From positions 186,001 through 250,000 of the forward strand of contig NZ_AUCB01000003.1 in the NCBI RefSeq assembly GCF_000429545.1: DNA of 64,000 nt, in the 5' to 3' direction. Of this stretch, positions 1 through 64,000 are shown piece after piece. The notes under the pieces are model-generated. The model saw only the letters and a program-made list of their open reading frames with translations. It was not told the DNA's origin and did not search any database. The stretch comes from Arenibacter certesii DSM 19833. GTDB lineage: Bacteria > Bacteroidota > Bacteroidia > Flavobacteriales > Flavobacteriaceae. The stretch's first letter is position 1, and each line of letters opens with the position of its first letter. Both the position numbers and the translations under genes were made by a program.

Positions 1-320
1 GAAAAGTCGTTTACTTTCATATTGTATATCATGGTCCCTACTACATCGGCAGGCAATAGATCTGGTGTAAACTGAATTCTACTAAAGCTACCGTGTACCG
101 CTTTGGCCAAGGTGTTTATTGCTAAGGTTTTTGCTAATCCTGGTACCCCCTCTAAGAGGATATGACCCTGTCCCAAAAGACCGATAAGCAAACGTTCTAC
201 CATGTGCTTTTGACCTACAATCACTTTGTTCATTTCTAAAATAAGTAGGTCGATGAAAGCACTCTCCTGTGCAATTTTTTCGTTTACAGCGCTGATATCC
301 ACCGAAGTATTTTGTTCCAT
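1..320 (-). CDS. MoxR-family AAA+ ATPase (N-terminal part, cut by window edge)
   Basis: Reading the minus strand from the ATG at 318-320 gives 106 residues that run off the left edge. A Walker A motif of the MoxR type, GVPGLAKT, lies at residues 58-65, followed by the family-typical [12 protein letters not shown] stretch (84-95). MoxR ATPases are AAA+ chaperone-like proteins. In Bacteroidota they usually head an operon with DUF58/VWA (Bat) proteins, which would lie to the left of this window. The start is supported by the typical short N-terminal helix before the VIVGQ motif. Walker B and the sensor regions lie outside the window, so intactness cannot be judged. Confidence 0.93.
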
Positions 321-696
321 ATAGCCCTTTGTTTTATTTTGAGTTAAGTTGTAAGTTTCAAAAGTGGATGCAAATTGAAAATTTATTTAGTTATCGGCTG
401 TTAATGTATGGTTAAAAATTTTGCAAACACCTAAGATTTATGAAGTATTTAAGGGATTTATTCATATTTTCACAAACATATGTAAAATTATTGAGCCGAT
501 TCAAAATCAGGTTCCTCATATAGCACTGTAGTATAATTTAGCTGCTATTTACTATTTCAAAACTTAAAGAAAGGACGTGAGGTAACGGTTATTTTTATGG
601 ATCTACTTTGCCTTGTGGTGAATTGTACATCAAATTTCGCGCAGAGATCTATATGCCTTAAGCACTATATATTAAAATGTAAAACACCAGAATTTA
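321..696. other. Divergent intergenic region between moxR and the SDR gene
   Basis: A 376-bp AT-rich gap between two divergent genes, so it should hold both promoters. I found no exact TAnnTTTG box for either direction and no strong hairpin. A 96-codon minus-strand reading frame overlapping 672-962 lies almost wholly inside the SDR gene and is not credible. Confidence 0.5.
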
Positions 697-1467
697 ATGC
701 AAATATCAAATAAAAAACTTACAGCATTTATTACCGGAGCAACTAGTGGGATAGGGTTAGAGACGGCTAAGTTGTTTGCTATGAATAAAATTGATCTTAT
801 TCTTTGTGGAAGAAGACAATCTGCCTTAGATACTCTAAAGAAACAACTCTCTAGGCATACCAAGGTCCACACCCTTAATTTTGACGTGCGGGATAAAGAT
901 GCTGTTTTTGAGGCGATAGATTCTCTTCCCCAAGATTTTTCCGAAATTGATATTCTTATCAATAATGCTGGAAACGCTCACGGGTTGAATAAGTTTGATG
1001 AAGGCGATATTGAAGATTGGGACGCAATGCTAGATATTAATGTAAAAGGTCTTCTTTATGTTTCCAAGGCAATAATTCCTACTATGATAAAGAATAGAGC
1101 GGGACATATAATTAATATCGGTTCTATTGCAGGGAAAGAAGTATATCCTATGGGAAATGTATATTGTGCTAGCAAATATGCTGTAGATGCCATTAATCAA
1201 GGGATGAGGATAGATCTAAATCAACACAATATCCGGGTAGGTGCTGTTAATCCTGGTTTGGTGCAGACGGGCTTCAGTGATGTTCGCTTTAAAGGGGATA
1301 AGGAAAGAGCCGCTAAGACTTATGAGGGTTATGAGCCCCTAAAGCCCGAGGATATTGCAGATATTATCCATTTTATGGTTACTAGACCTTACCATGTGAA
1401 TATTGCAGATTTATTGGTGTTCCCTACCGCACAAGCCAGTGCTACTATTGTGAATAAACAGCTATGA
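697..1467 (+). CDS. Short-chain dehydrogenase, YdfG-like (NADP-dependent 3-hydroxy acid dehydrogenase family)
   Basis: A 256-residue classical SDR. The cofactor loop TGATSGIG is at residues 13-20, the GRR at 38-40 suits NADP(H), NNAG is at 89-92, and the catalytic tetrad is N115, S143, Y156 and K160 (YCASK). The C-terminal part keeps the pattern I know from E. coli YdfG: an SDVRFKGD segment near 194-201, a lysine-threonine-tyrosine stretch, and an LKPEDIAD helix followed by HVNI. YdfG oxidises serine and other 3-hydroxy acids with NADP+. Substrate here is inferred from that resemblance only. The stop codon overlaps the next gene's ATG by 4 nt, so the two are probably co-transcribed. Confidence 0.9.
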
Positions 1468-2600
1468 TTAATAAGCGCCTTCTTGTAAAAAATCTTTTGG
1501 CCCATAATGATGAAAACAGTTTTTATGATAAAAAACGATTTATAGATATTGGGCATAAAGAAGGAAAGGCTAAATTTTTAAAACATGTTTGTGCCCTAGC
1601 TAATAGCAATCCCAACAACAATTCCTTTATTGTTATTGGGGTAGAAGATGAGGATAATACGATCTTAGGGGTCGATTTCTTTGATGATAGTAAAATACAA
1701 AACCTAGTAAATGCCTATCTGGATAATCCGCCACGGATTTCCTATGAGAATATCCCTTTTCCGCACCTTCCCTTGGGTAAGGTGGTAGGTTTAGTAACGG
1801 TTAGATCTAATGGAAAAGTCTGTGCCTTGCGGAAAAATATTTGGAAATATTATGGAGGGATGGTATTTTTTAGGGAAGGCAGTATTAGCTTGCCAAAAGC
1901 TTTCGGAATTGAGTTAAAGGATATGAATGCAGAGGCCGTTGCTCGCATTGAACAACATGCCAAAAATAATATTGAGCTTACCCTGGACGGCGTTATCGAT
2001 TTTTTAAACGAAAGACATAAAGATCTTACCAGTCATTACAAGGTTTTTAAAGAGCAATTTGTGGTATGTTGGGCAGGAGTTAAAAAAAAGGTAAAGGAGG
2101 AGACCTATTATTCGCGGGTAGATATTGAACTGATAAACGAACAGGTTAAATTGTTCTATTCAGAATTTGATGAAATTACCATTAGTTATGATGAGGATTC
2201 CTTTAGTATAATAGAATATGTGCAATTGGGATTAAGTGATCAGCAGATTTACTATCCTTTGGAAAAGGTAGTTATCAGCTTTTCTGAAAATGGCACCTAT
2301 ACTATTTTGAGCGATTTAATCTTTGAGCCTCCCCGTTATGATAAAAAGATATTGTATCATATTTACAATGCAAATCTTTCCCTATTAAAAAAGATAGAGG
2401 CAGGAATTATCTTGACCCGAAATGAGAAAAAAGATCTTTCCTTTCTATCTGATACTTTTTTAATTTGCTATGTCAATGGATTTGAAGAAGCCAAGGAAGT
2501 TATGGAAGCAGCGAAGCCCATACTTAAGAAATATGATCTTCCCACCTATCAATCTCTTAAAGAGTCGCTTCGTATTATACGGAAGATGAGCTATAGCTAA
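1464..2600 (+). CDS. AlbA_2 / Schlafen-like putative nucleic-acid-binding protein
   Basis: A 378-residue protein. Roughly residues 15-155 look like the AlbA_2 (Schlafen AlbA-like, formerly 'divergent AAA') domain: a helix with CALANSNP, then [11 protein letters not shown] and ILGVDFFD, a helix ending in LDNPP, and a late VFFREGS strand. Such domains occur in COG2865-type regulators and in some RNA-processing proteins. The C-terminal 200 residues are not recognised and contain no clear winged helix. It overlaps the upstream SDR gene by 4 nt, so translation is probably coupled. No signal peptide or membrane segment is visible. The biochemical role is unknown. Confidence 0.75.
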
Positions 2601-2609
2601 TTAGGTTTT

Positions 2610-3560
2610 CTATAGCTTTTCTAATAGATTTTGATCTGGTAAGGATTCAATTGCCCCGTAATTAGTAGTGGTTATTGCTCCCGCCTTATTTGCTAGCATT
2701 ACCATTTCCTCTAATTGGCTAAAAGAGAGTTGCTGGTGTTCTGTTGGATTATCAGTTTTAGAAATCTGCTGCAACAGGCAGCCGATAAATGCATCTCCTG
2801 CTCCTGTGGTATCTACGGACTTAACGGAGATACTAGGGATAGTTTTTTGATTAGTAGGTGTGCTTAAGAGAGTGCCCTCCTTGCCTAAAGTAATGGTAAT
2901 GATCCCTACTCCTAAGTTGTGTAAAAAAGTACATGCCTCTGCAGGGTCCTGTTTTCCTGAAATTAATAGGGCCTCTTCTAAACTGAATTTTGCCAAATGA
3001 GCTTTCTCTATAAAAGGAAGACATTTCTCTACAAAAGTAATTTCATCGCCTTTCCAAAGATCTGTTCTAAAATTAGGGTCAAAGCAGATAAAGGTGTTGT
3101 TTAAAATTGCATCTTGTAAATAATTGGAATAGGTTTTTTCCAATTGGCCGCCTAAAAATGAGGTAGCGGCACCAAAATGGATAATCTGATTTTTAAAATG
3201 TTCCTTTAATTGGGAATTATAGCTTAACTCCCTGTCTGCACCACGACTAAATACAAAATCGCGTTCGCCATCGGCCGCCAGTGATACAAAAGCTAGTGTG
3301 GTAAAGGTTGTTGAGCGTTGTGCTAGGGAGGTGTTTACATTTCCCTGGTCCAGGGTGTTTAATAGGAAGGTGCCAAAGGGGTCTTTCCCAACGCATCCCA
3401 CAAAATAGCTGTTACCGTTTAATTTGGCAATAGCGGCGGCAACATTAGCGGGTGCTCCTCCGGCTTTCTTGGTGAAATCAGTGGCTTTACTTAAGTCGTT
3501 TCCTTGTTTTTTGGCGACAAAATCGATTAATAATTCCCCAATACAGTATACCTTCTTCAT
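2610..3560 (-). CDS. PfkB-family sugar kinase (fructokinase-like)
   Basis: A 316-residue ribokinase/PfkB-family kinase. The N terminus carries the GELLIDF strand, the first signature region GGAPANVAAAIAKLNG is at residues 34-49, and the second signature DTTGAGDAF is at 250-258 with D256 as the catalytic base. Length and motifs fit fructokinases and related ketose kinases, which phosphorylate sugars with ATP in the cytosol. The exact sugar cannot be told from sequence. It lies 91 bp downstream of the ribonucleotide reductase on the same strand, but a strong hairpin terminator sits between them, so it is probably transcribed separately. No sugar transporter or glycosidase is adjacent. Confidence 0.9.
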   Translation of the reverse strand: MKKVYCIGELLIDFVAKKQGNDLSKATDFTKKAGGAPANVAAAIAKLNGNSYFVGCVGKDPFGTFLLNTLDQGNVNTSLAQRSTTFTTLAFVSLAADGERDFVFSRGADRELSYNSQLKEHFKNQIIHFGAATSFLGGQLEKTYSNYLQDAILNNTFICFDPNFRTDLWKGDEITFVEKCLPFIEKAHLAKFSLEEALLISGKQDPAEACTFLHNLGVGIITITLGKEGTLLSTPTNQKTIPSISVKSVDTTGAGDAFIGCLLQQISKTDNPTEHQQLSFSQLEEMVMLANKAGAITTTNYGAIESLPDQNLLEKL

Positions 3561-3582
3561 TATTTTTTATTGGTAAGTTACC

Positions 3583-3637
3583 AAAAAAAAATACCATCAA
3601 CTATGCTCTTGTTTTGTAATAAGAAAATAGTTGATGG
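3583..3637 (-). terminator. Rho-independent terminator after nrdJ
   Basis: A perfect 10-bp inverted repeat (CCATCAACTA at 3594-3603 and TAGTTGATGG at 3628-3637). It is followed on the minus strand by a run of nine T (A at 3583-3591). It lies just past the stop codon of the ribonucleotide reductase and before the PfkB kinase start. Confidence 0.85.
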
Positions 3638-3651
3638 CAATTAGTTGTGGG

Positions 3652-6204
3652 TTATCCACATTTAGACGATCCACAATCTTTACAGGTAAGGCATCCTTCC
3701 TGATAAATTAGATTGGTAGAATTACATCCGTCACATTTTTGACCCTTAGCCTCTGTACCATCTTCTACGTAGCGTTTTAGAGCTCTAGCCACACCATTCT
3801 TCCAAGTGTTTATAGATTCGCTATCCAGTTGTAAACTATTGATTAAGTCTACCACCTTTTCTATTGGCATGCCATGGCGTAAGGTGCTCGAAATTAGTTT
3901 GGCATAATTCCAGTACTCAGGGTTAAACTTATGGCTTAGCCCCTCAATAGTGGTTTTGTAACCTCTTTTGTTTTTGTATTGAAAATCGTATCGGGAAGAG
4001 CCATCTTCATTTCTGCTCTTTAGAATTACTCCTCTGTTTACCCAACGCGGAATTAAGATACCGTCCTCATCATCGGATATTCCAGTAAAGATTTCATACG
4101 GCTTTCCGTCAATTAACCCAATAAAGGCAATCCACTTTTCTTTATTGTTCTGAAGTCGTACCACATCTGCCTCCAGAACCAAGGGGCGTTTTATTGGGAA
4201 TGGGGTAAGAGACTCATCATTTTCTTCTTTTTTGGGCTCGTTGGAAATCAGTACTCCAGATCTGGAACCATCACGGTACACAGTAACCCCTTTACAGCCT
4301 GCTTTCCATGCCTCTAAATACAATTTGCCTACCAAGTCTTCGGTAGCATCCTGTGGAAGGTTAATGGTAACGCTAATAGAGTGGTCTACCCATTTTTGCA
4401 CTGCCCCCTGTAAACGTACCTTGCTCAACCAATCAACATCATTTGAGGTAGCTTTATAGTAAGGAGATTTTTTTACAATTTTATTTAGTTCTTCTTGACT
4501 GTAATTTTTTTCTGTGTCTATACCGTTAACAGACATCCATTGCTTAAACCTGTGATGGAATACAGTGTATTCTTCCCATGAATCCCCAACCTCGTCTACA
4601 AAGTCTATACGGACATCCTTATCGTTAGGGTTAACCTTACGTCTACGCTTATAAACAGGTAAAAATACAGGTTCTATTCCAGAGGTGGTCTGGGTCATAA
4701 GGCTAGTTGTTCCAGTTGGGGCAATGGTTAACAGAGCAATATTCCTACGGCCGTACTCTAACATTTCATAATACAGCTTTTCATCTGCTTGCTTTAGGCG
4801 AAGGATAAACGGATTATCCTTTTCGCGATCCGCATCAAATATTCCAAAGGCACCTCTCTCTTTAGCGGTATGCACAGAAGCCCTATAAGCTTCTATAGCA
4901 ATAGTTTTGTGAACTTCAATGGAGAAGTTGTTGGCTTCTTCGCTGCCATAGCGCATTCCCAGTGCTGCAAGCATATCTCCTTCAGCGGTGATTCCAATTC
5001 CGGTTCTTCTGCCTTCTTCTGCTTTTTGTTTAATTTTTTCCCAAAGTCTAAGCTCTACCGCTTTAGTCTCGTCCAATTCTGGGTCAGATTTGATCTTGTC
5101 TAAAATAACATTGATCTTCTCTAGCTCCAAGTCGATTATATCGTCCATAATTCGCTGTGCAGCAGAAATATGTTGTTTAAATAAATCAAAATTGAATTTG
5201 GCCTTGTCGGTAAATGGCTGTTCTACATAAGAGAAAAGATTAATGGCCAAAAGTCGGCAGGAATCATAAGGGCATAAAGGAATCTCCCCACATGGATTTG
5301 TAGATACCGTTTGATAGCCAAGATCTGCATAGCAATCTGGAACGGATTCTTTAATAATAGTGTCCCAGAACAAAATACCGGGTTCTGCAGACTGCCAGGC
5401 GTTGTGAACAATCTTGCTCCACAATTTGTTGGCGTCTATAGTTTTGGATATTTTAGGATTTGCACTTTGGATTGGGAATTTTTGGGTATAAGGTTGTCCT
5501 GTTTCTACCGATCTCATGAAATCATCATCCATTCTAACGGAAACATTGGCTCCTGTAACCTTTCCCTGCTCCATTTTGGCGTCTATAAAGTCCTCGGCAT
5601 CTGGATGGTTTATAGATACAGAAAGCATTAATGCTCCTCTTCTCCCGTCCTGTGCAACTTCCCTAGTAGTGTTAGAGTAGCGCTCCATAAATGGAACTAG
5701 TCCGGTAGAGGTGAGTGCAGAGTTTTTTACGGCAGAACCTTTAGGACGTATGTGAGAAAGATCGTGACCTACTCCACCACGTCTCTTCATCAGTTGTACT
5801 TGCTCCTGATCTATTTTTAAAATACCTCCATAAGAATCGGATACGCCTTCATTACCAATAACAAAACAGTTGGAAAGCGAGGCAATTTGGAATGGATTTC
5901 CGATACCTGCCATAGGACTACCTTGGGGTACTATATATTTAAAGTCTTTAATTAGGTCAAATACCTGATCCTCATTTAGTGGATTAGGGTATTTTTTTTC
6001 TACTCTCGCAATTTCCTGAGCAATACGACGGTGCATATCGTCTGGAGTAAGTTCATAAATGTTGCCTTCAGAATCCTTTAAGGCGTATTTATTTACCCAG
6101 ACCCTTGCAGCCAGGTCGTCTCCTTTAAAGTAAATTAGGGAGGCATTGAATGCTTCTTCCTGAGTGTAGGTCTTTTTGGTGTCTTGGGCTAATTTTGTTG
6201 GCAT
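3652..6204 (-). CDS. nrdJ: Adenosylcobalamin-dependent (class II) ribonucleoside-diphosphate reductase
   Basis: An 850-residue class II ribonucleotide reductase, which makes deoxyribonucleotides using a B12-generated thiyl radical. The thiyl-radical site is NPCGE at 303-307 (C305, with N303 and E307). The redox cysteine pair is C113 (SNCF) and C316 (SCRLLAINL). Further family motifs are RRTGIGITAEGD (399-410), APTGTTSLMTQTTSGIEP (495-512) and GVTVYRDGS (639-647). Residues about 675-800 form the extra C-terminal domain typical of NrdJ, and the tail has a CxxC...CxxC...C cluster (824-849), probably the swinging redox or zinc tail. Class II enzymes work with or without oxygen, so the cell needs cobalamin. 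No NrdA/NrdB is in the window. Confidence 0.97.
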   Translation of the reverse strand: MPTKLAQDTKKTYTQEEAFNASLIYFKGDDLAARVWVNKYALKDSEGNIYELTPDDMHRRIAQEIARVEKKYPNPLNEDQVFDLIKDFKYIVPQGSPMAGIGNPFQIASLSNCFVIGNEGVSDSYGGILKIDQEQVQLMKRRGGVGHDLSHIRPKGSAVKNSALTSTGLVPFMERYSNTTREVAQDGRRGALMLSVSINHPDAEDFIDAKMEQGKVTGANVSVRMDDDFMRSVETGQPYTQKFPIQSANPKISKTIDANKLWSKIVHNAWQSAEPGILFWDTIIKESVPDCYADLGYQTVSTNPCGEIPLCPYDSCRLLAINLFSYVEQPFTDKAKFNFDLFKQHISAAQRIMDDIIDLELEKINVILDKIKSDPELDETKAVELRLWEKIKQKAEEGRRTGIGITAEGDMLAALGMRYGSEEANNFSIEVHKTIAIEAYRASVHTAKERGAFGIFDADREKDNPFILRLKQADEKLYYEMLEYGRRNIALLTIAPTGTTSLMTQTTSGIEPVFLPVYKRRRKVNPNDKDVRIDFVDEVGDSWEEYTVFHHRFKQWMSVNGIDTEKNYSQEELNKIVKKSPYYKATSNDVDWLSKVRLQGAVQKWVDHSISVTINLPQDATEDLVGKLYLEAWKAGCKGVTVYRDGSRSGVLISNEPKKEENDESLTPFPIKRPLVLEADVVRLQNNKEKWIAFIGLIDGKPYEIFTGISDDEDGILIPRWVNRGVILKSRNEDGSSRYDFQYKNKRGYKTTIEGLSHKFNPEYWNYAKLISSTLRHGMPIEKVVDLINSLQLDSESINTWKNGVARALKRYVEDGTEAKGQKCDGCNSTNLIYQEGCLTCKDCGSSKCG

Positions 6205-6704
6205 GGAATAATAGTATTATGTTAACGGGGTTGTGTCTAAGAAAGTGTAAAAGTATTAAATTTTTTGGCATAAACAACAAAGTGCCATTTTGTAAAGTTT
6301 ACAGGAAAAATAGATTAAAATATTGATAATCAACATATTGAATATTTATTAACATCCAAAAGTTAACAAATAAATATAATTATAATTGCTTTGTGAAATT
6401 GTAGATTACTTGTATATTAAGCGGGTTTTAACTCAAAATTTAATGGTTAAATGCTAGGGTTATAAAGCTTTAGGGCTGATTTATGGCTAGTTTTTTTCCG
6501 TTTTTATAGCTTTTATTTAGATTTTTATTCCAACATAAATTTAGATTATTTTATTCATTTTGGGGAAAAGTTAATTTCACAAATAGTTAGTTTAAGGTTA
6601 AATAGGCTGCCAGTAAGTGTCATTCTTAGTCAGCTAATTGTTGAAATTCTTTTTTTAGCGCTTTTTGTCATTGTTTTGATGGTGTTAATTACGATTTTTG
6701 CAGT
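6205..6704. other. Divergent intergenic region nrdJ / metallophosphatase
   Basis: A 500-bp, very AT-rich region between divergent genes. It holds a 13-bp palindrome (TGTAAAGTTTACA, 6291-6303) that could be an operator for nrdJ. I looked for a cobalamin riboswitch and an NrdR box and saw neither. The right end carries the candidate promoter of the metallophosphatase gene. Confidence 0.5.
6671..6700 (+). promoter_or_regulatory. Candidate Bacteroidota promoter abutting the metallophosphatase start
   Basis: A TTG at 6671-6673 is followed after 19 nt by GATTTTTG (6693-6700), one mismatch from TAnnTTTG. The box ends only 4 nt before the ATG at 6705, so a transcript from it would be leaderless or nearly so. 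Confidence 0.45.
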
Positions 6705-7430
6705 ATGAGAACATTGGTTATAGGTGATGTGCATGCCGGATTAAGGGCATTGGAACAAGTATTGGAGAGGGCCAAGATAGGCCCTAAGGATCATCTTATC
6801 TTTTTAGGAGATTATGTGGACGGATGGAGCCAAGCCGTAGAAACAATAGATTTCTTGCTAGACTTACAGAATAGGCAACAGTGCACTTTTATTAGAGGTA
6901 ATCATGATGCACTTTGCTATGAATGGTTAAAATCCGGAGATCATAATGAGCTTTGGTTGCAACATGGGGGGAGTGTTACCCAAAATTCTTATAAGTTGGT
7001 AACGGACAAGGTTAAGGAGGCTCATATGGTATTTTATGATAATTTGAAAGATTATTATATTGACAATGGAAATCGCTTGTTTATTCACGCGGGTTTTACT
7101 AATTTAAAGGGTGTAGAGCAAGAGTATGATTCTAAAACGTTCTATTGGGATAGAACACTATGGGAATTGGCACTGGCAATAGACCCAACCTTAGACCATA
7201 AAGATGATTTTTTCCCAAAAAGACTAACTCATTACAAAGAGATTTTTATTGGTCATACCCCTGTTACTAGAATAGGAACAACAAGGCCAAAAAAGGCAGT
7301 CAATATTTGGAATGTGGATACGGGAGCAGCTTTTAAAGGTCCGCTTACGATGATGGATATTGCTTCAAAAGAATATTGGCAGAGTGATCCGGTACATTTG
7401 TTATATCCTACGGAAAATGGTAGGAATTAA
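6705..7430 (+). CDS. Calcineurin-like metallophosphoesterase
   Basis: A 241-residue cytosolic metallophosphoesterase of the serine/threonine phosphatase or diadenosine-tetraphosphatase type. Metal-binding motifs are GDVHA (residues 7-11, D8 and H10), GDYVDGWS (35-42, D36), RGNHD (64-68) and a late GHTPV. The metallophosphatase core begins almost at residue 1, which fixes the start codon at 6705. Substrate is unknown; relatives act on phosphoproteins or dinucleoside polyphosphates. It stands alone, 67 bp before the desaturase gene on the same strand. Confidence 0.9.
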   Translation: MRTLVIGDVHAGLRALEQVLERAKIGPKDHLIFLGDYVDGWSQAVETIDFLLDLQNRQQCTFIRGNHDALCYEWLKSGDHNELWLQHGGSVTQNSYKLVTDKVKEAHMVFYDNLKDYYIDNGNRLFIHAGFTNLKGVEQEYDSKTFYWDRTLWELALAIDPTLDHKDDFFPKRLTHYKEIFIGHTPVTRIGTTRPKKAVNIWNVDTGAAFKGPLTMMDIASKEYWQSDPVHLLYPTENGRN

Positions 7431-7497
7431 AATTAACCGGTAATTTGAAAAAGTTTTCAAGATTAATAAGGATATTTACATAAAATTAGATTGAACA

Positions 7498-8508
7498 ATG
7501 TCTACTACTGATAAGAAAAAGAATATTAGAATAGAGGTAATGCAAGAGATCGAGAGCAAGGTAGAAGGGTTTATAGACTCTTATCTTATCCCGATCGAAG
7601 AAATTTGGCAGCCCACGGATTTTTTACCTGATTCCCAAAGTGAAGGTTTTTTGGACCATGTAATTCAGATTAGGGAAGAAGCAAAAGAATTAGGATATGA
7701 TCTATGGGTTACTTTGGTTGCAGATACCATTACAGAGGAGGCCTTACCAACTTACGAATCATGGTTAATGGACGTAGAAGGTATAGATCAACACGGAGAG
7801 AATAAGAACGGTTGGTCTAAATGGGTACGCCATTGGACCGCAGAAGAAAATAGACACGGTGATGTCTTAAACAAGTATCTCTATTTATCTGGAAGGGTAA
7901 ATATGAGGGAAATGGAAATTACCACACAGCATTTATTAGCAGATGGATTTGATATAGGTACCGACAGAGATCCTTATAAAAACTTCGTTTATACCTCCTT
8001 TCAGGAATTAGCCACTAATATTTCCCATAAGAGGGTAGGGCAAATGTGTAGAAAAGGCGGAAATACGCTTTTAGGAAAAATGTGTAACATTATTGCAGGT
8101 GATGAGATGCGCCACCATTTGGCATATAGAGAATTTGTAAAGTTGATTTTTGAGCACGATCCAAGTCAGATGATGTTGGCCTTTGCCGATATGATGAAGA
8201 AAAAAATCGTTATGCCAGCTCACTTTCTAAGGGAGTCTGGAGGTACTATTGGTGCGGCTTTTGAAAGTTTCTCTAACTGTGCACAGCGATTGGGTGTGTA
8301 TACTGCTCATGATTATATCGATATCCTCAGGAAACTAAACACGTATTGGGAGCTAGATAATATTAGAGCTTTAGATGATGATGCGGAAAGAGCAAGGGAC
8401 TATCTAATGAAATTACCAGAACGTTTGGAGCGTATAGCGAGTAGAATGAAATTCCCTGAAGACCAATATACGTTTAAGTGGGTAGAGGCCAATGGAAGGA
8501 TGAGGTAA
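7498..8508 (+). CDS. Acyl-ACP desaturase (soluble di-iron, stearoyl-ACP Delta9 type)
   Basis: A 336-residue soluble fatty-acid desaturase of the plant stearoyl-ACP type. Di-iron ligands are visible as E80 or E81, E117-x-x-H120 (EENRH), E170 and E203-x-x-H206 (DEMRH). The 33-residue spacing from E170 to E203 equals that of the plant enzyme. It introduces a double bond into acyl-ACP using oxygen and reduced ferredoxin, making unsaturated membrane lipids. In bacteria the family is well known in actinobacteria and Bacteroidota. No ferredoxin gene is adjacent. A strong terminator follows. Confidence 0.93.
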   Translation: MSTTDKKKNIRIEVMQEIESKVEGFIDSYLIPIEEIWQPTDFLPDSQSEGFLDHVIQIREEAKELGYDLWVTLVADTITEEALPTYESWLMDVEGIDQHGENKNGWSKWVRHWTAEENRHGDVLNKYLYLSGRVNMREMEITTQHLLADGFDIGTDRDPYKNFVYTSFQELATNISHKRVGQMCRKGGNTLLGKMCNIIAGDEMRHHLAYREFVKLIFEHDPSQMMLAFADMMKKKIVMPAHFLRESGGTIGAAFESFSNCAQRLGVYTAHDYIDILRKLNTYWELDNIRALDDDAERARDYLMKLPERLERIASRMKFPEDQYTFKWVEANGRMR

Positions 8509-8564
8509 GCTCTTTTTTTCTATTAAGGTAAAATAGATAACCCATCATGTAGCGAATTTATGTG

Positions 8565-8615
8565 GCAATCTGTTGTTTCGATCTTTAGACTGAAACTACA
8601 GATTGCTTTTTTTTT
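8565..8615 (+). terminator. Rho-independent terminator after the desaturase
   Basis: A stem of GCAATCTGT (8565-8573) with ACAGATTGC (8598-8606) is extended inward by GTTTC/GAAAC after one mismatch. A run of nine T follows (8607-8615). Confidence 0.9.
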
Positions 8616-9129
8616 ATGATTTATATTTATTTCAAAGTACGCTATCAATAATTTTTACCATTCCTGTAAGGTAAAAAACTTCCCATTTAAATCTTCTGAT
8701 GAATTAAAGGTGTGCTTCCTTATAACAGCTGCTTGTTAAAGTTAAAATTAGCGTTCTAATTTGTTTGGATTGCTGTCCTGAAATTTTGACTGGATTTCTA
8801 ATCATCTCTTTCGAAAGTTACCAACTACACAAATTTTGGGACCATCTATATATATTCATAAGAAGACTTGGAGTTAAAATCTGATATTAGCGTAAAGGAA
8901 ATTACCTATAAGACCCAATTTTTCCCGATTAAGTTTCGGCATTGAAAATGGGTTCTAAAAAACTTAATATTTAAGTTAGTTTGAGTTAGTTTGGCAAGAC
9001 CCGCAGCTATTGCGAATTTGTCTATTCGGGGGGAGGAGAAATTTATAGTAGCTTCGGGTTTTTCATTTTCTATACTGTGTATAATAGTTGGGATTTCATG
9101 GATATTACACTTATAACTAATCAATAGAT
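8616..9129. other. Non-coding stretch downstream of the desaturase and ALDH genes
   Basis: About 510 bp between convergent genes. The only reading frame of any length is 72 codons on the minus strand (8906-9124). It resembles nothing I know and has no promoter or neighbour support. I see no hairpin, repeat or gene remnant here. Confidence 0.5.
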
Positions 9130-9164
9130 AAGCCGTTCAATTTCCATTTGGGCAAGAACGGCTT
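9130..9164 (-). terminator. Probable terminator after the ALDH7-type dehydrogenase
   Basis: A 9-bp perfect stem (AAGCCGTTC 9130-9138, GAACGGCTT 9156-9164) lies 25 bp past the ALDH stop on its downstream side. The minus-strand T-tract is weak, so efficiency is uncertain. Confidence 0.55.
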
Positions 9165-9189
9165 TAATTATTCTGTCAAAATTTATTGA

Positions 9190-10743
9190 TTACAGGTCAA
9201 ACTTAATTCCTTGGGCCAAGGGAAGCTCAGTAGTGTAATTAATGGTGTTAGTCTGTCTTCTCATATATACCTTCCAAGCGTCCGAACCAGATTCGCGTCC
9301 ACCTCCGGTTTCTTTCTCACCTCCAAAAGCACCACCTATTTCAGCACCAGAAGTTCCAATATTAACGTTGGCAATTCCGCAATCGCTTCCGTAAGCAGAT
9401 AGGAACCGTTCAGCTTCCCTAAGATTGTTGGTCATTATTGCTGATGACAAGCCCTGTACCACTCCATTTTGTATGGCAATGGCATTCTCTACATCCCCAG
9501 AATATTTTAAGAGATAAAGCACTGGTCCAAAAGTTTCATGCTGTACAATATCATAACTGTTTTCAGCTTCTGCAATGGCAGGTTTTACATAGCACCCGCT
9601 CTCAAATCCTTTGCCTTCCAAAACGCCACCCTCTACAATTACTTTTCCGCCTTCTTCCACTACCTTTTTAAGAGCTTGCTCATAGTTTTTTACGGCATCT
9701 GTGTCAATTAGAGGACCTACATGATTTTTTTCATCCAAAGGATTTCCAATGCGCAATTGCTTGTAGGCCGTAGTTACCGCTTCTTTAACCTTGTCATAAA
9801 TAGATTCGTGAATGATTAATCTTCGGGTAGAAGTACAGCGCTGTCCTGCAGTACCCACAGCTCCAAAAACTGCCCCAATCACGGTCATTTTAATATCCGC
9901 ATCTGGCGTTACTATAATCGCATTATTACCTCCTAATTCTAGAAGTGATTTTCCTAATCTAGCGGCTACTGCTTGGGCAACAATTTTGCCCATTCGTATA
10001 GATCCTGTGGCGGATACTAAAGGAATACGACCATCGTGGGACATAAATTCCCCTACCTTATAATCGCCATTAATTAAACAGGATATACCTTCTGGTAAAT
10101 TATTATCCTTAAATACCGCTGCAGCAATATTCTGGCAGGCAATACCGCAAAGAGGCGTTTTTTCACTTGGTTTCCAGATGCAAACATCCCCACAGACCCA
10201 TGCCAAGGCCGTATTCCATGCCCAAACAGCAACTGGGAAATTAAATGCGGAAATAATTCCTACAGGTCCCAAAGGGTGATACTGTTCGTACATTCGATGT
10301 CCTGGTCGTTCAGAATGCATGGTAAGTCCGTGTAGTTGTCTGGATAACCCTACTGCAAAATCACAGATATCTATCATTTCTTGCACTTCCCCAAGTCCTT
10401 CTTGGTAGCTTTTCCCCATCTCGTAGGAAACCAATTTTCCAAGAGGTTCTTTTAGTTCCCTTAGCTTATTCCCAAACTGTCTAACGATCTCGCCACGTTG
10501 CGGTGCAGGCTTTGTTCGCCATGCATTAAAAGCAGAAGTTGCGGTGTCCATAACCTTTTCATAATCTGTTTTGGTGGTGGTTTTAACTTTTGCTATTAAA
10601 ACACCATCCACCGGGGAAATGGATTCAATAATTTCTCCAGATGAAAAACTTTTGGAACCTGTAGAAGTTCCCTCATTAATATCTTTGATTCCCAATGCGG
10701 TCAGGGCATCTTGAATTCCAAATTCTTGCGCGACTTTTGACAT
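9190..10743 (-). CDS. Aldehyde dehydrogenase, ALDH7 / antiquitin-like
   Basis: A 517-residue NAD(P)-dependent aldehyde dehydrogenase. The catalytic set is N168 (AFNFP), E269 (LLELGG) and C303 (GQRCTSTRR). The segment CDFAVGLSRQL...SERPGH followed by PLGPVGIISAFNFPVAVWAWN closely follows the antiquitin (ALDH7) pattern, whose usual substrate is alpha-aminoadipic semialdehyde in lysine breakdown. The upstream same-strand neighbour is 3-hydroxyanthranilate dioxygenase. A role in oxidising 2-aminomuconate semialdehyde in the kynurenine route is therefore possible, but that step is normally done by an ALDH8-like enzyme. I favour the lysine role on sequence and leave the other open on context. It has its own promoter-like box. 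Confidence 0.88.
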   Translation of the reverse strand: MSKVAQEFGIQDALTALGIKDINEGTSTGSKSFSSGEIIESISPVDGVLIAKVKTTTKTDYEKVMDTATSAFNAWRTKPAPQRGEIVRQFGNKLRELKEPLGKLVSYEMGKSYQEGLGEVQEMIDICDFAVGLSRQLHGLTMHSERPGHRMYEQYHPLGPVGIISAFNFPVAVWAWNTALAWVCGDVCIWKPSEKTPLCGIACQNIAAAVFKDNNLPEGISCLINGDYKVGEFMSHDGRIPLVSATGSIRMGKIVAQAVAARLGKSLLELGGNNAIIVTPDADIKMTVIGAVFGAVGTAGQRCTSTRRLIIHESIYDKVKEAVTTAYKQLRIGNPLDEKNHVGPLIDTDAVKNYEQALKKVVEEGGKVIVEGGVLEGKGFESGCYVKPAIAEAENSYDIVQHETFGPVLYLLKYSGDVENAIAIQNGVVQGLSSAIMTNNLREAERFLSAYGSDCGIANVNIGTSGAEIGGAFGGEKETGGGRESGSDAWKVYMRRQTNTINYTTELPLAQGIKFDL

Positions 10744-10777
10744 TTATAACTTTTTATGTGTTAATTGTGAGATTTAT

Positions 10778-10785
10778 CAAATTTA
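10778..10785 (-). promoter_or_regulatory. -7 promoter box for the ALDH gene
   Basis: On the minus strand this reads TAAATTTG, an exact TAnnTTTG box, 34 nt upstream of the ALDH start. No TTG is found at the expected -33 distance, so support is partial. Confidence 0.45.
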
Positions 10786-10846
10786 CAAATTAATAAGTGG
10801 ATATACATAATGTGTACATTGAAGTTTAAGTCGCAAGAGGAATTAC

Positions 10847-11392
10847 TTATTTATCACTATCCAAAATATATCTAGGATCTACGGGCATAACGGTACCGCA
10901 GTTATTACAGGTCCTAAGTTCTTCGGAGCTATAAAAAATTTTAAAATGGGCAAGAAAATCTTTTTCAATATCATTTAGGGTAAAGTAGACTTCATACAGT
11001 TTATGATTACAATTATCACAGAACCAAAGAAGTCCGTCATCAACATCCATATCCGCTCTTTTACGTTCTATGACGAGCCCTATGGAGCCTTCCTGTCTAA
11101 CCGGGGAATGGGGAACCTTTGCGGGATGGAGATACATGTCACCAGGCCCTAATTGCATTATTTTCTTTTTCCCATCCTCCTGTATATGTACTTCTATATT
11201 TCCTTCTAGCTGATAAAAGAGCTCCTCGGTTTCATTGTAGTGATAGTCTTTTCGTGCATTTGGACCAGCTACAACCATTACGATATAATCCCCAGATTCG
11301 GTATATAGGTTTTTATTACCCACTGGGGGCTTTAAGGTTTCACGATTTTCTGAAATCCATTGACCTAAATTAAATGGCTGTTTTATAGACAT
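10847..11392 (-). CDS. nbaC: 3-hydroxyanthranilate 3,4-dioxygenase
   Basis: A 181-residue cupin that opens the ring of 3-hydroxyanthranilate to 2-amino-3-carboxymuconate semialdehyde, the branch point to quinolinate/NAD or to full tryptophan breakdown. Active-site iron ligands are H51, E57 and H95, and R47, R99 and E109 line the pocket. The positions of the three iron ligands match those of the Cupriavidus enzyme as I remember it. The C-terminal rubredoxin-like iron site is intact: C125-x-x-C128 and C162-x-x-C165. It lies 103 bp upstream of the ALDH gene on the same strand. Tryptophan dioxygenase (kynA) is in the same window 44 kb away; kynurenine 3-monooxygenase and kynureninase are not seen. 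Confidence 0.96.
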   Translation of the reverse strand: MSIKQPFNLGQWISENRETLKPPVGNKNLYTESGDYIVMVVAGPNARKDYHYNETEELFYQLEGNIEVHIQEDGKKKIMQLGPGDMYLHPAKVPHSPVRQEGSIGLVIERKRADMDVDDGLLWFCDNCNHKLYEVYFTLNDIEKDFLAHFKIFYSSEELRTCNNCGTVMPVDPRYILDSDK

Positions 11393-11559
11393 GCTCTTTC
11401 CTTATTTAACAATTAGAATAATGTGAGGGAGTAAATGTTGATGGAAAATCCACTGAAAATCAACAATACACCAATCTAATCTCAAAAATAAGAAAAGTAA
11501 GGCCATTCTAGACGTGCTTTCTGGATTTTAGACCTTAATTGTGACTCGAGTTTGTCTTG

Positions 11560-12030
11560 CTATCTATAAAAGAGATGGGTAAAATATAATTTCCCCTCGC
11601 TATTGCGTTTAACACTTGCTGCGCTATGTGTAAATTCGCCTTCTATGGTTTTGCGATGGTCATTACTTGCTAACCATTGTTGAAAAACCTCCAGGGCAGA
11701 TCCGTAATCTTTAGCGACATTTTCGGATACATAAGTGGCATTTGCTGCTGAGGAAATAGTGGAAGCGCGCACTTTAAAATTGTCATGATTGGCAGTGCCT
11801 TTTGCAATCATATAGTCCGTGTGCTTATTGGCGTGTACGTAGGCCAAGTCGCTAAAATCTAATTCGTTAAATCCTAATGAGACTCTATGCTCATTAACAA
11901 GTACCAGTAATTGCTGTTCTACTTTTACTGCGTTTTCTGCTTCCCCAAGTGGGTTGGGTTCTATAGTCTCGGAACTACAGGAACCTATTGCACACGCGAA
12001 CAAAAGCATTAAGAGATAATGCGTTTTCAT
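11560..12030 (-). CDS. CAP-domain (SCP/PR-1-like) lipoprotein
   Basis: A 156-residue protein. I chose the ATG at 12028-12030 because it gives a clean lipoprotein signal (MKTHYLLMLLFACAIGSC, lipidated C18); an ATG six codons upstream is less suitable. The mature part has CAP-domain features: LVNEHRVSLGFNELDFSDLAYVHANKH..DYM near the start, then HDNF, SENVA and a WLASNDHRKTIEGEFTHSA stretch. Bacterial CAP proteins are secreted or envelope proteins of mostly unknown activity, some linked to peptidoglycan or lipid binding. It is upstream of the 3-hydroxyanthranilate dioxygenase gene by 167 bp, and a shared function is not evident. Confidence 0.88.
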   Translation of the reverse strand: MKTHYLLMLLFACAIGSCSSETIEPNPLGEAENAVKVEQQLLVLVNEHRVSLGFNELDFSDLAYVHANKHTDYMIAKGTANHDNFKVRASTISSAANATYVSENVAKDYGSALEVFQQWLASNDHRKTIEGEFTHSAASVKRNSEGKLYFTHLFYR

Positions 12031-12365
12031 ATAGTGTTCTTTTTGCAAGCAGGTAAGCGGGAAAAATGGGGTATTCTCGTGTTCTTAAAAAAAATGGCTT
12101 CTCGTAACCACCGCTGTAATGTTACAAAAAAATGTTTAAATACGCCATATTGTAATTCCAATTTTGCATTATGGCGAATATTTAAACCTTTGGTAGCATT
12201 TTCAGCAAAATCCGTCCTCTAAAGCACATCGAAAAAGATAGTCTTTCGTTAGTTTGCCTTAGAAATCTCCCTTAAGTAAATAGCTTATCTTTAATTTGCT
12301 AAAAGTGAGGATAGATGGGAAACGCGTAATTCCTTATATATTTACAAGGCTAAAAACATACTCCT
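12031..12365. other. Divergent intergenic region CAP lipoprotein / A2M
   Basis: A 335-bp gap between divergent genes. Its main content is the long imperfect palindrome at 12134-12187 (separate entry). No other element stands out, and the A2M promoter was not recognised with confidence. Confidence 0.5.
12134..12187. repeat. Long imperfect inverted repeat, possible operator or structured leader
   Basis: The left arm (12134-12149) and right arm (12170-12187) pair as GTTTAAATA-CGCCATA with TATGGCG-AATATTTAAAC. They are perfect except for two unpaired bases in the right arm, around a 20-nt loop. The loop contains CAATTTTG, one mismatch from the Bacteroidota -7 box. There is no T-tract, so this is not a simple terminator. 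Confidence 0.6.
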
Positions 12366-15300
12366 ATGAAATTATTTTTACGTACCCTTATATTGTTGCT
12401 TTTTATAGGATGTAATGATAAACCGAAAGCAGATAGTCTAACTTTCGATAATCTTAACCTTTATCAAGACTACATTACTGAAGTTACACACGGTATTATT
12501 TCTGCCCAATCAGATGTACGGGTCGTATTCAAATTTCCAGTGGATGATTGGGTAAGCGGACAGGTGTTGAAGGCGGACCTATTAAAAGTGTCTCCAAAAA
12601 TTGAAGGTAAAGTAATTGTTTTGGATGCAAGGACCCTTGCTTTTGTCCCCGAAAAATCTTTTAAGCAGGATACCAATTACCAATTTACATTAGACTTGAA
12701 AGGTATAGTGGCAGATATTCCAAAAGAATTGCGCAACTTTACCTTTGGCGTGAAGACAATAAAGCAGCAGTTCAATGTCTATACTCAGGCAATACAATCA
12801 TATTCTAAGGAATATCAATATTTGGAAGGACAGTTGATAACTTCAGATCAATTAACATTAAATGAAGCGAAAACCTTAATAAAGGCAGCTCAGAAAGGCA
12901 AGAATATTCCTGTAAAATTTGATCCTTCGGTGAAGGAAGGATTTCAATTTCCGTTTAAAGTAGATAGTATTTCCCGTTATGAAGAAGACACAGATTTGAA
13001 AATAATTTGGGATGGTGACCATTTGGGAATTGAAAGTTCTGGTAAGAATTCCGTAAAAATACCGGGGAAGAGCAATTTTATTATTTTAGATGCAGTTGTT
13101 GAAAATGTAGGTGGTCAAGTGCTGCTAATCAATTTTTCCGATCCCTTAAAAAAAGGTCAGAACCTTAAAGGATTGGTGCTTTTGGAGAGCGATGAGAATC
13201 CTAAATATGCCATTGAGGGGAATGTTTTAAAAGTCTATCCCTCTATAGAGATAAAAGGGACTATGGAACTTTCTATTTTTGAAGGTATACAAAGTGTGGA
13301 GGGCAACCGGTTAAAATCCAATTTCACCCAAAAGATAGCTTTTGAGGAGATAAAACCCGAAGTGAGACTACTTTCTAGCGGCACTATTTTACCTTCCTCC
13401 AATAATCTAAAAATAAATTTTGAGACGGTAAATCTTAGGTCGGTCCATGTTTCTGTACTGCGGATCTTTGAAGATAACGTACTGCAATTCCTTCAGCAAA
13501 ACAACGTTAGCGATAGTTATAACCTAACTGCTGTGGCGCGACCTATTGCTACCAAAACAATCGATTTAGGTAACAGTATTGCTGTTCGAAGTGGTAAATG
13601 GACTACTCATGCCCTAGATCTTAAAACTTTGATTAGACCAGAAGTTGGAGCAATATACAGAGTAGAGTTAAGTATAAAACCATCGTATAGTCTATACCAA
13701 TGCGACGTATCGAATTTTAGCGATAAAGAATTGGTAATTTCAGATTACGATGAGGAAGTGGAAATGAAATCCTGGGATGGGGTAGCGGATTATTATGGGA
13801 CCTACTATGATAATTACGATTGGAACCAGCGGGATAACCCTTGTCATAGCTCCTATTATTATGATAAAACCGTGGGGACTAATGTTTTGGCTTCTGATAT
13901 AGGAGTTACTATAAAACGGGGAACTAATAATAACTACTTTATAGCGGTTAATAATATTGTTAATACGGCACCTATAGCTGGTGCCAAGGTTACATTTTAC
14001 AATTACCAACAGCAACCATTGGGGCAGGTAATCACCGAGGAAAATGGGACTTCTAGTTATAATTCCGAACACCTAGCCTTTTTTGCCGTGGTAGAGAGTC
14101 AAGGTCAAAAAACATATGTTAAACTAAACGATGGAAATGTACTTTCGGTGAGTAAGTTTAAGGTAGATGGAGAGGTTATTCAGAAAGGGTTAAAAGGATT
14201 TATTTATGGAGAACGGGGAGTATGGCGCCCCGGCGATAGAATATTCCTCTCGTTTATGTTGAATGATAACAATAATAAACTTCCTTCACAGCATCCTGTT
14301 AAATTAGAACTTTTGGATCCCTATAATAAGTTGGTGCACCGAGAGGTAATTACGCAAGGGCTAAATAACTTCTATAGTTTTCAATATAAGACCGATGAAA
14401 ATGCGCCTACAGGTAATTGGTTGGCTAAAATAACCATAGGTGGTGCTACGTTTACAAAAACCATAAAAGTAGAGACTATAAAGCCCAACAGGCTAAAGAT
14501 TAAAACAGAATTTGGTAAAGAGCTACTTAGTAGTACATCCCCAATAAGCGGAAATATGGAAGTTGCCTGGTTGCACGGGGCAGTGGCAAAAAATCTAAAA
14601 GCCGATATAACCGCCAAGTTTAAAGTGCAAAACACCAAATTTAATGCATTTCCAAATTATGTGTTCGATGATCCTACCCGCGCTTTTTCGATGGAAGACC
14701 AACTGATTTTCAACAATAAAATAGATGGAGAAGGACGAGCCACCTTTACAATGGATCCAAAATTCAGTAGCCCAGCTCCAGGGATGTTGAGTGCTGTTTT
14801 CGTGACTAAAGTATATGAGAATGGCGGAGATTTTAGTACAGATGTGTTTTCTAAATCCTACTCGCCCTATTCTACCTATGTGGGATTAAATGTACCCGAT
14901 GGTGATAAGACTAGTGGAATGCTTCTAACTGATGTGCCTCATAATTTTGGGGTGGTTACAGTAGATGAAAATGGTATTCCAAAGGCTACAGAGAATTTAA
15001 AAGTGGCGATTTACAAGATAAATTGGAGGTGGTGGTGGGAGACCTCTCAAGAAAACCTTTCTAATTTTAACAGTGACCAATATCAAGAGAAAATAACTGA
15101 GAAGACTATAAGCACCGACTCCAAGGGACGGGGTTCTTTTTATTTTGAAATAAAGTATCCGGATTGGGGTAGATATCTAGTAAGAGTAGAAGATCCCAAA
15201 GGGGAACATTCTACCGCAGCTACGGTATATATGGATTGGCCGGGTTGGGCAGGCAAATCCAGGAAGAGTGATCCTTCTGCAGCTACCATGTTGGTGTTCT

Positions 15301-17876
15301 CAACAGATAAAGATAATTACAAGGTTGGCGAGTCGGCAACGGTTATATTCCCCAGTTCTGAAGGAGGAAGGGCGTTGGTTACCATGGAGAACGGCGTTGA
15401 GGTGTTGGAAGCCCATTGGGTGGCAACTACCCAAGGGGAAACTAAATTCCAAATTCCTATTAAAGAAGTACATGCACCCAATGTATTTATCAATATAAGC
15501 TTGCTTCAGCCGCATGCAACTACCTTAAATGATAACCCTATAAGACTATATGGAATTGTACCCATAACAGTAGAAAATCCGGCAACAAAATTAGAGCCTT
15601 CCATAGATATGCCTAAAGTATTAAGGCCAGAAGAGAAGGTTACTGTAAAAGTGAAGGAAAAACAAGGCAAGGCAATGACCTATAGTATTGCTATGGTAGA
15701 TGAGGGACTGTTAGATTTAACTCGATTTGCCACTCCAGACCCTTGGAAAACCTTCTATGCAAGAGAGGCATTGGGGGTAAAAAGCTGGGATGTATACGAT
15801 GATGTTGTTGGTGCGTTTGGAGGTAGAATAGATCAGGTGTTTGCTATAGGTGGTGATGGAGAATTAGCAGGGGCAAAAAATAAAAAGGCAAATCGTTTTG
15901 AGCCTATGGTGGTATTTATGGGCCCATTCTCCCTTAAGGCAGGAGAAACCAAAAAGCATGAAATAAATATACCAAAATATGTAGGGTCTGTACGTACTAT
16001 GGTGGTAGCTGGTAACCCAGAAAAAGTAGCCTATGGAATGGCGGAAGAAACCACTCCCGTACGAAAGCCTTTGATGGTGCTTGCTTCCCTACCCCGAAAA
16101 ATTACTCCCGGGGAAACGGTAATCCTACCCGTAACCGTATTTGCCATGGAAAATAAGGTGAAAGAAGTAAGTCTAAAGCTAAAGCCAAATCCTTCATTTA
16201 CAGTATTGGGGAATGCGGTACAAACGGTATCATTTGACAAGCCAGATGAAAAGATGGCGTACTTTCAATTGCAGGTATCCGATTATAATGGGGTAGGTAA
16301 GGTAGTTGTAGAAGCTTCGGGGAATGGAGAGAAAGCTTCTTTTGAAATAGAGATAGATGTGGTAAATCCAAATCCGATCAGTACCCAAACGGAAGAACTT
16401 GTTTTAGCTCCAAATGAGTCGCATACACTAGAACTTACTACCTTTGGAATAGAAGGGAGTAATACGGCACAACTAGAATTCTCTACCCTACCGGCCATGA
16501 ATTTTAATGGGCGGATGGAATATTTAATTAATTATCCACACGGGTGTTTGGAACAGATAACTTCTGGCGCGTTCCCTCAATTATTTCTTGCCGATATTTT
16601 TGAAATTAACTCCACGAAGAAAAAGCAAATTCAACAGAATGTGGAAGGTGTCATTAAAAGAACTGGGGCCTATCAACTCCCTTCTGGTGGATTTTCCTAT
16701 TGGCCGGGACAGCATCAAGCCGATGACTGGAGTTCCTCTTTTGTTGGGCATTTTTTATTGGAAGCCGAGAAAAAAGGATACGTGCTGCCCATAGGATTTA
16801 AAGCGAGTTGGATAAAATATCAGCAGAATATGGCTAAGGCATGGCGTGGTGGTGCTAATAATTCCGATCTGGCTCAGGCATATCGATTATATACATTGGC
16901 TTTTTCAGGACAAGCAGATATAGCATCTATGAATAGGCTTAGAGAAACCGCAGCCTTATCTAATGAAGGTAAATTTAGATTAGCTGCCACCTATGCATTG
17001 ATCGGACAAGCCAAAGTGGCTGAAGAAATTATAAGAACAGCAAATTACAACCAAGATAATAAGGATAGCTATTATAGGACATATGGGTCCGTAGAGAGAA
17101 ACAAGGCTATGGCCTTGGAAACATACGTACTCTTAGATGATAAATCGAAATCCCAGGAGCTGGCTAAAACGCTGGCCCAACGGTTATCAGAAGACCAATG
17201 GATGAGTACGCAGAGTACGGCTTACAGCTTATTAGCAATGGCCAAATTTGCAGAAATGGTAGGAGGAAAAGGAATAAAGGCCTCTAGTCAGGTCAATAAA
17301 AAAATAGCTCAGATAGAAACAGAAAAGACCCTGGGAAATATAGATTTGGAAATAAATAAAGGAAATAACACACTTGTTATGAAGAACGACGGGGATAATA
17401 CCTTGTTTGTGAGTCTTATAAAAACTGGTGTTTTGCCTGTTGGAGAAGAAAAAGAAATCTCCCGGAATATGGTAGCCAAAGTTATCTATAAAGGTAGGGA
17501 TGGTGCTGTTATTGACCCTAGCAAATTAACTCAGGGGACAAATTTTGTAGCTGAAGTGTCCTTGACCAATACTAAATCGAAGGATCTTAAAAACATAGCC
17601 CTATCTCAAATTTTTCCTAGTGGATGGGAAATTGTAAATACCCGCTTTACAGATTTTGGTGATTTCGCCGAAAACGAAGTCACCTATACAGATCTTAGAG
17701 ATGATCGGGCCTATTTCTATTTTGATATGAAGGCGAGTTCAACCAAAACCCTGCGGATATTGTTGAATGCCTCTTATTTGGGAAATTATTATTTGCCGGG
17801 AATACAAGCAGAAGCTATGTATGATAATGACTTTTTTGTACGTACCAAGGGGCAATGGATAGAAGTGACCCAATAA
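12366..17876 (+). CDS. Alpha-2-macroglobulin family lipoprotein (YfhM-like)
   Basis: A very large (1836-residue) bacterial alpha-2-macroglobulin. It begins with a lipoprotein signal (lipobox FIGC, C16), so it is anchored in a membrane facing the periplasm. The intramolecular thioester motif CLEQ is present at C1394-Q1397 in a YPHGCLEQ context. The MG2-like region with GERGVWRPGDRIFLSF lies near residues 614-630, and the late part has the alpha-alpha toroid around the thioester plus a receptor-binding-like end. In E. coli such proteins trap proteases and act with PBP1C to protect a breached wall. Here pbpC is 1.9 kb downstream on the same strand, with a lipocalin-like, a CvpA and a small gene between. 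Length slightly exceeds E. coli YfhM (about 1650). Confidence 0.95.
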   Translation: MKLFLRTLILLLFIGCNDKPKADSLTFDNLNLYQDYITEVTHGIISAQSDVRVVFKFPVDDWVSGQVLKADLLKVSPKIEGKVIVLDARTLAFVPEKSFKQDTNYQFTLDLKGIVADIPKELRNFTFGVKTIKQQFNVYTQAIQSYSKEYQYLEGQLITSDQLTLNEAKTLIKAAQKGKNIPVKFDPSVKEGFQFPFKVDSISRYEEDTDLKIIWDGDHLGIESSGKNSVKIPGKSNFIILDAVVENVGGQVLLINFSDPLKKGQNLKGLVLLESDENPKYAIEGNVLKVYPSIEIKGTMELSIFEGIQSVEGNRLKSNFTQKIAFEEIKPEVRLLSSGTILPSSNNLKINFETVNLRSVHVSVLRIFEDNVLQFLQQNNVSDSYNLTAVARPIATKTIDLGNSIAVRSGKWTTHALDLKTLIRPEVGAIYRVELSIKPSYSLYQCDVSNFSDKELVISDYDEEVEMKSWDGVADYYGTYYDNYDWNQRDNPCHSSYYYDKTVGTNVLASDIGVTIKRGTNNNYFIAVNNIVNTAPIAGAKVTFYNYQQQPLGQVITEENGTSSYNSEHLAFFAVVESQGQKTYVKLNDGNVLSVSKFKVDGEVIQKGLKGFIYGERGVWRPGDRIFLSFMLNDNNNKLPSQHPVKLELLDPYNKLVHREVITQGLNNFYSFQYKTDENAPTGNWLAKITIGGATFTKTIKVETIKPNRLKIKTEFGKELLSSTSPISGNMEVAWLHGAVAKNLKADITAKFKVQNTKFNAFPNYVFDDPTRAFSMEDQLIFNNKIDGEGRATFTMDPKFSSPAPGMLSAVFVTKVYENGGDFSTDVFSKSYSPYSTYVGLNVPDGDKTSGMLLTDVPHNFGVVTVDENGIPKATENLKVAIYKINWRWWWETSQENLSNFNSDQYQEKITEKTISTDSKGRGSFYFEIKYPDWGRYLVRVEDPKGEHSTAATVYMDWPGWAGKSRKSDPSAATMLVFSTDKDNYKVGESATVIFPSSEGGRALVTMENGVEVLEAHWVATTQGETKFQIPIKEVHAPNVFINISLLQPHATTLNDNPIRLYGIVPITVENPATKLEPSIDMPKVLRPEEKVTVKVKEKQGKAMTYSIAMVDEGLLDLTRFATPDPWKTFYAREALGVKSWDVYDDVVGAFGGRIDQVFAIGGDGELAGAKNKKANRFEPMVVFMGPFSLKAGETKKHEINIPKYVGSVRTMVVAGNPEKVAYGMAEETTPVRKPLMVLASLPRKITPGETVILPVTVFAMENKVKEVSLKLKPNPSFTVLGNAVQTVSFDKPDEKMAYFQLQVSDYNGVGKVVVEASGNGEKASFEIEIDVVNPNPISTQTEELVLAPNESHTLELTTFGIEGSNTAQLEFSTLPAMNFNGRMEYLINYPHGCLEQITSGAFPQLFLADIFEINSTKKKQIQQNVEGVIKRTGAYQLPSGGFSYWPGQHQADDWSSSFVGHFLLEAEKKGYVLPIGFKASWIKYQQNMAKAWRGGANNSDLAQAYRLYTLAFSGQADIASMNRLRETAALSNEGKFRLAATYALIGQAKVAEEIIRTANYNQDNKDSYYRTYGSVERNKAMALETYVLLDDKSKSQELAKTLAQRLSEDQWMSTQSTAYSLLAMAKFAEMVGGKGIKASSQVNKKIAQIETEKTLGNIDLEINKGNNTLVMKNDGDNTLFVSLIKTGVLPVGEEKEISRNMVAKVIYKGRDGAVIDPSKLTQGTNFVAEVSLTNTKSKDLKNIALSQIFPSGWEIVNTRFTDFGDFAENEVTYTDLRDDRAYFYFDMKASSTKTLRILLNASYLGNYYLPGIQAEAMYDNDFFVRTKGQWIEVTQ

Positions 17877-17967
17877 TACAATTGGCATAGATGAAATTTT
17901 TTGTTGTTTTTCACGCAACCAAATGCAGGTTTTTGCATTATAAGGGTTGATAACTAAAATTCTATCT

Positions 17968-18513
17968 ATGAAATTAAAAAATGCATTAATGAGTTTGGGT
18001 ACCGTTGCCCTTGCAATAGGTCTTAACAGTTGTAACCTCTCCGATGACGTGGAATTTGAGTGTCCAGCAGATTATACAGGAGTTCTTTTAGAAAACGAAG
18101 ATGTAATGTTGGGCAGATGGGAGCTAACCGCAATCGTGGCAGATAAAGAAGTAGATATTTCTAAGGATGGTGAGGACAATCCTAAAAAGGATATTTACGT
18201 GCAATATGAAGATTGCAAAAAGGATGTTGACTTTGTTTTTACACAGGATAGAGGGTACACCAATTCTGAGGGGCAGAATGTGGAAAATTGTACCGATAAA
18301 GCAAAATATAAAGGGACTTGGAAATTAAAGGAAACGGTTTTAAGCTTGGTAAGCAATTGTTACGTTCAAAATTTGCCTTTAGAGTTTAATGGGAGTAAGA
18401 CCGCTTTTTCCTATAAGGGTAATTACACAATTAAGGATGTGCACGGGATAAATATTCAAACAGAAATTACCTTTACATATACTAAAGAAGCGAATGATTT
18501 ACAGCCAGAATAG
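17968..18513 (+). CDS. Lipocalin-like lipoprotein
   Basis: A 181-residue lipoprotein. I use the ATG at 17968 rather than an upstream in-frame TTG because it yields a normal signal with lipobox LNSC (C22). The mature protein contains a LLGRWELTAI strand, a CKKDVDFVF segment, a YKGTWKL strand and a NYTIKD strand near the C terminus, the usual layout of lipocalin-like domains in Bacteroidota. Four cysteines (in FECPAD, EDCKKD, ENCTDK and SNCYVQ) could form two disulfides. Ligand is unknown. It follows the A2M gene by 91 bp and may be its envelope partner, but that is inference from position. A bidirectional terminator follows. Confidence 0.75.
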   Translation: MKLKNALMSLGTVALAIGLNSCNLSDDVEFECPADYTGVLLENEDVMLGRWELTAIVADKEVDISKDGEDNPKKDIYVQYEDCKKDVDFVFTQDRGYTNSEGQNVENCTDKAKYKGTWKLKETVLSLVSNCYVQNLPLEFNGSKTAFSYKGNYTIKDVHGINIQTEITFTYTKEANDLQPE

Positions 18514-18533
18514 AAGTTTGTAAGGACTTATAC

Positions 18534-18571
18534 ATAAAATGGGCCGGACAGTAAAGTCTGGCCCATTTTAT
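18534..18571. terminator. Bidirectional terminator between the lipocalin and cvpA-like genes
   Basis: A perfect 12-bp stem (ATAAAATGGGCC 18534-18545, GGCCCATTTTAT 18560-18571) has A and T flanks on both sides. It sits between two convergent genes. Confidence 0.9.
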
Positions 18572-18640
18572 TGGTGTAAATTGTAATTTCAATTTAATAT
18601 TAATAGGGTGTGCAGAGATATTTTCGTAAATCTCTAGAAC

Positions 18641-19177
18641 TTAGAAATCCAGAAAACTCCCCTCTTGTTCCTTCTCATCGCCATCAAGAAACTGGGTTTC
18701 CTTCAATACGCTGCTAAAAACAAAGTCGCCTATTTCTTTTACTGGAGCATATAATTTAGATTCCTCCATATAGTCTGGTTTTATAACGCCAAGCTGACTA
18801 TTGCCTTTATCGAAAAAAACTAAAAAAGCACCCAATATTACTGCAACTTTCAAGGTGCCAAATACGGCGCCTGCCAATTTGTTTAAAAGCCCCAACATAG
18901 CAAAGTCTATTATTTTTGTCAATATCTTACCAATAACGACAACTAGGATTACAATGAGGATAAAAGTGAGAGCGAAAGCGATAGTATTCATATACTGTTC
19001 ATCCCATTCCATATTTTTAGAAAGATATTCACCAACAATATAAGAAAAATGGATAGCCCCATACAGTCCTGCAATAACGGCGATAAGGGAAGCCAATTCT
19101 ACAAGGAGGCCATTTTTAATGCCCTTATATAGGCCGTAAATTAAAAGAAGCCCTAAAATGATATCTAAAATTCCCAT
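18641..19177 (-). CDS. CvpA family membrane protein
   Basis: A 178-residue inner-membrane protein with about four hydrophobic helices: the N-terminal MGILDIILGLLLIYGLYKG, a second after NGLLVELASLIAVIAG, and two central ones (AFALTFILIVILVVVIG and LAGAVFGTLKVAVILG). This order is that of the CvpA family (colicin V production and envelope homeostasis). The start at 19177 is chosen over an ATG 20 codons upstream because the protein then begins with the family's GILDI sequence, and a promoter-like box lies inside the longer frame. It is convergent with the lipocalin gene and divergent from the next small gene. Confidence 0.87.
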   Translation of the reverse strand: MGILDIILGLLLIYGLYKGIKNGLLVELASLIAVIAGLYGAIHFSYIVGEYLSKNMEWDEQYMNTIAFALTFILIVILVVVIGKILTKIIDFAMLGLLNKLAGAVFGTLKVAVILGAFLVFFDKGNSQLGVIKPDYMEESKLYAPVKEIGDFVFSSVLKETQFLDGDEKEQEGSFLDF

Positions 19178-19194
19178 TCTTAATTCGCTTTTGA

Positions 19195-19202
19195 CAAATA
19201 TA
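19195..19202 (-). promoter_or_regulatory. -7 promoter box for the CvpA gene
   Basis: The minus strand reads TATATTTG, an exact TAnnTTTG, 18 nt upstream of the start at 19177. No TTG is found about 20 nt further upstream. It helps to reject the longer start. Confidence 0.45.
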
Positions 19203-19284
19203 GAACTTTGATTTGTACCTTTGATAATTCTGAGCAATCCATATTGCGAATTGAAGCGCAGAACAATGATCGGTAAAAAATATC

Positions 19285-19641
19285 ATGTCTAGAGATATAC
19301 AGTTAAAAGAAAGATGGAAGGTTTTGGTAGAAAAACTTTCTGCCCAGTTTGCGGATAACGATCCGTTAGAGTTGGACGCGATAATTTATTTGGTAGGACT
19401 CCAAGAGCTTGGGCAAATCCATAGAAAATACAAAAAGGACGAAAAGCTAAATCTTATGCATATTGCAATCTGTAGGTTATTAGAGCCTTATGGTTACTAT
19501 GAATTCGATTATTTTGACGAAGATGGTTGGCCACATTATACCATAAAAGAAGAATTGCCCGCCTTAAAAGCTGGGGAGCAATCTGTTTTAATGAAGGAGG
19601 CGTTGGTGAGTTATTTCGTGGAAAAGGAATATATTTCCTAA
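19285..19641 (+). CDS. Conserved hypothetical protein
   Basis: A 118-residue soluble protein, mainly helical, with no signal peptide or membrane segment. It has an acidic, aromatic-rich centre (LEPYGYYEFDYFDEDGWPHY, about 71-90). I recognise the overall look from other flavobacterial genomes but know of no function. It is divergent from the cvpA-like gene and 142 bp upstream of pbpC. It could be co-transcribed with pbpC, though no promoter evidence settles this. Confidence 0.7.
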   Translation: MSRDIQLKERWKVLVEKLSAQFADNDPLELDAIIYLVGLQELGQIHRKYKKDEKLNLMHIAICRLLEPYGYYEFDYFDEDGWPHYTIKEELPALKAGEQSVLMKEALVSYFVEKEYIS

Positions 19642-19783
19642 GTATATAGATCCGGAAATACTTTTCTCATTCTTGGTGTATAACTTATATTAGGGTGGCG
19701 CTACATCTGGCCTAACTACAAGAGGACTAAATTGGGGGCAAATTGTAATGCCTGCCTAGCCCAATTGGGATACAAATACTTAA

Positions 19784-22162
19784 ATGGATAGAAACGCTAT
19801 ACTATCAAGTCTTCGAAGTTGGACTTTTTCCATCAAGAAAAGAAAACATTTTCTATTACTTTCCATAACTATAGTTCTTTTTCTTGCCTATTATTTTTGT
19901 TTGCCAAAGAATCTTTTCAATGTGCCTACAGCCACGGTAGTGGAGACCGATTCTGGGGAGCTTTTAGGAGCTCGTATTGCGGAAGATGGGCAATGGCGCT
20001 TCCCTGTAGTAGATAGCGTTCCCTATAAGTTTGAAATGAGTATCCTAAATTTTGAGGACGCCCATTTTTATAAGCACCCTGGTTTTAATCCCATATCCAT
20101 GGTTAAAGCATTTTGGACAAATTGGAGTTCGGGGAAAACGGTTAGGGGTGGAAGTACCATTACTCAGCAACTTATTCGCTTATCTCGTCATCAGCAAAAT
20201 AGAACGTATTGGGAAAAGGTAAAGGAATTGGTGCTTGCCACTAGAGTAGAATTACGGTATTCCAAAAAGCATATATTAAAGCAATATGCAAGTCACGCCC
20301 CTTTTGGTGGTAATGTAGTGGGCTTGGAAATGGCGGCCTGGCGATATTTTGGGTTGCAGCCCCACCAACTGTCATGGGCAGAAGCTGCTACTTTGGCCGT
20401 TTTACCCAATGCGCCCAGTCTTATTTATCCAGGTAAGAATCAAGAAAAATTATTGGAGAAAAGGAATAGACTACTCTACAAGTTATATGAAAACCATTAT
20501 CTAGACAGTCTTTCCTATCAGTTATCCCTTCTAGAAAAGCTGCCTAAAAAGCCGTTTAACTTGCCCAATAAAGCGCCTCATTTGTTACAGTTTATAGCAA
20601 AGAGCAAAAAAGGAGAGCGCATCACTACTACTATAGATCCCTATCTACAGTCCACCGTAAATGCTATAGTGAATAATCATCACAAGTTGCTAAAGCAGAA
20701 CCAAGTTCACAATGCTGCTGTCCTTGTAATGGAAGTAAATAGTAGAAGAGTACTATCCTATGTAGGAAACACCTTAGCAGGTCCAGATCATGAGGAGGAT
20801 GTAGATATGGTACATGCCAATCGCAGTACTGGAAGTGTAATAAAGCCACTCCTCTATACCGCTATGTTAGATGCGGGAGAATTGTTGCCTGGAATGTTGG
20901 TGCCTGATATCCCAACCTATATTGCGGGCTATGCTCCAGAGAATTTTGATCGTACCTATAGTGGTGCCGTAAGGGCAGACAGGGCCTTGGCAAAGTCTTT
21001 GAATATCCCGTCCGTAAGATTATTGCAGGATTATGGATTGCATAAATTTAGGGATCAGTTGGACTTCTTTAAGTTAAGGGGCTTAAATAAGCCTGCAGAT
21101 TATTATGGACTAACGCTTATCCTTGGTGGCGCCGAAAGTAACCTTTGGGATCTCTGTAAAACCTATGCATCCTTAGCCTCTACCATTAATCATTTTAATA
21201 AAACTTCCAGTGAATATTATACTGGGGAGTTTGCCGAACCAGTAATCATTGAGGGTTTTCAGACCGATTTTGGAACGCGATCCACAGAAAGGACCATTTT
21301 TGATGCCGCAAGTATATACCTCACTTTTGAGGCCATGAAGGATTTAAATAGACCCGAAGGCAGTGAATCGTGGGAGTTCTATGATTCCTCTAAGAAAATT
21401 GCTTGGAAAACGGGGACTAGCTTTGGAAATAAGGATGCTTGGGCAATTGGGATTACCAAAGACCATGTAGTAGGTGTTTGGGTAGGAAATGCAGATGGGG
21501 AAGGGAGACCCAATATGATGGGATTGAACACGGCGGCCCCTATCTTATTTGATGTGTTTGATGTTCTTCCAAACGCCTCTTGGTTTTCAGTCCCTGAAGA
21601 TGAGTTTACTAATATTGAAGTTTGTGCAGACAGCGGATTTTTGGCTTCCACTATTTGCCCTACCACCACCATCCGTATTCCTAATAAAAAGCAGTATGTT
21701 AAGGTTTGTGGCTATCATACCCTAATTCATTTAGATCAAAAAGGAGCGCTTCGGGTGAATTCGTCCTGTGAAGATCCCGCCGAAATCCGTACCCAACCCT
21801 GGTTTGTACTGCCAACTCTTATGGGGTATTACTACCAAAGAAGTAATCCTACCTACACTATGTTACCGCCCTTTAAAGCTAGCTGTAAACAAACGGGCAC
21901 GCCAGATATGGCCTTTATTTATCCCAAAGACGGAAGCAGGATTACCCTTACTAAAAATTTTGCGGGGAAAACAGGTGAATTGGTCCTTAAAGTAGCGCAT
22001 ACTAAGCCCCATGCTGAGGTGTATTGGTATCTAAACGATACCTTTCTTGGGGAGACCATTAACTTCCATGAGATAGGAATTGTACCAGAAAAAGGAGAGC
22101 ACCGGATAACCGTGGTAGATAATATGGGAAATGAAGTTATGGTTAACATTTCCATAGAGTAG
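19784..22162 (+). CDS. pbpC: Penicillin-binding protein 1C (bifunctional glycosyltransferase/transpeptidase)
   Basis: A 792-residue class A penicillin-binding protein of the PBP1C type. One membrane helix lies at about 22-40. The GT51 glycosyltransferase domain follows, with catalytic E91 in FEDAHFYKHPG and the RGGSTITQQL motif at 121-130. The transpeptidase has S351-V-I-K354 (SxxK), S405-L-N407 (SxN) and K542-T-G544. The end of the protein (about 700-790) is the BiPBP_C domain that marks PBP1C. It polymerises and cross-links peptidoglycan in the periplasm. In proteobacteria pbpC is normally next to the alpha-2-macroglobulin gene; here three small genes intervene. Confidence 0.96.
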   Translation: MDRNAILSSLRSWTFSIKKRKHFLLLSITIVLFLAYYFCLPKNLFNVPTATVVETDSGELLGARIAEDGQWRFPVVDSVPYKFEMSILNFEDAHFYKHPGFNPISMVKAFWTNWSSGKTVRGGSTITQQLIRLSRHQQNRTYWEKVKELVLATRVELRYSKKHILKQYASHAPFGGNVVGLEMAAWRYFGLQPHQLSWAEAATLAVLPNAPSLIYPGKNQEKLLEKRNRLLYKLYENHYLDSLSYQLSLLEKLPKKPFNLPNKAPHLLQFIAKSKKGERITTTIDPYLQSTVNAIVNNHHKLLKQNQVHNAAVLVMEVNSRRVLSYVGNTLAGPDHEEDVDMVHANRSTGSVIKPLLYTAMLDAGELLPGMLVPDIPTYIAGYAPENFDRTYSGAVRADRALAKSLNIPSVRLLQDYGLHKFRDQLDFFKLRGLNKPADYYGLTLILGGAESNLWDLCKTYASLASTINHFNKTSSEYYTGEFAEPVIIEGFQTDFGTRSTERTIFDAASIYLTFEAMKDLNRPEGSESWEFYDSSKKIAWKTGTSFGNKDAWAIGITKDHVVGVWVGNADGEGRPNMMGLNTAAPILFDVFDVLPNASWFSVPEDEFTNIEVCADSGFLASTICPTTTIRIPNKKQYVKVCGYHTLIHLDQKGALRVNSSCEDPAEIRTQPWFVLPTLMGYYYQRSNPTYTMLPPFKASCKQTGTPDMAFIYPKDGSRITLTKNFAGKTGELVLKVAHTKPHAEVYWYLNDTFLGETINFHEIGIVPEKGEHRITVVDNMGNEVMVNISIE

Positions 22163-22254
22163 CATTTCTCTTTTGATGCTGGACTGTAAACTCATATCTT
22201 TATTGGGCTAAGAATCCAATGTACTAATTATAAATCCTGCAAAAAATAGAATTG

Positions 22255-23922
22255 ATGAAAAGTAATATACGTTTTTCCAATTTGGATAGGCAAAAGACTG
22301 TTGCCAAATTAAAAGAAGAAACTTTCGACCTGGTCATTATAGGAGGTGGAATTACTGGAGGGGGTATCGCGCTGGACGCTGCCGCCAGAGGTTTAAAAGT
22401 GGCGTTGTTGGAAAAGAGCGACTTTGCTTCGGGGACAAGTAGTAAATCTACCAAATTGATTCATGGGGGATTGCGTTATCTAAAACAGTTCGATTTTTGG
22501 TTGGTTAAGGAAGTGGGATCGGAACGTGCAATTGTTCATAAGCTGGCGCCTCACTTGGTATTGCCAGAAAAAATGCTGCTGCCCCTAATAGAAAACGGGT
22601 CATATGGGAAATGGCTCACCTCAATTGGGCTAAAAGTATACGATATTCTAGCTCAGGTGACCGGAGATGATAAACGGCAAATGCTAAAGAAAAAAGAGGC
22701 ATTAAAATTGGAGCCACTCTTACCTAAAAAGATTTTGAATGGTGCTGGTTATTATGCAGAGTACCGTACCGATGATGCCCGTTTAACATTGGAAACCATA
22801 AAGACTAGCTTACAGTTTGGGGCTACCGCCATTAATTATGCAGAGGTGTCCCAGTTTATTTATGACAATGATAAAGTGGTAGGCGTTAAGGTGATGGATC
22901 ATATATCGAATAGTGCATTTGATATAAAGTGTAAATATGTGATTAGTGCAGCAGGACCATGGGTAGACGAACTTAGGTCGATCAATAATTCCAAAAAAGG
23001 TAAGCGATTACATCTTACAAAAGGAGTTCACTTGGTTTTTCCCTATGATAAGTTGCCGATTAAACAATCGGTATATTTTGATATCCCTGATGGTAGAATG
23101 ATGTTTGCCATTCCAAGGGGGAAAATTACCTATGTAGGTACCACAGATACCAATTATACTGAAGATAAGGATAGAGTGAAGGTTGATATAACCGACGCGC
23201 TTTACTTGATTTCCGCAGTGAACAATATGTTTCCAAAAATTAATTTGGAGCTAGATGATGTAATTTCCTCATGGGCAGGCTTGAGACCCCTGATTCATGA
23301 AGAAGGGAAATCCGCTTCAGAACTCTCCCGAAAAGATGAAATTTTTACTTCAGACTCAGGATTGATCAGTATTGCAGGTGGTAAATTAACAGGCTACAGG
23401 AAAATGGCCGAAAGAGTGGTGAATAAGGTGGCTAAAAAAATGGAAGAAGAGTATGGCATTGAAATAAAAGATTGTACTACAGATAAAATACCGCTTTGTG
23501 GAAACGATTTTAAGAAGTACAAACACGTTAAAAAGTACATTTCCGAAATACACGAAAGATTGGCTCCCGAAGGTTTTACAGAATATGATGCCTGGTATTT
23601 GGTGACCAATTATGGGAAACAAACCGAAACCATATTGGCTGAATATGCCAAACAAAAGGATCAGGATCATACTGTTGCTATGGCTAAGGCCGAATTGCGA
23701 TTTGCAATTAATCAAGAAATGGTAATTACTCCTATGGACTTCTTTATAAGAAGAACGGGTCGCTTATATTTTGATATAGAAAGTATCAATAAATTGATGG
23801 AGCCTATTTTAGAAGAGTTCCAACAGATTTATAAACTAGACAAGGATACCATCAACAGTTATAGGAAAACACTGGAAATGGAAATTAAGGAACATTCCAA
23901 CTTTTCCTTAGATAGGGAATAA
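22255..23922 (+). CDS. glpD: Aerobic glycerol-3-phosphate dehydrogenase
   Basis: A 555-residue FAD-dependent enzyme that oxidises glycerol-3-phosphate to dihydroxyacetone phosphate and feeds electrons to quinone at the inner membrane. The FAD-binding motif IIGGGITGGG lies near residues 29-38. It is followed by LLEKSDFASGTSSKSTKLIHGGLRYL, a GlpD signature. The C-terminal domain (about 400-530) matches DAO_C. I use the ATG at 22255 rather than the TTG one codon upstream. No glpF or glpK is nearby. It converges on gpsA, which runs the opposite redox step. Confidence 0.95.
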   Translation: MKSNIRFSNLDRQKTVAKLKEETFDLVIIGGGITGGGIALDAAARGLKVALLEKSDFASGTSSKSTKLIHGGLRYLKQFDFWLVKEVGSERAIVHKLAPHLVLPEKMLLPLIENGSYGKWLTSIGLKVYDILAQVTGDDKRQMLKKKEALKLEPLLPKKILNGAGYYAEYRTDDARLTLETIKTSLQFGATAINYAEVSQFIYDNDKVVGVKVMDHISNSAFDIKCKYVISAAGPWVDELRSINNSKKGKRLHLTKGVHLVFPYDKLPIKQSVYFDIPDGRMMFAIPRGKITYVGTTDTNYTEDKDRVKVDITDALYLISAVNNMFPKINLELDDVISSWAGLRPLIHEEGKSASELSRKDEIFTSDSGLISIAGGKLTGYRKMAERVVNKVAKKMEEEYGIEIKDCTTDKIPLCGNDFKKYKHVKKYISEIHERLAPEGFTEYDAWYLVTNYGKQTETILAEYAKQKDQDHTVAMAKAELRFAINQEMVITPMDFFIRRTGRLYFDIESINKLMEPILEEFQQIYKLDKDTINSYRKTLEMEIKEHSNFSLDRE

Positions 23923-23929
23923 TGTGTAA

Positions 23930-23971
23930 ACATCCCTAACTATCTAAGTAATCATATTTAGTTAGGGGTGT
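23930..23971. terminator. Shared hairpin between glpD and gpsA
   Basis: A 12-bp stem (ACATCCCTAACT 23930-23941, AGTTAGGGGTGT 23960-23971, with one G-T pair) fills the 51-bp gap between the two convergent genes. The T-tracts are modest, so it is a probable two-way terminator. Confidence 0.7.
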
Positions 23972-23973
23972 AT

Positions 23974-24975
23974 TTAATCCAATTTATCGGTCAACTCTTT
24001 AAAAACTCGTTTTGGGTTTTTATCTTCGTATAACACGTCGTAAACCGCATTTAGAATTGGGGTTTTCGATTCTTTTTTGTGTTTTGTGATAATTAAATAG
24101 GCACTTTTAGTGGCATAGTAGCCCTCGGCTACCATTTTCATTTCCATCATGGCACTTTTTACCGTGTAGCCCTTGCCTATCATATTGCCAAACATACGGT
24201 TACGACTAAAAATAGAATACCCGGTAACTAACAAATCGCCCAAATAAGCCGAATTGTTGATATTTCGTTTCATTTTGTGTACCTGCTTAATAAAGCGTTT
24301 CATTTCCCGAATGGCGTTGCTCATCAGAACACTCTGAAAATTGTCCCCATACCCTAGACCGTGTGCAATTCCAGCAGCTATCGCATATATATTTTTTAAC
24401 ATGGCAGCATATTCCGTGCCTATAATATCATCGGATATTTTGGTCTTTATATAATCACTGCTTAAATGCTTGGCTACCAATTCTGCCTTTTCAGTATCTG
24501 CACAAGCAATGGTTAAATAGGAGAGTCGCTCTAATGCTACCTCCTCTGCATGGCATGGCCCAGTGATTACGCCTATGTTTTCAAAAGGAACCTGATAGTG
24601 TTCATTAAAATGCTCTCCTACTATTAAACCAGATTCTGGAACAATTCCCTTGATAGCAGAAAATATAATTTTGTCCTTTAATGAGACAGTTAATTGTTTT
24701 AGTTCCGAATTTAAAAAAGCCGAGGGGATCGCAAAAATAAGGACATCCGCATTGGAAATAGCCGTATTTATATCGTCGGTAAGTTTTAATTGTTCCGTTT
24801 TAAACTCTACCGAACTTAGGTATTTAGGGTTATGTCTATGATTCTTTATATGGTCAATGGCATCTGTATTGCGCATATACCACTGCACTATATCCGCATT
24901 TTCCGTTAGCATTTTTACAATGGCCGTTGCCCAGCTTCCTCCACCTAAAACGGCGAAATTTATATCGTTTTTCAT
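23974..24975 (-). CDS. gpsA: NAD(P)-dependent glycerol-3-phosphate dehydrogenase
   Basis: A 333-residue cytosolic enzyme that reduces dihydroxyacetone phosphate to sn-glycerol-3-phosphate for phospholipid synthesis. The Rossmann motif is FAVLGGGSWATAI at the N terminus. The catalytic region includes TGPCHAEEVALER and AAMLKNIYAIAAGIAHGLGYGDN, in which the lysine is the family's active-site residue. The substrate-domain stretch GDLLVTGYSIFSRNRMFG is also typical. An ATG two codons upstream (24981) is equally possible as the start. It converges on glpD. Confidence 0.95.
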   Translation of the reverse strand: MKNDINFAVLGGGSWATAIVKMLTENADIVQWYMRNTDAIDHIKNHRHNPKYLSSVEFKTEQLKLTDDINTAISNADVLIFAIPSAFLNSELKQLTVSLKDKIIFSAIKGIVPESGLIVGEHFNEHYQVPFENIGVITGPCHAEEVALERLSYLTIACADTEKAELVAKHLSSDYIKTKISDDIIGTEYAAMLKNIYAIAAGIAHGLGYGDNFQSVLMSNAIREMKRFIKQVHKMKRNINNSAYLGDLLVTGYSIFSRNRMFGNMIGKGYTVKSAMMEMKMVAEGYYATKSAYLIITKHKKESKTPILNAVYDVLYEDKNPKRVFKELTDKLD

Positions 24976-25355
24976 CAGCATAAAGGTATCAATTTTTTAC
25001 TTTCCCATCTATTGGACTAGCATTAGGGTTCCCCATCTAGTAAACCGGACTCCTCTTAAAACTTCGCTTTTCCCGTGGTAGAGTTAGGTAAAACCTTTGT
25101 TTTCCAGCTTCCAAAAAGAAGGGGGAGGCTACTAAAGTCAATAATTGCCCTCTCCATTATTTTATTTGGCCGGCAATGTAGTACGGTTTTTTGAAGTTTC
25201 AAAATAGGATAATGTTGCAATGGCTCCCGATTGCTAGTGTTAATATGCCTTCATAGTTCTATATTTAAAAGGCGTAAATCTTTGTATTTCAGATGTTTGA
25301 AAAACCGGCATGATGCTTATTTTATTTATTTACAATAACCGATCAAAGGAAATTT
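24976..25355. other. Divergent intergenic region gpsA / lipoprotein
   Basis: About 380 bp between divergent genes. There is a weak GCCTT/AAGGC hairpin near 25250-25275 and AT-rich runs, but no exact promoter box, gene or strong repeat. Confidence 0.45.
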
Positions 25356-26279
25356 ATGAGAACTATAAAACTGCTATCCATTATGCTTTTACTGGGAACT
25401 TTGGTTACAAGCTGTTATACCGAAGTTATGGTGGAGGACGACTATATACAGGAAGCCGCACCTAATCTAAGAGAGTTGGTGCATTCCTATGAATTGTGGT
25501 ATGTATACATAAATGCTACTGTGGGAAATGGGGAAGTACCTTTTCTACAGCGTGCATTTACGGTCTCTTTTAAAGGAGGAGAACTATATGCGAACAATAA
25601 TTTGGCAGGATTTGGAAAGACGGGGAATGGCTATGGAATACCAGTAGGGTTCTTTAATACTATTAATGGAAAGCTCAATATAGATCATGATGTAGATGGA
25701 TTGTGGGGCTTAGAGGTTTTTGTAGTAAATTATAATACCATAGAACTGTACGATGGTCAAAGTGATACCTCTTATTTTTTAAAGGGATACCAAAGGAACA
25801 ACTTTAATTATAACAAGATTTTCTACGATAACCTCCACTACTTTCTTCAGGAATATGACCTATGGGAAAAAGTAAAAACCAGTAGTGAGGGCGTAATAAA
25901 CGAATTTGATGATGAGAACTTCTTGCAGTTTTTTGAGGATGGGAAAGGTAGTGGTTTCCGCTCTTCTTTGGATCCTAGTGAAATTTCTTTAAACAAAATA
26001 ATTTGGGATTACCAAGGAGGATATGAGGTGTTTAATCTTCCGAATAACAATCTTGTTAAGGCGGTAAACTTGGATTACGATTATATGGGGAGTGATTATT
26101 TTGAATTGTATGTATTAAACGATAGCACCGTGGAACTATATCATACTGGAAGTGGTACCGTATATACTATTATGGGAAGAGGATTCATTACCTACCTTAA
26201 ATCTGGGGCCTCTCAATTGGGTAAAATAAGAGTGAAAAATCAAAATGCGACTAGGAATGCATCTGTAAAAAGGACGTAA
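25356..26279 (+). CDS. Lipoprotein of unknown function with two internal repeats
   Basis: A 307-residue lipoprotein (lipobox VTSC, C20). The mature part is two related modules. The first is about residues 46-146 (ELWYVYIN... LDHDVDG-like DVDGLWGLEVFVVNYNTIELY...YFLKGYQR). The second is about 165-286 (DLWEKVKT... LDYDYMGSDYFELYVLNDSTVELYHT...YTIMGRGF). Each module has a strand ending in IELY or VELY and a closing aromatic-rich strand, suggesting a duplicated lipocalin-like or beta-sandwich fold. I recall similar flavobacterial lipoproteins carrying an annotation as nicotinate-nucleotide adenylyltransferase; nothing in this sequence (no HxGH motif) supports that label. Confidence 0.75.
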   Translation: MRTIKLLSIMLLLGTLVTSCYTEVMVEDDYIQEAAPNLRELVHSYELWYVYINATVGNGEVPFLQRAFTVSFKGGELYANNNLAGFGKTGNGYGIPVGFFNTINGKLNIDHDVDGLWGLEVFVVNYNTIELYDGQSDTSYFLKGYQRNNFNYNKIFYDNLHYFLQEYDLWEKVKTSSEGVINEFDDENFLQFFEDGKGSGFRSSLDPSEISLNKIIWDYQGGYEVFNLPNNNLVKAVNLDYDYMGSDYFELYVLNDSTVELYHTGSGTVYTIMGRGFITYLKSGASQLGKIRVKNQNATRNASVKRT

Positions 26280-26607
26280 TTACACGGTAAGAATATTTTG
26301 TGTACAGCATGTTACAGGTCTAAATAAAATTTTATTTTGGCGTTTGCCTCCCAATTTCGTTCAGTCGGAGATCCATATAATATCGGTAAAGTACACCTGA
26401 AATATGAAGATCATTAAACGCCACTTGCACTTTTTTTAACCTGTTAATAGTGAAATTGACCAACAATCTGTACCTTAACTCTTTGTGAATAATGTATAAA
26501 ATGGATGGTAGTAAATCGTAGGATTATTTAGATGCAAGGTGACTACTTCATGTACTTCAGTTTATCAAGATATGATATAAATAGAGGAAAAATTAAAATT
26601 AGCTGTT
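26280..26607. other. Intergenic region upstream of the PhyH dioxygenase
   Basis: A 328-bp gap. It contains a 16-bp A/T-only palindrome (26322-26337) and an 8-bp inverted pair, TGGCGTTT (26338-26345) and AAACGCCA (26416-26423). Neither has a T-tract or clear role. No exact TAnnTTTG box was found. Confidence 0.45.
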
Positions 26608-27576
26608 ATGAAAAAATCAAAAATAGAAATGGCCAATCACTACCATGAGGAAATTCCAGGTAACCCCTCTACGGCTACTTCTAGCAGCGTAAAATTAAAC
26701 GATAGAAAAAATGATTCACGTTTGCGAGTGCTGAGTGAGTCCGACTGGCAATTTTGGGTACATAATGGGTATGTTATAATTAAAAAGACCATTACAAAAG
26801 GTCAAGCTCAAGAAACAGCTCATTTTTTATGGGAATTTGATGAGAAGGACCCTAACAATCCTGAGAGTTGGTATGCGCCCCCAAGAGCTGAAATGAAAAT
26901 GAAAGAATTAACGGGGACGGGAATGGTAGAAGTTTATAATAATCAAATGCTATGGAACAATAGGCAGGAAGAAAGAGTTTATGATGCTTTTGTAGATATC
27001 TGGGGTACTGAGAAATTATGGGTGACCATAGATAGAGCCAACTTAAATTTTCCTAATCGGCCTGGTTATGAGCAAAAAGGGTTTATACATTGGGACTATG
27101 ATCCAGAGACCAAACCACAAAATGTTCAGGGGGTCTTGGCCTTGTCCGATCAAACAGATGAAAACATGGGTGGCTTTCAATGTATTCCATGGTTATATCG
27201 TAATTATGAAACCTGGAAGACTACCCAGCCCGAAGATAGAGACCGCTTTCAGCCAGATGTAAGCAATTTGCAAGATAAAATTGTAAAGGTAAAGCTAGAG
27301 GCTGGAGATCTTTTGATCTTTAATAGCACGTTGCCACATGGCATTAGGCCTAATTTTAGTAGAGATAAGGTGCGGATTGCCCAGTATATTTCCATGATGC
27401 CCGCAGAAGAGAATAATAAAGCATTGCGAGAATGGAGGATAAATTCCTGGAGAAATAGAGTGGCTCCTGAAGGTTATGCCTTTCCTGGGGATCCACGAAA
27501 TTGGGAGCAATTGAAATATCCAGTGGCAGAATTAAGTGAGTTGGGAGCAAAACTATTGGGTTTAAAATTGTGGTAA
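26608..27576 (+). CDS. Phytanoyl-CoA dioxygenase (PhyH) family protein
   Basis: A 322-residue Fe(II)/2-oxoglutarate-dependent oxygenase. The iron ligands are H161-x-D163 (IHWDYD) and the distal H244 (LPHGIRPN), and R256 is the likely 2-oxoglutarate anchor. The N-terminal helix WQFWVHNGYVIIKK (47-60) is the usual PhyH opening. A GGFQCIPW stretch (188-195) precedes the distal histidine. Family members hydroxylate lipids, small metabolites or halogenate; the substrate here cannot be inferred. It stands alone between two gaps, and sulP follows after 82 bp with its own promoter. Confidence 0.88.
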   Translation: MKKSKIEMANHYHEEIPGNPSTATSSSVKLNDRKNDSRLRVLSESDWQFWVHNGYVIIKKTITKGQAQETAHFLWEFDEKDPNNPESWYAPPRAEMKMKELTGTGMVEVYNNQMLWNNRQEERVYDAFVDIWGTEKLWVTIDRANLNFPNRPGYEQKGFIHWDYDPETKPQNVQGVLALSDQTDENMGGFQCIPWLYRNYETWKTTQPEDRDRFQPDVSNLQDKIVKVKLEAGDLLIFNSTLPHGIRPNFSRDKVRIAQYISMMPAEENNKALREWRINSWRNRVAPEGYAFPGDPRNWEQLKYPVAELSELGAKLLGLKLW

Positions 27577-27632
27577 TAGCGCAGTAGACTGAATTTTAGA
27601 CCTATAATACACCTCAAAACAAGTAAAAGCAG

Positions 27633-27640
27633 TACTTTTG
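27633..27640 (+). promoter_or_regulatory. -7 promoter box for sulP
   Basis: TACTTTTG followed by CAGCC, an exact TAnnTTTG box, 18 nt before the GTG start of the SulP gene. No TTG is seen at about 20 nt upstream. Confidence 0.6.
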
Positions 27641-27658
27641 CAGCCTTAAATAAAAAAC

Positions 27659-29194
27659 GTGAAAAAGTATTTAAATCTCTTTGACTTTAAACAAAAAGTA
27701 AATTATAAAACTGAAATTTTAGCTGGACTCACGGTGGCTATGACCATGATCCCAGAATCGCTTTCATTCGCTATTTTGGCTGGCTTATCTCCTTTAACAG
27801 GACTTTATGCAGCCTTTTTAATGGGGATTGTGACGGCCATTTTCGGTGGTAGGCCAGGGATGGTTTCTGGTGGTGCCGGTGCTACAGTCGTAGTATTAAT
27901 TGCGCTAGCAGCTACTCATGGAGTAGAATATCTTTTTGCCGCTGTGGCCTTAGCTGGAGTCCTGCAATTACTAGTTGGACTTTTTAAGTTAGGGAAGTTT
28001 GTTCGCCTTATTCCGCAACCAGTAATGTTCGGTTTTTTAAATGGACTTGCCGTGATCATATTTATGGCACAGGTAGCCCAGTTTAAAACCATGGATGGTG
28101 GCGCTGAGGTTTGGATGGAAGGTTCAGCGCTGTATATAATGGTTGGATTAACCCTATTAACCATCGCAATTGTAGCCTTATGGCCTAAGATTACTAAAGC
28201 GGTTCCTCCTTCACTAGTAGCTATATTGGTGGTGTTTGGGATAGTTTTTTTTCTAGATATAGACACCAAAAAAGTGTATGATATTGCTTCGGTAAGTGGA
28301 TCGTTGCCTACGTTCCATATCCCAAATATTCCCTTTACCCTAGAAACCTTTAAAATTATTTTTCCATATGCATTGGTTATGGCGGGTGTAGGACTTATAG
28401 AATCTCTTTTAACACTTAATATGGTAGACGAAATTACCAATACTAGAGGTCAGTCTAATAGGGAAGCAGCTGCACAAGGGATAGCAAATATAACCAATGG
28501 ATTCTTTGGGGGCATGGGAGGATGTGCCATGGTAGCCCAAACATTAGTGAACGTTGGTTCGGGAGCAAGAGCACGACTTTCTGCTATTATAGGAGCAATG
28601 ACGATATTGTTAATCATATTGGTTGGCGGACCTGTAATTGAACAAATCCCCATGGCCGCTCTCGTAGGAGTAATGATGGTGGTTGCTATAGGTACATTTG
28701 AGTGGGTGAGTTTTAAAGTAATTAATAAGATGCCCAAGCACGATATTTTTGTTTTAATCTTAGTAGCTGTAGTTACTGTTGTGTTCCACAACTTGGCTGT
28801 AGCCGTACTGATTGGAGTTGTTATTTCTTCTTTGGTATTCGCCTGGGAAAGCGCTAAACGTATTAGAGCAAGAAAAAGTGTGGATGAAAATGGAGTAAAA
28901 CATTACGAAATATATGGTCCGCTTTTCTTTGGTTCTACCGCAACCTTTATTGAAAAGTTTGATGTTGAAAACGATCCGGAGGAGGTTATCATCGATTTTA
29001 AAGAGAGTAAGGTGGTAGATATGTCGGCCATAGACGCCTTGAATAAAATTACTGCAAAATATCAGAAGCAGGGAAAAAGGCTGCGACTAAGGTATTTAAG
29101 TCCTGACTGTCTAAAATTATTGACAAATGCAGAAAGTGTTATTGAGGTAAATATAATTGAAGATCCCACTTATAGGGTAATGCTCAATAAATAA
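27659..29194 (+). CDS. SulP family anion transporter with STAS domain
   Basis: A 511-residue inner-membrane transporter starting at a GTG codon (27659). The N-terminal region has the SulP opening (AGLTVAMTMIPESLSFAILAGLSPLTGLYAAF spans about 22-53, with the helix-1 proline at P32). Ten or more hydrophobic helices follow to about residue 395. A cytosolic STAS domain occupies about 415-505 (IIDFKESKVVDMSAIDAL). SulP proteins move sulfate, bicarbonate or other anions. The substrate is not decided by neighbours. The frame has no internal Met before position 26, which supports GTG. Confidence 0.92.
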   Translation: MKKYLNLFDFKQKVNYKTEILAGLTVAMTMIPESLSFAILAGLSPLTGLYAAFLMGIVTAIFGGRPGMVSGGAGATVVVLIALAATHGVEYLFAAVALAGVLQLLVGLFKLGKFVRLIPQPVMFGFLNGLAVIIFMAQVAQFKTMDGGAEVWMEGSALYIMVGLTLLTIAIVALWPKITKAVPPSLVAILVVFGIVFFLDIDTKKVYDIASVSGSLPTFHIPNIPFTLETFKIIFPYALVMAGVGLIESLLTLNMVDEITNTRGQSNREAAAQGIANITNGFFGGMGGCAMVAQTLVNVGSGARARLSAIIGAMTILLIILVGGPVIEQIPMAALVGVMMVVAIGTFEWVSFKVINKMPKHDIFVLILVAVVTVVFHNLAVAVLIGVVISSLVFAWESAKRIRARKSVDENGVKHYEIYGPLFFGSTATFIEKFDVENDPEEVIIDFKESKVVDMSAIDALNKITAKYQKQGKRLRLRYLSPDCLKLLTNAESVIEVNIIEDPTYRVMLNK

Positions 29195-29200
29195 GCGTAC

Positions 29201-29385
29201 AACAACTTAACGAAAGCGGCTACGGCTCTAAATTATAATTTACTTGGTTAGGGATTGCATACGTTCCTAATCGAGTGTGGATTTTGGGCGTTCCCCTGTC
29301 GGGTCGCTCTTTCCGCTGTATCTTTTTTAGCAGGCCAAGCCTACTTAAAAAGTATGCCGCTGCAATAGCTAACGCAATTTTCAGT
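29201..29385. repeat. Repeat-like structured element downstream of sulP
   Basis: It starts 6 bp after the sulP stop. The right half (29286-29376) is an imperfect hairpin. The outer arms are GCGTT (29288-29292) and AACGC (29371-29375). The inner stem joins the T-rich strand ending in CAGGC (29321-29335) to GCCTACTTAAAAAG (29339-29352). The string GGGCGTTCCCC...GGGTCG...CCGCTGTATC resembles dispersed intergenic repeats I remember from other flavobacterial genomes. The left half holds ACAACAACTTAACG and a GGGATTGC string. No reading frame is present. Confidence 0.5.
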
Positions 29386-29644
29386 AATAAGTGAACAGGC
29401 TCCGATTAGCAGTAATGTTGATCCTTCTGAATAGGGACAATGGTTATATTTTTCAATTTTCACATCTCCAAATAAACACATTATCAAATTATTGTACCAT
29501 GGTAATGGACAGCGGAGCATCTCTGCGGCAAAGTTAGAGATATAGCTAATTGCCCACCCAACATAGGAGGGAGCACCTAATAAAATAAATGGTTACAGGA
29601 TAAGATAAAGATAAACTTCTTTGTGTAGTCTCTCTTTTAGAAAC
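29386..29644. other. Non-coding stretch between the repeat element and the cytochrome gene
   Basis: About 260 bp without a reading frame, promoter box or clear hairpin. With the element to its left it makes a 519-bp gene-free gap in an otherwise compact region. Confidence 0.45.
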
Positions 29645-29689
29645 AAAAAAAATCGCTGGTCGGGAGCAGGAGCCTCCAACTAGCGATTT
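29645..29689 (-). terminator. Terminator after the cytochrome c gene
   Basis: An 8-bp stem (AAATCGCT 29650-29657, AGCGATTT 29682-29689) lies just past the cytochrome stop on the minus strand. A run of T in that direction follows (A at 29645-29650). Confidence 0.8.
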
Positions 29690-29713
29690 ATATAATATAT
29701 TTTTAGCCTTAGC

Positions 29714-30193
29714 TTAGAGAGTTCTGAAAAATTCAGCAACTGCCCTTGCATCTTCTTCAGATAAATTCTGATTTAACATAATAGCATTGTTGTATTCTTT
29801 TAGTAGGGCTTTAGCAATAGGATCTTCTTTTAGCATTCCGTCAGGGTTCATGATCATATTCATTACCCACTCTGGACTTCTTCTGTCATACACTCCTTTA
29901 ATTGCTGGGCCTATCATTCTTTGGTCTACCATATGGCAAGCCACACATAGGGTGTTAAATGTTTTTTCACCTTTTGCAGCCATTTCGGTATCTATTTCAT
30001 CCGCAAAAGTCACGGATTTAATAGGGCCTACCCCCTTATTGTCCATGTCTACAGGCACTCCTTCACTCTTGGTAGTCGTCTTAACTTCCTTCTTAGTGCG
30101 ATTCATTTCGAATCCTGCCTTCTTCTCTTCTTTTTTTTCACCACAGCTCATTAATAATCCCACTATGGCAAAAGGGATCAATAGTTTTTTCAT
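29714..30193 (-). CDS. Monoheme cytochrome c lipoprotein
   Basis: A 159-residue lipoprotein (lipobox LMSC, C17) with one haem-binding motif, C83-V-A-C86-H87. The likely sixth ligand is M139 in NAIMLNQNL. A charged linker rich in K and E (18-60) separates the anchor from the cytochrome domain. The segment GPAIKGVYDRRSPEWVMNMI is close to cytochromes I recall from Bacteroidota nitrous-oxide reductase (nos) clusters, but no nosZ or nosL is in the window. It is downstream of the YheT-type hydrolase by 43 bp on the same strand and may be read from that operon. Function: periplasmic electron carrier. Confidence 0.9.
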   Translation of the reverse strand: MKKLLIPFAIVGLLMSCGEKKEEKKAGFEMNRTKKEVKTTTKSEGVPVDMDNKGVGPIKSVTFADEIDTEMAAKGEKTFNTLCVACHMVDQRMIGPAIKGVYDRRSPEWVMNMIMNPDGMLKEDPIAKALLKEYNNAIMLNQNLSEEDARAVAEFFRTL

Positions 30194-30236
30194 CTTTTTT
30201 TTTTAATTAATGCACTAAGATATGAAATAGATTTTT

Positions 30237-31199
30237 TTATAATTGCTCTTCAATGAAATTTAGTGTTCTTTTTTCGGAATAGGTGATGTTTTTACTGTCA
30301 TAGAACCCTACATGCCCCCCATAGTTGGGAGATTCAAGAAATAGAACTTCGTTTTGCTGTGCTTCTTCATATGGGAAACACTGTAGCCCTAAAAAGGAAT
30401 CGTTTTTTGCGTTAAGGATTAAGGTAGGGATGTTTATCGATTTTAGAAATTGTAAGGAACTGCATTGCTCGTAATAATCTAGGGCATCTAAAAAGCCATG
30501 GGCCTTACTAGTATAGAGATCATCAAAATCCTTCAGGGTTTTTATTTGTGCAATATCGGTGTCACTCAGACTTTTCGGGAAAAGCAATTTTTTTTCCTGT
30601 AGCTTTTCTATCAATCGTTTTTTAAATCGGTTGGCGTAAAGTCGGTTTTTTGGTTTTAATAATTGCTCTAAAGAGCTATGTAGGTGGCAAGGGGCCGAAA
30701 TGGCTACAGCACCTTTTATTTCTTTTGGGATATCCCGGCCTTCGCCTAAATATTTCAGAGCCATATTGCCACCAAGGCTGAATCCCTTTATAAATATTTG
30801 ATTGTAGGTATCCTTTTGAAGAATATGGTTTACCACAGACTCCAAATCTTCTGTTGCTCCAGAATGGTAGGATTTAAACAACAGGTTTGTTGTTCCACTA
30901 CAGCCTCTAAAATTTACAGCGCAGGCATCTATCCCGCTTGCGTTAAGATAGTTAGCGGCTCCTGTGATATAGGGGCGCTGTGCATTTCCTTCCAAGCCGT
31001 GTAATAAAATGGCCACCATCCTGGTTGGATTATTGGCGTAACTCCAATCTAAATCCATAAAATCTCCATCTGGAAGGTACATGCGTTCCCTTTTTTGAAC
31101 TGGTCCCTTCACCTTTCTTACTAACCCAGAGTAAATGGTGGAGAAATGACCATTTTTAAAGGGAAGTGGCGGGTTATAAAGAGAGGGTATTATGGGCAT
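30237..31199 (-). CDS. Alpha/beta hydrolase of the YheT family
   Basis: A 320-residue alpha/beta hydrolase. The triad is S141 in GFSLGG (139-144), D267 (NAKNDSF) and H296 (GGHVGF). The HGLEG oxyanion motif is at 67-71 and VNFRGCSG at 95-102, both typical of the COG0429/YheT (EMB8-like) group. Family members are esterases of unclear physiological substrate. It begins 8 bp after the end of the nitronate monooxygenase gene, so the two are one transcript. Confidence 0.9.
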   Translation of the reverse strand: MPIIPSLYNPPLPFKNGHFSTIYSGLVRKVKGPVQKRERMYLPDGDFMDLDWSYANNPTRMVAILLHGLEGNAQRPYITGAANYLNASGIDACAVNFRGCSGTTNLLFKSYHSGATEDLESVVNHILQKDTYNQIFIKGFSLGGNMALKYLGEGRDIPKEIKGAVAISAPCHLHSSLEQLLKPKNRLYANRFKKRLIEKLQEKKLLFPKSLSDTDIAQIKTLKDFDDLYTSKAHGFLDALDYYEQCSSLQFLKSINIPTLILNAKNDSFLGLQCFPYEEAQQNEVLFLESPNYGGHVGFYDSKNITYSEKRTLNFIEEQL

Positions 31200-31207
31200 G
31201 GGTTTTT

Positions 31208-32182
31208 TTATTTTGGGTAGGTTTCTAAGAATTTTACCTGTTCTTCAATAGCCATTTTAAACTCCGATTTTAATGTGGTCATAAGTTCGGAGACAGTTAG
31301 CACATTGTCTATGGTTGTGACCCCTTGTCCAGCGGACCAAATGGTTTTCCACGCTTTCGCTTCTGTGTTTACTTCCTTTCCAAAATCTATTTTAGTGTCT
31401 TTCTTTAAATCTTCTTCGGTAATTCCTGCAGCTTTTAAGCTGGCACCCAAAAAATTGGCATGTACTCCAGATATAGCTGCGGTGTAAACCACGTCATCTA
31501 CACCAGCATCGATAATCATTTTTCTATACTCCTCCGTGGCGTTACTCTCTTGGGTGTTTATAAATCTTGTTCCCATATATGCCAGGTCTGCGCCCATTTG
31601 GAGGGCAGTTGCAATATCTCTTCCAGTGCTTAAGCATCCCGAGAGCAAAATGGTTTTTTTAAAGATTTTTTTTATTTCTGCTACCAAAGAAATAGGGTTA
31701 ATGGTACCTGCATGTCCTCCAGCTCCAGCAGAAACCAGAATCAATCCATCTACGCCTGCTTCTGCAGCTTTCTCTGCATGTCGCTTCTTAATAATATCAT
31801 GGAATACCAATCCGCCGTAACTGTGTACAGCATCTACCACTTGAGAAACGGCTCCCAAAGAAGTGATGATTAATGGAACTTGGTGTTTAATGCAAATTTT
31901 TAAATCGGCCTCCAATCTTGGATTGGTAGGGTGTACAATAAGGTTAACTCCAAAAGGGACAGTTTTTTTGCCAGTTTCTTCTTCAAAGGCTTTTAAAGCC
32001 GTTTTAATCTCTATCACCCATTCCTCAAAACCTTCGGTTGTGCGTTGGTTAAGTGCGGGGAAGGTTCCTACAATTCCGTTTTTGCAACATTCTATTACTA
32101 ATTGGGGACCCGATATTAGAAACATAGGGGCCGCTACCATGGGTAGGGATAGATCTTTTATAAAAGCTGCTTTGTTGCTCAT
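31208..32182 (-). CDS. Nitronate monooxygenase family FMN protein
   Basis: A 324-residue TIM-barrel FMN enzyme of the nitronate monooxygenase (2-nitropropane dioxygenase-like) family. It has the opening LPMVAAPMFLISGP, the central AGAGGHAGT with the family's active-site histidine, a GCLSTGRDIATALQMGADLAYMGTRF phosphate-binding region and an EVNTEAKAWK stretch. The family oxidises alkyl nitronates; related FMN proteins reduce enoyl-ACP (FabK), so the substrate is uncertain. It heads a likely three-gene operon with the YheT-type hydrolase and the cytochrome c gene. Confidence 0.88.
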   Translation of the reverse strand: MSNKAAFIKDLSLPMVAAPMFLISGPQLVIECCKNGIVGTFPALNQRTTEGFEEWVIEIKTALKAFEEETGKKTVPFGVNLIVHPTNPRLEADLKICIKHQVPLIITSLGAVSQVVDAVHSYGGLVFHDIIKKRHAEKAAEAGVDGLILVSAGAGGHAGTINPISLVAEIKKIFKKTILLSGCLSTGRDIATALQMGADLAYMGTRFINTQESNATEEYRKMIIDAGVDDVVYTAAISGVHANFLGASLKAAGITEEDLKKDTKIDFGKEVNTEAKAWKTIWSAGQGVTTIDNVLTVSELMTTLKSEFKMAIEEQVKFLETYPK

Positions 32183-32264
32183 ATGGGTTTATATTTTGCG
32201 TTGTAGACTTAATGCCAGTACATGAGATTTATAGATTAAAAAGTGTTATTCTCCAAATTCTGAC

Positions 32265-32272
32265 TACTTTTG
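32265..32272 (+). promoter_or_regulatory. -7 promoter box for the thioesterase gene
   Basis: TACTTTTG is an exact TAnnTTTG. It lies upstream of the ATG at 32323 but inside a longer in-frame extension beginning at 32212, so it argues for the downstream start. No TTG at -33. Confidence 0.5.
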
Positions 32273-32322
32273 AAAGATATTATGCATGCATAACATATTC
32301 AAATGTACTAAATATAATAAGG

Positions 32323-32799
32323 ATGTATATAAAAGAATTCGAAATTCGTTGGAGTGATGTTGATGCTAACGGTCATATGGCCAATTCTGCCTATTTGAAC
32401 TTTATGAGTCATACAAGAATGGCTTTTTTATTGGAACTGGGTTTTAATCAGCAGACTATGGCCTCACATAATATTGGCCCAGTAGTGTTTCACGAACATG
32501 TCTATTATTTTAAGGAAGCTTTTTTGGGAAAGCCAGTTAAAGTTTCCTTGGAATTAATGGGACTAAGTGAAGACGGAATGTTTTTCGAATTCCATCACAA
32601 CTTTTATGATTCTAAGGGTAGGAATTTTGCCCATTGTCAGGTTATGGGGGCTTGGATAGATTTAACAACAAGGAGTCTTACCGGATTGGGTGAAGAGTTT
32701 TTAGAAATGTTTAATAAGGTGCCTAAAGGAGTTGGATTTAAATCGCTTACAAGGGAAGATACCCGGAAATTCGCAGTTCGACCTAAAGACTTGGCGTAG
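32323..32799 (+). CDS. Acyl-CoA thioesterase, hotdog fold (4HBT/YbgC-like)
   Basis: A 158-residue hotdog-fold thioesterase. I chose the ATG at 32323, because it starts directly with the domain (IRWSDVDANGHMANSAYL, with D12/D14 and H18) and a promoter box lies just upstream. An open extension to 32212 adds 37 residues with no family similarity. It probably hydrolyses acyl-CoA or 4-hydroxybenzoyl-CoA-like thioesters in the cytosol. Its 3' end overlaps the convergent EamA gene by 17 bp, so any transcript read-through would be antisense to that gene's end. Confidence 0.88.
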   Translation: MYIKEFEIRWSDVDANGHMANSAYLNFMSHTRMAFLLELGFNQQTMASHNIGPVVFHEHVYYFKEAFLGKPVKVSLELMGLSEDGMFFEFHHNFYDSKGRNFAHCQVMGAWIDLTTRSLTGLGEEFLEMFNKVPKGVGFKSLTREDTRKFAVRPKDLA

Positions 32800-33676
32800 T
32801 TTTTCTACTTGCCAAATACACTCCCATCAATACAAAAATAATGGCGACCACCTTAACAATGGTAAGGTGATCCTTCCTCATGGCTATTGCGTATATAATC
32901 CCAATTAAGGGTTGTAGATACATAAAAACCCCAACGGTAGATGCTTTTAGTTGGGTAAGGGCATAGACATTGAATAAATAGGTTAAAAATGTTGTTCCTA
33001 TGATAACAAAGGCTATTGCTCCAAGAATAGCTAAGGGTAACTCCTGCCACTCTATTAAGGAATATTCGGGATAAGTGATAGGGAGGGTGATAAGGAATCC
33101 AATGGAGAACAACCATTTCATTAGAGTAAAAGGGTGGTACTTTTCCAATAATTTTTTTACAAGGATAAGGTACAGGCCATAAGTAGTGGCATTTATAATA
33201 AAAAGTGCATTCCCCAAAGGGATATTGCCGGCATCACTTCTAATTTCGGCGCCAAATAGAATAAGACCCAAAGCGCCTATTAGGCCAATAAACACCCCAG
33301 CTCCCCTTTGTAAGGATATTTTTTCTTTTAGTATTAGAGCAGAAAGCAGCACTACTAAGATTGGGGTAATTGTAATTAAAATAGCACTGTTAATTGGGGT
33401 GGATAGTGATAATCCCTTAAAAAAAGTGAGCATATTAATGCCCATTCCAAACACGGCGCATACCAATATCCTTCCCCAATCTTCCTTTTTTAGGTTTTCC
33501 TTGGGACCAAAGAACGAAATGCCCCAGAACAATAGTGCAGCTCCGAAAAGCCGAAGGAATATAAATCCATAAGGGGGTACATAATGTGGCATTGCCCCTT
33601 TGGCAATGGTGTGGTTAATGCCATATATAGTGGCAGCGCCAAATGCAGCCATTATTGCGAGGCCCCGTTTGTTCAC
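32783..33676 (-). CDS. EamA/DMT-superfamily transporter
   Basis: A 297-residue membrane protein with about ten hydrophobic helices in two similar halves (roughly 5-140 and 150-290), the EamA (drug/metabolite transporter) arrangement. The GAATIYGINHTIAKGA and FGMGINMLTFFKGLSLS segments are typical. Substrate is unknown. Its start overlaps the stop of the ArsC-like gene by 4 nt, so both are on one mRNA, ArsC-like first. Confidence 0.9.
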   Translation of the reverse strand: MNKRGLAIMAAFGAATIYGINHTIAKGAMPHYVPPYGFIFLRLFGAALLFWGISFFGPKENLKKEDWGRILVCAVFGMGINMLTFFKGLSLSTPINSAILITITPILVVLLSALILKEKISLQRGAGVFIGLIGALGLILFGAEIRSDAGNIPLGNALFIINATTYGLYLILVKKLLEKYHPFTLMKWLFSIGFLITLPITYPEYSLIEWQELPLAILGAIAFVIIGTTFLTYLFNVYALTQLKASTVGVFMYLQPLIGIIYAIAMRKDHLTIVKVVAIIFVLMGVYLASRKTTPSL

Positions 33677-34026
33677 GAATTTATTTTTGCCTTGGCAGCG
33701 GCAACTTCCGCTTTGCTATTACCAACAAAAATGTGGTTGTCAATTAGGATTACCGGACGTTTTAAAAACGTGTAATGCTCTAAGATTAAATCCTTATAAT
33801 CTTGCTCTGAAAGACTTTGTTCTTTTAAATTCCGCTCCTTATATAGTCGGGCGCGCTTACTGAACAGCTTTTCATAACTCCCTGCCAATTGGGCCATTTG
33901 TGAAAGTTGATCTGGGGTAATGGCATCGGTTTTTATATCCTGAAGTTCAAAATCCATTCCTGGGTCCAATTCTTTTAATATCCGTTTACAAGTATCACAT
34001 GTGCTGAGATGGTAGATCTTTTTCAT
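33673..34026 (-). CDS. ArsC/Spx-family thioredoxin-fold protein
   Basis: A 117-residue ArsC-family protein with C10-D-T-C13 at the redox loop and an FLKRPVI segment (about 88-94), the usual place of the active-site arginine and cis-proline. True glutaredoxin-dependent arsenate reductases have a single nucleophilic cysteine in a similar place. A CxxC suits either a reductase or a Spx/YffB-like role, so arsenate as substrate is not proved. No ars operon is present; its partner is the EamA transporter gene with which it overlaps. Confidence 0.82.
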   Translation of the reverse strand: MKKIYHLSTCDTCKRILKELDPGMDFELQDIKTDAITPDQLSQMAQLAGSYEKLFSKRARLYKERNLKEQSLSEQDYKDLILEHYTFLKRPVILIDNHIFVGNSKAEVAAAKAKINS

Positions 34027-34129
34027 TGTTTGGTATTCTTTTGTTATAAAAAATTAGACGTACAAAGAAACCTATTTTCATTGAAATGTACTATTTTTAT
34101 TGGCAATTGTAAATAGATACGGGCATAGA

Positions 34130-34609
34130 ATGGAAGCTTTAGAAAACGCATTTAATATTAGTCTACAAAATAGAAAAATACTCCATAAATTTTTAAAGGA
34201 TACTCCAAGGGATTTGTTATTGCGGATTCCAAACGGATACCGTAATAATATTTGGTGGAATATGGCTCACGTAGTAGTGACCCAGCAATTGTTGATCTAT
34301 AAGTTAGGAGGTCAGCCCATGAGGGTAGATTCCGCCATAGTAGAAAAATTTCAAAAAGGAACGGTACCAGATGGTACAGCTACAGAGGCAGAGATTAATG
34401 AAATTACAGACCTATTGCTGGCTACCGTAGAATGGGCGCAACAAGATTATGCCAAGGGGATATTTACGGCATACCAAGAATATACTACCAGTGCTAATGT
34501 GACGCTAAAAAAGGTGGAAGATGCTATTCTATTCAACGTATTCCACGAAGGAATACATCTAGGCACCATCCTTTCTTTGCAGAAGGCTTTAAAACTGGCT
34601 GAGGCTTAG
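34130..34609 (+). CDS. DinB-superfamily protein (putative metal-dependent enzyme)
   Basis: A 159-residue four-helix-bundle protein. H47 (NMAHVVV), H139 and H143 (FHEGIHLG, an HxxxH) form the DinB/YfiT-type metal triad. The ATG at 34130 is preferred over an upstream TTG because it begins at the first helix. DinB-superfamily proteins include thiol-dependent (for example bacillithiol or mycothiol) transferases, but most are uncharacterised. Its stop overlaps the stop of the convergent DUF3298 gene by 4 bp. Confidence 0.85.
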   Translation: MEALENAFNISLQNRKILHKFLKDTPRDLLLRIPNGYRNNIWWNMAHVVVTQQLLIYKLGGQPMRVDSAIVEKFQKGTVPDGTATEAEINEITDLLLATVEWAQQDYAKGIFTAYQEYTTSANVTLKKVEDAILFNVFHEGIHLGTILSLQKALKLAEA

Positions 34610-35349
34610 TTAGCTATATCTAACTTTAAATAAGCTTTTATGTGTTGATAAGGTAGTAACAGCGTTATAGGGCCGTCTGCATAGGAGGCTACCTCGTACT
34701 GTTCGTAGATCAACTGTAGACCGTCCTCAGTGTACCCTATATTGTAAGGAAGGTAAAATTGGTCCCCTTCAAACATAAACCCAGTGTAATTGATGGATCT
34801 GTTTTCTGGAATATTTTCTTGTTGCCTAAACTGTTTTTCTGCATAATCCGTAAACTCTTGAAGGTCCTTGAATAATTCTTCATTCTCCAATTCAATAGCC
34901 TTATTTTTATCAAAATTTAAAAATCGGGTAGAAGAAAAGCCATGGGCCCCACCGGTAAAGGAATACGAGTTTAGTTGTATGCTAAGCACGTTTTTGTCTT
35001 CATAAGTAATTATTCCTTCTATTTTGGCTTCCCATCCCACTGGTTCGTCAGGATATAATTCTTTAAGTTCCAAAAAGCCATTGTTGAATGATAAAATAGC
35101 CTCCTCAATAGTGCTTGCCGCTATCTCATCGTCATAGATTAGCATAGAAATAACTTCCTCCCTAAGGGCAGTGTTAATCGTAGTGCTCAACGTGTCCTTC
35201 TGCAACGCATTTGGAATGCTAATGAAAACTTCGGGGCAACCATCGCAGTTTTCTGAAGTAAATTCCTGAGGCTCAAATGCAAGTCGCTCTTCATCCTTGC
35301 AACTCCATACCAAACTTAAAACTAAGACACACAAGAGTATATTTTTCAT
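34606..35349 (-). CDS. DUF3298/DUF4163-domain lipoprotein
   Basis: A 247-residue lipoprotein (lipobox VWSC, C17). Residues about 100-240 match the DUF4163-DUF3298 pair seen in PdaC and RsiV-like proteins: a VLSIQLNSYSFTGGAHGFSSTRFLNFD segment at about 122-148, then FYLPYNIGYTEDGLQLIYEQYEVASYADGP. These domains bind or sense wall components in characterised relatives; here the role is unknown. A minus-strand promoter box lies 26 nt upstream, divergent from the promoter of the transsulfuration gene. Confidence 0.85.
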   Translation of the reverse strand: MKNILLCVLVLSLVWSCKDEERLAFEPQEFTSENCDGCPEVFISIPNALQKDTLSTTINTALREEVISMLIYDDEIAASTIEEAILSFNNGFLELKELYPDEPVGWEAKIEGIITYEDKNVLSIQLNSYSFTGGAHGFSSTRFLNFDKNKAIELENEELFKDLQEFTDYAEKQFRQQENIPENRSINYTGFMFEGDQFYLPYNIGYTEDGLQLIYEQYEVASYADGPITLLLPYQHIKAYLKLDIAN

Positions 35350-35374
35350 ATTAGAAAGCAGTTTTAGAAAGCTG

Positions 35375-35382
35375 CAAAGCTA
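35375..35382 (-). promoter_or_regulatory. -7 promoter box for the DUF3298 lipoprotein
   Basis: The minus strand reads TAGCTTTG, an exact TAnnTTTG. It is divergent from the plus-strand promoter 30 bp away, so the two may share regulation. Confidence 0.45.
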
Positions 35383-35390
35383 CAACATCG

Positions 35391-35421
35391 TTGTAATCTC
35401 GGAAAGATAAAGGTACATTTG
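35391..35421 (+). promoter_or_regulatory. Promoter of the transsulfuration gene
   Basis: TTG (35391-35393), a 20-nt spacer, then TACATTTG (35414-35421): a full match to the Bacteroidota -33/-7 pattern. It lies 18 nt before the ATG at 35440. Confidence 0.75.
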
Positions 35422-35439
35422 TATATATAAATTTTAGTT

Positions 35440-36597
35440 ATGAGCAAGAAAACCCTAAGATTCAATAGTAAAACCATACATGGAGGGCAGTTTCCAGATA
35501 AGGCCTACGGAGCTGTAATGCCGCCCATATATCAGACTTCCACCTATGCTCAGACAACACCTGGTGGCCACAAGGGCTATGAATACTCTAGAAGTGCCAA
35601 CCCCACCAGAACAGCTTTGGAAAATGCTTTAGCTAGTATAGAAAACGGGAATTATGGACTTGCTTTTGGTAGCGGACTCGCTGCCATGGATGCAGTTATG
35701 AAGCTATTGAAACCAGGGGATGAGGTGATTTCTACCAATGACCTATACGGCGGTAGTTATCGTCTTTTTAAAAAAATATTTGAGCAATATGGTATTGTGT
35801 TTCATTTTGTAGGGATGCAGAATGCTATAGACATTGAAAGGCATATAAATAAGAATACAAAATTGATCTGGGTAGAAACGCCTACCAATCCCATGATGAA
35901 TATTATAGACATTAAGGCGGTTGCTAAATTGGCAAAAAAGAATCGTATAACGCTGGCAGTAGACAATACTTTTGCTACTCCTTACTTGCAATTGCCGTTA
36001 GATCTAGGAGCCGATATAGTAATGCATTCGGCCACAAAATACCTAGGGGGCCATAGCGATGTGGTACTAGGAGCCTTAGTGGTGAAGGAAAAGGAATTGG
36101 CAGATAGGCTGTATTTTATCCAGAATGCTAGTGGGGCTGTCTGTGGGCCAATGGATAGCTTTTTGGTGCTAAGAGGTATTAAGACCTTGCATGTACGAAT
36201 GCAAAGACATTGTGAGAACGGCAAAGCAATTGCCGAGTATTTGTCTAAACACCCAGATATTGAAAAAGTGTATTGGCCAGGGTTTGCCAATCATCCTAAT
36301 CACCAGGTGGCAAAAGAGCAAATGAAAGATTTTGGGGGCATGATTTCGTTTGTTCCCAAAGGTGCCGACTATGCCACAGCCATTAAAATAGTGGAGAAAT
36401 TGAACGTCTTTACCTTGGCAGAATCATTGGGGGGTGTAGAAAGTTTAGCAGGACACCCTGCAAGCATGACGCATGCTAGTATCCCCAAAGAAGAGCGGGA
36501 GAAAAGTGGGGTAGTAGATTCCTTAATAAGACTTAGTGTGGGCATAGAGGATGTAGACGATTTAATTGAGGATCTAAAGCAGGCGATTCAGCAATGA
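35440..36597 (+). CDS. Cystathionine gamma-synthase/lyase family PLP enzyme
   Basis: A 385-residue PLP enzyme of the Cys/Met-metabolism family. The Schiff-base lysine is K200 in SATKYLGGHSD, the phosphate-binding tyrosine and arginine are in YEYSRSANPTR (48-58), and DNTFATP (175-181) holds the PLP-stacking aspartate. Cystathionine gamma-synthase, gamma-lyase, O-acetylhomoserine sulfhydrylase and methionine gamma-lyase share these motifs. The length and the start (THGG-like TIHGGQ) suit the first two best. It acts in the cytosol in methionine/cysteine interconversion. It is monocistronic, with a strong promoter and gdhA following after its own promoter. Confidence 0.9.
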   Translation: MSKKTLRFNSKTIHGGQFPDKAYGAVMPPIYQTSTYAQTTPGGHKGYEYSRSANPTRTALENALASIENGNYGLAFGSGLAAMDAVMKLLKPGDEVISTNDLYGGSYRLFKKIFEQYGIVFHFVGMQNAIDIERHINKNTKLIWVETPTNPMMNIIDIKAVAKLAKKNRITLAVDNTFATPYLQLPLDLGADIVMHSATKYLGGHSDVVLGALVVKEKELADRLYFIQNASGAVCGPMDSFLVLRGIKTLHVRMQRHCENGKAIAEYLSKHPDIEKVYWPGFANHPNHQVAKEQMKDFGGMISFVPKGADYATAIKIVEKLNVFTLAESLGGVESLAGHPASMTHASIPKEEREKSGVVDSLIRLSVGIEDVDDLIEDLKQAIQQ

Positions 36598-36622
36598 ATT
36601 CTGTAAAAATCAATAAAATTGA

Positions 36623-36652
36623 TTGAGAAACAGCATAAATGCCATATTTTTG
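36623..36652 (+). promoter_or_regulatory. Promoter of gdhA
   Basis: TTG (36623-36625), a 19-nt spacer and TATTTTTG (36645-36652): a full Bacteroidota-type promoter, 49 nt before the gdhA ATG. Confidence 0.75.
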
Positions 36653-36671
36653 TCATCAAAATCAATGTTAA

Positions 36672-38051
<1,380 letters not shown>

Positions 38052-38083
38052 TATTTGCATAAGTAAAGGGTCAGTAAAAATAG

Positions 38084-38122
38084 GGACCGGAACCGCGAAT
38101 TATGGCATTTCCGGTCCTTTTT
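38084..38122 (+). terminator. Terminator after gdhA
   Basis: A perfect 9-bp stem (GGACCGGAA 38084-38092, TTCCGGTCC 38109-38117) is followed by five T. Confidence 0.9.
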
Positions 38123-38229
38123 ATATGCATATATGAACTAAGAGTTTGTTTGCCAATGTGTACAATAGAGGAAATAATAAGAACAGTTGAAGGAGTAATT
38201 AAACTTTTTTTCAAGAAAATACAGATACC

Positions 38230-38949
38230 ATGCAGGTTACTACAAAGGCAATTGTTCTAAGATCCATAAAGTACGGGGAAACTAGCCTGATCGTTAAGAT
38301 GTATACCCTTTCTAGTGGGATAAGATCATATATGTTAAAAGGTATCCTTGCCGCTAAAAAAGGAAAAATGAAAGCAGCCTACTTTTTGCCCTTGGCACAA
38401 TTGGAGGTTGTTGCTTTACATAAGGACAAGGGAGCCTTAGAGCATTTGAAGGAGGTAAGGGTCAGTTATCATTGTCAAAGCATTCATACCCATATAGCTA
38501 AGAATGCAATTACGTTCTTCTTAGCTGAAATGATAGCGAATAGCATTCATGAGGAAGAACCTAATAAAGAACTTTTCCATTTTATGGAGGCCTCCCTACA
38601 ATGGCTAGATGCCCATGAAGACTATGCCAATTTCCACTTGTTATTTCTCTTGACCCTAAGTAAGTTTCTAGGTTTTTATCCAGAGGTGAAGAATGTAGAT
38701 TTCCCTTACTTTGATCTATTAGAGGGAGAGTTTGTAAAAGAACCTTCTCTAAACCCTTTTCTTGAAGGGAGGGAACTATTTTATTTTAAAAGTATTTTGG
38801 GCATAGGTTTTGATGGCATAGAGGAGGTGAAAATCGGTAAAAGTGATCGAAAAAATCTATTAAATAACCTAGTGCTTTTTTATGAATTACAATTGCAAGG
38901 GTTTAGAAAACCAAAATCGTTGGCAGTGTTAAATGAAGTGTTTAGTTGA
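38230..38949 (+). CDS. recO: DNA repair protein RecO
   Basis: A 239-residue RecO. The N-terminal OB-fold begins KAIVLRSIKYGETSLIVKMYT, the usual RecO opening, followed by a helical domain with FLLTLSKFLGFYPE near 139-152. RecO loads RecA onto SSB-coated DNA together with RecR and anneals strands. No zinc-binding Cys4 motif is present, as in other Bacteroidota and E. coli. The next gene starts 1 nt after its stop, so both are probably co-transcribed even though the functions differ. Confidence 0.92.
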   Translation: MQVTTKAIVLRSIKYGETSLIVKMYTLSSGIRSYMLKGILAAKKGKMKAAYFLPLAQLEVVALHKDKGALEHLKEVRVSYHCQSIHTHIAKNAITFFLAEMIANSIHEEEPNKELFHFMEASLQWLDAHEDYANFHLLFLLTLSKFLGFYPEVKNVDFPYFDLLEGEFVKEPSLNPFLEGRELFYFKSILGIGFDGIEEVKIGKSDRKNLLNNLVLFYELQLQGFRKPKSLAVLNEVFS

Positions 38950-38950
38950 T

Positions 38951-41359
38951 ATGCAAAAGACCATATTAATTGTAGTTCTTTTGCTTTGTTATGGAGCTAG
39001 AGGCCAGGAAATTATTATATTGGATGAGGAGGATCATCAGCCTTTGGCCAATGTTATAGTCTATAACGTTGATAAATCAAAAACTGCCTTATCAGATTTT
39101 GATGGGGTATGCAATCTCTCCCAGTTTGATGATAATGAACGGATTACATTTAGGCATATAGGGTATCAGCTGGCTAGAGCTACAAAAGAAAACGTAGTAA
39201 AGAAAGGAATGCTTTATATGGTTCATAACGCCGAGCAATTGGATGAGGTGATTATGTCTATTTCCAAATGGGAACAACAACGGAAAGATATCCCTCAAAA
39301 AATAGCGGTGATCAATGCTCCAAGCATTGCTTTTGCAGCACCACAAACTTCGGCAGATTTGCTTAACAATAGCGGGAAGGTTTTTGTTCAGAAAAGTCAA
39401 TTGGGGGGAGGAAGTCCAATGATACGTGGATTTGCAACAAATAGATTGCTAATTTCCATAGATGGCGTGCGTATGAACAATGCCATTTTTAGGAGTGGGA
39501 ATGTCCAAAATATAATTTCACTGGATCCGTTTACGGTGAGGAGTACCGAAGTTATTTTTGGTCCTGGTTCTGTTATTTACGGTTCTGACGCTATTGGAGG
39601 GGTAATGAATTTTTATACCAAAAAACCACAGTTTTCACAAAGGGATAGCCTGTATATTTCAGGGAATGCAAACTATAGATTCGCCGCTGCGAACAACGAG
39701 AATACCCTTCATGTTGATTTTAATCTAGGTAAAAAAAAATGGGCCTTTTTATCCAGTCTTTCCTATAATCACTTTGGTGATCTTAGGATGGGGTCTAACG
39801 GTCCTAAATCATATCTAAGGGATATGTATGTAGTTACTAAGAATGGGGAAGACCTGATAGAGCAGAGCAAAAATGCCAAGATACAGCACCCTACAGGATA
39901 CGAACAAATAAATTTAATGCAAAAGATTGCATATAAGCCCAACAATAATTGGAATGTGGATCTAGGACTTTTTTATTCGGAAACTTCGGACTTTGCGAGA
40001 TTTGACCGACTCATTAGACCTTCCAAAGATGGGGAGGGATTGCGTTCTGCGGAATGGTATTATGGGCCACAGAAATGGTTTATGGGGAATCTTCAATTTT
40101 ATCAGAATGGTATTCGCAAATTTTATGACGGACTAAAGATAACTGCGGCCTATCAAAACTTTAAAGAGAGTAGGAGTGATCGTGGATTTCAGGATATAAC
40201 TATGTACACCACACAAGAAAACGTAGATGCGCTTAGTGTTAACGTGGATTTTGAAAATAAAAGAATGGGCAACTTCCGTCTTTATTATGGAAGCGAGTTT
40301 GTATATAATAATATTGGCTCTCAAGGTAGTAAGTTAAACCTTGTTGAGAATCGTATTCTACCATCTGCATCACGATATCCCGATGGATCTACTTGGCAGA
40401 CTTTGGCGGGCTATATAAGTGGGGAGCTTAAAGCGAAACCCAATTTTACACTTTCTTCGGGGCTGAGGTATAGTCATGTATGGATAGATGCAGATTTTGA
40501 TAATAACTTTTATGCTTTTCCTTTTCAAAATGCCGATTTAAGTACGGGTGCCTTAACGGGGAGTCTGGGTTTTAGTTGGTTTCCCAAAACCGATCTACAG
40601 CTTACCCTTAATGGCTCTACAGGCTTTAGAGCGCCAAATATAGATGATATAGGTAAAATTTTTGACTCCGAACCAGGAGCGGTAGTGGTTCCGAATGCTG
40701 ATCTAGAGCCTGAATATGCCTATAATATTGAAATGGGCATTCAAAAGAACTTTAAGAATAGAACAACTTTTAAAGGCGCAGCATTTTACACCTATTTGGT
40801 AGATGCACTGGTGCGCCGCGATTACCAATTTAATGGGGAAATTGAAATAGACTACAATGGAGAAATGAGTAGGGTGCAGGCCGTTCAGAACGCTGCAATG
40901 GCCTATGTGTATGGTTTTGAGTTTGGAGCCGACGTATTTTTGACGGAAAAGCTTTCTTTGGTATCCAATCTAACGGTAACGAAAGGAGAGGAAGAGGAAG
41001 ATGATGGATCACATTCTCCAGGCAGACACGTGGCGCCAATCTTTGGGGATATCCATATGGTTTGGAAGAACTATAAACTAAAGACCGATCTATTTGTGAA
41101 TTACAATGGTAGAATTTCCCATGGGGACATGGCTTTTTCTGAGAAAAAGAAAACGTATATATATGCCCAGGATGCCAATGGCAATCCCTATTCGCCGTCA
41201 TGGTACACGTTAAACCTTCGCTCGCAGTATCAGATTGCCCCTTCGTTAAAAGTAATGCTGCATTTAGAGAACATAACGGATCAACGATACCGTTCTTATT
41301 CTTCAGGAATTGTAGCTCCTGGGATTAATCTGATACTGGGCGCAGGTTTTGCATTTTAA
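38951..41359 (+). CDS. TonB-dependent receptor with carboxypeptidase-like N-terminal domain
   Basis: An 802-residue outer-membrane receptor. I start at the ATG at 38951, because it gives a clean signal peptide (MQKTILIVVLLLCYGARGQ) and does not overlap recO. Residues about 20-95 form a CarboxypepD_reg-like domain. The plug (about 120-240) contains SQLGGGSPMIRGFATNR, IDGVRMNNAIFRSGN and GSDAIGGVMNFYTK. This resembles haemoglobin/haem receptors of the TonB-hemlactrns type, but ligand is unproved. The barrel ends in GAGFAF with a terminal aromatic. No haem-handling genes are adjacent. Confidence 0.92.
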   Translation: MQKTILIVVLLLCYGARGQEIIILDEEDHQPLANVIVYNVDKSKTALSDFDGVCNLSQFDDNERITFRHIGYQLARATKENVVKKGMLYMVHNAEQLDEVIMSISKWEQQRKDIPQKIAVINAPSIAFAAPQTSADLLNNSGKVFVQKSQLGGGSPMIRGFATNRLLISIDGVRMNNAIFRSGNVQNIISLDPFTVRSTEVIFGPGSVIYGSDAIGGVMNFYTKKPQFSQRDSLYISGNANYRFAAANNENTLHVDFNLGKKKWAFLSSLSYNHFGDLRMGSNGPKSYLRDMYVVTKNGEDLIEQSKNAKIQHPTGYEQINLMQKIAYKPNNNWNVDLGLFYSETSDFARFDRLIRPSKDGEGLRSAEWYYGPQKWFMGNLQFYQNGIRKFYDGLKITAAYQNFKESRSDRGFQDITMYTTQENVDALSVNVDFENKRMGNFRLYYGSEFVYNNIGSQGSKLNLVENRILPSASRYPDGSTWQTLAGYISGELKAKPNFTLSSGLRYSHVWIDADFDNNFYAFPFQNADLSTGALTGSLGFSWFPKTDLQLTLNGSTGFRAPNIDDIGKIFDSEPGAVVVPNADLEPEYAYNIEMGIQKNFKNRTTFKGAAFYTYLVDALVRRDYQFNGEIEIDYNGEMSRVQAVQNAAMAYVYGFEFGADVFLTEKLSLVSNLTVTKGEEEEDDGSHSPGRHVAPIFGDIHMVWKNYKLKTDLFVNYNGRISHGDMAFSEKKKTYIYAQDANGNPYSPSWYTLNLRSQYQIAPSLKVMLHLENITDQRYRSYSSGIVAPGINLILGAGFAF

Positions 41360-41392
41360 AAGCTAAAATGCTCTGTGACTAAAATTCAAGGT

Positions 41393-41734
41393 TTATTCTT
41401 TAATTTTCTCTTTTAATTCTTTGGCCTTGTCAGCGGCTTGGTTAGCTGCATCTTTAGTATCCTCGCCAATTTCCTTCGCCGTTTCCTCAATGCTTTTTGC
41501 GGTTCTATCAGCTTTGTCCACTGCCTCTTCACCAGCCTTCTTAATTTCTTTGCCTAATTCTTCGGCGGCTTTCTTAACATTATTTCCTGCTTTTTCTAAA
41601 TCGCCTTTTACTTCTTTTAGTGCTTCATTGGTTTCTTCAGTGGCAGTTTTGGCTTTCTCATTAGCATCTCTACAGGAGGTAAAAGAAGTACTTAATGCCG
41701 CCATTAAAATAAAACTGAATACAATTCTTTTCAT
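41393..41734 (-). CDS. Small Lys/Glu/Ala-rich coiled-coil lipoprotein
   Basis: A 113-residue lipoprotein (lipobox FTSC, C21) whose mature part is nearly pure heptad- or 11-mer-like helix (AAEELGKEIKKAGEEA..., ETAKEIGEDTKDAANQAADKA). It resembles LEA-like or apolipoprotein-like stress proteins and YtxH-type coils. It may coat membranes or protect proteins under desiccation or osmotic stress; this is inference from composition. Low-complexity lysine and alanine content also makes false similarity likely. It converges on the TonB receptor gene with a 33-bp gap. Confidence 0.8.
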   Translation of the reverse strand: MKRIVFSFILMAALSTSFTSCRDANEKAKTATEETNEALKEVKGDLEKAGNNVKKAAEELGKEIKKAGEEAVDKADRTAKSIEETAKEIGEDTKDAANQAADKAKELKEKIKE

Positions 41735-42224
41735 GATTTTGGTTTTTGTGCTTTAATTGTTTGTGATTAATGTACGTAAAAACTATCACTATGGATTACG
41801 TGATTTTAATTGGGTATAATACGTAATTATAGAAAAGGAATATAAAACGCTTATTTAGAAAATGATATGTCCATTTGGAAGAAAAAATTAGGTTCCAAAT
41901 GGGAGGTGTAAACTGGCAATAATGATTTTAGTTGATTTCATAAATGAGGTGGGTGTACTATTTCATTTTGCTCTTAGTTTAATTTAGATGCAAAAGACTA
42001 TTTGATATAGCGCTTACTTAATTGGATTTGGAGGTAGTACTACTCCGTTGTTTCATCCTCTTTGCTGTACCTGTCTTTTCAAGGGAATAATTGGCATAAA
42101 ATATTTCAATCCTACGCTCTTGATAATGAGTGTGATAGTGATGTTAATTTCATATTTAATAATTTTTTGGTAGGGTAAAGAAGGGATATGGTGTTCTATA
42201 GGCAAATACGCAAACTAATTTATT
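41735..42224. other. Divergent intergenic region with a perfect inverted repeat
   Basis: A 490-bp gap between divergent lipoprotein genes. It contains a perfect 10-bp inverted repeat, CCATTTGGAA (41871-41880) and TTCCAAATGG (41893-41902), with a 12-nt loop and no T-tract. No reading frame or exact TAnnTTTG box is present. It could hold regulation of one or both lipoproteins. Confidence 0.5.
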
Positions 42225-43178
42225 ATGAAGATTATGAAGAATTATTTAAAGAATTCAGGTTTGATATTAATAGCTATGATGGCAATGATATCATGTGACA
42301 AAAGTGATGATTCGGCCACAGGAGAATCCTATAATACCAGTTTTGAGGTTACGGATGCCCCAATAGATAACGCCGATGTAAAAGCAGTTTTTGTTACCAT
42401 TGCCAATGTTTCGGTAGATGGAAAGTCTTTGGAAGGTTTTAGAGCTACCACAGTAAATTTGGCAGCTTTGGTAGATGGTAAAACAAAAGTTTTGGGGAAT
42501 TTGGATTTGCAGGCAAGATCGTATTCCAATATTGTATTTGAATTGGATTTTGAAAAGGATGTATATGGTAATGCTCCTGGATGTTATGTAGAGAAGGCTA
42601 ACGGGGAAAAGGATGCCTTGGTAGCTGCTTCCAATAAAATTAATATTAATGATGCTTTTGAGGTGATTGCCCAGTCAAAAAATGTTATAGTGGTGGATTT
42701 TGATCTTAGAAAAACGATCAAGGAAGAAAAAAGCAACTTCTCTAGTGACTATAATTTTGTGACCATGGCCGAGCTGACTGCTGGAATCAGAGCTATAAAC
42801 GCAGAGCTTACAGGAAAAATTTCTGGAACTGTGAACGATTCTAAGAATACTTCAGATAAGATTATTGTATATGCTTATAAGAAGGGTAGTTTTAATGCCG
42901 ATGTAGAAACGAAAGGAAAAGGAGAAAGCGGAGTAACCTTTGCGAATGCAATTACCAGTGCGGAGGTTAAAGGAATAGGTAAATCTTATAGTTTAGATTT
43001 CTTGAAGGAGGGAGAATATGAACTGATCTTTGCTTCTTATAAAGAGGATCAAGAAAGCGGACTTCATTTTAACTCCATATTGGAAGTAGAGTCGGTTACA
43101 GATTTAAATCTAGGTGCTATTAAGGTTAACTCTATGCTAAAAATTAGCGCCAACGTTATGGTTACAGGGTCTAGATAA
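42225..43178 (+). CDS. DUF4382 lipoprotein
   Basis: A 317-residue lipoprotein (lipobox MISC, C24 from the ATG at 42225; an ATG three codons later is an alternative). Residues about 35-190 match the DUF4382 layout: a strand FEVTDAPIDNADVKAVFVTIANVSV, then SLEGFRATTVNLAAL and ARSYSNIVFELDFE. The rest may be a small beta-sandwich (SGTVNDSKNTSDKIIVYAYKKGSF...) of carboxypeptidase-regulatory type. Function is unknown; family members are envelope lipoproteins. A terminator follows and an independent promoter drives ileS. Confidence 0.85.
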   Translation: MKIMKNYLKNSGLILIAMMAMISCDKSDDSATGESYNTSFEVTDAPIDNADVKAVFVTIANVSVDGKSLEGFRATTVNLAALVDGKTKVLGNLDLQARSYSNIVFELDFEKDVYGNAPGCYVEKANGEKDALVAASNKININDAFEVIAQSKNVIVVDFDLRKTIKEEKSNFSSDYNFVTMAELTAGIRAINAELTGKISGTVNDSKNTSDKIIVYAYKKGSFNADVETKGKGESGVTFANAITSAEVKGIGKSYSLDFLKEGEYELIFASYKEDQESGLHFNSILEVESVTDLNLGAIKVNSMLKISANVMVTGSR

Positions 43179-43204
43179 AATAATAACTAGCTATTAATTG
43201 TTTT

Positions 43205-43236
43205 AAAGAGGTCGTCCTAATTCACGGCCTCTTTTT
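43205..43236 (+). terminator. Terminator after the DUF4382 gene
   Basis: An 11-bp stem (AAAGAGGTCGT 43205-43215, ACGGCCTCTTT 43224-43234, one G-T pair) with an 8-nt loop, ending in a T run. Confidence 0.85.
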
Positions 43237-43386
43237 TGTTTAATCGCCCTGCAATATAAGTGGTGAAAGTTAATTTAAGGGATTTATGGCTTTTACCTTT
43301 AAACTGAATATAGGCGGAAAAGCCGATCAATTGATAAAAGATTTTTTTACCCTGGTTAAGATGGGTAGTAATTTGTTCAGATTTAG

Positions 43387-43394
43387 TAATTTTG
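43387..43394 (+). promoter_or_regulatory. -7 promoter box for ileS
   Basis: TAATTTTG is an exact TAnnTTTG box, 33 nt before the ileS ATG. The only upstream TTG (43373-43375) is 11 nt away, closer than usual. Confidence 0.5.
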
Positions 43395-43427
43395 CAAACT
43401 TAAATTGAAGCAATAGAAGCTGTTATT

Positions 43428-46400
43428 ATGAAGTTTGCAGAATATAAGGGATTAGATTTACCAAAAGTCGCAGAGGAGATTTTACACTTCTGGAAGGAGA
43501 ATACTATTTTTGAGAAAAGTGTTACCTCTCGGGAGGGCAAAGAGAGTTTTGTCTTTTACGAAGGCCCCCCTTCTGCAAATGGTTTGCCAGGGATACACCA
43601 CGTTATGGCTCGTACTATAAAGGATATATTTCCGCGGTACAAGACCATGAAAGGTTTCCAAGTTAAACGAAAGGCTGGTTGGGATACCCACGGTTTGCCA
43701 ATAGAATTAGGTGTAGAAAAGGAATTAGGTATCACCAAGGAAGATATTGGTAACAAAATTTCTGTTGAGGAGTATAATGCAGCTTGTAAAAAAGCGGTAA
43801 TGCGCTATACCGATGTTTGGAATTCCATGACCGAAAAAGTAGGGTATTGGGTAGATATGGAAGATCCTTATGTTACGTACAAATCCAAGTATATGGAGTC
43901 TGTTTGGTGGTTGCTAAAACAGATTTATGATAAAGATCTTATTTATAAAGGGTACACTATTCAGCCTTATTCCCCAAAGGCAGGGACCGGATTAAGCTCG
44001 CATGAGCTCAACCAGCCCGGGACCTATCAGGATGTAACCGATACTACTGTGGTTGCCCAGTTTAAAGTAAAAAAAGAAACCTTAAACGGCGTTTTTGACG
44101 GTTTGGATAATGAGATTTTCTTTTTGGCATGGACTACCACGCCATGGACTTTACCCTCCAATACGGCACTGACCGTTGGGCCAAAAATCGATTATGTTGC
44201 TGTAAGGACTTTTAATCAATATACTTTTGAACCTATTGTAGTTGTTCTTGCTAAATCTTTGATAGGTAAGCAGTTCAGCGGTAAATTCGTTGCTGCAGGA
44301 AGCGAAGAAGACTTTGCCAACTATACTTTAAAAGACAAGAAAATTCCTTACCAAGTAGTGGGAGAGGCCAAAGGAGCCGATCTGGTAGGGATAAGATATG
44401 AGCAGTTGTTAGACTACGCACAACCATATCAGAATCCAGAAAATGCCTTTAGGGTAATATCTGGTGATTTCGTGACTACAGAAGATGGTACCGGAATTGT
44501 ACATACTGCGCCTACATTTGGAGCAGATGATGCGCTGGTTGCCAAGCAAGCAGTTCCAGAAGTACCGCCAATGTTGGTATTGGACGACAACAACAACCCA
44601 GTGCCTTTAGTAGATCTACAGGGGAAATTTAGACCAGAATTACAAGAGTTGGCGGGGAAATATGTGAAAAACGAATACTACGAGGACGGTCAAGCTCCAG
44701 AAAGGTCGGTAGACGTGGAGATTGCAATAAAACTAAAAGAAGACAATAGGGCCTTTAAGGTGGAGAAGTATGTGCATAGCTACCCTAATTGCTGGCGTAC
44801 AGATAAACCTATACTTTATTATCCATTGGATTCTTGGTTTATAAAAATTACTGATGTTAAAGAAAGAATGTTCAATCTAAATCAGACCATTAACTGGAAG
44901 CCCAAGGCTACCGGTGAGGGAAGATTTGGAAATTGGTTGGCCAATGCCAATGATTGGAACCTTTCCCGATCTCGTTACTGGGGAATTCCCCTGCCAATAT
45001 GGCGAACAGAAGAGGGTAGTGAGCAATTGATTGTGGGTTCTGTAGCCGAACTTAAGGAGGAGATGAGGAAAGCAGTGGATGCAGGAGTTTTAAAAGAAGA
45101 TATCTTTCAGGATTTTGTAGTTGGGGACATGTCTGAGGAGAACTATGAGAAAATAGATCTTCACAAGAATATTGTAGACCAGATAACCTTGGTTTCTCCT
45201 TCTGGAAAACCTATGAAACGCGAAGCAGACCTTATAGATGTATGGTTTGATAGCGGATCCATGCCCTATGCCCAATGGCATTACCCGTTTGAGAATAAAG
45301 AATTAATAGATGAGAGGAAAACTTTTCCGGCCGACTTTATTGCGGAGGGAGTAGACCAGACAAGAGGATGGTTCTATACGCTGCATGCCATAGCTACCAT
45401 GGTGTTCGATTCTGTTGCTTACAAGAATGTGGTCTCTAACGGATTGGTGCTGGACAAAGAAGGGAAGAAAATGTCTAAGCGACTTGGGAACGCTGTAGAT
45501 CCATTTGAGACAATGGATGAATTTGGTCCCGATGCCACTCGCTGGTATATGATTTCCAATGCCAATCCATGGGATAATTTAAAATTTGATGTAGACGGGA
45601 TTGCGGAGGTAAAGCGGAAGTTTTTCGGTACCTTGTACAATACTTATTCATTCTTTGCCCTTTATACCAACATAGACAAATTTGCTTATTCGGAAGCAGA
45701 TATTCCGCTGAACGATAGGCCAGAGATTGATCAGTGGATTTTGTCCGAATTACATTCATTGATAAGAACTGTTGATGAGGCTTATGGTGATTATGAGCCC
45801 ACTAGGGCAACTAGGGCTATATCCGAATACGTCCAGGAAAACTTAAGTAATTGGTATGTTCGCTTAAGTAGAAGGCGTTTCTGGAAGGGAGATTATCAGC
45901 AAGATAAAATCTCTGCATACCAAACACTTTATACTTGTTTGGAAACGGTTGCAAAGTTGTCGGCACCAGTTGCGCCATTTTACATGGATCAACTTTACAA
46001 AGATTTAACCAATACAACAAGTAAAGAACCATTTGAAAGTGTACATTTGGCTGAGTTTCCAAAGTATAATCCAGAGATGGTGAACAAGGAACTGGAGAGT
46101 AAAATGGCAAAGGCACAGACTATTTCCTCTTTAGTATTGTCCATTAGGCAAAAAGAGAAAATAAAGGTACGTCAGCCCTTGCAAAAGATAATGATACCCG
46201 TATTGGACGAAACCCAAAGAGCGGAAATAGAAGCGGTGGCAGATTTAATAAAATCCGAGGTTAATGTTAAGGAAATAGAGCTGTTAGACGATGCTTCCGG
46301 AATTTTAGTAAAAAAAATAAAGCCCAATTTTAAAACGTTAGGTCCTAAATTTGGGAAAGATATGAAACTGATTGCCGCCGAAGTAGCCGAGCTAGATCAG

Positions 46401-46829
46401 GAGGATATCCTAAAAATAGAGCAGGAGGGCGAAATTATACTGCAGATTAATAATAAAAGTATTATTTTACAGCTTGGGGATGTTGAGATATCCTCACAAG
46501 ATATAGAGGGTTGGTTGGTAGCGAGTTCGGGACCGTTAACGGTAGCCTTGGATGTTTCTATCAATGAGGACCTAAGAAAAGAAGGTATTGCTAGGGAGCT
46601 AGTCAATAGGATACAAAACCTGAGAAAGGAATCTGGTTTTGAAGTAACTGATAAAATTAACATCAGTTTATTGAAAAATGGTTTTGTGCAAGAGGCGGTA
46701 GAAAGTAATATGACGTATATTAAAGCTGAGACGCTGGCGGCAGAACTAAATTTTGAAGAGAGTTTGGACAATGGTATTGAGGTAGTATTTGATGACGTAA
46801 ATACCAGATTATTTATTGTAAAACATTAA
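43428..46829 (+). CDS. ileS: Isoleucyl-tRNA synthetase (long, type-2-like)
   Basis: A 1133-residue class I synthetase that charges tRNA-Ile. The HIGH-equivalent is in PPSANGLPGIHHV (H57-H58) and the KMSKS-equivalent is KMSKR at 681-685. The CP1 editing domain lies in between (about 190-400, with TTPWTLPSNTALTVGP). The tail extends well beyond bacterial type-1 IleRS and lacks an evident zinc cluster. These points fit the eukaryote-like type-2 IleRS, which in general is poorly inhibited by mupirocin. The downstream DksA-like gene starts 4 nt after its stop. Confidence 0.97.
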   Translation: MKFAEYKGLDLPKVAEEILHFWKENTIFEKSVTSREGKESFVFYEGPPSANGLPGIHHVMARTIKDIFPRYKTMKGFQVKRKAGWDTHGLPIELGVEKELGITKEDIGNKISVEEYNAACKKAVMRYTDVWNSMTEKVGYWVDMEDPYVTYKSKYMESVWWLLKQIYDKDLIYKGYTIQPYSPKAGTGLSSHELNQPGTYQDVTDTTVVAQFKVKKETLNGVFDGLDNEIFFLAWTTTPWTLPSNTALTVGPKIDYVAVRTFNQYTFEPIVVVLAKSLIGKQFSGKFVAAGSEEDFANYTLKDKKIPYQVVGEAKGADLVGIRYEQLLDYAQPYQNPENAFRVISGDFVTTEDGTGIVHTAPTFGADDALVAKQAVPEVPPMLVLDDNNNPVPLVDLQGKFRPELQELAGKYVKNEYYEDGQAPERSVDVEIAIKLKEDNRAFKVEKYVHSYPNCWRTDKPILYYPLDSWFIKITDVKERMFNLNQTINWKPKATGEGRFGNWLANANDWNLSRSRYWGIPLPIWRTEEGSEQLIVGSVAELKEEMRKAVDAGVLKEDIFQDFVVGDMSEENYEKIDLHKNIVDQITLVSPSGKPMKREADLIDVWFDSGSMPYAQWHYPFENKELIDERKTFPADFIAEGVDQTRGWFYTLHAIATMVFDSVAYKNVVSNGLVLDKEGKKMSKRLGNAVDPFETMDEFGPDATRWYMISNANPWDNLKFDVDGIAEVKRKFFGTLYNTYSFFALYTNIDKFAYSEADIPLNDRPEIDQWILSELHSLIRTVDEAYGDYEPTRATRAISEYVQENLSNWYVRLSRRRFWKGDYQQDKISAYQTLYTCLETVAKLSAPVAPFYMDQLYKDLTNTTSKEPFESVHLAEFPKYNPEMVNKELESKMAKAQTISSLVLSIRQKEKIKVRQPLQKIMIPVLDETQRAEIEAVADLIKSEVNVKEIELLDDASGILVKKIKPNFKTLGPKFGKDMKLIAAEVAELDQEDILKIEQEGEIILQINNKSIILQLGDVEISSQDIEGWLVASSGPLTVALDVSINEDLRKEGIARELVNRIQNLRKESGFEVTDKINISLLKNGFVQEAVESNMTYIKAETLAAELNFEESLDNGIEVVFDDVNTRLFIVKH

Positions 46830-46833
46830 GATT

Positions 46834-47217
46834 ATGGCCGAAGATTTAAAAGTAAGGTTTTCAGATAAAGATTTAAGTGAATTTAAAGTCTTGATCGAAG
46901 AGAAAATTGAGAAAGCAAAAAGTCACCTAGAGCTACTTAAAAGCTCATATATGAATGATGGGAATAATGGTACGGATGATACCTCTCCCACATTTAAGGC
47001 GTTTGAAGAAGGCTCGGAGACTATGAGTAAAGAGGCAAATACCCAATTGGCAATCCGTCAGGAAAAATTTATCCGGGATTTAAAGAACGCATTATTGCGA
47101 ATCGAAAATAAAACCTATGGGGTGTGTCGTGTTACAGGGAAATTGATAAATAAGGAGCGACTAAAATTAGTGCCCCATGCCACCCTGAGCATCGAAGCAA
47201 AGAATATGCAAGCCTAG
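46834..47217 (+). CDS. DksA/TraR-family regulator with degenerate zinc finger
   Basis: A 127-residue protein with the DksA layout: an N-terminal coiled coil (about 10-90) and a C-terminal finger region (YGVCRVTGKLINKERLKLVPHAT). Only one of the four zinc cysteines remains (C107 in GVC); the others are replaced by T and non-ligand residues. Other bacteria have zinc-independent DksA paralogues with lost cysteines that still bind RNA polymerase, so this may be active without zinc. It is co-transcribed with ileS (4-nt gap) and ended by a terminator before lspA. Confidence 0.88.
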   Translation: MAEDLKVRFSDKDLSEFKVLIEEKIEKAKSHLELLKSSYMNDGNNGTDDTSPTFKAFEEGSETMSKEANTQLAIRQEKFIRDLKNALLRIENKTYGVCRVTGKLINKERLKLVPHATLSIEAKNMQA

Positions 47218-47228
47218 TAATTGATTAA

Positions 47229-47253
47229 AAACGCCTTCTAAGGCGTTTTTTTT
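47229..47253 (+). terminator. Terminator after the ileS operon
   Basis: The stem AACGCCTT (47230-47237) pairs with AAGGCGTT (47240-47247). The tight nominal loop probably opens to four bases. A run of eight T follows. Confidence 0.9.
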
Positions 47254-47358
47254 ATTATTAGACCTATTTGTTTTGACCAGAGTTTTACATTTAGTGTAAA
47301 ATTATTCCTTGATCTCTATAACCGAGAATGTCAAACAAGGAAAACCGGAAAATATGTC

Positions 47359-47366
47359 TATTTTTG
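47359..47366 (+). promoter_or_regulatory. -7 promoter box that fixes the lspA start
   Basis: TATTTTTG followed by CCGC is an exact TAnnTTTG box. It falls after the ATG at 47354 and before the ATG at 47387, so a transcript from it can only use 47387. No TTG at -33 was found. Confidence 0.5.
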
Positions 47367-47386
47367 CCGCATCTATTTTTAAAGGA

Positions 47387-48037
47387 ATGAGTTTAAAAAA
47401 ATCGCTTTTCATTGTTATCCTGATCCTCCTTATAGATCAGTTGAGTAAAATTTATATTAAGACCCATTTCGTACTAGGGGAATCAATAGAAGTCTTCAAC
47501 TGGTTTAAAATATTGTTTATTGAGAACGAAGGTGCTGCATGGGGTACCAAGTTGAGCGATATACTTCCAATTTCAGATAAGGCGGGAAAACTGGTCCTAA
47601 CCATTTTTAGGTTGTTTGCAATTGTAGGAATCGGTTACTGGTTGTGGGATAATATTAAAAAGAACGCTTCCAAAACTTTGATTATAGCTGTGTCTCTTAT
47701 ATTTGCGGGAGCCTTGGGAAATATCCTGGACTCTGTTTTTTATGGAGTAATCTTTAATGATAGTTATTCCCAGGTGGCCACAATGTTTGCAGCGGAGCCC
47801 TATGGGAGTATTTTTCATGGTAAGGTGGTAGATATGCTCTATTTTCCGATGATAGATACCGTCTGGCCGGAATGGGTACCTATGGTTGGTGGAAATACAT
47901 TTCGTTTTTTCGAGCCAGTTTTCAATATTGCGGATATGGCTATAAGTACTGGCGTGGGAATTTTAATAGTGTTCAATAAAAAAGCTTTCGGAGATCCTTC
48001 CAACGAAGCTAAAATGAATAAATCTGATCAGGAGTAA
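47387..48037 (+). CDS. lspA: Lipoprotein signal peptidase (signal peptidase II)
   Basis: A 216-residue inner-membrane aspartic protease that removes lipoprotein signal peptides. The start at 47387 (MSLKKSLFIVILILLIDQLSK) fits the family and the promoter box upstream. Conserved sites are D17, GNILD (111-115), the likely catalytic D149 in VVDM, and D183 in NIADMAIS. Compared with the proteobacterial enzyme, the loops before and after D149 are longer by about 25 and 15 residues; such insertions are usual in Bacteroidota. Its job fits the many lipoproteins in this window. Its last 29 bp overlap the end of the convergent 5-formyl-THF cyclo-ligase gene. Confidence 0.94.
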   Translation: MSLKKSLFIVILILLIDQLSKIYIKTHFVLGESIEVFNWFKILFIENEGAAWGTKLSDILPISDKAGKLVLTIFRLFAIVGIGYWLWDNIKKNASKTLIIAVSLIFAGALGNILDSVFYGVIFNDSYSQVATMFAAEPYGSIFHGKVVDMLYFPMIDTVWPEWVPMVGGNTFRFFEPVFNIADMAISTGVGILIVFNKKAFGDPSNEAKMNKSDQE

Positions 48038-48569
48038 CGCAATAATCCATAGGTACATCGTGTGGTTCGCTGTCGGTAATTAAATCTTCGGCCGCGAAAA
48101 AAGATAGTCCTACCTTTATTATATCAGGTCTGCACTCTTTTAATAAGGTGTCATAAAACCCTTTTCCATATCCTACCCTATTTCCCTTTAGATCAAAGGC
48201 CAATAAAGGCATAAATATAACATCCAGTTTCGTAGGCGGCACCTCAATGCCGTCTATAGGTTCTGGAATGTTCCAATGATTTTTCTTGATAATAGTATTG
48301 TCGGTAAGTAGATAATTAATAAGGTTTTTGTCATCTAACATTTTTGGAAGTACTACATTTTTATCCTTTCCCTGCAATATAGATAGTACCATGCTGGTGT
48401 CCACTTCTTTTTTCTCGGAAATGCTAAGGAATAAATGGTAATAGGAATGCTCCCAAATTGGAGTTTTAAGAAGCCGATTGGCAATAGCTAGGCTAAATGC
48501 ATCAAGTTGCTCACTGGTAAGGTTTTTACGACGATTATCGTAGAGCAGTCGCAAATCCTTCTTCAGCAT
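48009..48569 (-). CDS. 5-formyltetrahydrofolate cyclo-ligase
   Basis: A 186-residue enzyme that converts 5-formyl-THF to 5,10-methenyl-THF with ATP, returning folate to one-carbon metabolism. Family motifs are an N-terminal KKDLRLLYDNRRK, PLLAFDLKGNRVGYGKGFYD (with GYGKGFYD at 133-140) and a late VPMD. Length is normal. The end overlaps lspA by 29 bp on the opposite strand. Confidence 0.92.
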   Translation of the reverse strand: MLKKDLRLLYDNRRKNLTSEQLDAFSLAIANRLLKTPIWEHSYYHLFLSISEKKEVDTSMVLSILQGKDKNVVLPKMLDDKNLINYLLTDNTIIKKNHWNIPEPIDGIEVPPTKLDVIFMPLLAFDLKGNRVGYGKGFYDTLLKECRPDIIKVGLSFFAAEDLITDSEPHDVPMDYCVTPDQIYSF

Positions 48570-49157
48570 AATATAAGTTTGTGAATAGGGAAACTAAATT
48601 TAAAAGGGGGAAACAGTCTATACTAATTTAAGGGGGCTAATCTTTTGATGAAACCCTTAAGTTGTAATAAACTTTTAAAACACCCATTAAAAATAAGTAG
48701 GTTACTAGAGTGATTATGTAGTTATCCATGGTCTAATTCGCTTGAGATTAATCAAATATAGGTAAAAAGTGTTTAGACTATCTATAAAAAGCACTATTTA
48801 ATCGATGAAATGCAGTTTTTTTAACATTTTATTAAGGATTCAGCATGCTCTTTTTCAAATATCAAAACACCTAAGCGAGTAACTTACTGATTATCAGGGT
48901 CTTGGATATAGGATGAAAATCAGTCTAAATCGACTATTTTTGAGTTAATTATCGATAGAGCGATCATTTCATCGATTATTTTTGGAAAATTGACGTTTAG
49001 GAGAAGTTATTTTTAATCTATTTAAGATAAGGTTAGGTATATAATTCCAATACTTCAAACTAATTTTCAAAGGTCATTAAAAATCAGTAATTTCTATGTG
49101 CTCTAAGAAAATCGGAGTAATTTTCGTTATTAATTAAGAAAGGAGAAACTTAAAAGA
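48570..49157. other. Long intergenic region upstream of uvrC
   Basis: A 588-bp gap, the longest gene-free divergent stretch in the window. It contains two exact TAnnTTTG boxes (TATTTTTG at 48935-48942 and 48977-48984) but without TTG at the proper distance. It also holds a split inverted repeat (next entry) and several CGAT/ATCGAT strings. No reading frame is convincing. Confidence 0.5.
48799..48978. repeat. Split 14-bp inverted repeat upstream of uvrC
   Basis: TAATCGATGAAATG (48799-48812) recurs as its exact reverse complement CATTTCATCGATTA at 48965-48978, 152 bp away. The right copy runs into the second TATTTTTG box. Possible operator pair or the ends of a small element. Confidence 0.55.
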
Positions 49158-50945
49158 ATGCCTCATATTCCACTTGAAGTTCAGTTGAAATCGTTACCGG
49201 GCGATCCGGGAGTATATCAATTTTATGATGCCGAAGAAAAGATACTCTACGTAGGCAAAGCTAAAAACCTTAAAAAGAGGGTTGGGTCCTATTTTAATAA
49301 AAATCACGAGAACGGGAAAACACGAGTTCTCGTAAAAAAAATTAAAATTATTCGGCATATAGTGGTTCCTACCGAATCTGATGCCTTGCTTCTAGAGAAT
49401 AACCTGATTAAGAAATACAGGCCTCGATATAACGTGCTATTAAAGGACGACAAGACCTACCCCTGGATCTGTATTAAAAATGAAAGGTTTCCGAGGGTCT
49501 TTTCCACCAGAAGATTCATTAAAGATGGATCTGAATATTTCGGCCCATATACTAGTATGAAAACCGTACATACTTTATTAGACCTTATTAAAAGTGTTTA
49601 CCCGCTGCGTACCTGTAATTATGATCTCTCTTCGGAGAAAATTACGGCTAACAGATATAAAGTATGTCTAGAATACCACTTAGGGAACTGTAAGGGGCCT
49701 TGTGAGGGTTTGCAGACGGAAGATGACTATAGACGGCAGATTGCGGATATCAGGGAGATTGTAAAAGGAAACTTTAAATCGTCCCTCCATTATTTTAGGA
49801 ATCAGATGAAGCAGTTGGCTGAGGAGATGAAGTTTGAGGAGGCGCAAAAAATTAAGGAGAAAATCGAGGTGCTAGAGAATTATCAGGTGAAATCTACCAT
49901 CGTAAATCCCAATATCAACAATGTGGATGTTTTCAGTATTGTTTCTGATGAAGCATTTGCCTATGTAAATTTTCTGCAGCTTTCCCATGGGTCCATTATA
50001 AGGTCTCATACAATGGAAATTAAGAAAAAATTAGATGAAACTGATGAGGAGCTTTTGCAATTGGCAGTGGTAGAGATTAGGCAACGGTTTAATTCGCAGT
50101 CCACAGAGGTTTATCTTCCCTACGTAATAGAGCTAGAAGATCATTTAAAAATTGTGGTGCCAAAATTGGGCGACAAGAAGAAAATATTGGACCTTTCAGA
50201 ACGAAACGCCAAGTTTTTCCGCCAGGAGCGATTTAAACAAATAAAAATAATTGATCCAGATAGGCATGCCAAACGTCTAATGGCGCAAATGAAGACAGAC
50301 TTGAGGCTTTCACAAGAGCCTAGGCATATAGAATGCTTTGATAATTCTAACATACAGGGTACTCATCCCGTTGCGGCATGTGTAGTTTTTAGGGATGGGA
50401 AACCGTCAAAAAAAGAATATAGGCATTACAATATTAAAACCGTTACAGGGCCCGATGATTTTGCCTCTATGGAAGAGGTGGTCTATAGACGATACAAACG
50501 GCTGATTGAAGAGGGTGAGACTTTGCCACAATTAATAATTATTGATGGAGGGAAGGGTCAGCTGTCCTCAGCCTTAAAAAGTTTGGATGCATTAGAGCTT
50601 AGAGGCAAGATAGCCATTGTGGGAATAGCTAAGAGATTAGAAGAAATTTATTTCCCAGAAGATCCTATTCCGCTTTATCTAGATAAAAAGTCTGAATCTT
50701 TAAAGACTATACAACAGCTTAGGAATGAGGCGCATAGATTTGGAATTACCTTTCATAGAAACAAAAGAAGTAAGGCTGCAATTAAATCAGAATTGGAATC
50801 GATAAAAGGTATCGGTAAAAAAACCGAGGAAGAGTTGCTTAGAAAGTTTAAATCGGTAAAAAGAATCAAGGAAGCTTCCTTGGTGCAATTGACGGAAATT
50901 GTAGGAAATTCCAAGGCAAAAATAATTTATGAATCCTTTCATTAA
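49158..50945 (+). CDS. uvrC: Excinuclease ABC subunit C
   Basis: A 595-residue UvrC, which makes the two incisions of nucleotide excision repair with UvrA and UvrB. An N-terminal GIY-YIG nuclease (PGVYQFYDAEEKILYVGKAKNLKKR, 14-38) is followed by a cysteine pair (C-x6-C...) and a UVR motif near 205-240. The RNase H-like nuclease holds IECFDNSNIQGTHPVAACVVF (about 391-411) and IIDGGKGQLSSA. The helix-hairpin-helix tail is SIKGIGKKTEEELLRKF. Full length. The patatin gene follows after 17 bp. Confidence 0.97.
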   Translation: MPHIPLEVQLKSLPGDPGVYQFYDAEEKILYVGKAKNLKKRVGSYFNKNHENGKTRVLVKKIKIIRHIVVPTESDALLLENNLIKKYRPRYNVLLKDDKTYPWICIKNERFPRVFSTRRFIKDGSEYFGPYTSMKTVHTLLDLIKSVYPLRTCNYDLSSEKITANRYKVCLEYHLGNCKGPCEGLQTEDDYRRQIADIREIVKGNFKSSLHYFRNQMKQLAEEMKFEEAQKIKEKIEVLENYQVKSTIVNPNINNVDVFSIVSDEAFAYVNFLQLSHGSIIRSHTMEIKKKLDETDEELLQLAVVEIRQRFNSQSTEVYLPYVIELEDHLKIVVPKLGDKKKILDLSERNAKFFRQERFKQIKIIDPDRHAKRLMAQMKTDLRLSQEPRHIECFDNSNIQGTHPVAACVVFRDGKPSKKEYRHYNIKTVTGPDDFASMEEVVYRRYKRLIEEGETLPQLIIIDGGKGQLSSALKSLDALELRGKIAIVGIAKRLEEIYFPEDPIPLYLDKKSESLKTIQQLRNEAHRFGITFHRNKRSKAAIKSELESIKGIGKKTEEELLRKFKSVKRIKEASLVQLTEIVGNSKAKIIYESFH

Positions 50946-50962
50946 TCCCGTAATTTAGTAAT

Positions 50963-53215
50963 ATGCCAAAATGCTTAATCCTTATAGTATTAGTTTTTTC
51001 CCACATAGTGTTATTTGGACAAGATGCTAAGGACATAAAAGTTGGGCTCGTTCTTAGTGGCGGAGGAGCTAAAGGCCTTGCTCATATTGGGGCGCTAAAG
51101 GTGATTGAGGAGGCTGGGGTGAAAATAGATTATATAGGGGGCACCAGTATGGGGGCTATTGTAGGGGCGCTATATGCATCTGGCTATACAGCTTCTGAAC
51201 TGGACTCTATATTTAAAAGCACCAATTTTATGGCGCTTATCCAAGATAATGTGCCTAGGAGCTCCAAAACGTTTTATGAAAAGGAAGATTCCGAAAGGTA
51301 TGCGGTTACTCTTCCCTTTAGCGGATTTAAAATTTCGATTCCACAGGCTATTTCTGGAGGACAAAGTATTTACAATGAGTTTGTTAGATTGCTATATCAT
51401 GTTAAGGATGTAAATGATTTTAGCAAGCTTACAATCCCCTTTATCTGTATCGCGACTGATGTGGAAACTGGGGACGAAGTGCGATTAGATCACGGTTATT
51501 TGCCACAGGCTATCTTAGCCAGCGGTACTTTCCCTTCTTTATTTAGGCCAGTGGAGATAAATGGTAAAGTGTTGATAGATGGTGGGGTGATCAATAATTA
51601 CCCTATAAAGGAAGTGAAGAAAATGGGTGCCGATATTATTATTGGAGTTGATGTGCAGCACGGCTTGTCGGACCGGGAGTCTTTGGTTTCCGCTACCGAA
51701 ATTCTCCTACAGATCAACAATTACAGAACGGTGAAGGATATGCGGGAAAAATCGGAAATGACCGATATTTATATTTCCCCAGACATAAAAGATTACTCTG
51801 TAATTGATTTTGGTTACGGTAAGAGCATAATAGATAAAGGAGAGGAAGCTGCGCGCCTAAAATTTGATGATCTGCTAAAGGTGGCAAAGGTATCCTCGTT
51901 AGAGAACGAGCGAAGAATAGTGCCGGCAAAATTCAAGGATACTATTCATGTTAATGAAGTAATGATACAGGGCAACCATAATTATTCTAGAGCCTATATT
52001 ATGGGTAAACTGCGTTTTAACGAAGATGATGATGTTTCCTTTCAAAAGTTGCAGCGGGGGATAAACAACCTGTCGGCTACTGGGAATTTCACCTCTATAA
52101 AATACGAATTGTTAAGTAATGGAGAGGGGGTTGGCCTGTTGCTTAACGTGAAAGAAAACCCGAATAAAATGTTCATCAGGTTGGGACTTCATTATGATGA
52201 TCTTTATAAAAGTTCCGGGATGTTAAATTTAACGAAGAAGAATTTTTTGATGGATGATGATGTGGCTTCTTTCGATTTTATTGTCGGGGATAATCTAAGA
52301 TATAGATTAGAGTATTATGTGGATAAAGGTTTTTACTGGAGTTTTGGGATGAATTCCCAGTTCGATCATTTTAATAAAGAGGTAGATTTTGACCTGATAA
52401 GATCAAATTTCCAAGTCGATGCTAGTGCTAATATTCAAAAAGTAAGTCTTAGTGCCACGGACTTGACCAATCAAGTGTATCTTCAAACGGTATTAAAGGA
52501 AGAGTTTGCGTTTATTTTGGGGTTAGAACATAAGCTGCTGAAATATAGTACAAAAACACTTAGTCTTGCAGAGCCTACAAATGCCCCTAACCTTCCAACT
52601 AATAGACGGACCTATTTTGAAAATAGTAACTTTTACAGTACTTATGGGAAGCTGACCTATGACACCTATGATGATATTTTCTTTCCCACTAAAGGGCTGT
52701 ATTTCGATGGTGATTTTCATCTGTATATATTCTCTTCCGACTTTAATAATAATTTTAAGGAGTTTTCTGTAGGAAAGGCTAGGATGGGCGGAGCATTTTC
52801 AGTGTTTAATAATGTGTATTTAAACTTAGAGACCGAAGGGGGGTTTAAATGGGGTGTTTCACCTATAGCTTCCATGGACTTTATATTGGGTGGATATGGA
52901 ACGCAATTGGTAAATAATGCAATTCCTTTTATGGGATATGATTTTTTAAGCCTGGTGGGCAATAGTTATGTTAAGGCAATGGCCAAGATAGATTATGAGT
53001 TTTTACCTAAAAACCATATTTTATTAGCAGCAAATTTTGCTAATGTTGGTGATGATCTTTTTAGGACTGCTGATTGGTTTGTGGCTCCCGAATATTCTGG
53101 GTATGGAATAGGTTATGGGCTAGAATCGTTTATTGGTCCTATTCAGGTGTATTACACATTTACACCAGAAAAGAGTGAAAATCAAATCTTCTTCAGTGTG
53201 GGCTACTGGTTTTAG
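50963..53215 (+). CDS. Patatin-like phospholipase with POTRA and outer-membrane barrel (PlpD/type Vd-like)
   Basis: A 750-residue protein with a signal peptide (ending LFGQ at 20). The patatin domain has the oxyanion loop SGGGAKG (33-39), nucleophile S62 in GGTSMG and D206 in IDGG, so the Ser-Asp dyad is intact. A POTRA-like domain follows at about 327-400 (IHVNEVMIQGNHNYSR...GNFTSIKYELL). A 16-strand-type barrel ends with GYWF and the terminal aromatic. This order is that of PlpD-type autosecreted lipases (type Vd), although many Bacteroidota homologues may keep the patatin domain in the periplasm. It is co-transcribed with uvrC by position. Confidence 0.93.
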   Translation: MPKCLILIVLVFSHIVLFGQDAKDIKVGLVLSGGGAKGLAHIGALKVIEEAGVKIDYIGGTSMGAIVGALYASGYTASELDSIFKSTNFMALIQDNVPRSSKTFYEKEDSERYAVTLPFSGFKISIPQAISGGQSIYNEFVRLLYHVKDVNDFSKLTIPFICIATDVETGDEVRLDHGYLPQAILASGTFPSLFRPVEINGKVLIDGGVINNYPIKEVKKMGADIIIGVDVQHGLSDRESLVSATEILLQINNYRTVKDMREKSEMTDIYISPDIKDYSVIDFGYGKSIIDKGEEAARLKFDDLLKVAKVSSLENERRIVPAKFKDTIHVNEVMIQGNHNYSRAYIMGKLRFNEDDDVSFQKLQRGINNLSATGNFTSIKYELLSNGEGVGLLLNVKENPNKMFIRLGLHYDDLYKSSGMLNLTKKNFLMDDDVASFDFIVGDNLRYRLEYYVDKGFYWSFGMNSQFDHFNKEVDFDLIRSNFQVDASANIQKVSLSATDLTNQVYLQTVLKEEFAFILGLEHKLLKYSTKTLSLAEPTNAPNLPTNRRTYFENSNFYSTYGKLTYDTYDDIFFPTKGLYFDGDFHLYIFSSDFNNNFKEFSVGKARMGGAFSVFNNVYLNLETEGGFKWGVSPIASMDFILGGYGTQLVNNAIPFMGYDFLSLVGNSYVKAMAKIDYEFLPKNHILLAANFANVGDDLFRTADWFVAPEYSGYGIGYGLESFIGPIQVYYTFTPEKSENQIFFSVGYWF

Positions 53216-53268
53216 GGGTGCTAGGTGCCATACAAGGTTCAAATAGGACTAATTAACAAATTAGGAGC

Positions 53269-53310
53269 GTATTTATTCCGATATTTGTTGGAGAAGGTGT
53301 AAATAAATAC
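53269..53310. repeat. Inverted repeat upstream of HPPD
   Basis: GTATTTATT (53269-53277) and AATAAATAC (53302-53310) form a 9-bp perfect inverted repeat in the 253-bp gap before HPPD. It is almost all A/T and could be chance; if real, it is a candidate operator. Confidence 0.35.
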
Positions 53311-53468
53311 CGATTCTACAATATAGGGTTGATATTACTGCTCATCTTAGGGCAATGTGGTAAAGGGTTCAGGAAATTTTAGGGGACCCCGTTTTGGAGA
53401 TAGTGTGTGTCCCATTTCTCCGAAACATATTTCATTTGATGCAATTCAACTTAAAAAGCAAAAATATT

Positions 53469-54608
53469 ATGGCTACTGATAAAACCGCTTTAAACCTGCC
53501 AAAGGAAAACCCGGAAGCAGAAGATTTTCTTCCAATTTTAGGAACAGATTATATTGAATTATACGTGGGTAATGCCAAACAGGCAGCTTATTATTATATG
53601 TCCGCTTGGGGCTTTCAACCATTGGCCTATTCTGGATTGGAAACAGGGCTTAAGGATAGGGCTTCTTACGTTTTAAAACAGGATAAAATTAGATTGGTGC
53701 TAACCTCTCCCCTAAAATCTGGAGGTGATATTAATAGACATATAGAGGCTCATGGAGATGGAGTAAAAGTAATTGCTTTGTGGGTAGACGATGCTAGAAA
53801 AAGCTACTCTGAAACGGTTAGTAGAGGGGCGGTAAGCTATATGGAACCTAAGGTGATAAAAGATGTGGAGGGGGAGGTAGTACTATCCGGTATACAAACT
53901 TATGGGGAGACCGTGCATACTTTTGTAGAACGCAAAAATTACAAAGGCGCATTTATGCCTGGTTATAGGCGTTGGGATCCATTTTATAAGGCGCCAGATG
54001 TAGGTCTAAAATATATAGATCACATTGTGGGAAATGTTGGGTGGAATGAAATGAACAAATGGTGTAAATTTTATGCTCATGTTATGGGATTTGCACAATT
54101 AGTATCTTTTGATGATAAGGATATTTCTACAGAATATACGGCACTTATGAGTAAAGTGATGAGCAACGGTAACGGACGCATTAAATTCCCAATTAACGAA
54201 CCTGCATCGGGGAGAAAAAAATCGCAAATTGAAGAATTTATAAATTTTTATAATGGATCGGGGGTACAGCATATAGCATTAGCTACGGATAATATTATAG
54301 AGACCGTGGGGTCCTTAAAAGCAAGGGGAGTAGAGTTTTTAACCATTCCGCCCAGTTATTATGAGAATGTTTTAGACCGGGTAGGGAAAATTGATGAAGA
54401 TTTGGCACCCTTAAGCGAGTTGGGAATATTAATAGATAGAGATGACGAGGGTTATCTTTTACAGATATTTACAAAGCCAATATTGGACAGGCCAACCATG
54501 TTCATAGAAATAATTCAGAGAAAGGGTGCCAAATCATTTGGAAAGGGAAATTTCAAGGCATTATTTGAGGCAATCGAAAGAGAGCAGGAGTCGCGTGGGA
54601 CCCTTTGA
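53469..54608 (+). CDS. hpd: 4-hydroxyphenylpyruvate dioxygenase
   Basis: A 379-residue Fe(II) enzyme that turns 4-hydroxyphenylpyruvate into homogentisate in tyrosine breakdown. Iron ligands are H185 (IDHIVGN), H268 (VQHIAL) and E347 (MFIEIIQRKG). The C-terminal FGKGNFKALFEAIE is the family signature. I use the ATG at 53469; the frame is open upstream to a TTG at 53394 but those 25 residues have no similarity to the family. Homogentisate dioxygenase is often adjacent in Bacteroidota but is not here. Downstream lies a candidate small RNA and then the kynA operon. Confidence 0.96.
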   Translation: MATDKTALNLPKENPEAEDFLPILGTDYIELYVGNAKQAAYYYMSAWGFQPLAYSGLETGLKDRASYVLKQDKIRLVLTSPLKSGGDINRHIEAHGDGVKVIALWVDDARKSYSETVSRGAVSYMEPKVIKDVEGEVVLSGIQTYGETVHTFVERKNYKGAFMPGYRRWDPFYKAPDVGLKYIDHIVGNVGWNEMNKWCKFYAHVMGFAQLVSFDDKDISTEYTALMSKVMSNGNGRIKFPINEPASGRKKSQIEEFINFYNGSGVQHIALATDNIIETVGSLKARGVEFLTIPPSYYENVLDRVGKIDEDLAPLSELGILIDRDDEGYLLQIFTKPILDRPTMFIEIIQRKGAKSFGKGNFKALFEAIEREQESRGTL

Positions 54609-54717
54609 AAAACATGTTTTTCTTAACTTTTTCCCAATTTTATATTTCAAATTATTAAATAATGTTAAGGCGAGCGTTAAAGTAAGTTAAATCCTATTTC
54701 AGAACATATTCTTGTAT

Positions 54718-54725
54718 TAAATTTG
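54718..54725 (+). promoter_or_regulatory. -7 promoter box for the candidate small RNA
   Basis: TAAATTTG is an exact TAnnTTTG box, 93 nt after the HPPD start of the gap's centre and just ahead of the first hairpin at 54731. No clear TTG is seen at the -33 position. Confidence 0.5.
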
Positions 54726-54830
54726 TTCTCGCAAGGGGTGGTTCCCTTGCAACTTTAAGTATTGGTTTTTCATAATTTAAAGTTTGGTTGGTTATTTAGG
54801 AAAGCCCAGTTTTACGACTGGGCTTTTTTT
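54726..54830 (+). ncRNA. Candidate small structured RNA (three hairpins, own promoter and terminator)
   Basis: Between HPPD and the DUF3108 gene. It starts near 54728 if transcription follows the TAAATTTG box. Hairpin 1 is GCAAGGG (54731-54737) with CCCTTGC (54744-54750). Hairpin 2 is AACTTTAA (54751-54758) with TTAAAGTT (54777-54784). Hairpin 3 is the 10-bp terminator at 54801-54826 with a T run. There is no reading frame. The predicted transcript is about 100 nt. It could instead be a leftover of the HPPD 3' UTR. Its identity is unknown; Rfam families of Flavobacteria such as Flavo-1 should be compared. Confidence 0.5.
54801..54830 (+). terminator. Strong terminator after HPPD and the candidate small RNA
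   Basis: A perfect 10-bp stem (AAAGCCCAGT 54801-54810, ACTGGGCTTT 54817-54826), 6-nt loop and T run to 54830. Confidence 0.92.
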
Positions 54831-54922
54831 ATGGACAATACTTTGGAATAATTCTTGTTTAGGTAAGTAAAGAATAAAGCCGCAATTCAAAGGTTTTTAT
54901 TAATTTTACAACATTGAAGAAT

Positions 54923-55753
54923 ATGAAAAAGATAACTGTTATCCTATTATTAATATTTGGGCTTTCCTTAAATTCCCAAAGTCATCCTTCTCAGGATTGG
55001 GCTACCGATCCAATCTCAGAGGCAAAGAAGGACAAAGTATCTGCATTTGATCCTGGGGAGTGGCTAAAATTCCGCATCCACTACGGTTTTTTAAATGCGA
55101 GCTATGCCACCCTACACGTTACATCAAAGGATTTTAATGGGATTCCCGTTTACCACGTTGTTGGTAATGGACAAACTACAGGCTTTGCAAGTATCTTTTT
55201 TAAGGTAGATGATACCTATGAAAGTTATTTTGATAAGCGAGATGGCAGGCCCTATAAATTTATTCGAAAAATAAATGAAGGCGGTTATACCAAGGATGTT
55301 GAGGTTAACTTTGATTATGACGCTAACATTGCGGTTTTAAAAGACAAAAAGAACGATAAAAATTATAAGTTTACTATCCAAGAGGGTATCCAAGACTTGG
55401 TTTCCGCTTTTTATTATATTCGGAATACGTACGACTTTGAGGATTTAATAGTTGGGGAGAGTATTAAGCTGGATGTCCTATATGATGATGATGGGGTATT
55501 TAACTTTAAGCTTAAGTATTTAGGCAAAGAAGTTTTGAAAACCAAATACGGTAAAGTTGAGAGTTTAAAGTTTAGACCCTATGTTCAATCGGGAAGAGTC
55601 TTTAAGGAGCAGGAGAGCTTAACGCTATGGGTTTCAAATGACGATAATAAGATTCCGGTACGTATTCAGGCAGATTTAAGGGTTGGAGCTATTAAAGCAG
55701 ATCTAGACGGGTACAATGGACTGAAACATCAATTTAAAATAATAATGGATTAA
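54923..55753 (+). CDS. DUF3108 secreted protein
   Basis: A 276-residue protein with a signal peptide (MKKITVILLLIFGLSLNSQ). I use the ATG at 54923, not the TTG three codons upstream. The mature part is the DUF3108 domain: an early AFDPGEWLKFRIHYGFLNASYATLHV, then YKFTIQEGIQDLVSAFYYIRNTYDF and a late RPYVQSGRVFKEQESLTLWVSNDDNKIPVRIQADL. These beta-rich, probably envelope proteins have no known activity. It is first in a tight operon: kynA begins 1 nt after its stop. Confidence 0.9.
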   Translation: MKKITVILLLIFGLSLNSQSHPSQDWATDPISEAKKDKVSAFDPGEWLKFRIHYGFLNASYATLHVTSKDFNGIPVYHVVGNGQTTGFASIFFKVDDTYESYFDKRDGRPYKFIRKINEGGYTKDVEVNFDYDANIAVLKDKKNDKNYKFTIQEGIQDLVSAFYYIRNTYDFEDLIVGESIKLDVLYDDDGVFNFKLKYLGKEVLKTKYGKVESLKFRPYVQSGRVFKEQESLTLWVSNDDNKIPVRIQADLRVGAIKADLDGYNGLKHQFKIIMD

Positions 55754-55754
55754 T

Positions 55755-56729
55755 ATGAATAAAGATCATATAGATTCCCAGATTTCCAAATTAGAAGAAA
55801 AGTACAAGGATTCCGGGCAAGATCTTAGTTCTTATTTAGATGGTTTGCTGTATCAGCGGTACTTAACTTATTGGGACTATATTAATTTGGATACGCTGCT
55901 TAGTATTCAAGTGCCTAGGACGCATTTCCCTGACGAGGAAATATTTATAATGTACCACCAGATTACCGAGCTTTATTTCAAACTTATTCTGCACGAACAA
56001 AAACAATTAGTAGATGATAAATCCCAAGATGTGGATTTTTTCATTGAAAAGGCCAATCGTATAAATAGCTATTATCAGGTGTTGATTTCCTCTTTCAGCG
56101 TCATGATTAAGGGGATGCAACGGGAACAATTTATGCAATATAGAATGGCGTTATTGCCTGCTAGTGGATTCCAGTCTGCTCAGTACAGGATGATAGAACT
56201 CTACGCGACCTCCATGGAGAATTTGGTTCATTATTCCGAACGTGATAATTTTTCGTCCCATGATAGCATTGAGGAACTCTATGAGAATATCTATTGGAAA
56301 AAAGGTGCTACGGACAAAACCACAGGAGAAAAAACCCTTACTCTAAAGCAATTTGAATACCGTTATACCCCAAGATTGATTAGGATAGCCAAACAAGTGC
56401 AAAACAATACAATTTATAATAAATACCAAAAGCTCCCACAAGAAGCCAAGGATAATAAAACCTTAATTGATGCGTTAAAAGCATTGGATATAAATGCGAA
56501 TGTAAATTGGCCTTTAATGCATATGGGGTCTGCTTATCGCTATCTTACCAAAGATGATACCCAAATTGAAGCTACTGGAGGGACTAATTGGAAGCAATAT
56601 TTGCCTCCAAGTTTCCAGAAAGTGATATTTTTTCCAGAATTATATTCAAAACAAGAGTTAAATAATTGGGGAAAACAATGGGTAGACCATATCTTTAACC
56701 CAGAAAAAGTAAAAAGTAACGATGAGTAA
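55755..56729 (+). CDS. kynA: Tryptophan 2,3-dioxygenase
   Basis: A 324-residue haem enzyme that opens tryptophan to N-formylkynurenine, the first step of the kynurenine pathway. The active-site H68 lies in MYHQITELYFKLILHE (66-81), the substrate-carboxylate arginine is probably R130 (QYRMALLPASGFQSAQYR), and the proximal haem histidine is H256 (MHMGSAYRYL). It is somewhat longer than proteobacterial forms (about 280-300), with the extra in 180-200 and 268-283. It sits inside an operon with DUF3108, an M23 lipoprotein and pgi. Kynurenine formamidase is not in the window. Confidence 0.96.
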   Translation: MNKDHIDSQISKLEEKYKDSGQDLSSYLDGLLYQRYLTYWDYINLDTLLSIQVPRTHFPDEEIFIMYHQITELYFKLILHEQKQLVDDKSQDVDFFIEKANRINSYYQVLISSFSVMIKGMQREQFMQYRMALLPASGFQSAQYRMIELYATSMENLVHYSERDNFSSHDSIEELYENIYWKKGATDKTTGEKTLTLKQFEYRYTPRLIRIAKQVQNNTIYNKYQKLPQEAKDNKTLIDALKALDINANVNWPLMHMGSAYRYLTKDDTQIEATGGTNWKQYLPPSFQKVIFFPELYSKQELNNWGKQWVDHIFNPEKVKSNDE

Positions 56730-57990
56730 GTATTGGTCCCTAGTTTTTAGTTTAGTATTGATTGTTTCCTGCAAAGAAAAGAAGGCGGAAACAGATGACC
56801 TAGTAGAATTGGTCACCATTGAGAAGCCAGTGGTGATAGAAGAGTTTGGATTTAATTTAAATGATTTTGAGGTTCTAAGGGATACGGTTAGAAAAGGGGA
56901 TATTTTTGGCGAGATATTGCTAAGAAATAAAGTAGATTACCCTAAAATAGCCGCTATAACTGAAAATTATAAGGATACTTTTGATGTCCGTAAGTTTAAT
57001 GTAGGGAAACCATACTTAATCTTAAAATCCAAGGACACGATCAATACGGCCCAAGTTTTTATTTACCAAAACGATCCTATTAATTACACTGTCGTTGATT
57101 TACGGGATAGTGTGGTGGCCTATAAGAAAAAGCAAAAGGTAAAATATGTAGAGCGTGAAGCTTCTGGGATAATAGAGACCTCTCTGTCCGAAGCTATTTT
57201 GGCGCAGGGTATAGATTATAACATAACTAATAATTTATCCGAAATTTATGCCTGGAACATAGACTTCTTTAGACTGCAAAAAGGGGATAAGTTTAAGGTT
57301 ATCTACAAAGAGAAATATATTAACGATACCATTTATGCCGGTGCAGGGAAAATTGAATCTGCTTATTTTGAACATAACGGAGAACCGTTTTATGCATTTA
57401 ACTTTGTTACAGATTCCGTACACGGTATAAGTGAGTATTATGATCAAGAGGCAAAGAACCTAAGACGGGCCTTTTTGCGTTCTCCGGTAGAATTTAGTAG
57501 GATTTCCTCTAGGTACAACCTAAATAGAAGAATCGCCTATTATGGTTATAAAGTGAGGCCACATAAAGGGACAGACTATGCCGCACCTATAGGTACTCCT
57601 ATTAGGGCCACAGCAAGTGGTACAGTTGAAGAATCTACTAGAAAGGGAGGTAATGGCAAGTATGTGAAAATAAAGCATAACGGGACTTATAGTACCCAGT
57701 ATCTTCATATGAAGGCTCAAAATGTAAAGAAAGGCCAATTTGTTAAGCAGGGAGATGTTATTGGATGGATCGGGATGACCGGGAATACCAGTGGTCCCCA
57801 CGTTTGTTATCGCTTTTGGAAAAATGGACAACAGGTTGATCCATTACGAGAAAAATTACCTACAGCAGATCCTATTGCCGATAGTTTAAAAACACAATAC
57901 TTAGATTACATAGCTCCTTTTAAGGACAAGTTAGACTGTATTGAATTCATGATGCTTCCAGATGAAGATCTACTAACATTAAATAATTAA
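56722..57990 (+). CDS. M23-family peptidase lipoprotein (LytM domain with HxC in place of HxH)
   Basis: A 422-residue lipoprotein (lipobox IVSC, C17) of the M23/LytM type. A long N-terminal part (about 20-260) of unknown fold, possibly OapA/LysM-like, precedes the peptidase domain. Zinc site: H281 and D285 in HKGTDYAAP, then H360 in [10 protein letters not shown]. The residue two after H360, normally the histidine that binds zinc, is C362. I recall HVC as common in Bacteroidota M23 proteins, so it is probably a lineage variant and may still bind metal. It may cut peptidoglycan peptides or serve as an amidase activator. It overlaps kynA by 8 nt. Confidence 0.88.
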
Positions 57991-57991
57991 T

Positions 57992-59629
57992 ATGGCTATA
58001 AGGCATAGTAATCCTAGTGAAACCAGCGCTTGGAAAAAATTATCATCTCACTTTAAGGAAAATTCAAATAAAACTATAAGGCAATTCTTTTCATCAAATC
58101 CGGATAGGGCCAAGGAATTCACCATAACTTGGAATGATTTTACACTGGACTATTCTAAAAATAGGATTTCTGAGGAAACTAGGGAGTTACTTTTGCAACT
58201 TGCCAAGGAAGTGGATCTGCAAAGTGCTATCAGTGATCAATATAATGGGAAACGCATTAATGAAACCGAAGGTAGGGCAGTATTGCATACAGCCTTACGG
58301 GCAAAAGAATCTGATGTTATAAAGGTAGATGGGAAAAATATAGTTCCTGAAGTGTATGCGGTTAGAAAGAGAATGCAGCAATTTTCCGATTCTATAATTT
58401 CAGGGACTGCAAAAGGGTATACTGGCAAAGCCTTTACCGATGTTGTAAATATAGGTATTGGTGGATCTGACCTAGGTCCTGAAATGGTCGTAAAAGCCCT
58501 TAAATACTATGGTAACCATCTTAAAATGCATTTTGTTAGCAATGTTGATGGAGATCATGTGCACGAAACCTTAAAGGAATTAGATCCGGAAACCACCCTG
58601 TTTATAGTGGTATCCAAGACTTTTACTACCCAAGAGACGTTAACCAACGCTACTACCGTAAAAAAATGGTTCTTAAAATCTGCAAAGCAAGAAGATGTGG
58701 CGAAGCATTTTGCCGCGGTATCTACCAATACGGAAAAAATAGCCGAGTTTGGAATAGCGTCAGAGAATGTATTTCCGATGTGGAACTGGGTGGGAGGGCG
58801 TTTCTCTCTATGGAGTGCGGTAGGTCTTTCTATATGTCTAGCGGTAGGATATGCGCATTTTAGTGGTCTTTTGGATGGTGCCAATGAAATGGATACACAT
58901 TTTAAAACCGCTGATTTTGACCAGAATATGCCGGTTATCCTAGCGTTGCTCAGTGTGTGGTACAATAACTTTTATGGAGCCGAAACAGAAGCCGTTATAC
59001 CTTACTCGCAATACCTGTCTCGTTTTTCAGCTTACCTGCAGCAAGGGGTTATGGAAAGTAATGGAAAAAGTGTGGACAGGAATGGAGATAAAGTAGATTA
59101 TCAAACCGGTACTATTATTTGGGGTGAACCAGGAACAAATTCACAACACGCGTTTTTTCAATTAATACATCAAGGGACTAAACTGATTCCTGCCGATTTT
59201 ATTGGTTTTAAGGACTCTTTATATGGAGATAAGGATCATCATAATAAATTGATGGCCAACTTCTTTGCCCAAACAAAGGCACTTATGAGAGGTAAGTCGG
59301 CCGAGGTTGTGCAAGAAGAGCTTAAAAATCAGAACAACGGGGAGACCGCTGTAAAGTCTATTGTACCTTTTAAGGTATTTGAAGGGAACAAGCCTACAAA
59401 TACCCTGCTTATTGATAAACTGACCCCAAATTCACTTGGGGCTCTTATAGCCTTATATGAGCATAAAATATATGTACAAGGGGTAATTTGGAACATTTTT
59501 TGTTATGACCAGTGGGGTGTAGAATTAGGTAAGGAACTGGCAACCGCAGTTTTAAATGATATAAATGGTGAAAATGTTGCGGATCACGATGGATCTACGT
59601 TAAATCTTTTGGGTTTATATAAAAATTAA
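57992..59629 (+). CDS. pgi: Glucose-6-phosphate isomerase
   Basis: A 545-residue cytosolic enzyme interconverting glucose-6-phosphate and fructose-6-phosphate. Family motifs are the phosphate-binding [12 protein letters not shown] (about 151-162), [20 protein letters not shown] (about 376-395), and the signature [20 protein letters not shown]. It starts 1 nt after the stop of the M23 gene, so it is the last member of the DUF3108-kynA-M23-pgi operon. Length is normal. The link of central carbon metabolism with tryptophan and wall genes is probably historical. Confidence 0.96.
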
Positions 59630-59703
59630 TCGTTAAGTACTGCGTTTTTCGCTAATCGTCAGTAACTTATTGTTTACTACATTTCCTACTTGAGTTTTTT
59701 TGT

Positions 59704-59767
59704 TAAATTTGCGCCAACTAATTTAACATTGTATTAATGTACCGTTGCAAAAAAAATAACAATTTTG
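59704..59767 (+). promoter_or_regulatory. Tandem near-duplicate promoter boxes upstream of the TonB receptor
   Basis: TAAATTTG at 59704-59711 followed by CGCC and a TAATT stretch. A near copy 56 bp downstream (CAATTTTG at 59760-59767) is again followed by CGCC and TAATT. The first is an exact TAnnTTTG, the second one mismatch. No TTG lies at 19-20 nt from either. Confidence 0.5.
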
Positions 59768-59801
59768 CGCCGCTAATTAAAAACTCTTTAACTTAAGAAG
59801 G

Positions 59802-62417
59802 ATGAAAAAAATTTACCTGGTTTTTGCTCTGCTTTTAAGCTCGGCGATTGGATTTTCACAAGGAACAATTACTGGTTCTGTGCTAGACGGTGACTTAGGT
59901 GGACCGTTGCCTGGGGCAAACGTTATGGTTCAAGGGACTACAACTGGTGTTGCAGCAGATTTTGACGGGAAATTTAGTATCGAAGTTCCTCAAAATACAG
60001 GAACGCTAGTAATTTCGTACATCGGATTTGTAAGTAAAAAGATCAACTTTACTAAAACAGGTAATATTGGTTCCATCACTTTAATGCCCGATGCAGAGGA
60101 GTTAGAGGGCGTTGTTATTATTGGTTCGGGTATTATAGATTTGGCTAAGGACAGACAAACCCCGATCGCAGTCTCTACTATTAAAGCTGCTGATATAGCA
60201 CTTAAAGGTGGGAATTTAGAATTTCCGGAATTGTTAAAATCGACCCCATCAGTATATACTTCAAGGAGTGGTGGTGGATTTGGAGACTCAAGAATCCAAG
60301 TTCGTGGTTTTGACCAATCCAATACAGCATTCTTATTAAACGGTCAGCCGATTAATGGAATGGAAGATGGTAAAATGTACTGGTCTAACTGGCAAGGAGT
60401 AACAGATGTTGCGAATGCCGTTCAGGTACAAAGAGGATTAGGTTCTTCTAAGTTGGCTATTTCCTCTGTTGGGGGTACTATAAACATTGTTACTAAAACA
60501 GTAGACTCTAAAGAAGGAGGATTTGTACAAACCATGGTAGGTAATGATAACTACTTAAAAACATCTGCTTACTATTCTACTGGCTTAAGTAAAAAAGGAT
60601 GGGCTTTTTCTACACTTTTAGGTCATTGGCAAGGGGACGGTTATAACGATTATATGTCTGGAAATGGTCAGACTTACTTTTTTTCTGTAGGATATGTGCC
60701 TAATGAGAATCATACCTTTAACTTTTTAGTTACTGGTGCTCCACAAATTCACGATCAGAGAAATAGGTATACCATCGCTACCCTTTTGGAAAAGGGAAAA
60801 AGGTATAATGATCAGTGGGGCTATTTAAATGGTGAGTTCATGAATACTTCAGGAAATTATTACCATAAACCAATAGCCAACTTAAGCTGGGATTGGAAAA
60901 TGAGCGATAGATCAGAATTGTCTACTGTACTTTATGCATCTTACGGTAGAGGAGGATCCATTGGTCTTAGAAGCTACGGTTCACAAGGAGAAGATAATTT
61001 TGACTTAACAGGTCAATACAGATATAATAGATCCCGCCCATTAAACACAAATGGTTTAATTGTTGGGGAGAGAAGAGCTGACAACCGACAGGCAGATATT
61101 TTAAGATCTAGTGTTAACGAGCATAGATGGTTTGGGATCGTTACCAACTTTAATCATCAAATAAACGATGTATTAAGTTTTAACGTTGGTTTCGACGGAA
61201 GATCTTATCACGGAGAGCATTTTAGAAGAGTAGTAGATTTCTTAGGTCTCGATGGATGGGATGATGATACCAATAACGAACAGTTAGGATCAGACTACGT
61301 GATTACGCAATCTTATAGCGCCAATCCTTGGAAAGCAACTTTCCACAATACGCCAAGAGATCAAAGGCTTGGGTATGATAACCCAGAAGACATCCGCTAC
61401 CTAGGTGGTTTTACTCAATTGGAATACGCGGGAGAAAAGCTATCTGCTTTTATACAGGGTGCTGTATCAACCCAGTCTAACCAGAGATTTGATTACTTTA
61501 ATTATGCTAAAGGAAACGAAGCATCAGAAAAAGTAACGAACACAGGTTTTAATGTTAAAACTGGTGCCAATTATAACTTTAACGCACAACATAATCTTTT
61601 TGTAAACGCTGGTCACTATTCGCGTCAGCCTTACCAAGATAATATGTTCCTTAATTTCAGAAATGATGTAAACCCATTATTGACCAATGAGAAAATCACT
61701 GGTTTTGAAGCGGGATACGGTTTTAGAAGCAGCGTTTTTGCAGCTAATGTAAATGCTTACCACACTACATGGGATGACAGGGTAGTAAGTGGTAGCTTAA
61801 GTTCTGGAGAAGGATTTTATCAGTTTGAAGGAGTAAAACAGGTGCATAGTGGAGTTGAAGTTGATTTCACTTTAAGACCAACTGATAACTTACAGTTTAG
61901 AGGTTATACTTCTATTGGTAATTGGGAATATGATGGAGATGCTAGTCAGACTGTTTATGATGACAATCAAAATGTAGTGGCAGCAGGAGATCCGTTATAC
62001 CTAAATGGTGTTAAAGTGGGCGACGCAGCGCAGTTTACTTACGGTTTTGGTGGGAAATATGAATTTGTAAAAGGTATTAGTATCGATGCAGATTTTAACC
62101 AATACGATAATCTTTATGCTGGATTCTTGCCTACGGATAATGAATTTAAAACTCCGGATAATAGAGGTTCAGTAAAATTGCCTTCTTACGGATTGTTGGA
62201 TGCTGGATTAACCTTCGATTGGAAAGTTAACCAAACGTACGATCTGGTATTTAGAGTGAACATGAATAACGTTCTTGATGAGGAGTATATTTCTGAATCG
62301 TTGAACAACAAACATGCAGAAGCTGGTGATGTAACTTATAAAGGCGTTAATGTTGCCAACCAAGCCTATTTTGGTTTTGGTAGAACTTGGAACGCTAGTA
62401 TCCGTTTAAAGTTTTAA
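59802..62417 (+). CDS. TonB-dependent receptor (CarboxypepD_reg-like N-terminal domain)
   Basis: An 871-residue outer-membrane receptor. It has a signal peptide (MKKIYLVFALLLSSAIGFSQ) and a CarboxypepD_reg-like domain at about 22-105 (TGSVLDGDLGGPLPGANVMV ... YIGFVSKKI). The plug at about 120-230 has SRIQVRGFDQSNTAFLLNGQPING and KLAISSVGGTINIVTK. The barrel ends with ASIRLKF, a terminal phenylalanine. No SusD partner or glycoside hydrolase is adjacent, so this is not a classical SusC in a polysaccharide locus; ligand unknown. It is monocistronic, with tandem promoter boxes and a strong terminator. Confidence 0.95.
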   Translation: MKKIYLVFALLLSSAIGFSQGTITGSVLDGDLGGPLPGANVMVQGTTTGVAADFDGKFSIEVPQNTGTLVISYIGFVSKKINFTKTGNIGSITLMPDAEELEGVVIIGSGIIDLAKDRQTPIAVSTIKAADIALKGGNLEFPELLKSTPSVYTSRSGGGFGDSRIQVRGFDQSNTAFLLNGQPINGMEDGKMYWSNWQGVTDVANAVQVQRGLGSSKLAISSVGGTINIVTKTVDSKEGGFVQTMVGNDNYLKTSAYYSTGLSKKGWAFSTLLGHWQGDGYNDYMSGNGQTYFFSVGYVPNENHTFNFLVTGAPQIHDQRNRYTIATLLEKGKRYNDQWGYLNGEFMNTSGNYYHKPIANLSWDWKMSDRSELSTVLYASYGRGGSIGLRSYGSQGEDNFDLTGQYRYNRSRPLNTNGLIVGERRADNRQADILRSSVNEHRWFGIVTNFNHQINDVLSFNVGFDGRSYHGEHFRRVVDFLGLDGWDDDTNNEQLGSDYVITQSYSANPWKATFHNTPRDQRLGYDNPEDIRYLGGFTQLEYAGEKLSAFIQGAVSTQSNQRFDYFNYAKGNEASEKVTNTGFNVKTGANYNFNAQHNLFVNAGHYSRQPYQDNMFLNFRNDVNPLLTNEKITGFEAGYGFRSSVFAANVNAYHTTWDDRVVSGSLSSGEGFYQFEGVKQVHSGVEVDFTLRPTDNLQFRGYTSIGNWEYDGDASQTVYDDNQNVVAAGDPLYLNGVKVGDAAQFTYGFGGKYEFVKGISIDADFNQYDNLYAGFLPTDNEFKTPDNRGSVKLPSYGLLDAGLTFDWKVNQTYDLVFRVNMNNVLDEEYISESLNNKHAEAGDVTYKGVNVANQAYFGFGRTWNASIRLKF

Positions 62418-62438
62418 TTTAACTTTAAAAGAATTTTT

Positions 62439-62465
62439 AAACCCTGCCATTGGCAGGGTTTTTTT
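62439..62465 (+). terminator. Terminator after the TonB receptor
   Basis: A perfect 10-bp stem (AAACCCTGCC 62439-62448, GGCAGGGTTT 62452-62461), 3-nt loop and a T run. Confidence 0.92.
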
Positions 62466-62506
62466 ATACATAAAATTCAGTACATTTATAGCTTAAACTT
62501 ATATCT

Positions 62507-62947
62507 ATGTACGAAGCATTATTAAACTCACATTCTTATTTAGCCTACGTGGCTTTGGCTGTACTTTTTTTAGCGGTAGCTAATGCAATTATTGGATGGA
62601 CAGGGAAAAAGGACTTTACCTTGACCAAGGATTTTAGGATTAGCTTGTTTGCTATGATCTTGGCGCATTTACAACTATTAGTAGGTCTAATACTTTTCTT
62701 TGTTTCTCCTAAAGGATTAAATGCCATTCAAACATTAGGAATGGGAGGTTTAAGTTCCGCAGCTCGTTTAGTCGCTGTAGAACATCCTTTTATAAATATT
62801 ATTGCGCTTGTTTTTATTACCATTGGTTGGTCTAAGCATAAAAAAATATTAGAAGCCAAAGGAAAATTTAAAACAATTACCATTTTCTATGGTTTAGGTT
62901 TGATTCTTATTTTAAGTAGAATACCATGGGCACAATGGCTTAATTAG
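62507..62947 (+). CDS. Four-helix inner-membrane protein with conserved-looking histidines
   Basis: A 146-residue protein with four hydrophobic helices (about 10-30, 45-65, 92-108 and 123-139). Histidines lie at 9, 54, 93 and 111, near helix ends or inside helices, as in small b-type cytochromes. I do not know a function. Some homologues carry database names such as cytochrome b or, wrongly, ribosomal protein; neither is proved here. A box TACATTTA (62481-62488), one base off the -7 consensus, lies 19 nt upstream. The DUF1080 gene follows after 53 bp. Confidence 0.75.
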   Translation: MYEALLNSHSYLAYVALAVLFLAVANAIIGWTGKKDFTLTKDFRISLFAMILAHLQLLVGLILFFVSPKGLNAIQTLGMGGLSSAARLVAVEHPFINIIALVFITIGWSKHKKILEAKGKFKTITIFYGLGLILILSRIPWAQWLN

Positions 62948-63000
62948 TACGAAAGTATTTATTGCCATACAATTTTAATTTAGCTACCAATATCTTAACC

Positions 63001-63594
63001 ATGAAAAATTTATTTTCAATTCTATTTTCGTTTATGGCCGTGTCTATGATGGCCCAAGAAATATCATTATTTAATGGAAAAGACCTTAGCGGTTGGACCA
63101 TTCACGGCACTGAAAAGTGGTTTGTGGAAGATGGTTTATTAGTATGTGAGAGCGGTCCTGATAAAGGATACGGGTATCTAGTTACAGACAAGCATTATAA
63201 GGATTTTGACCTTACACTAGAGTTTAAGCAAGAAGCAGATGGTAATAGCGGGGTGTTTATTAGATCTACCGTTGACGGAACCACTGTAAGCGGATGGCAG
63301 GTAGAAGTAGCTCCTCCAGGACACAACACTGGAGGTGTGTACGAATCCTATGGTAGGGGCTGGTTAATTAAGCCAGATCCAGCCAAGGATAATGTGCTGA
63401 AAGAAGGGGAATGGAACACAATGAAAATTAGACTTTCTGGAGGTACCCTAGTGTCTTGGTTAAACGGTACTGAAATGGTAAGGATTACGGACAACAAAAT
63501 TGCGGAAGGCGAAGGTGCTATAGCGCTGCAGATACACGATGGTGGCGGAATTAGAGTAAAGTGGAGAAACATTAAGCTTTCCATACCACAATAA
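63001..63594 (+). CDS. DUF1080 (3-keto-disaccharide hydrolase-like) secreted protein
   Basis: A 197-residue secreted protein. I use the ATG at 63001, which gives the signal peptide MKNLFSILFSFMAVSMMAQ; the frame is open to a TTG 13 codons upstream. The mature part is a single DUF1080 jelly-roll: LFNGKDLSGWTIHGTEKWFVEDGLLVCE, then FDLTLEFKQEADGNSGVFIRS and GEWNTMKIRLSGG...LNGTEM, with GAIALQIHDGGGIRVKWRNI at the end. This lectin-like fold is called 3-keto-disaccharide hydrolase in databases. Some members act on 3-keto-glycosides, others only bind sugars. Confidence 0.9.
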   Translation: MKNLFSILFSFMAVSMMAQEISLFNGKDLSGWTIHGTEKWFVEDGLLVCESGPDKGYGYLVTDKHYKDFDLTLEFKQEADGNSGVFIRSTVDGTTVSGWQVEVAPPGHNTGGVYESYGRGWLIKPDPAKDNVLKEGEWNTMKIRLSGGTLVSWLNGTEMVRITDNKIAEGEGAIALQIHDGGGIRVKWRNIKLSIPQ

Positions 63595-63598
63595 TAAA

Positions 63599-64000
63599 CT
63601 AGGGTGAGGGCCTTATAAGGAATATGAATACAGGAAAATGATCACTATAGCCACCAACATAGTTACCATTGGCGTAAGTTCTTAACGGATAGCCCTTATA
63701 TCTCCCTTTTTTATCTATTAAATAAGAAGGATTATAAATACCCGCCTTCCAAAATTTATACCCAGGATGGGGGTCTAAATATAGGTTGGCGGTAAAGTAA
63801 ATTTGATCAAATAAATTCCATCTATCCCTATAGGCCAATGAGCCTATTCCTTTTTTATGGAGATTTTCCATTGGGTTATATAATTCCGTTGGTTCTAGGA
63901 TTTCTTCCTTGGTCTTTATCTTTAATATTTTCTTTAAGCTGTAGTCCGTTGGGTCGTCATTTAAATCACCCATACTTATAACTTTCGCTTCAGGTGATTG
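63599..64000 (-). CDS. Endonuclease/exonuclease/phosphatase family protein (C-terminal part, cut by window edge)
   Basis: The minus-strand frame is open from the window edge to the stop at 63599 (133 residues visible). It holds GDLNDDP, the late EEP metal/nucleophile motif, and GGYSDHFPVF, the final SDH motif with the catalytic histidine. The first two motifs would lie to the right of the window. An internal ATG at 63973 is not the true start since the domain runs upstream of it. EEP proteins cut phosphodiester bonds in nucleic acids, lipids or proteins; the substrate is unknown. It converges on the DUF1080 gene with a 4-bp gap. Confidence 0.88.
   Translation of the reverse strand, partial: QSPEAKVISMGDLNDDPTDYSLKKILKIKTKEEILEPTELYNPMENLHKKGIGSLAYRDRWNLFDQIYFTANLYLDPHPGYKFWKAGIYNPSYLIDKKGRYKGYPLRTYANGNYVGGYSDHFPVFIFLIRPSP

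Follow-up and report, generated by a model that had tools for sequence, protein, structure and literature searches.

Gene context and promoter region

The window, i.e. the whole stretch of 64 kb that was analysed, carries on its plus strand an ORF for HPPD at positions 53394 to 54608. Its product matched Pfam Glyoxalase above the cut-off, and the HPPD N-terminal domain scored just below its own (24.1 versus 27 bits). The next ORF on the same strand encodes a DUF3108 protein (54914 to 55753, Pfam), and is followed by kynA, the gene of a tryptophan 2,3-dioxygenase (55755 to 56729, Pfam Trp_dioxygenase), and by an M23 peptidase gene. An earlier note on this DNA had placed a candidate small RNA between HPPD and kynA. 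HPPD is indeed the upstream neighbour, but the DUF3108 gene lies directly downstream and kynA is only the second gene. The candidate small RNA, of ~101 nt, was delimited to 54730 to 54830 on the plus strand on the basis of its fold (z -5.8), its conservation and synteny.

An exact TAnnTTTG box, i.e. the -7 box of the Bacteroidota housekeeping sigma factor, is present upstream of the candidate (TAAATTTG, 54718 to 54725, plus strand), 110 bp past the HPPD stop at 54608; both the box and this distance had been given before and were confirmed. Such boxes are located at -12 to -5 in the available text of PMC9723704, and the transcription start is predicted near 54730 (plus strand). TAnnTTTG was found in 94 of 107 homologues, counted anywhere within the ~100 nt searched and with no background count, and GTTAAA in all 107 distinct upstream regions, at a median of 42-43 nt before the -7 box. 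In the window, three direct repeats of GTTAA (54664 to 54691, plus strand) start at 54664, 54676 and 54686, i.e. 12 and 10 nt apart, and GTTAAA corresponds to the middle one. This spacing is typical of response-regulator sites, and the repeats are probably an activator site upstream of the promoter. The sequence GTTAAAGTNNGTTAAA had one exact match in the genome of Arenibacter certesii and three matches at no more than one mismatch, the exact one included, versus 12 for a backwards control. Since only one exact place and two one-mismatch places exist, the regulator cannot be named from shared sites. An intermediate group of homologues (L085, L086, L089, L090 and L092) showed a conserved ATGCTTGCATA-like sequence in the interval from GTTAAA to the -7 box, reminiscent of an added second regulator. 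Taken on its own, the TAnnTTTG box would count as weak evidence for a small RNA; the feature stands above chance because of its structure and conservation.

Structure, conservation and genomic place

The fold of 54726 to 54833 had an energy of -40.0 kcal/mol, versus -20.7 ± 3.3 kcal/mol for 200 shuffled sequences (z -5.8), none of which was as good. All three inverted repeats described earlier fold into stems, but the first two comprise 8 and 10 bp, not 7 and 8. Stem-loop 1 (54731 to 54750, plus strand), which covaries, pairs 54731-54738 with 54743-54750 around the loop UGGU. Stem-loop 2 (54751 to 54784, plus strand) pairs 54751-54760 with 54775-54784, and its apical portion bears the anti-start sequence UUUUUCAU. 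The linker UGGUUGGUUAUUU (54785 to 54797, plus strand) is predicted to be single-stranded, with an unpaired probability of 0.86-0.99 over 54786-54797, and is the likely first contact with a target. It is followed by an intrinsic terminator with seven T residues (54799 to 54830, plus strand; stem 54804-54811/54816-54823, extended by A-U pairs), which was absent from the output of a simple terminator scan. A ACAATACTTTGGAATAATTCTTGTTTA-like stretch past the terminator, at 54836 to 54870, is kept in many of the aligned genera and is probably the promoter of the DUF3108-kynA operon.

The alignment used for the covariance model consisted of 42 of the 88 candidate sequences (<93% alike), L053, L091, L093 and L104 being excluded. 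Pairs were counted in 26 of these 42 rows, after exclusion of 16 with gapped or shifted stems. Standard pairs made up 97.8% of the pair cells in the 26 sequences, and both sides had changed in 44 cells, versus 10.5 ± 3.4 in shuffles, none of 500 of which reached 44; sliding the stem partners destroyed the covariation signal. Compensatory changes, proposed earlier as a check on the first two stems, were observed in stem 1 (both sides changed in 4 of 8 pairs, 97.6% of cells paired) and likewise in the terminator (4 of 7 pairs, 100% of cells paired). Stem 2 showed none among the 26 closer relatives; 8 of its 10 pairs were invariant, and the outermost pair was open in 9 of 26 sequences. A hand comparison revealed a remade stem 2 in the large genus g128, taken from its size to be Flavobacterium, with UAUAAA/UUUAUA replacing CUUUAA/UUAAAG, i.e. 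with both sides changed. The remade stem was part of the minimum-energy fold of 18 of 19 g128 sequences, L306 being the exception, and was absent in the related L309-L310.

As had been noted, the segment lacks a reading frame; no complete plus-strand ORF of >27 aa was present in any of the 42 homologues. A scan with Rfam 15, which had been suggested with Flavo-1 and 6S in mind, yielded no family at its gathering score in the whole 64-kb window. Weak hits such as rteR (RF04181, 19.8 versus 72 bits) and MicC (RF00121, 26.2 versus 90 bits) were far below gathering, and what these and the other weak Rfam hits share with the candidate is an intrinsic terminator and an A/U-rich body. With its promoter-like elements, conserved structure, intrinsic terminator and no ORF, the segment 54730 to 54830 appears to be a stand-alone small RNA with intrinsic termination, and the earlier reading as such is supported.

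The gap was matched in 18 of 18 Arenibacter genomes, that of A. certesii included, and in 86 of 299 genomes of the family sample at E <= 1e-4 (A. certesii included), 64 of which matched at E < 1e-8. One weak family match, L106 (G132), was dropped as unconfirmed by nhmmer. The best matches in other genera showed 89-95% identity over ~100-130 nt. Among the matches listed, the exact core pattern was found in Maribacter, Zobellia, Cellulophaga, Allomuricauda, Croceitalea, Robiginitalea, Kordia, Galbibacter, Capnocytophaga and Arenibacter, as well as in other records. With the covariance model built from the 42 sequences, a match was obtained in 55 of 395 genomes from the order, A. certesii included, 54 of them from the same family. 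At class level, 15 of 395 genomes matched, nine in the family and six outside it at 35-39 bits. Thirty-four of the order-level matches were in g128, one per genome, and the genus carries a diverged orthologue at the same chromosomal place. Twenty family genomes without a match under strict filters were also inspected: the RNA was present beside DUF3108 in two (L390 and L392), and no RNA was found in the fetched locus of the other 18 with filters off. A short gap or a plain terminator followed HPPD instead of the RNA in L388, L394, L395 and L400, among others. The RNA is widespread in Flavobacteriaceae, but not universal.

The flanks of 117 places, duplicates and the window itself (L038) included and with only 1.5 kb of flank for L010-L067, showed HPPD upstream together with DUF3108 downstream at 78 places, DUF3108 alone at 24, HPPD alone at five and neither at 10. 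The last comprised eight weak model matches elsewhere and the copies L103 and L105 from genome G040, whose genus we infer to be Capnocytophaga. Six of the 13 long-flank places with DUF3108 only (L071, L075, L081, L083, L084 and L102) carried directly upstream a gene that was read from its sequence as patatin-like. Since this gene replaces HPPD there, the RNA is independent of HPPD.

These data bear on whether the element acts in cis, i.e. as the terminator of an HPPD 3' UTR or, for the DUF3108-kynA operon, as its leader or attenuator. The constant neighbourhood and the intrinsic terminator upstream of DUF3108 would suit such a role. A 3' UTR of HPPD is, however, unlikely because the distance of the conserved promoter elements hardly varies and the RNA persists without HPPD upstream, in line with the earlier remark that it is not merely an HPPD terminator. 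The RNA has conserved promoter elements of its own and is kept where the patatin-like gene stands in for HPPD; a conserved promoter-like stretch, TTTGGAA..TTG, was read by eye 3' of the terminator; and the 18 family genomes without the RNA at the DUF3108 locus have retained DUF3108. A cis element would moreover have no need of the 37-nt antisense to SusC starts described below. The HPPD 3' UTR and the kynA leader were rejected on the promoter elements, the synteny and the losses, and a cis role is regarded as very improbable.

The genome of A. certesii gave one full match and one model match to the RNA. Tandem copies ~300 nt apart were seen in G241 (L072:4006-4118 and 4325-4438) and G196 (L098), and Kordia jejudonensis (L145) showed two tandem matches of the core only. 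The two copies of G040 (L103 and L105) lie far apart and without the usual neighbours, and the two matches of G233 are near contig ends. The model further yielded eight extra matches (L311-L318), i.e. in four family genomes with no other match (G062, G142, G191 and G537) and in G368 from outside the family, and as second matches in G181, G193 and G245; as they lack the usual neighbours, they were not counted as orthologues. Some of these eight share TTGGTTGGTTA and a terminator. In L316, L317 and L318, a GTTGGTT-type sequence was present just 5' of a strong terminator in genomes that also have the main RNA; these are possibly further sRNAs with a related seed.

Complementarity to SusC start regions

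The segment from 54764 to 54800 (plus strand), GGUUUUUCAUAAUUUAAAGUUUGGUUGGUUAUUUAGG, is the reverse complement of a start region of the SusC/RagA importer type, TAACCAACCAAACTTTAAATT-ATG-AAAA. This complementarity, overlooked in the earlier note, is the most telling feature of the locus. The reverse complement of this antisense seed reads CCTAAATAACCAACCAAACTTTAAATT-ATG-AAAAACC, i.e. leader and start codon, and the CAU opposite AUG is at 54771-54773 (plus strand). The seed was nearly invariant in the 26 closer sequences. The link to aromatic amino-acid breakdown that had been hinted at is unsupported, and the sequence points to SusC mRNAs instead. As the reverse strand reads TAACCAACCAAACTTTAAATT-ATG-AAA, the likeness might come from the start region of a tiny opposite-strand gene; the short ATG frame, however, runs into a stop codon before the end of the RNA in 31 of the 42 homologues, its sequence varies, and the stem covariation and the T run fit the plus strand. 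Such a gene was rejected on the frame stops and is scarcely credible.

Fourteen weak genome matches were read, seven of which were antisense to gene starts. Five of these were SusC starts, three confirmed by profile (L002, L003 and L008) and two assigned by reading (L030 and L036); the others belonged to a solute symporter (L034, by reading) and a small protein (L037). The remaining seven showed no convincing starts, or matched the terminator or promoter.

Pairing was then computed for the SusC genes of the A. certesii genome. Of 53 genes above the TIGR04056 cut-off, 52 were used, one being too near a contig end, and the controls were 255 other genes from a sampled 615 kb, mostly around SusC loci. 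The first ATG of the longest ORF served as the gene start, which is wrong for some genes, e.g. the SusC gene of L003, whose start is likely downstream. One SusC gene of this genome is in two pieces with in-frame stops (G000:C8:98795-101945). RNAduplex energies with the 47-nt seed region, which ignore internal structure, had a median of -21.35 kcal/mol for the 52 SusC genes versus -14.9 kcal/mol for the 255 others (AUC 0.838, p 7e-15). None of 150 dinucleotide-shuffled seeds reached the real seed (AUC mean 0.57, maximum 0.75), and the reversed seed gave an AUC of 0.66. Shuffling of the SusC UTRs moved the median to -16.3 kcal/mol, with 0 of 100 reaching the real value. The AUC was 0.83 for the UTR without the start codon, 0.43 with the region -120 to -54 as target and 0.81 for SusC against 113 secreted-like other genes. 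The exact CAU:AUG register was seen in 40 of 52 SusC genes versus 128 of 255 others (p 0.0003). Of the 40 strongest pairings, 26 were with SusC genes. The SusC gene at G000:C1:300520, as the best target, forms 34 base pairs with the RNA, and the match L030, from A. latericius, is to nearly the same site. The SusD-like gene directly after this SusC gene, and other secreted-protein genes, were also among the strongest pairings. Composition alone was shown by computation to be insufficient for the match to SusC starts, and the FopS seed gave no such match in this genome (consensus seed, AUC 0.55, SusC not separated).

Foreign seeds from flavobacteria separated SusC in the A. certesii genome as well (AUC 0.71 for the g128 seed and 0.84 for the Capnocytophaga seed). 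In the g128 genome G512 (30 SusC genes, 155 others), the AUC was 0.75 with the g128 seed and 0.82 with the window's seed, and the FopS seed separated SusC weakly (AUC 0.65, p 0.004). Separation was weak in G040 (22 SusC genes) with its own seed (AUC 0.68, p 0.003), and the window's seed failed there (AUC 0.58, p 0.10). The seeds are interchangeable among flavobacteria. A further RNA-carrying genome, G644, was sampled with 10 SusC genes. The CAU:AUG register was not significantly enriched in SusC genes of the three other genomes (21 of 30 versus 84 of 155, 4 of 10 versus 4 of 7 and 14 of 22 versus 87 of 152).

Four family genomes in which no copy was detected (G150, G161, G171 and G236) were represented by their 30 best-scoring SusC loci. 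With the window's seed, the median for these 30 leaders was -16.1 kcal/mol versus -21.35 kcal/mol in the A. certesii genome (p 1e-6), and UTR-only pairing was near shuffle level (z -1.1 versus -4.3). The full seeds nevertheless beat shuffles in these genomes with all three seeds (z -2.9, -4.9 and -5.2; UTR-only -1.1, -3.5 and -2.3), and with the g128 seed they matched the A. certesii genome (z -4.9 versus -5.0 for the full seed, -3.5 versus -3.3 for UTR only). As complementarity persists without a detected copy, part of it is explained by the general composition of start sites or by an older leader that is shared. The motif ACCAA, the complement of UUGGU, was present in 17 of 52, 17 of 30, 6 of 10 and 5 of 22 SusC UTRs of the four genomes with the RNA and in none of the 30 from the four genomes without a detected copy; it is one of three motifs, taken after four related patterns and picked once the seed complement was known. 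It occurred in 25 of 255 and 9 of 155 non-SusC genes, and in 8 of 29 when only the best-scoring A. certesii SusC genes were counted. Related motifs were found in the 30 SusC genes without the RNA, i.e. AAC[CT]AA[CT] in six and AACCA in two.

The RNA might also be a decoy or mimic that acts on translation initiation in general, resembling the antisense of the average start site in flavobacteria, in which case SusC would stand out only through its unusually A/C-rich, G-poor leaders. For the other genes as a set too, just one of the 150 shuffled seeds did as well as the real seed, the reversed seed still separated SusC, and one seed was as strong in genomes without a detected copy as in the A. 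certesii genome. However, the SusC signal was lost in composition-preserving shuffles of either the seed or the target UTRs, and UTR-only pairing of the window's seed was near shuffle level where no copy was detected. On balance, a decoy appears improbable.

Possible action on SusC synthesis and relation to known RNAs

In Bacteroides thetaiotaomicron, the sRNA FopS (RF04319) represses SusC translation at the start codon, as evidenced by EMSA, in-line probing and compensatory mutations, and it is conserved within Bacteroidaceae (PMC11697453, available text). A seed antisense to the SusC start-codon region, as in FopS, was found here by computation. The order of parts is also alike: UUUUUCAU is followed by a UTR-matching stretch ending in GGUUA and by an intrinsic terminator, in register over model positions 1-71 of 71. 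The FopS covariance model nevertheless gave 18.9 bits, with its gathering score at 56 (E 2 and 0.42). Common descent with FopS is not claimed, since these features would be expected of every terminator-bearing antisense to ATGAAAAA. FopS is described with a single-stranded 5' part and a terminator only, and with 12-15 copies in Bacteroides (PMC11697453), whereas the RNA of the window has two extra hairpins, a partly folded seed and one copy in its genome; two copies do occur in the relatives G241, G196 and G040. A search for PF00076 (RRM_1), the domain of the FopS partner RbpB (PMC11697453), gave no match at E <= 0.001 in the A. certesii genome and was positive in a Bacteroides control, a result that concerns protein presence only and one genome. 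GibS of B. thetaiotaomicron is likewise a start-site antisense sRNA in Bacteroidota, induced via a promoter motif of its own, but has two seeds and other targets, i.e. a GH13 enzyme mRNA and BT_3893 (PMC11697453).

From its sequence, the RNA is probably a trans-acting antisense sRNA that blocks SusC translation, FopS-like in action without being a FopS member, and it makes a strong candidate for an antisense RNA that regulates SusC translation widely in flavobacteria. A sigma-A-type promoter of its own (54718-54725) would drive its transcription, probably with an activator bound to the GTTAA repeats, and the transcript would fold into two hairpins and the terminator. The exposed linker UGGUUGGUUAUUU would first pair with AACCAA-type sequences in the 5' UTR of SusC/RagA mRNAs, GGUUGGUU lying opposite the AACCAA of the SusC leader. 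Stem 2 would have to open after this contact, and pairing would then spread via its 3' arm to UUUUUCAU, which would cover AUGAAAAA. Bacteroidota mRNAs are described as being without Shine-Dalgarno sequences, initiation depending on mRNA structure and on bases such as A at -3 (PMC6847099, available text); an RNA that covers leader and start codon should block initiation. The ribosome would be barred from the start site, and many SusC importers would be made less, together, so that nutrient uptake could be throttled by a single RNA. That the RNA is transcribed, that it represses rather than activates, in which order it pairs and what signal induces it are points that we infer.

A different role would follow if the RNA were the orthologue of Rfp18 of Flavobacterium psychrophilum, mainly supporting secreted proteases and adhesins by pairing near their starts, with SusC as one part of a broad target set. 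Rfp18, a structured sRNA conserved in Flavobacterium, has several predicted targets, and two metalloprotease mRNAs fall short of their normal level without it (PMC9723704). An orthologue of the window's RNA is found at the same place in g128, taken as Flavobacterium, and SusD-like and other secreted-protein genes are among the strongest pairings. According to the same source, Rfp18 is conserved outside its species and strongly structured, a single region pairs with several predicted targets, and the fpp1 pairing lies in the 107-bp gap before the gene (PMC9723704). Its pairing region is, however, the third stem-loop (PMC9723704), whereas the third stem here is the terminator, and secreted-like non-SusC genes pair much worse than SusC (AUC 0.81). 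Rfp18 was tested on metalloprotease targets, and the mRNA of two of these drops when its gene is deleted (PMC9723704); the two RNAs were compared by description only. The adjacency to HPPD and DUF3108 and the TTTCATAATTTATAGTTTTTTGGTT-like stretch are the marks by which Rfp18 can be compared with the RNA. Rfp18, which may be the orthologue, sustains two of its target mRNAs instead of lowering them (PMC9723704), and this speaks against SusC blocking. The Rfp18-like role is considered rather unlikely, and Rfp18 may be a partial precedent.

A literature search, outside which most subscription journals lay, showed among the papers listed none on a family-wide flavobacterial RNA aimed at SusC, and none on the present RNA or its likeness to SusC starts. 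A bolder form of the SusC-blocking reading, put forward tentatively and with some doubt, is that a mostly single-copy RNA, kept at one chromosomal place in much of the Flavobacteriaceae, acts as a master brake on the translation of many SusC importers at once, of separate origin from FopS and without RbpB, and that the SusC leaders are adapted to it, ACCAA being rare or absent where the RNA is lacking. Flavobacteriaceae rank among the foremost degraders of polysaccharides from algae and plants, and the control of their SusC-based loci is usually described as locus by locus and transcriptional. If SusC blocking is true, one RNA matched to many SusC starts would constitute a global post-transcriptional layer and, together with FopS, would suggest an origin or retention of antisense control of SusC starts in two distant branches of the phylum.
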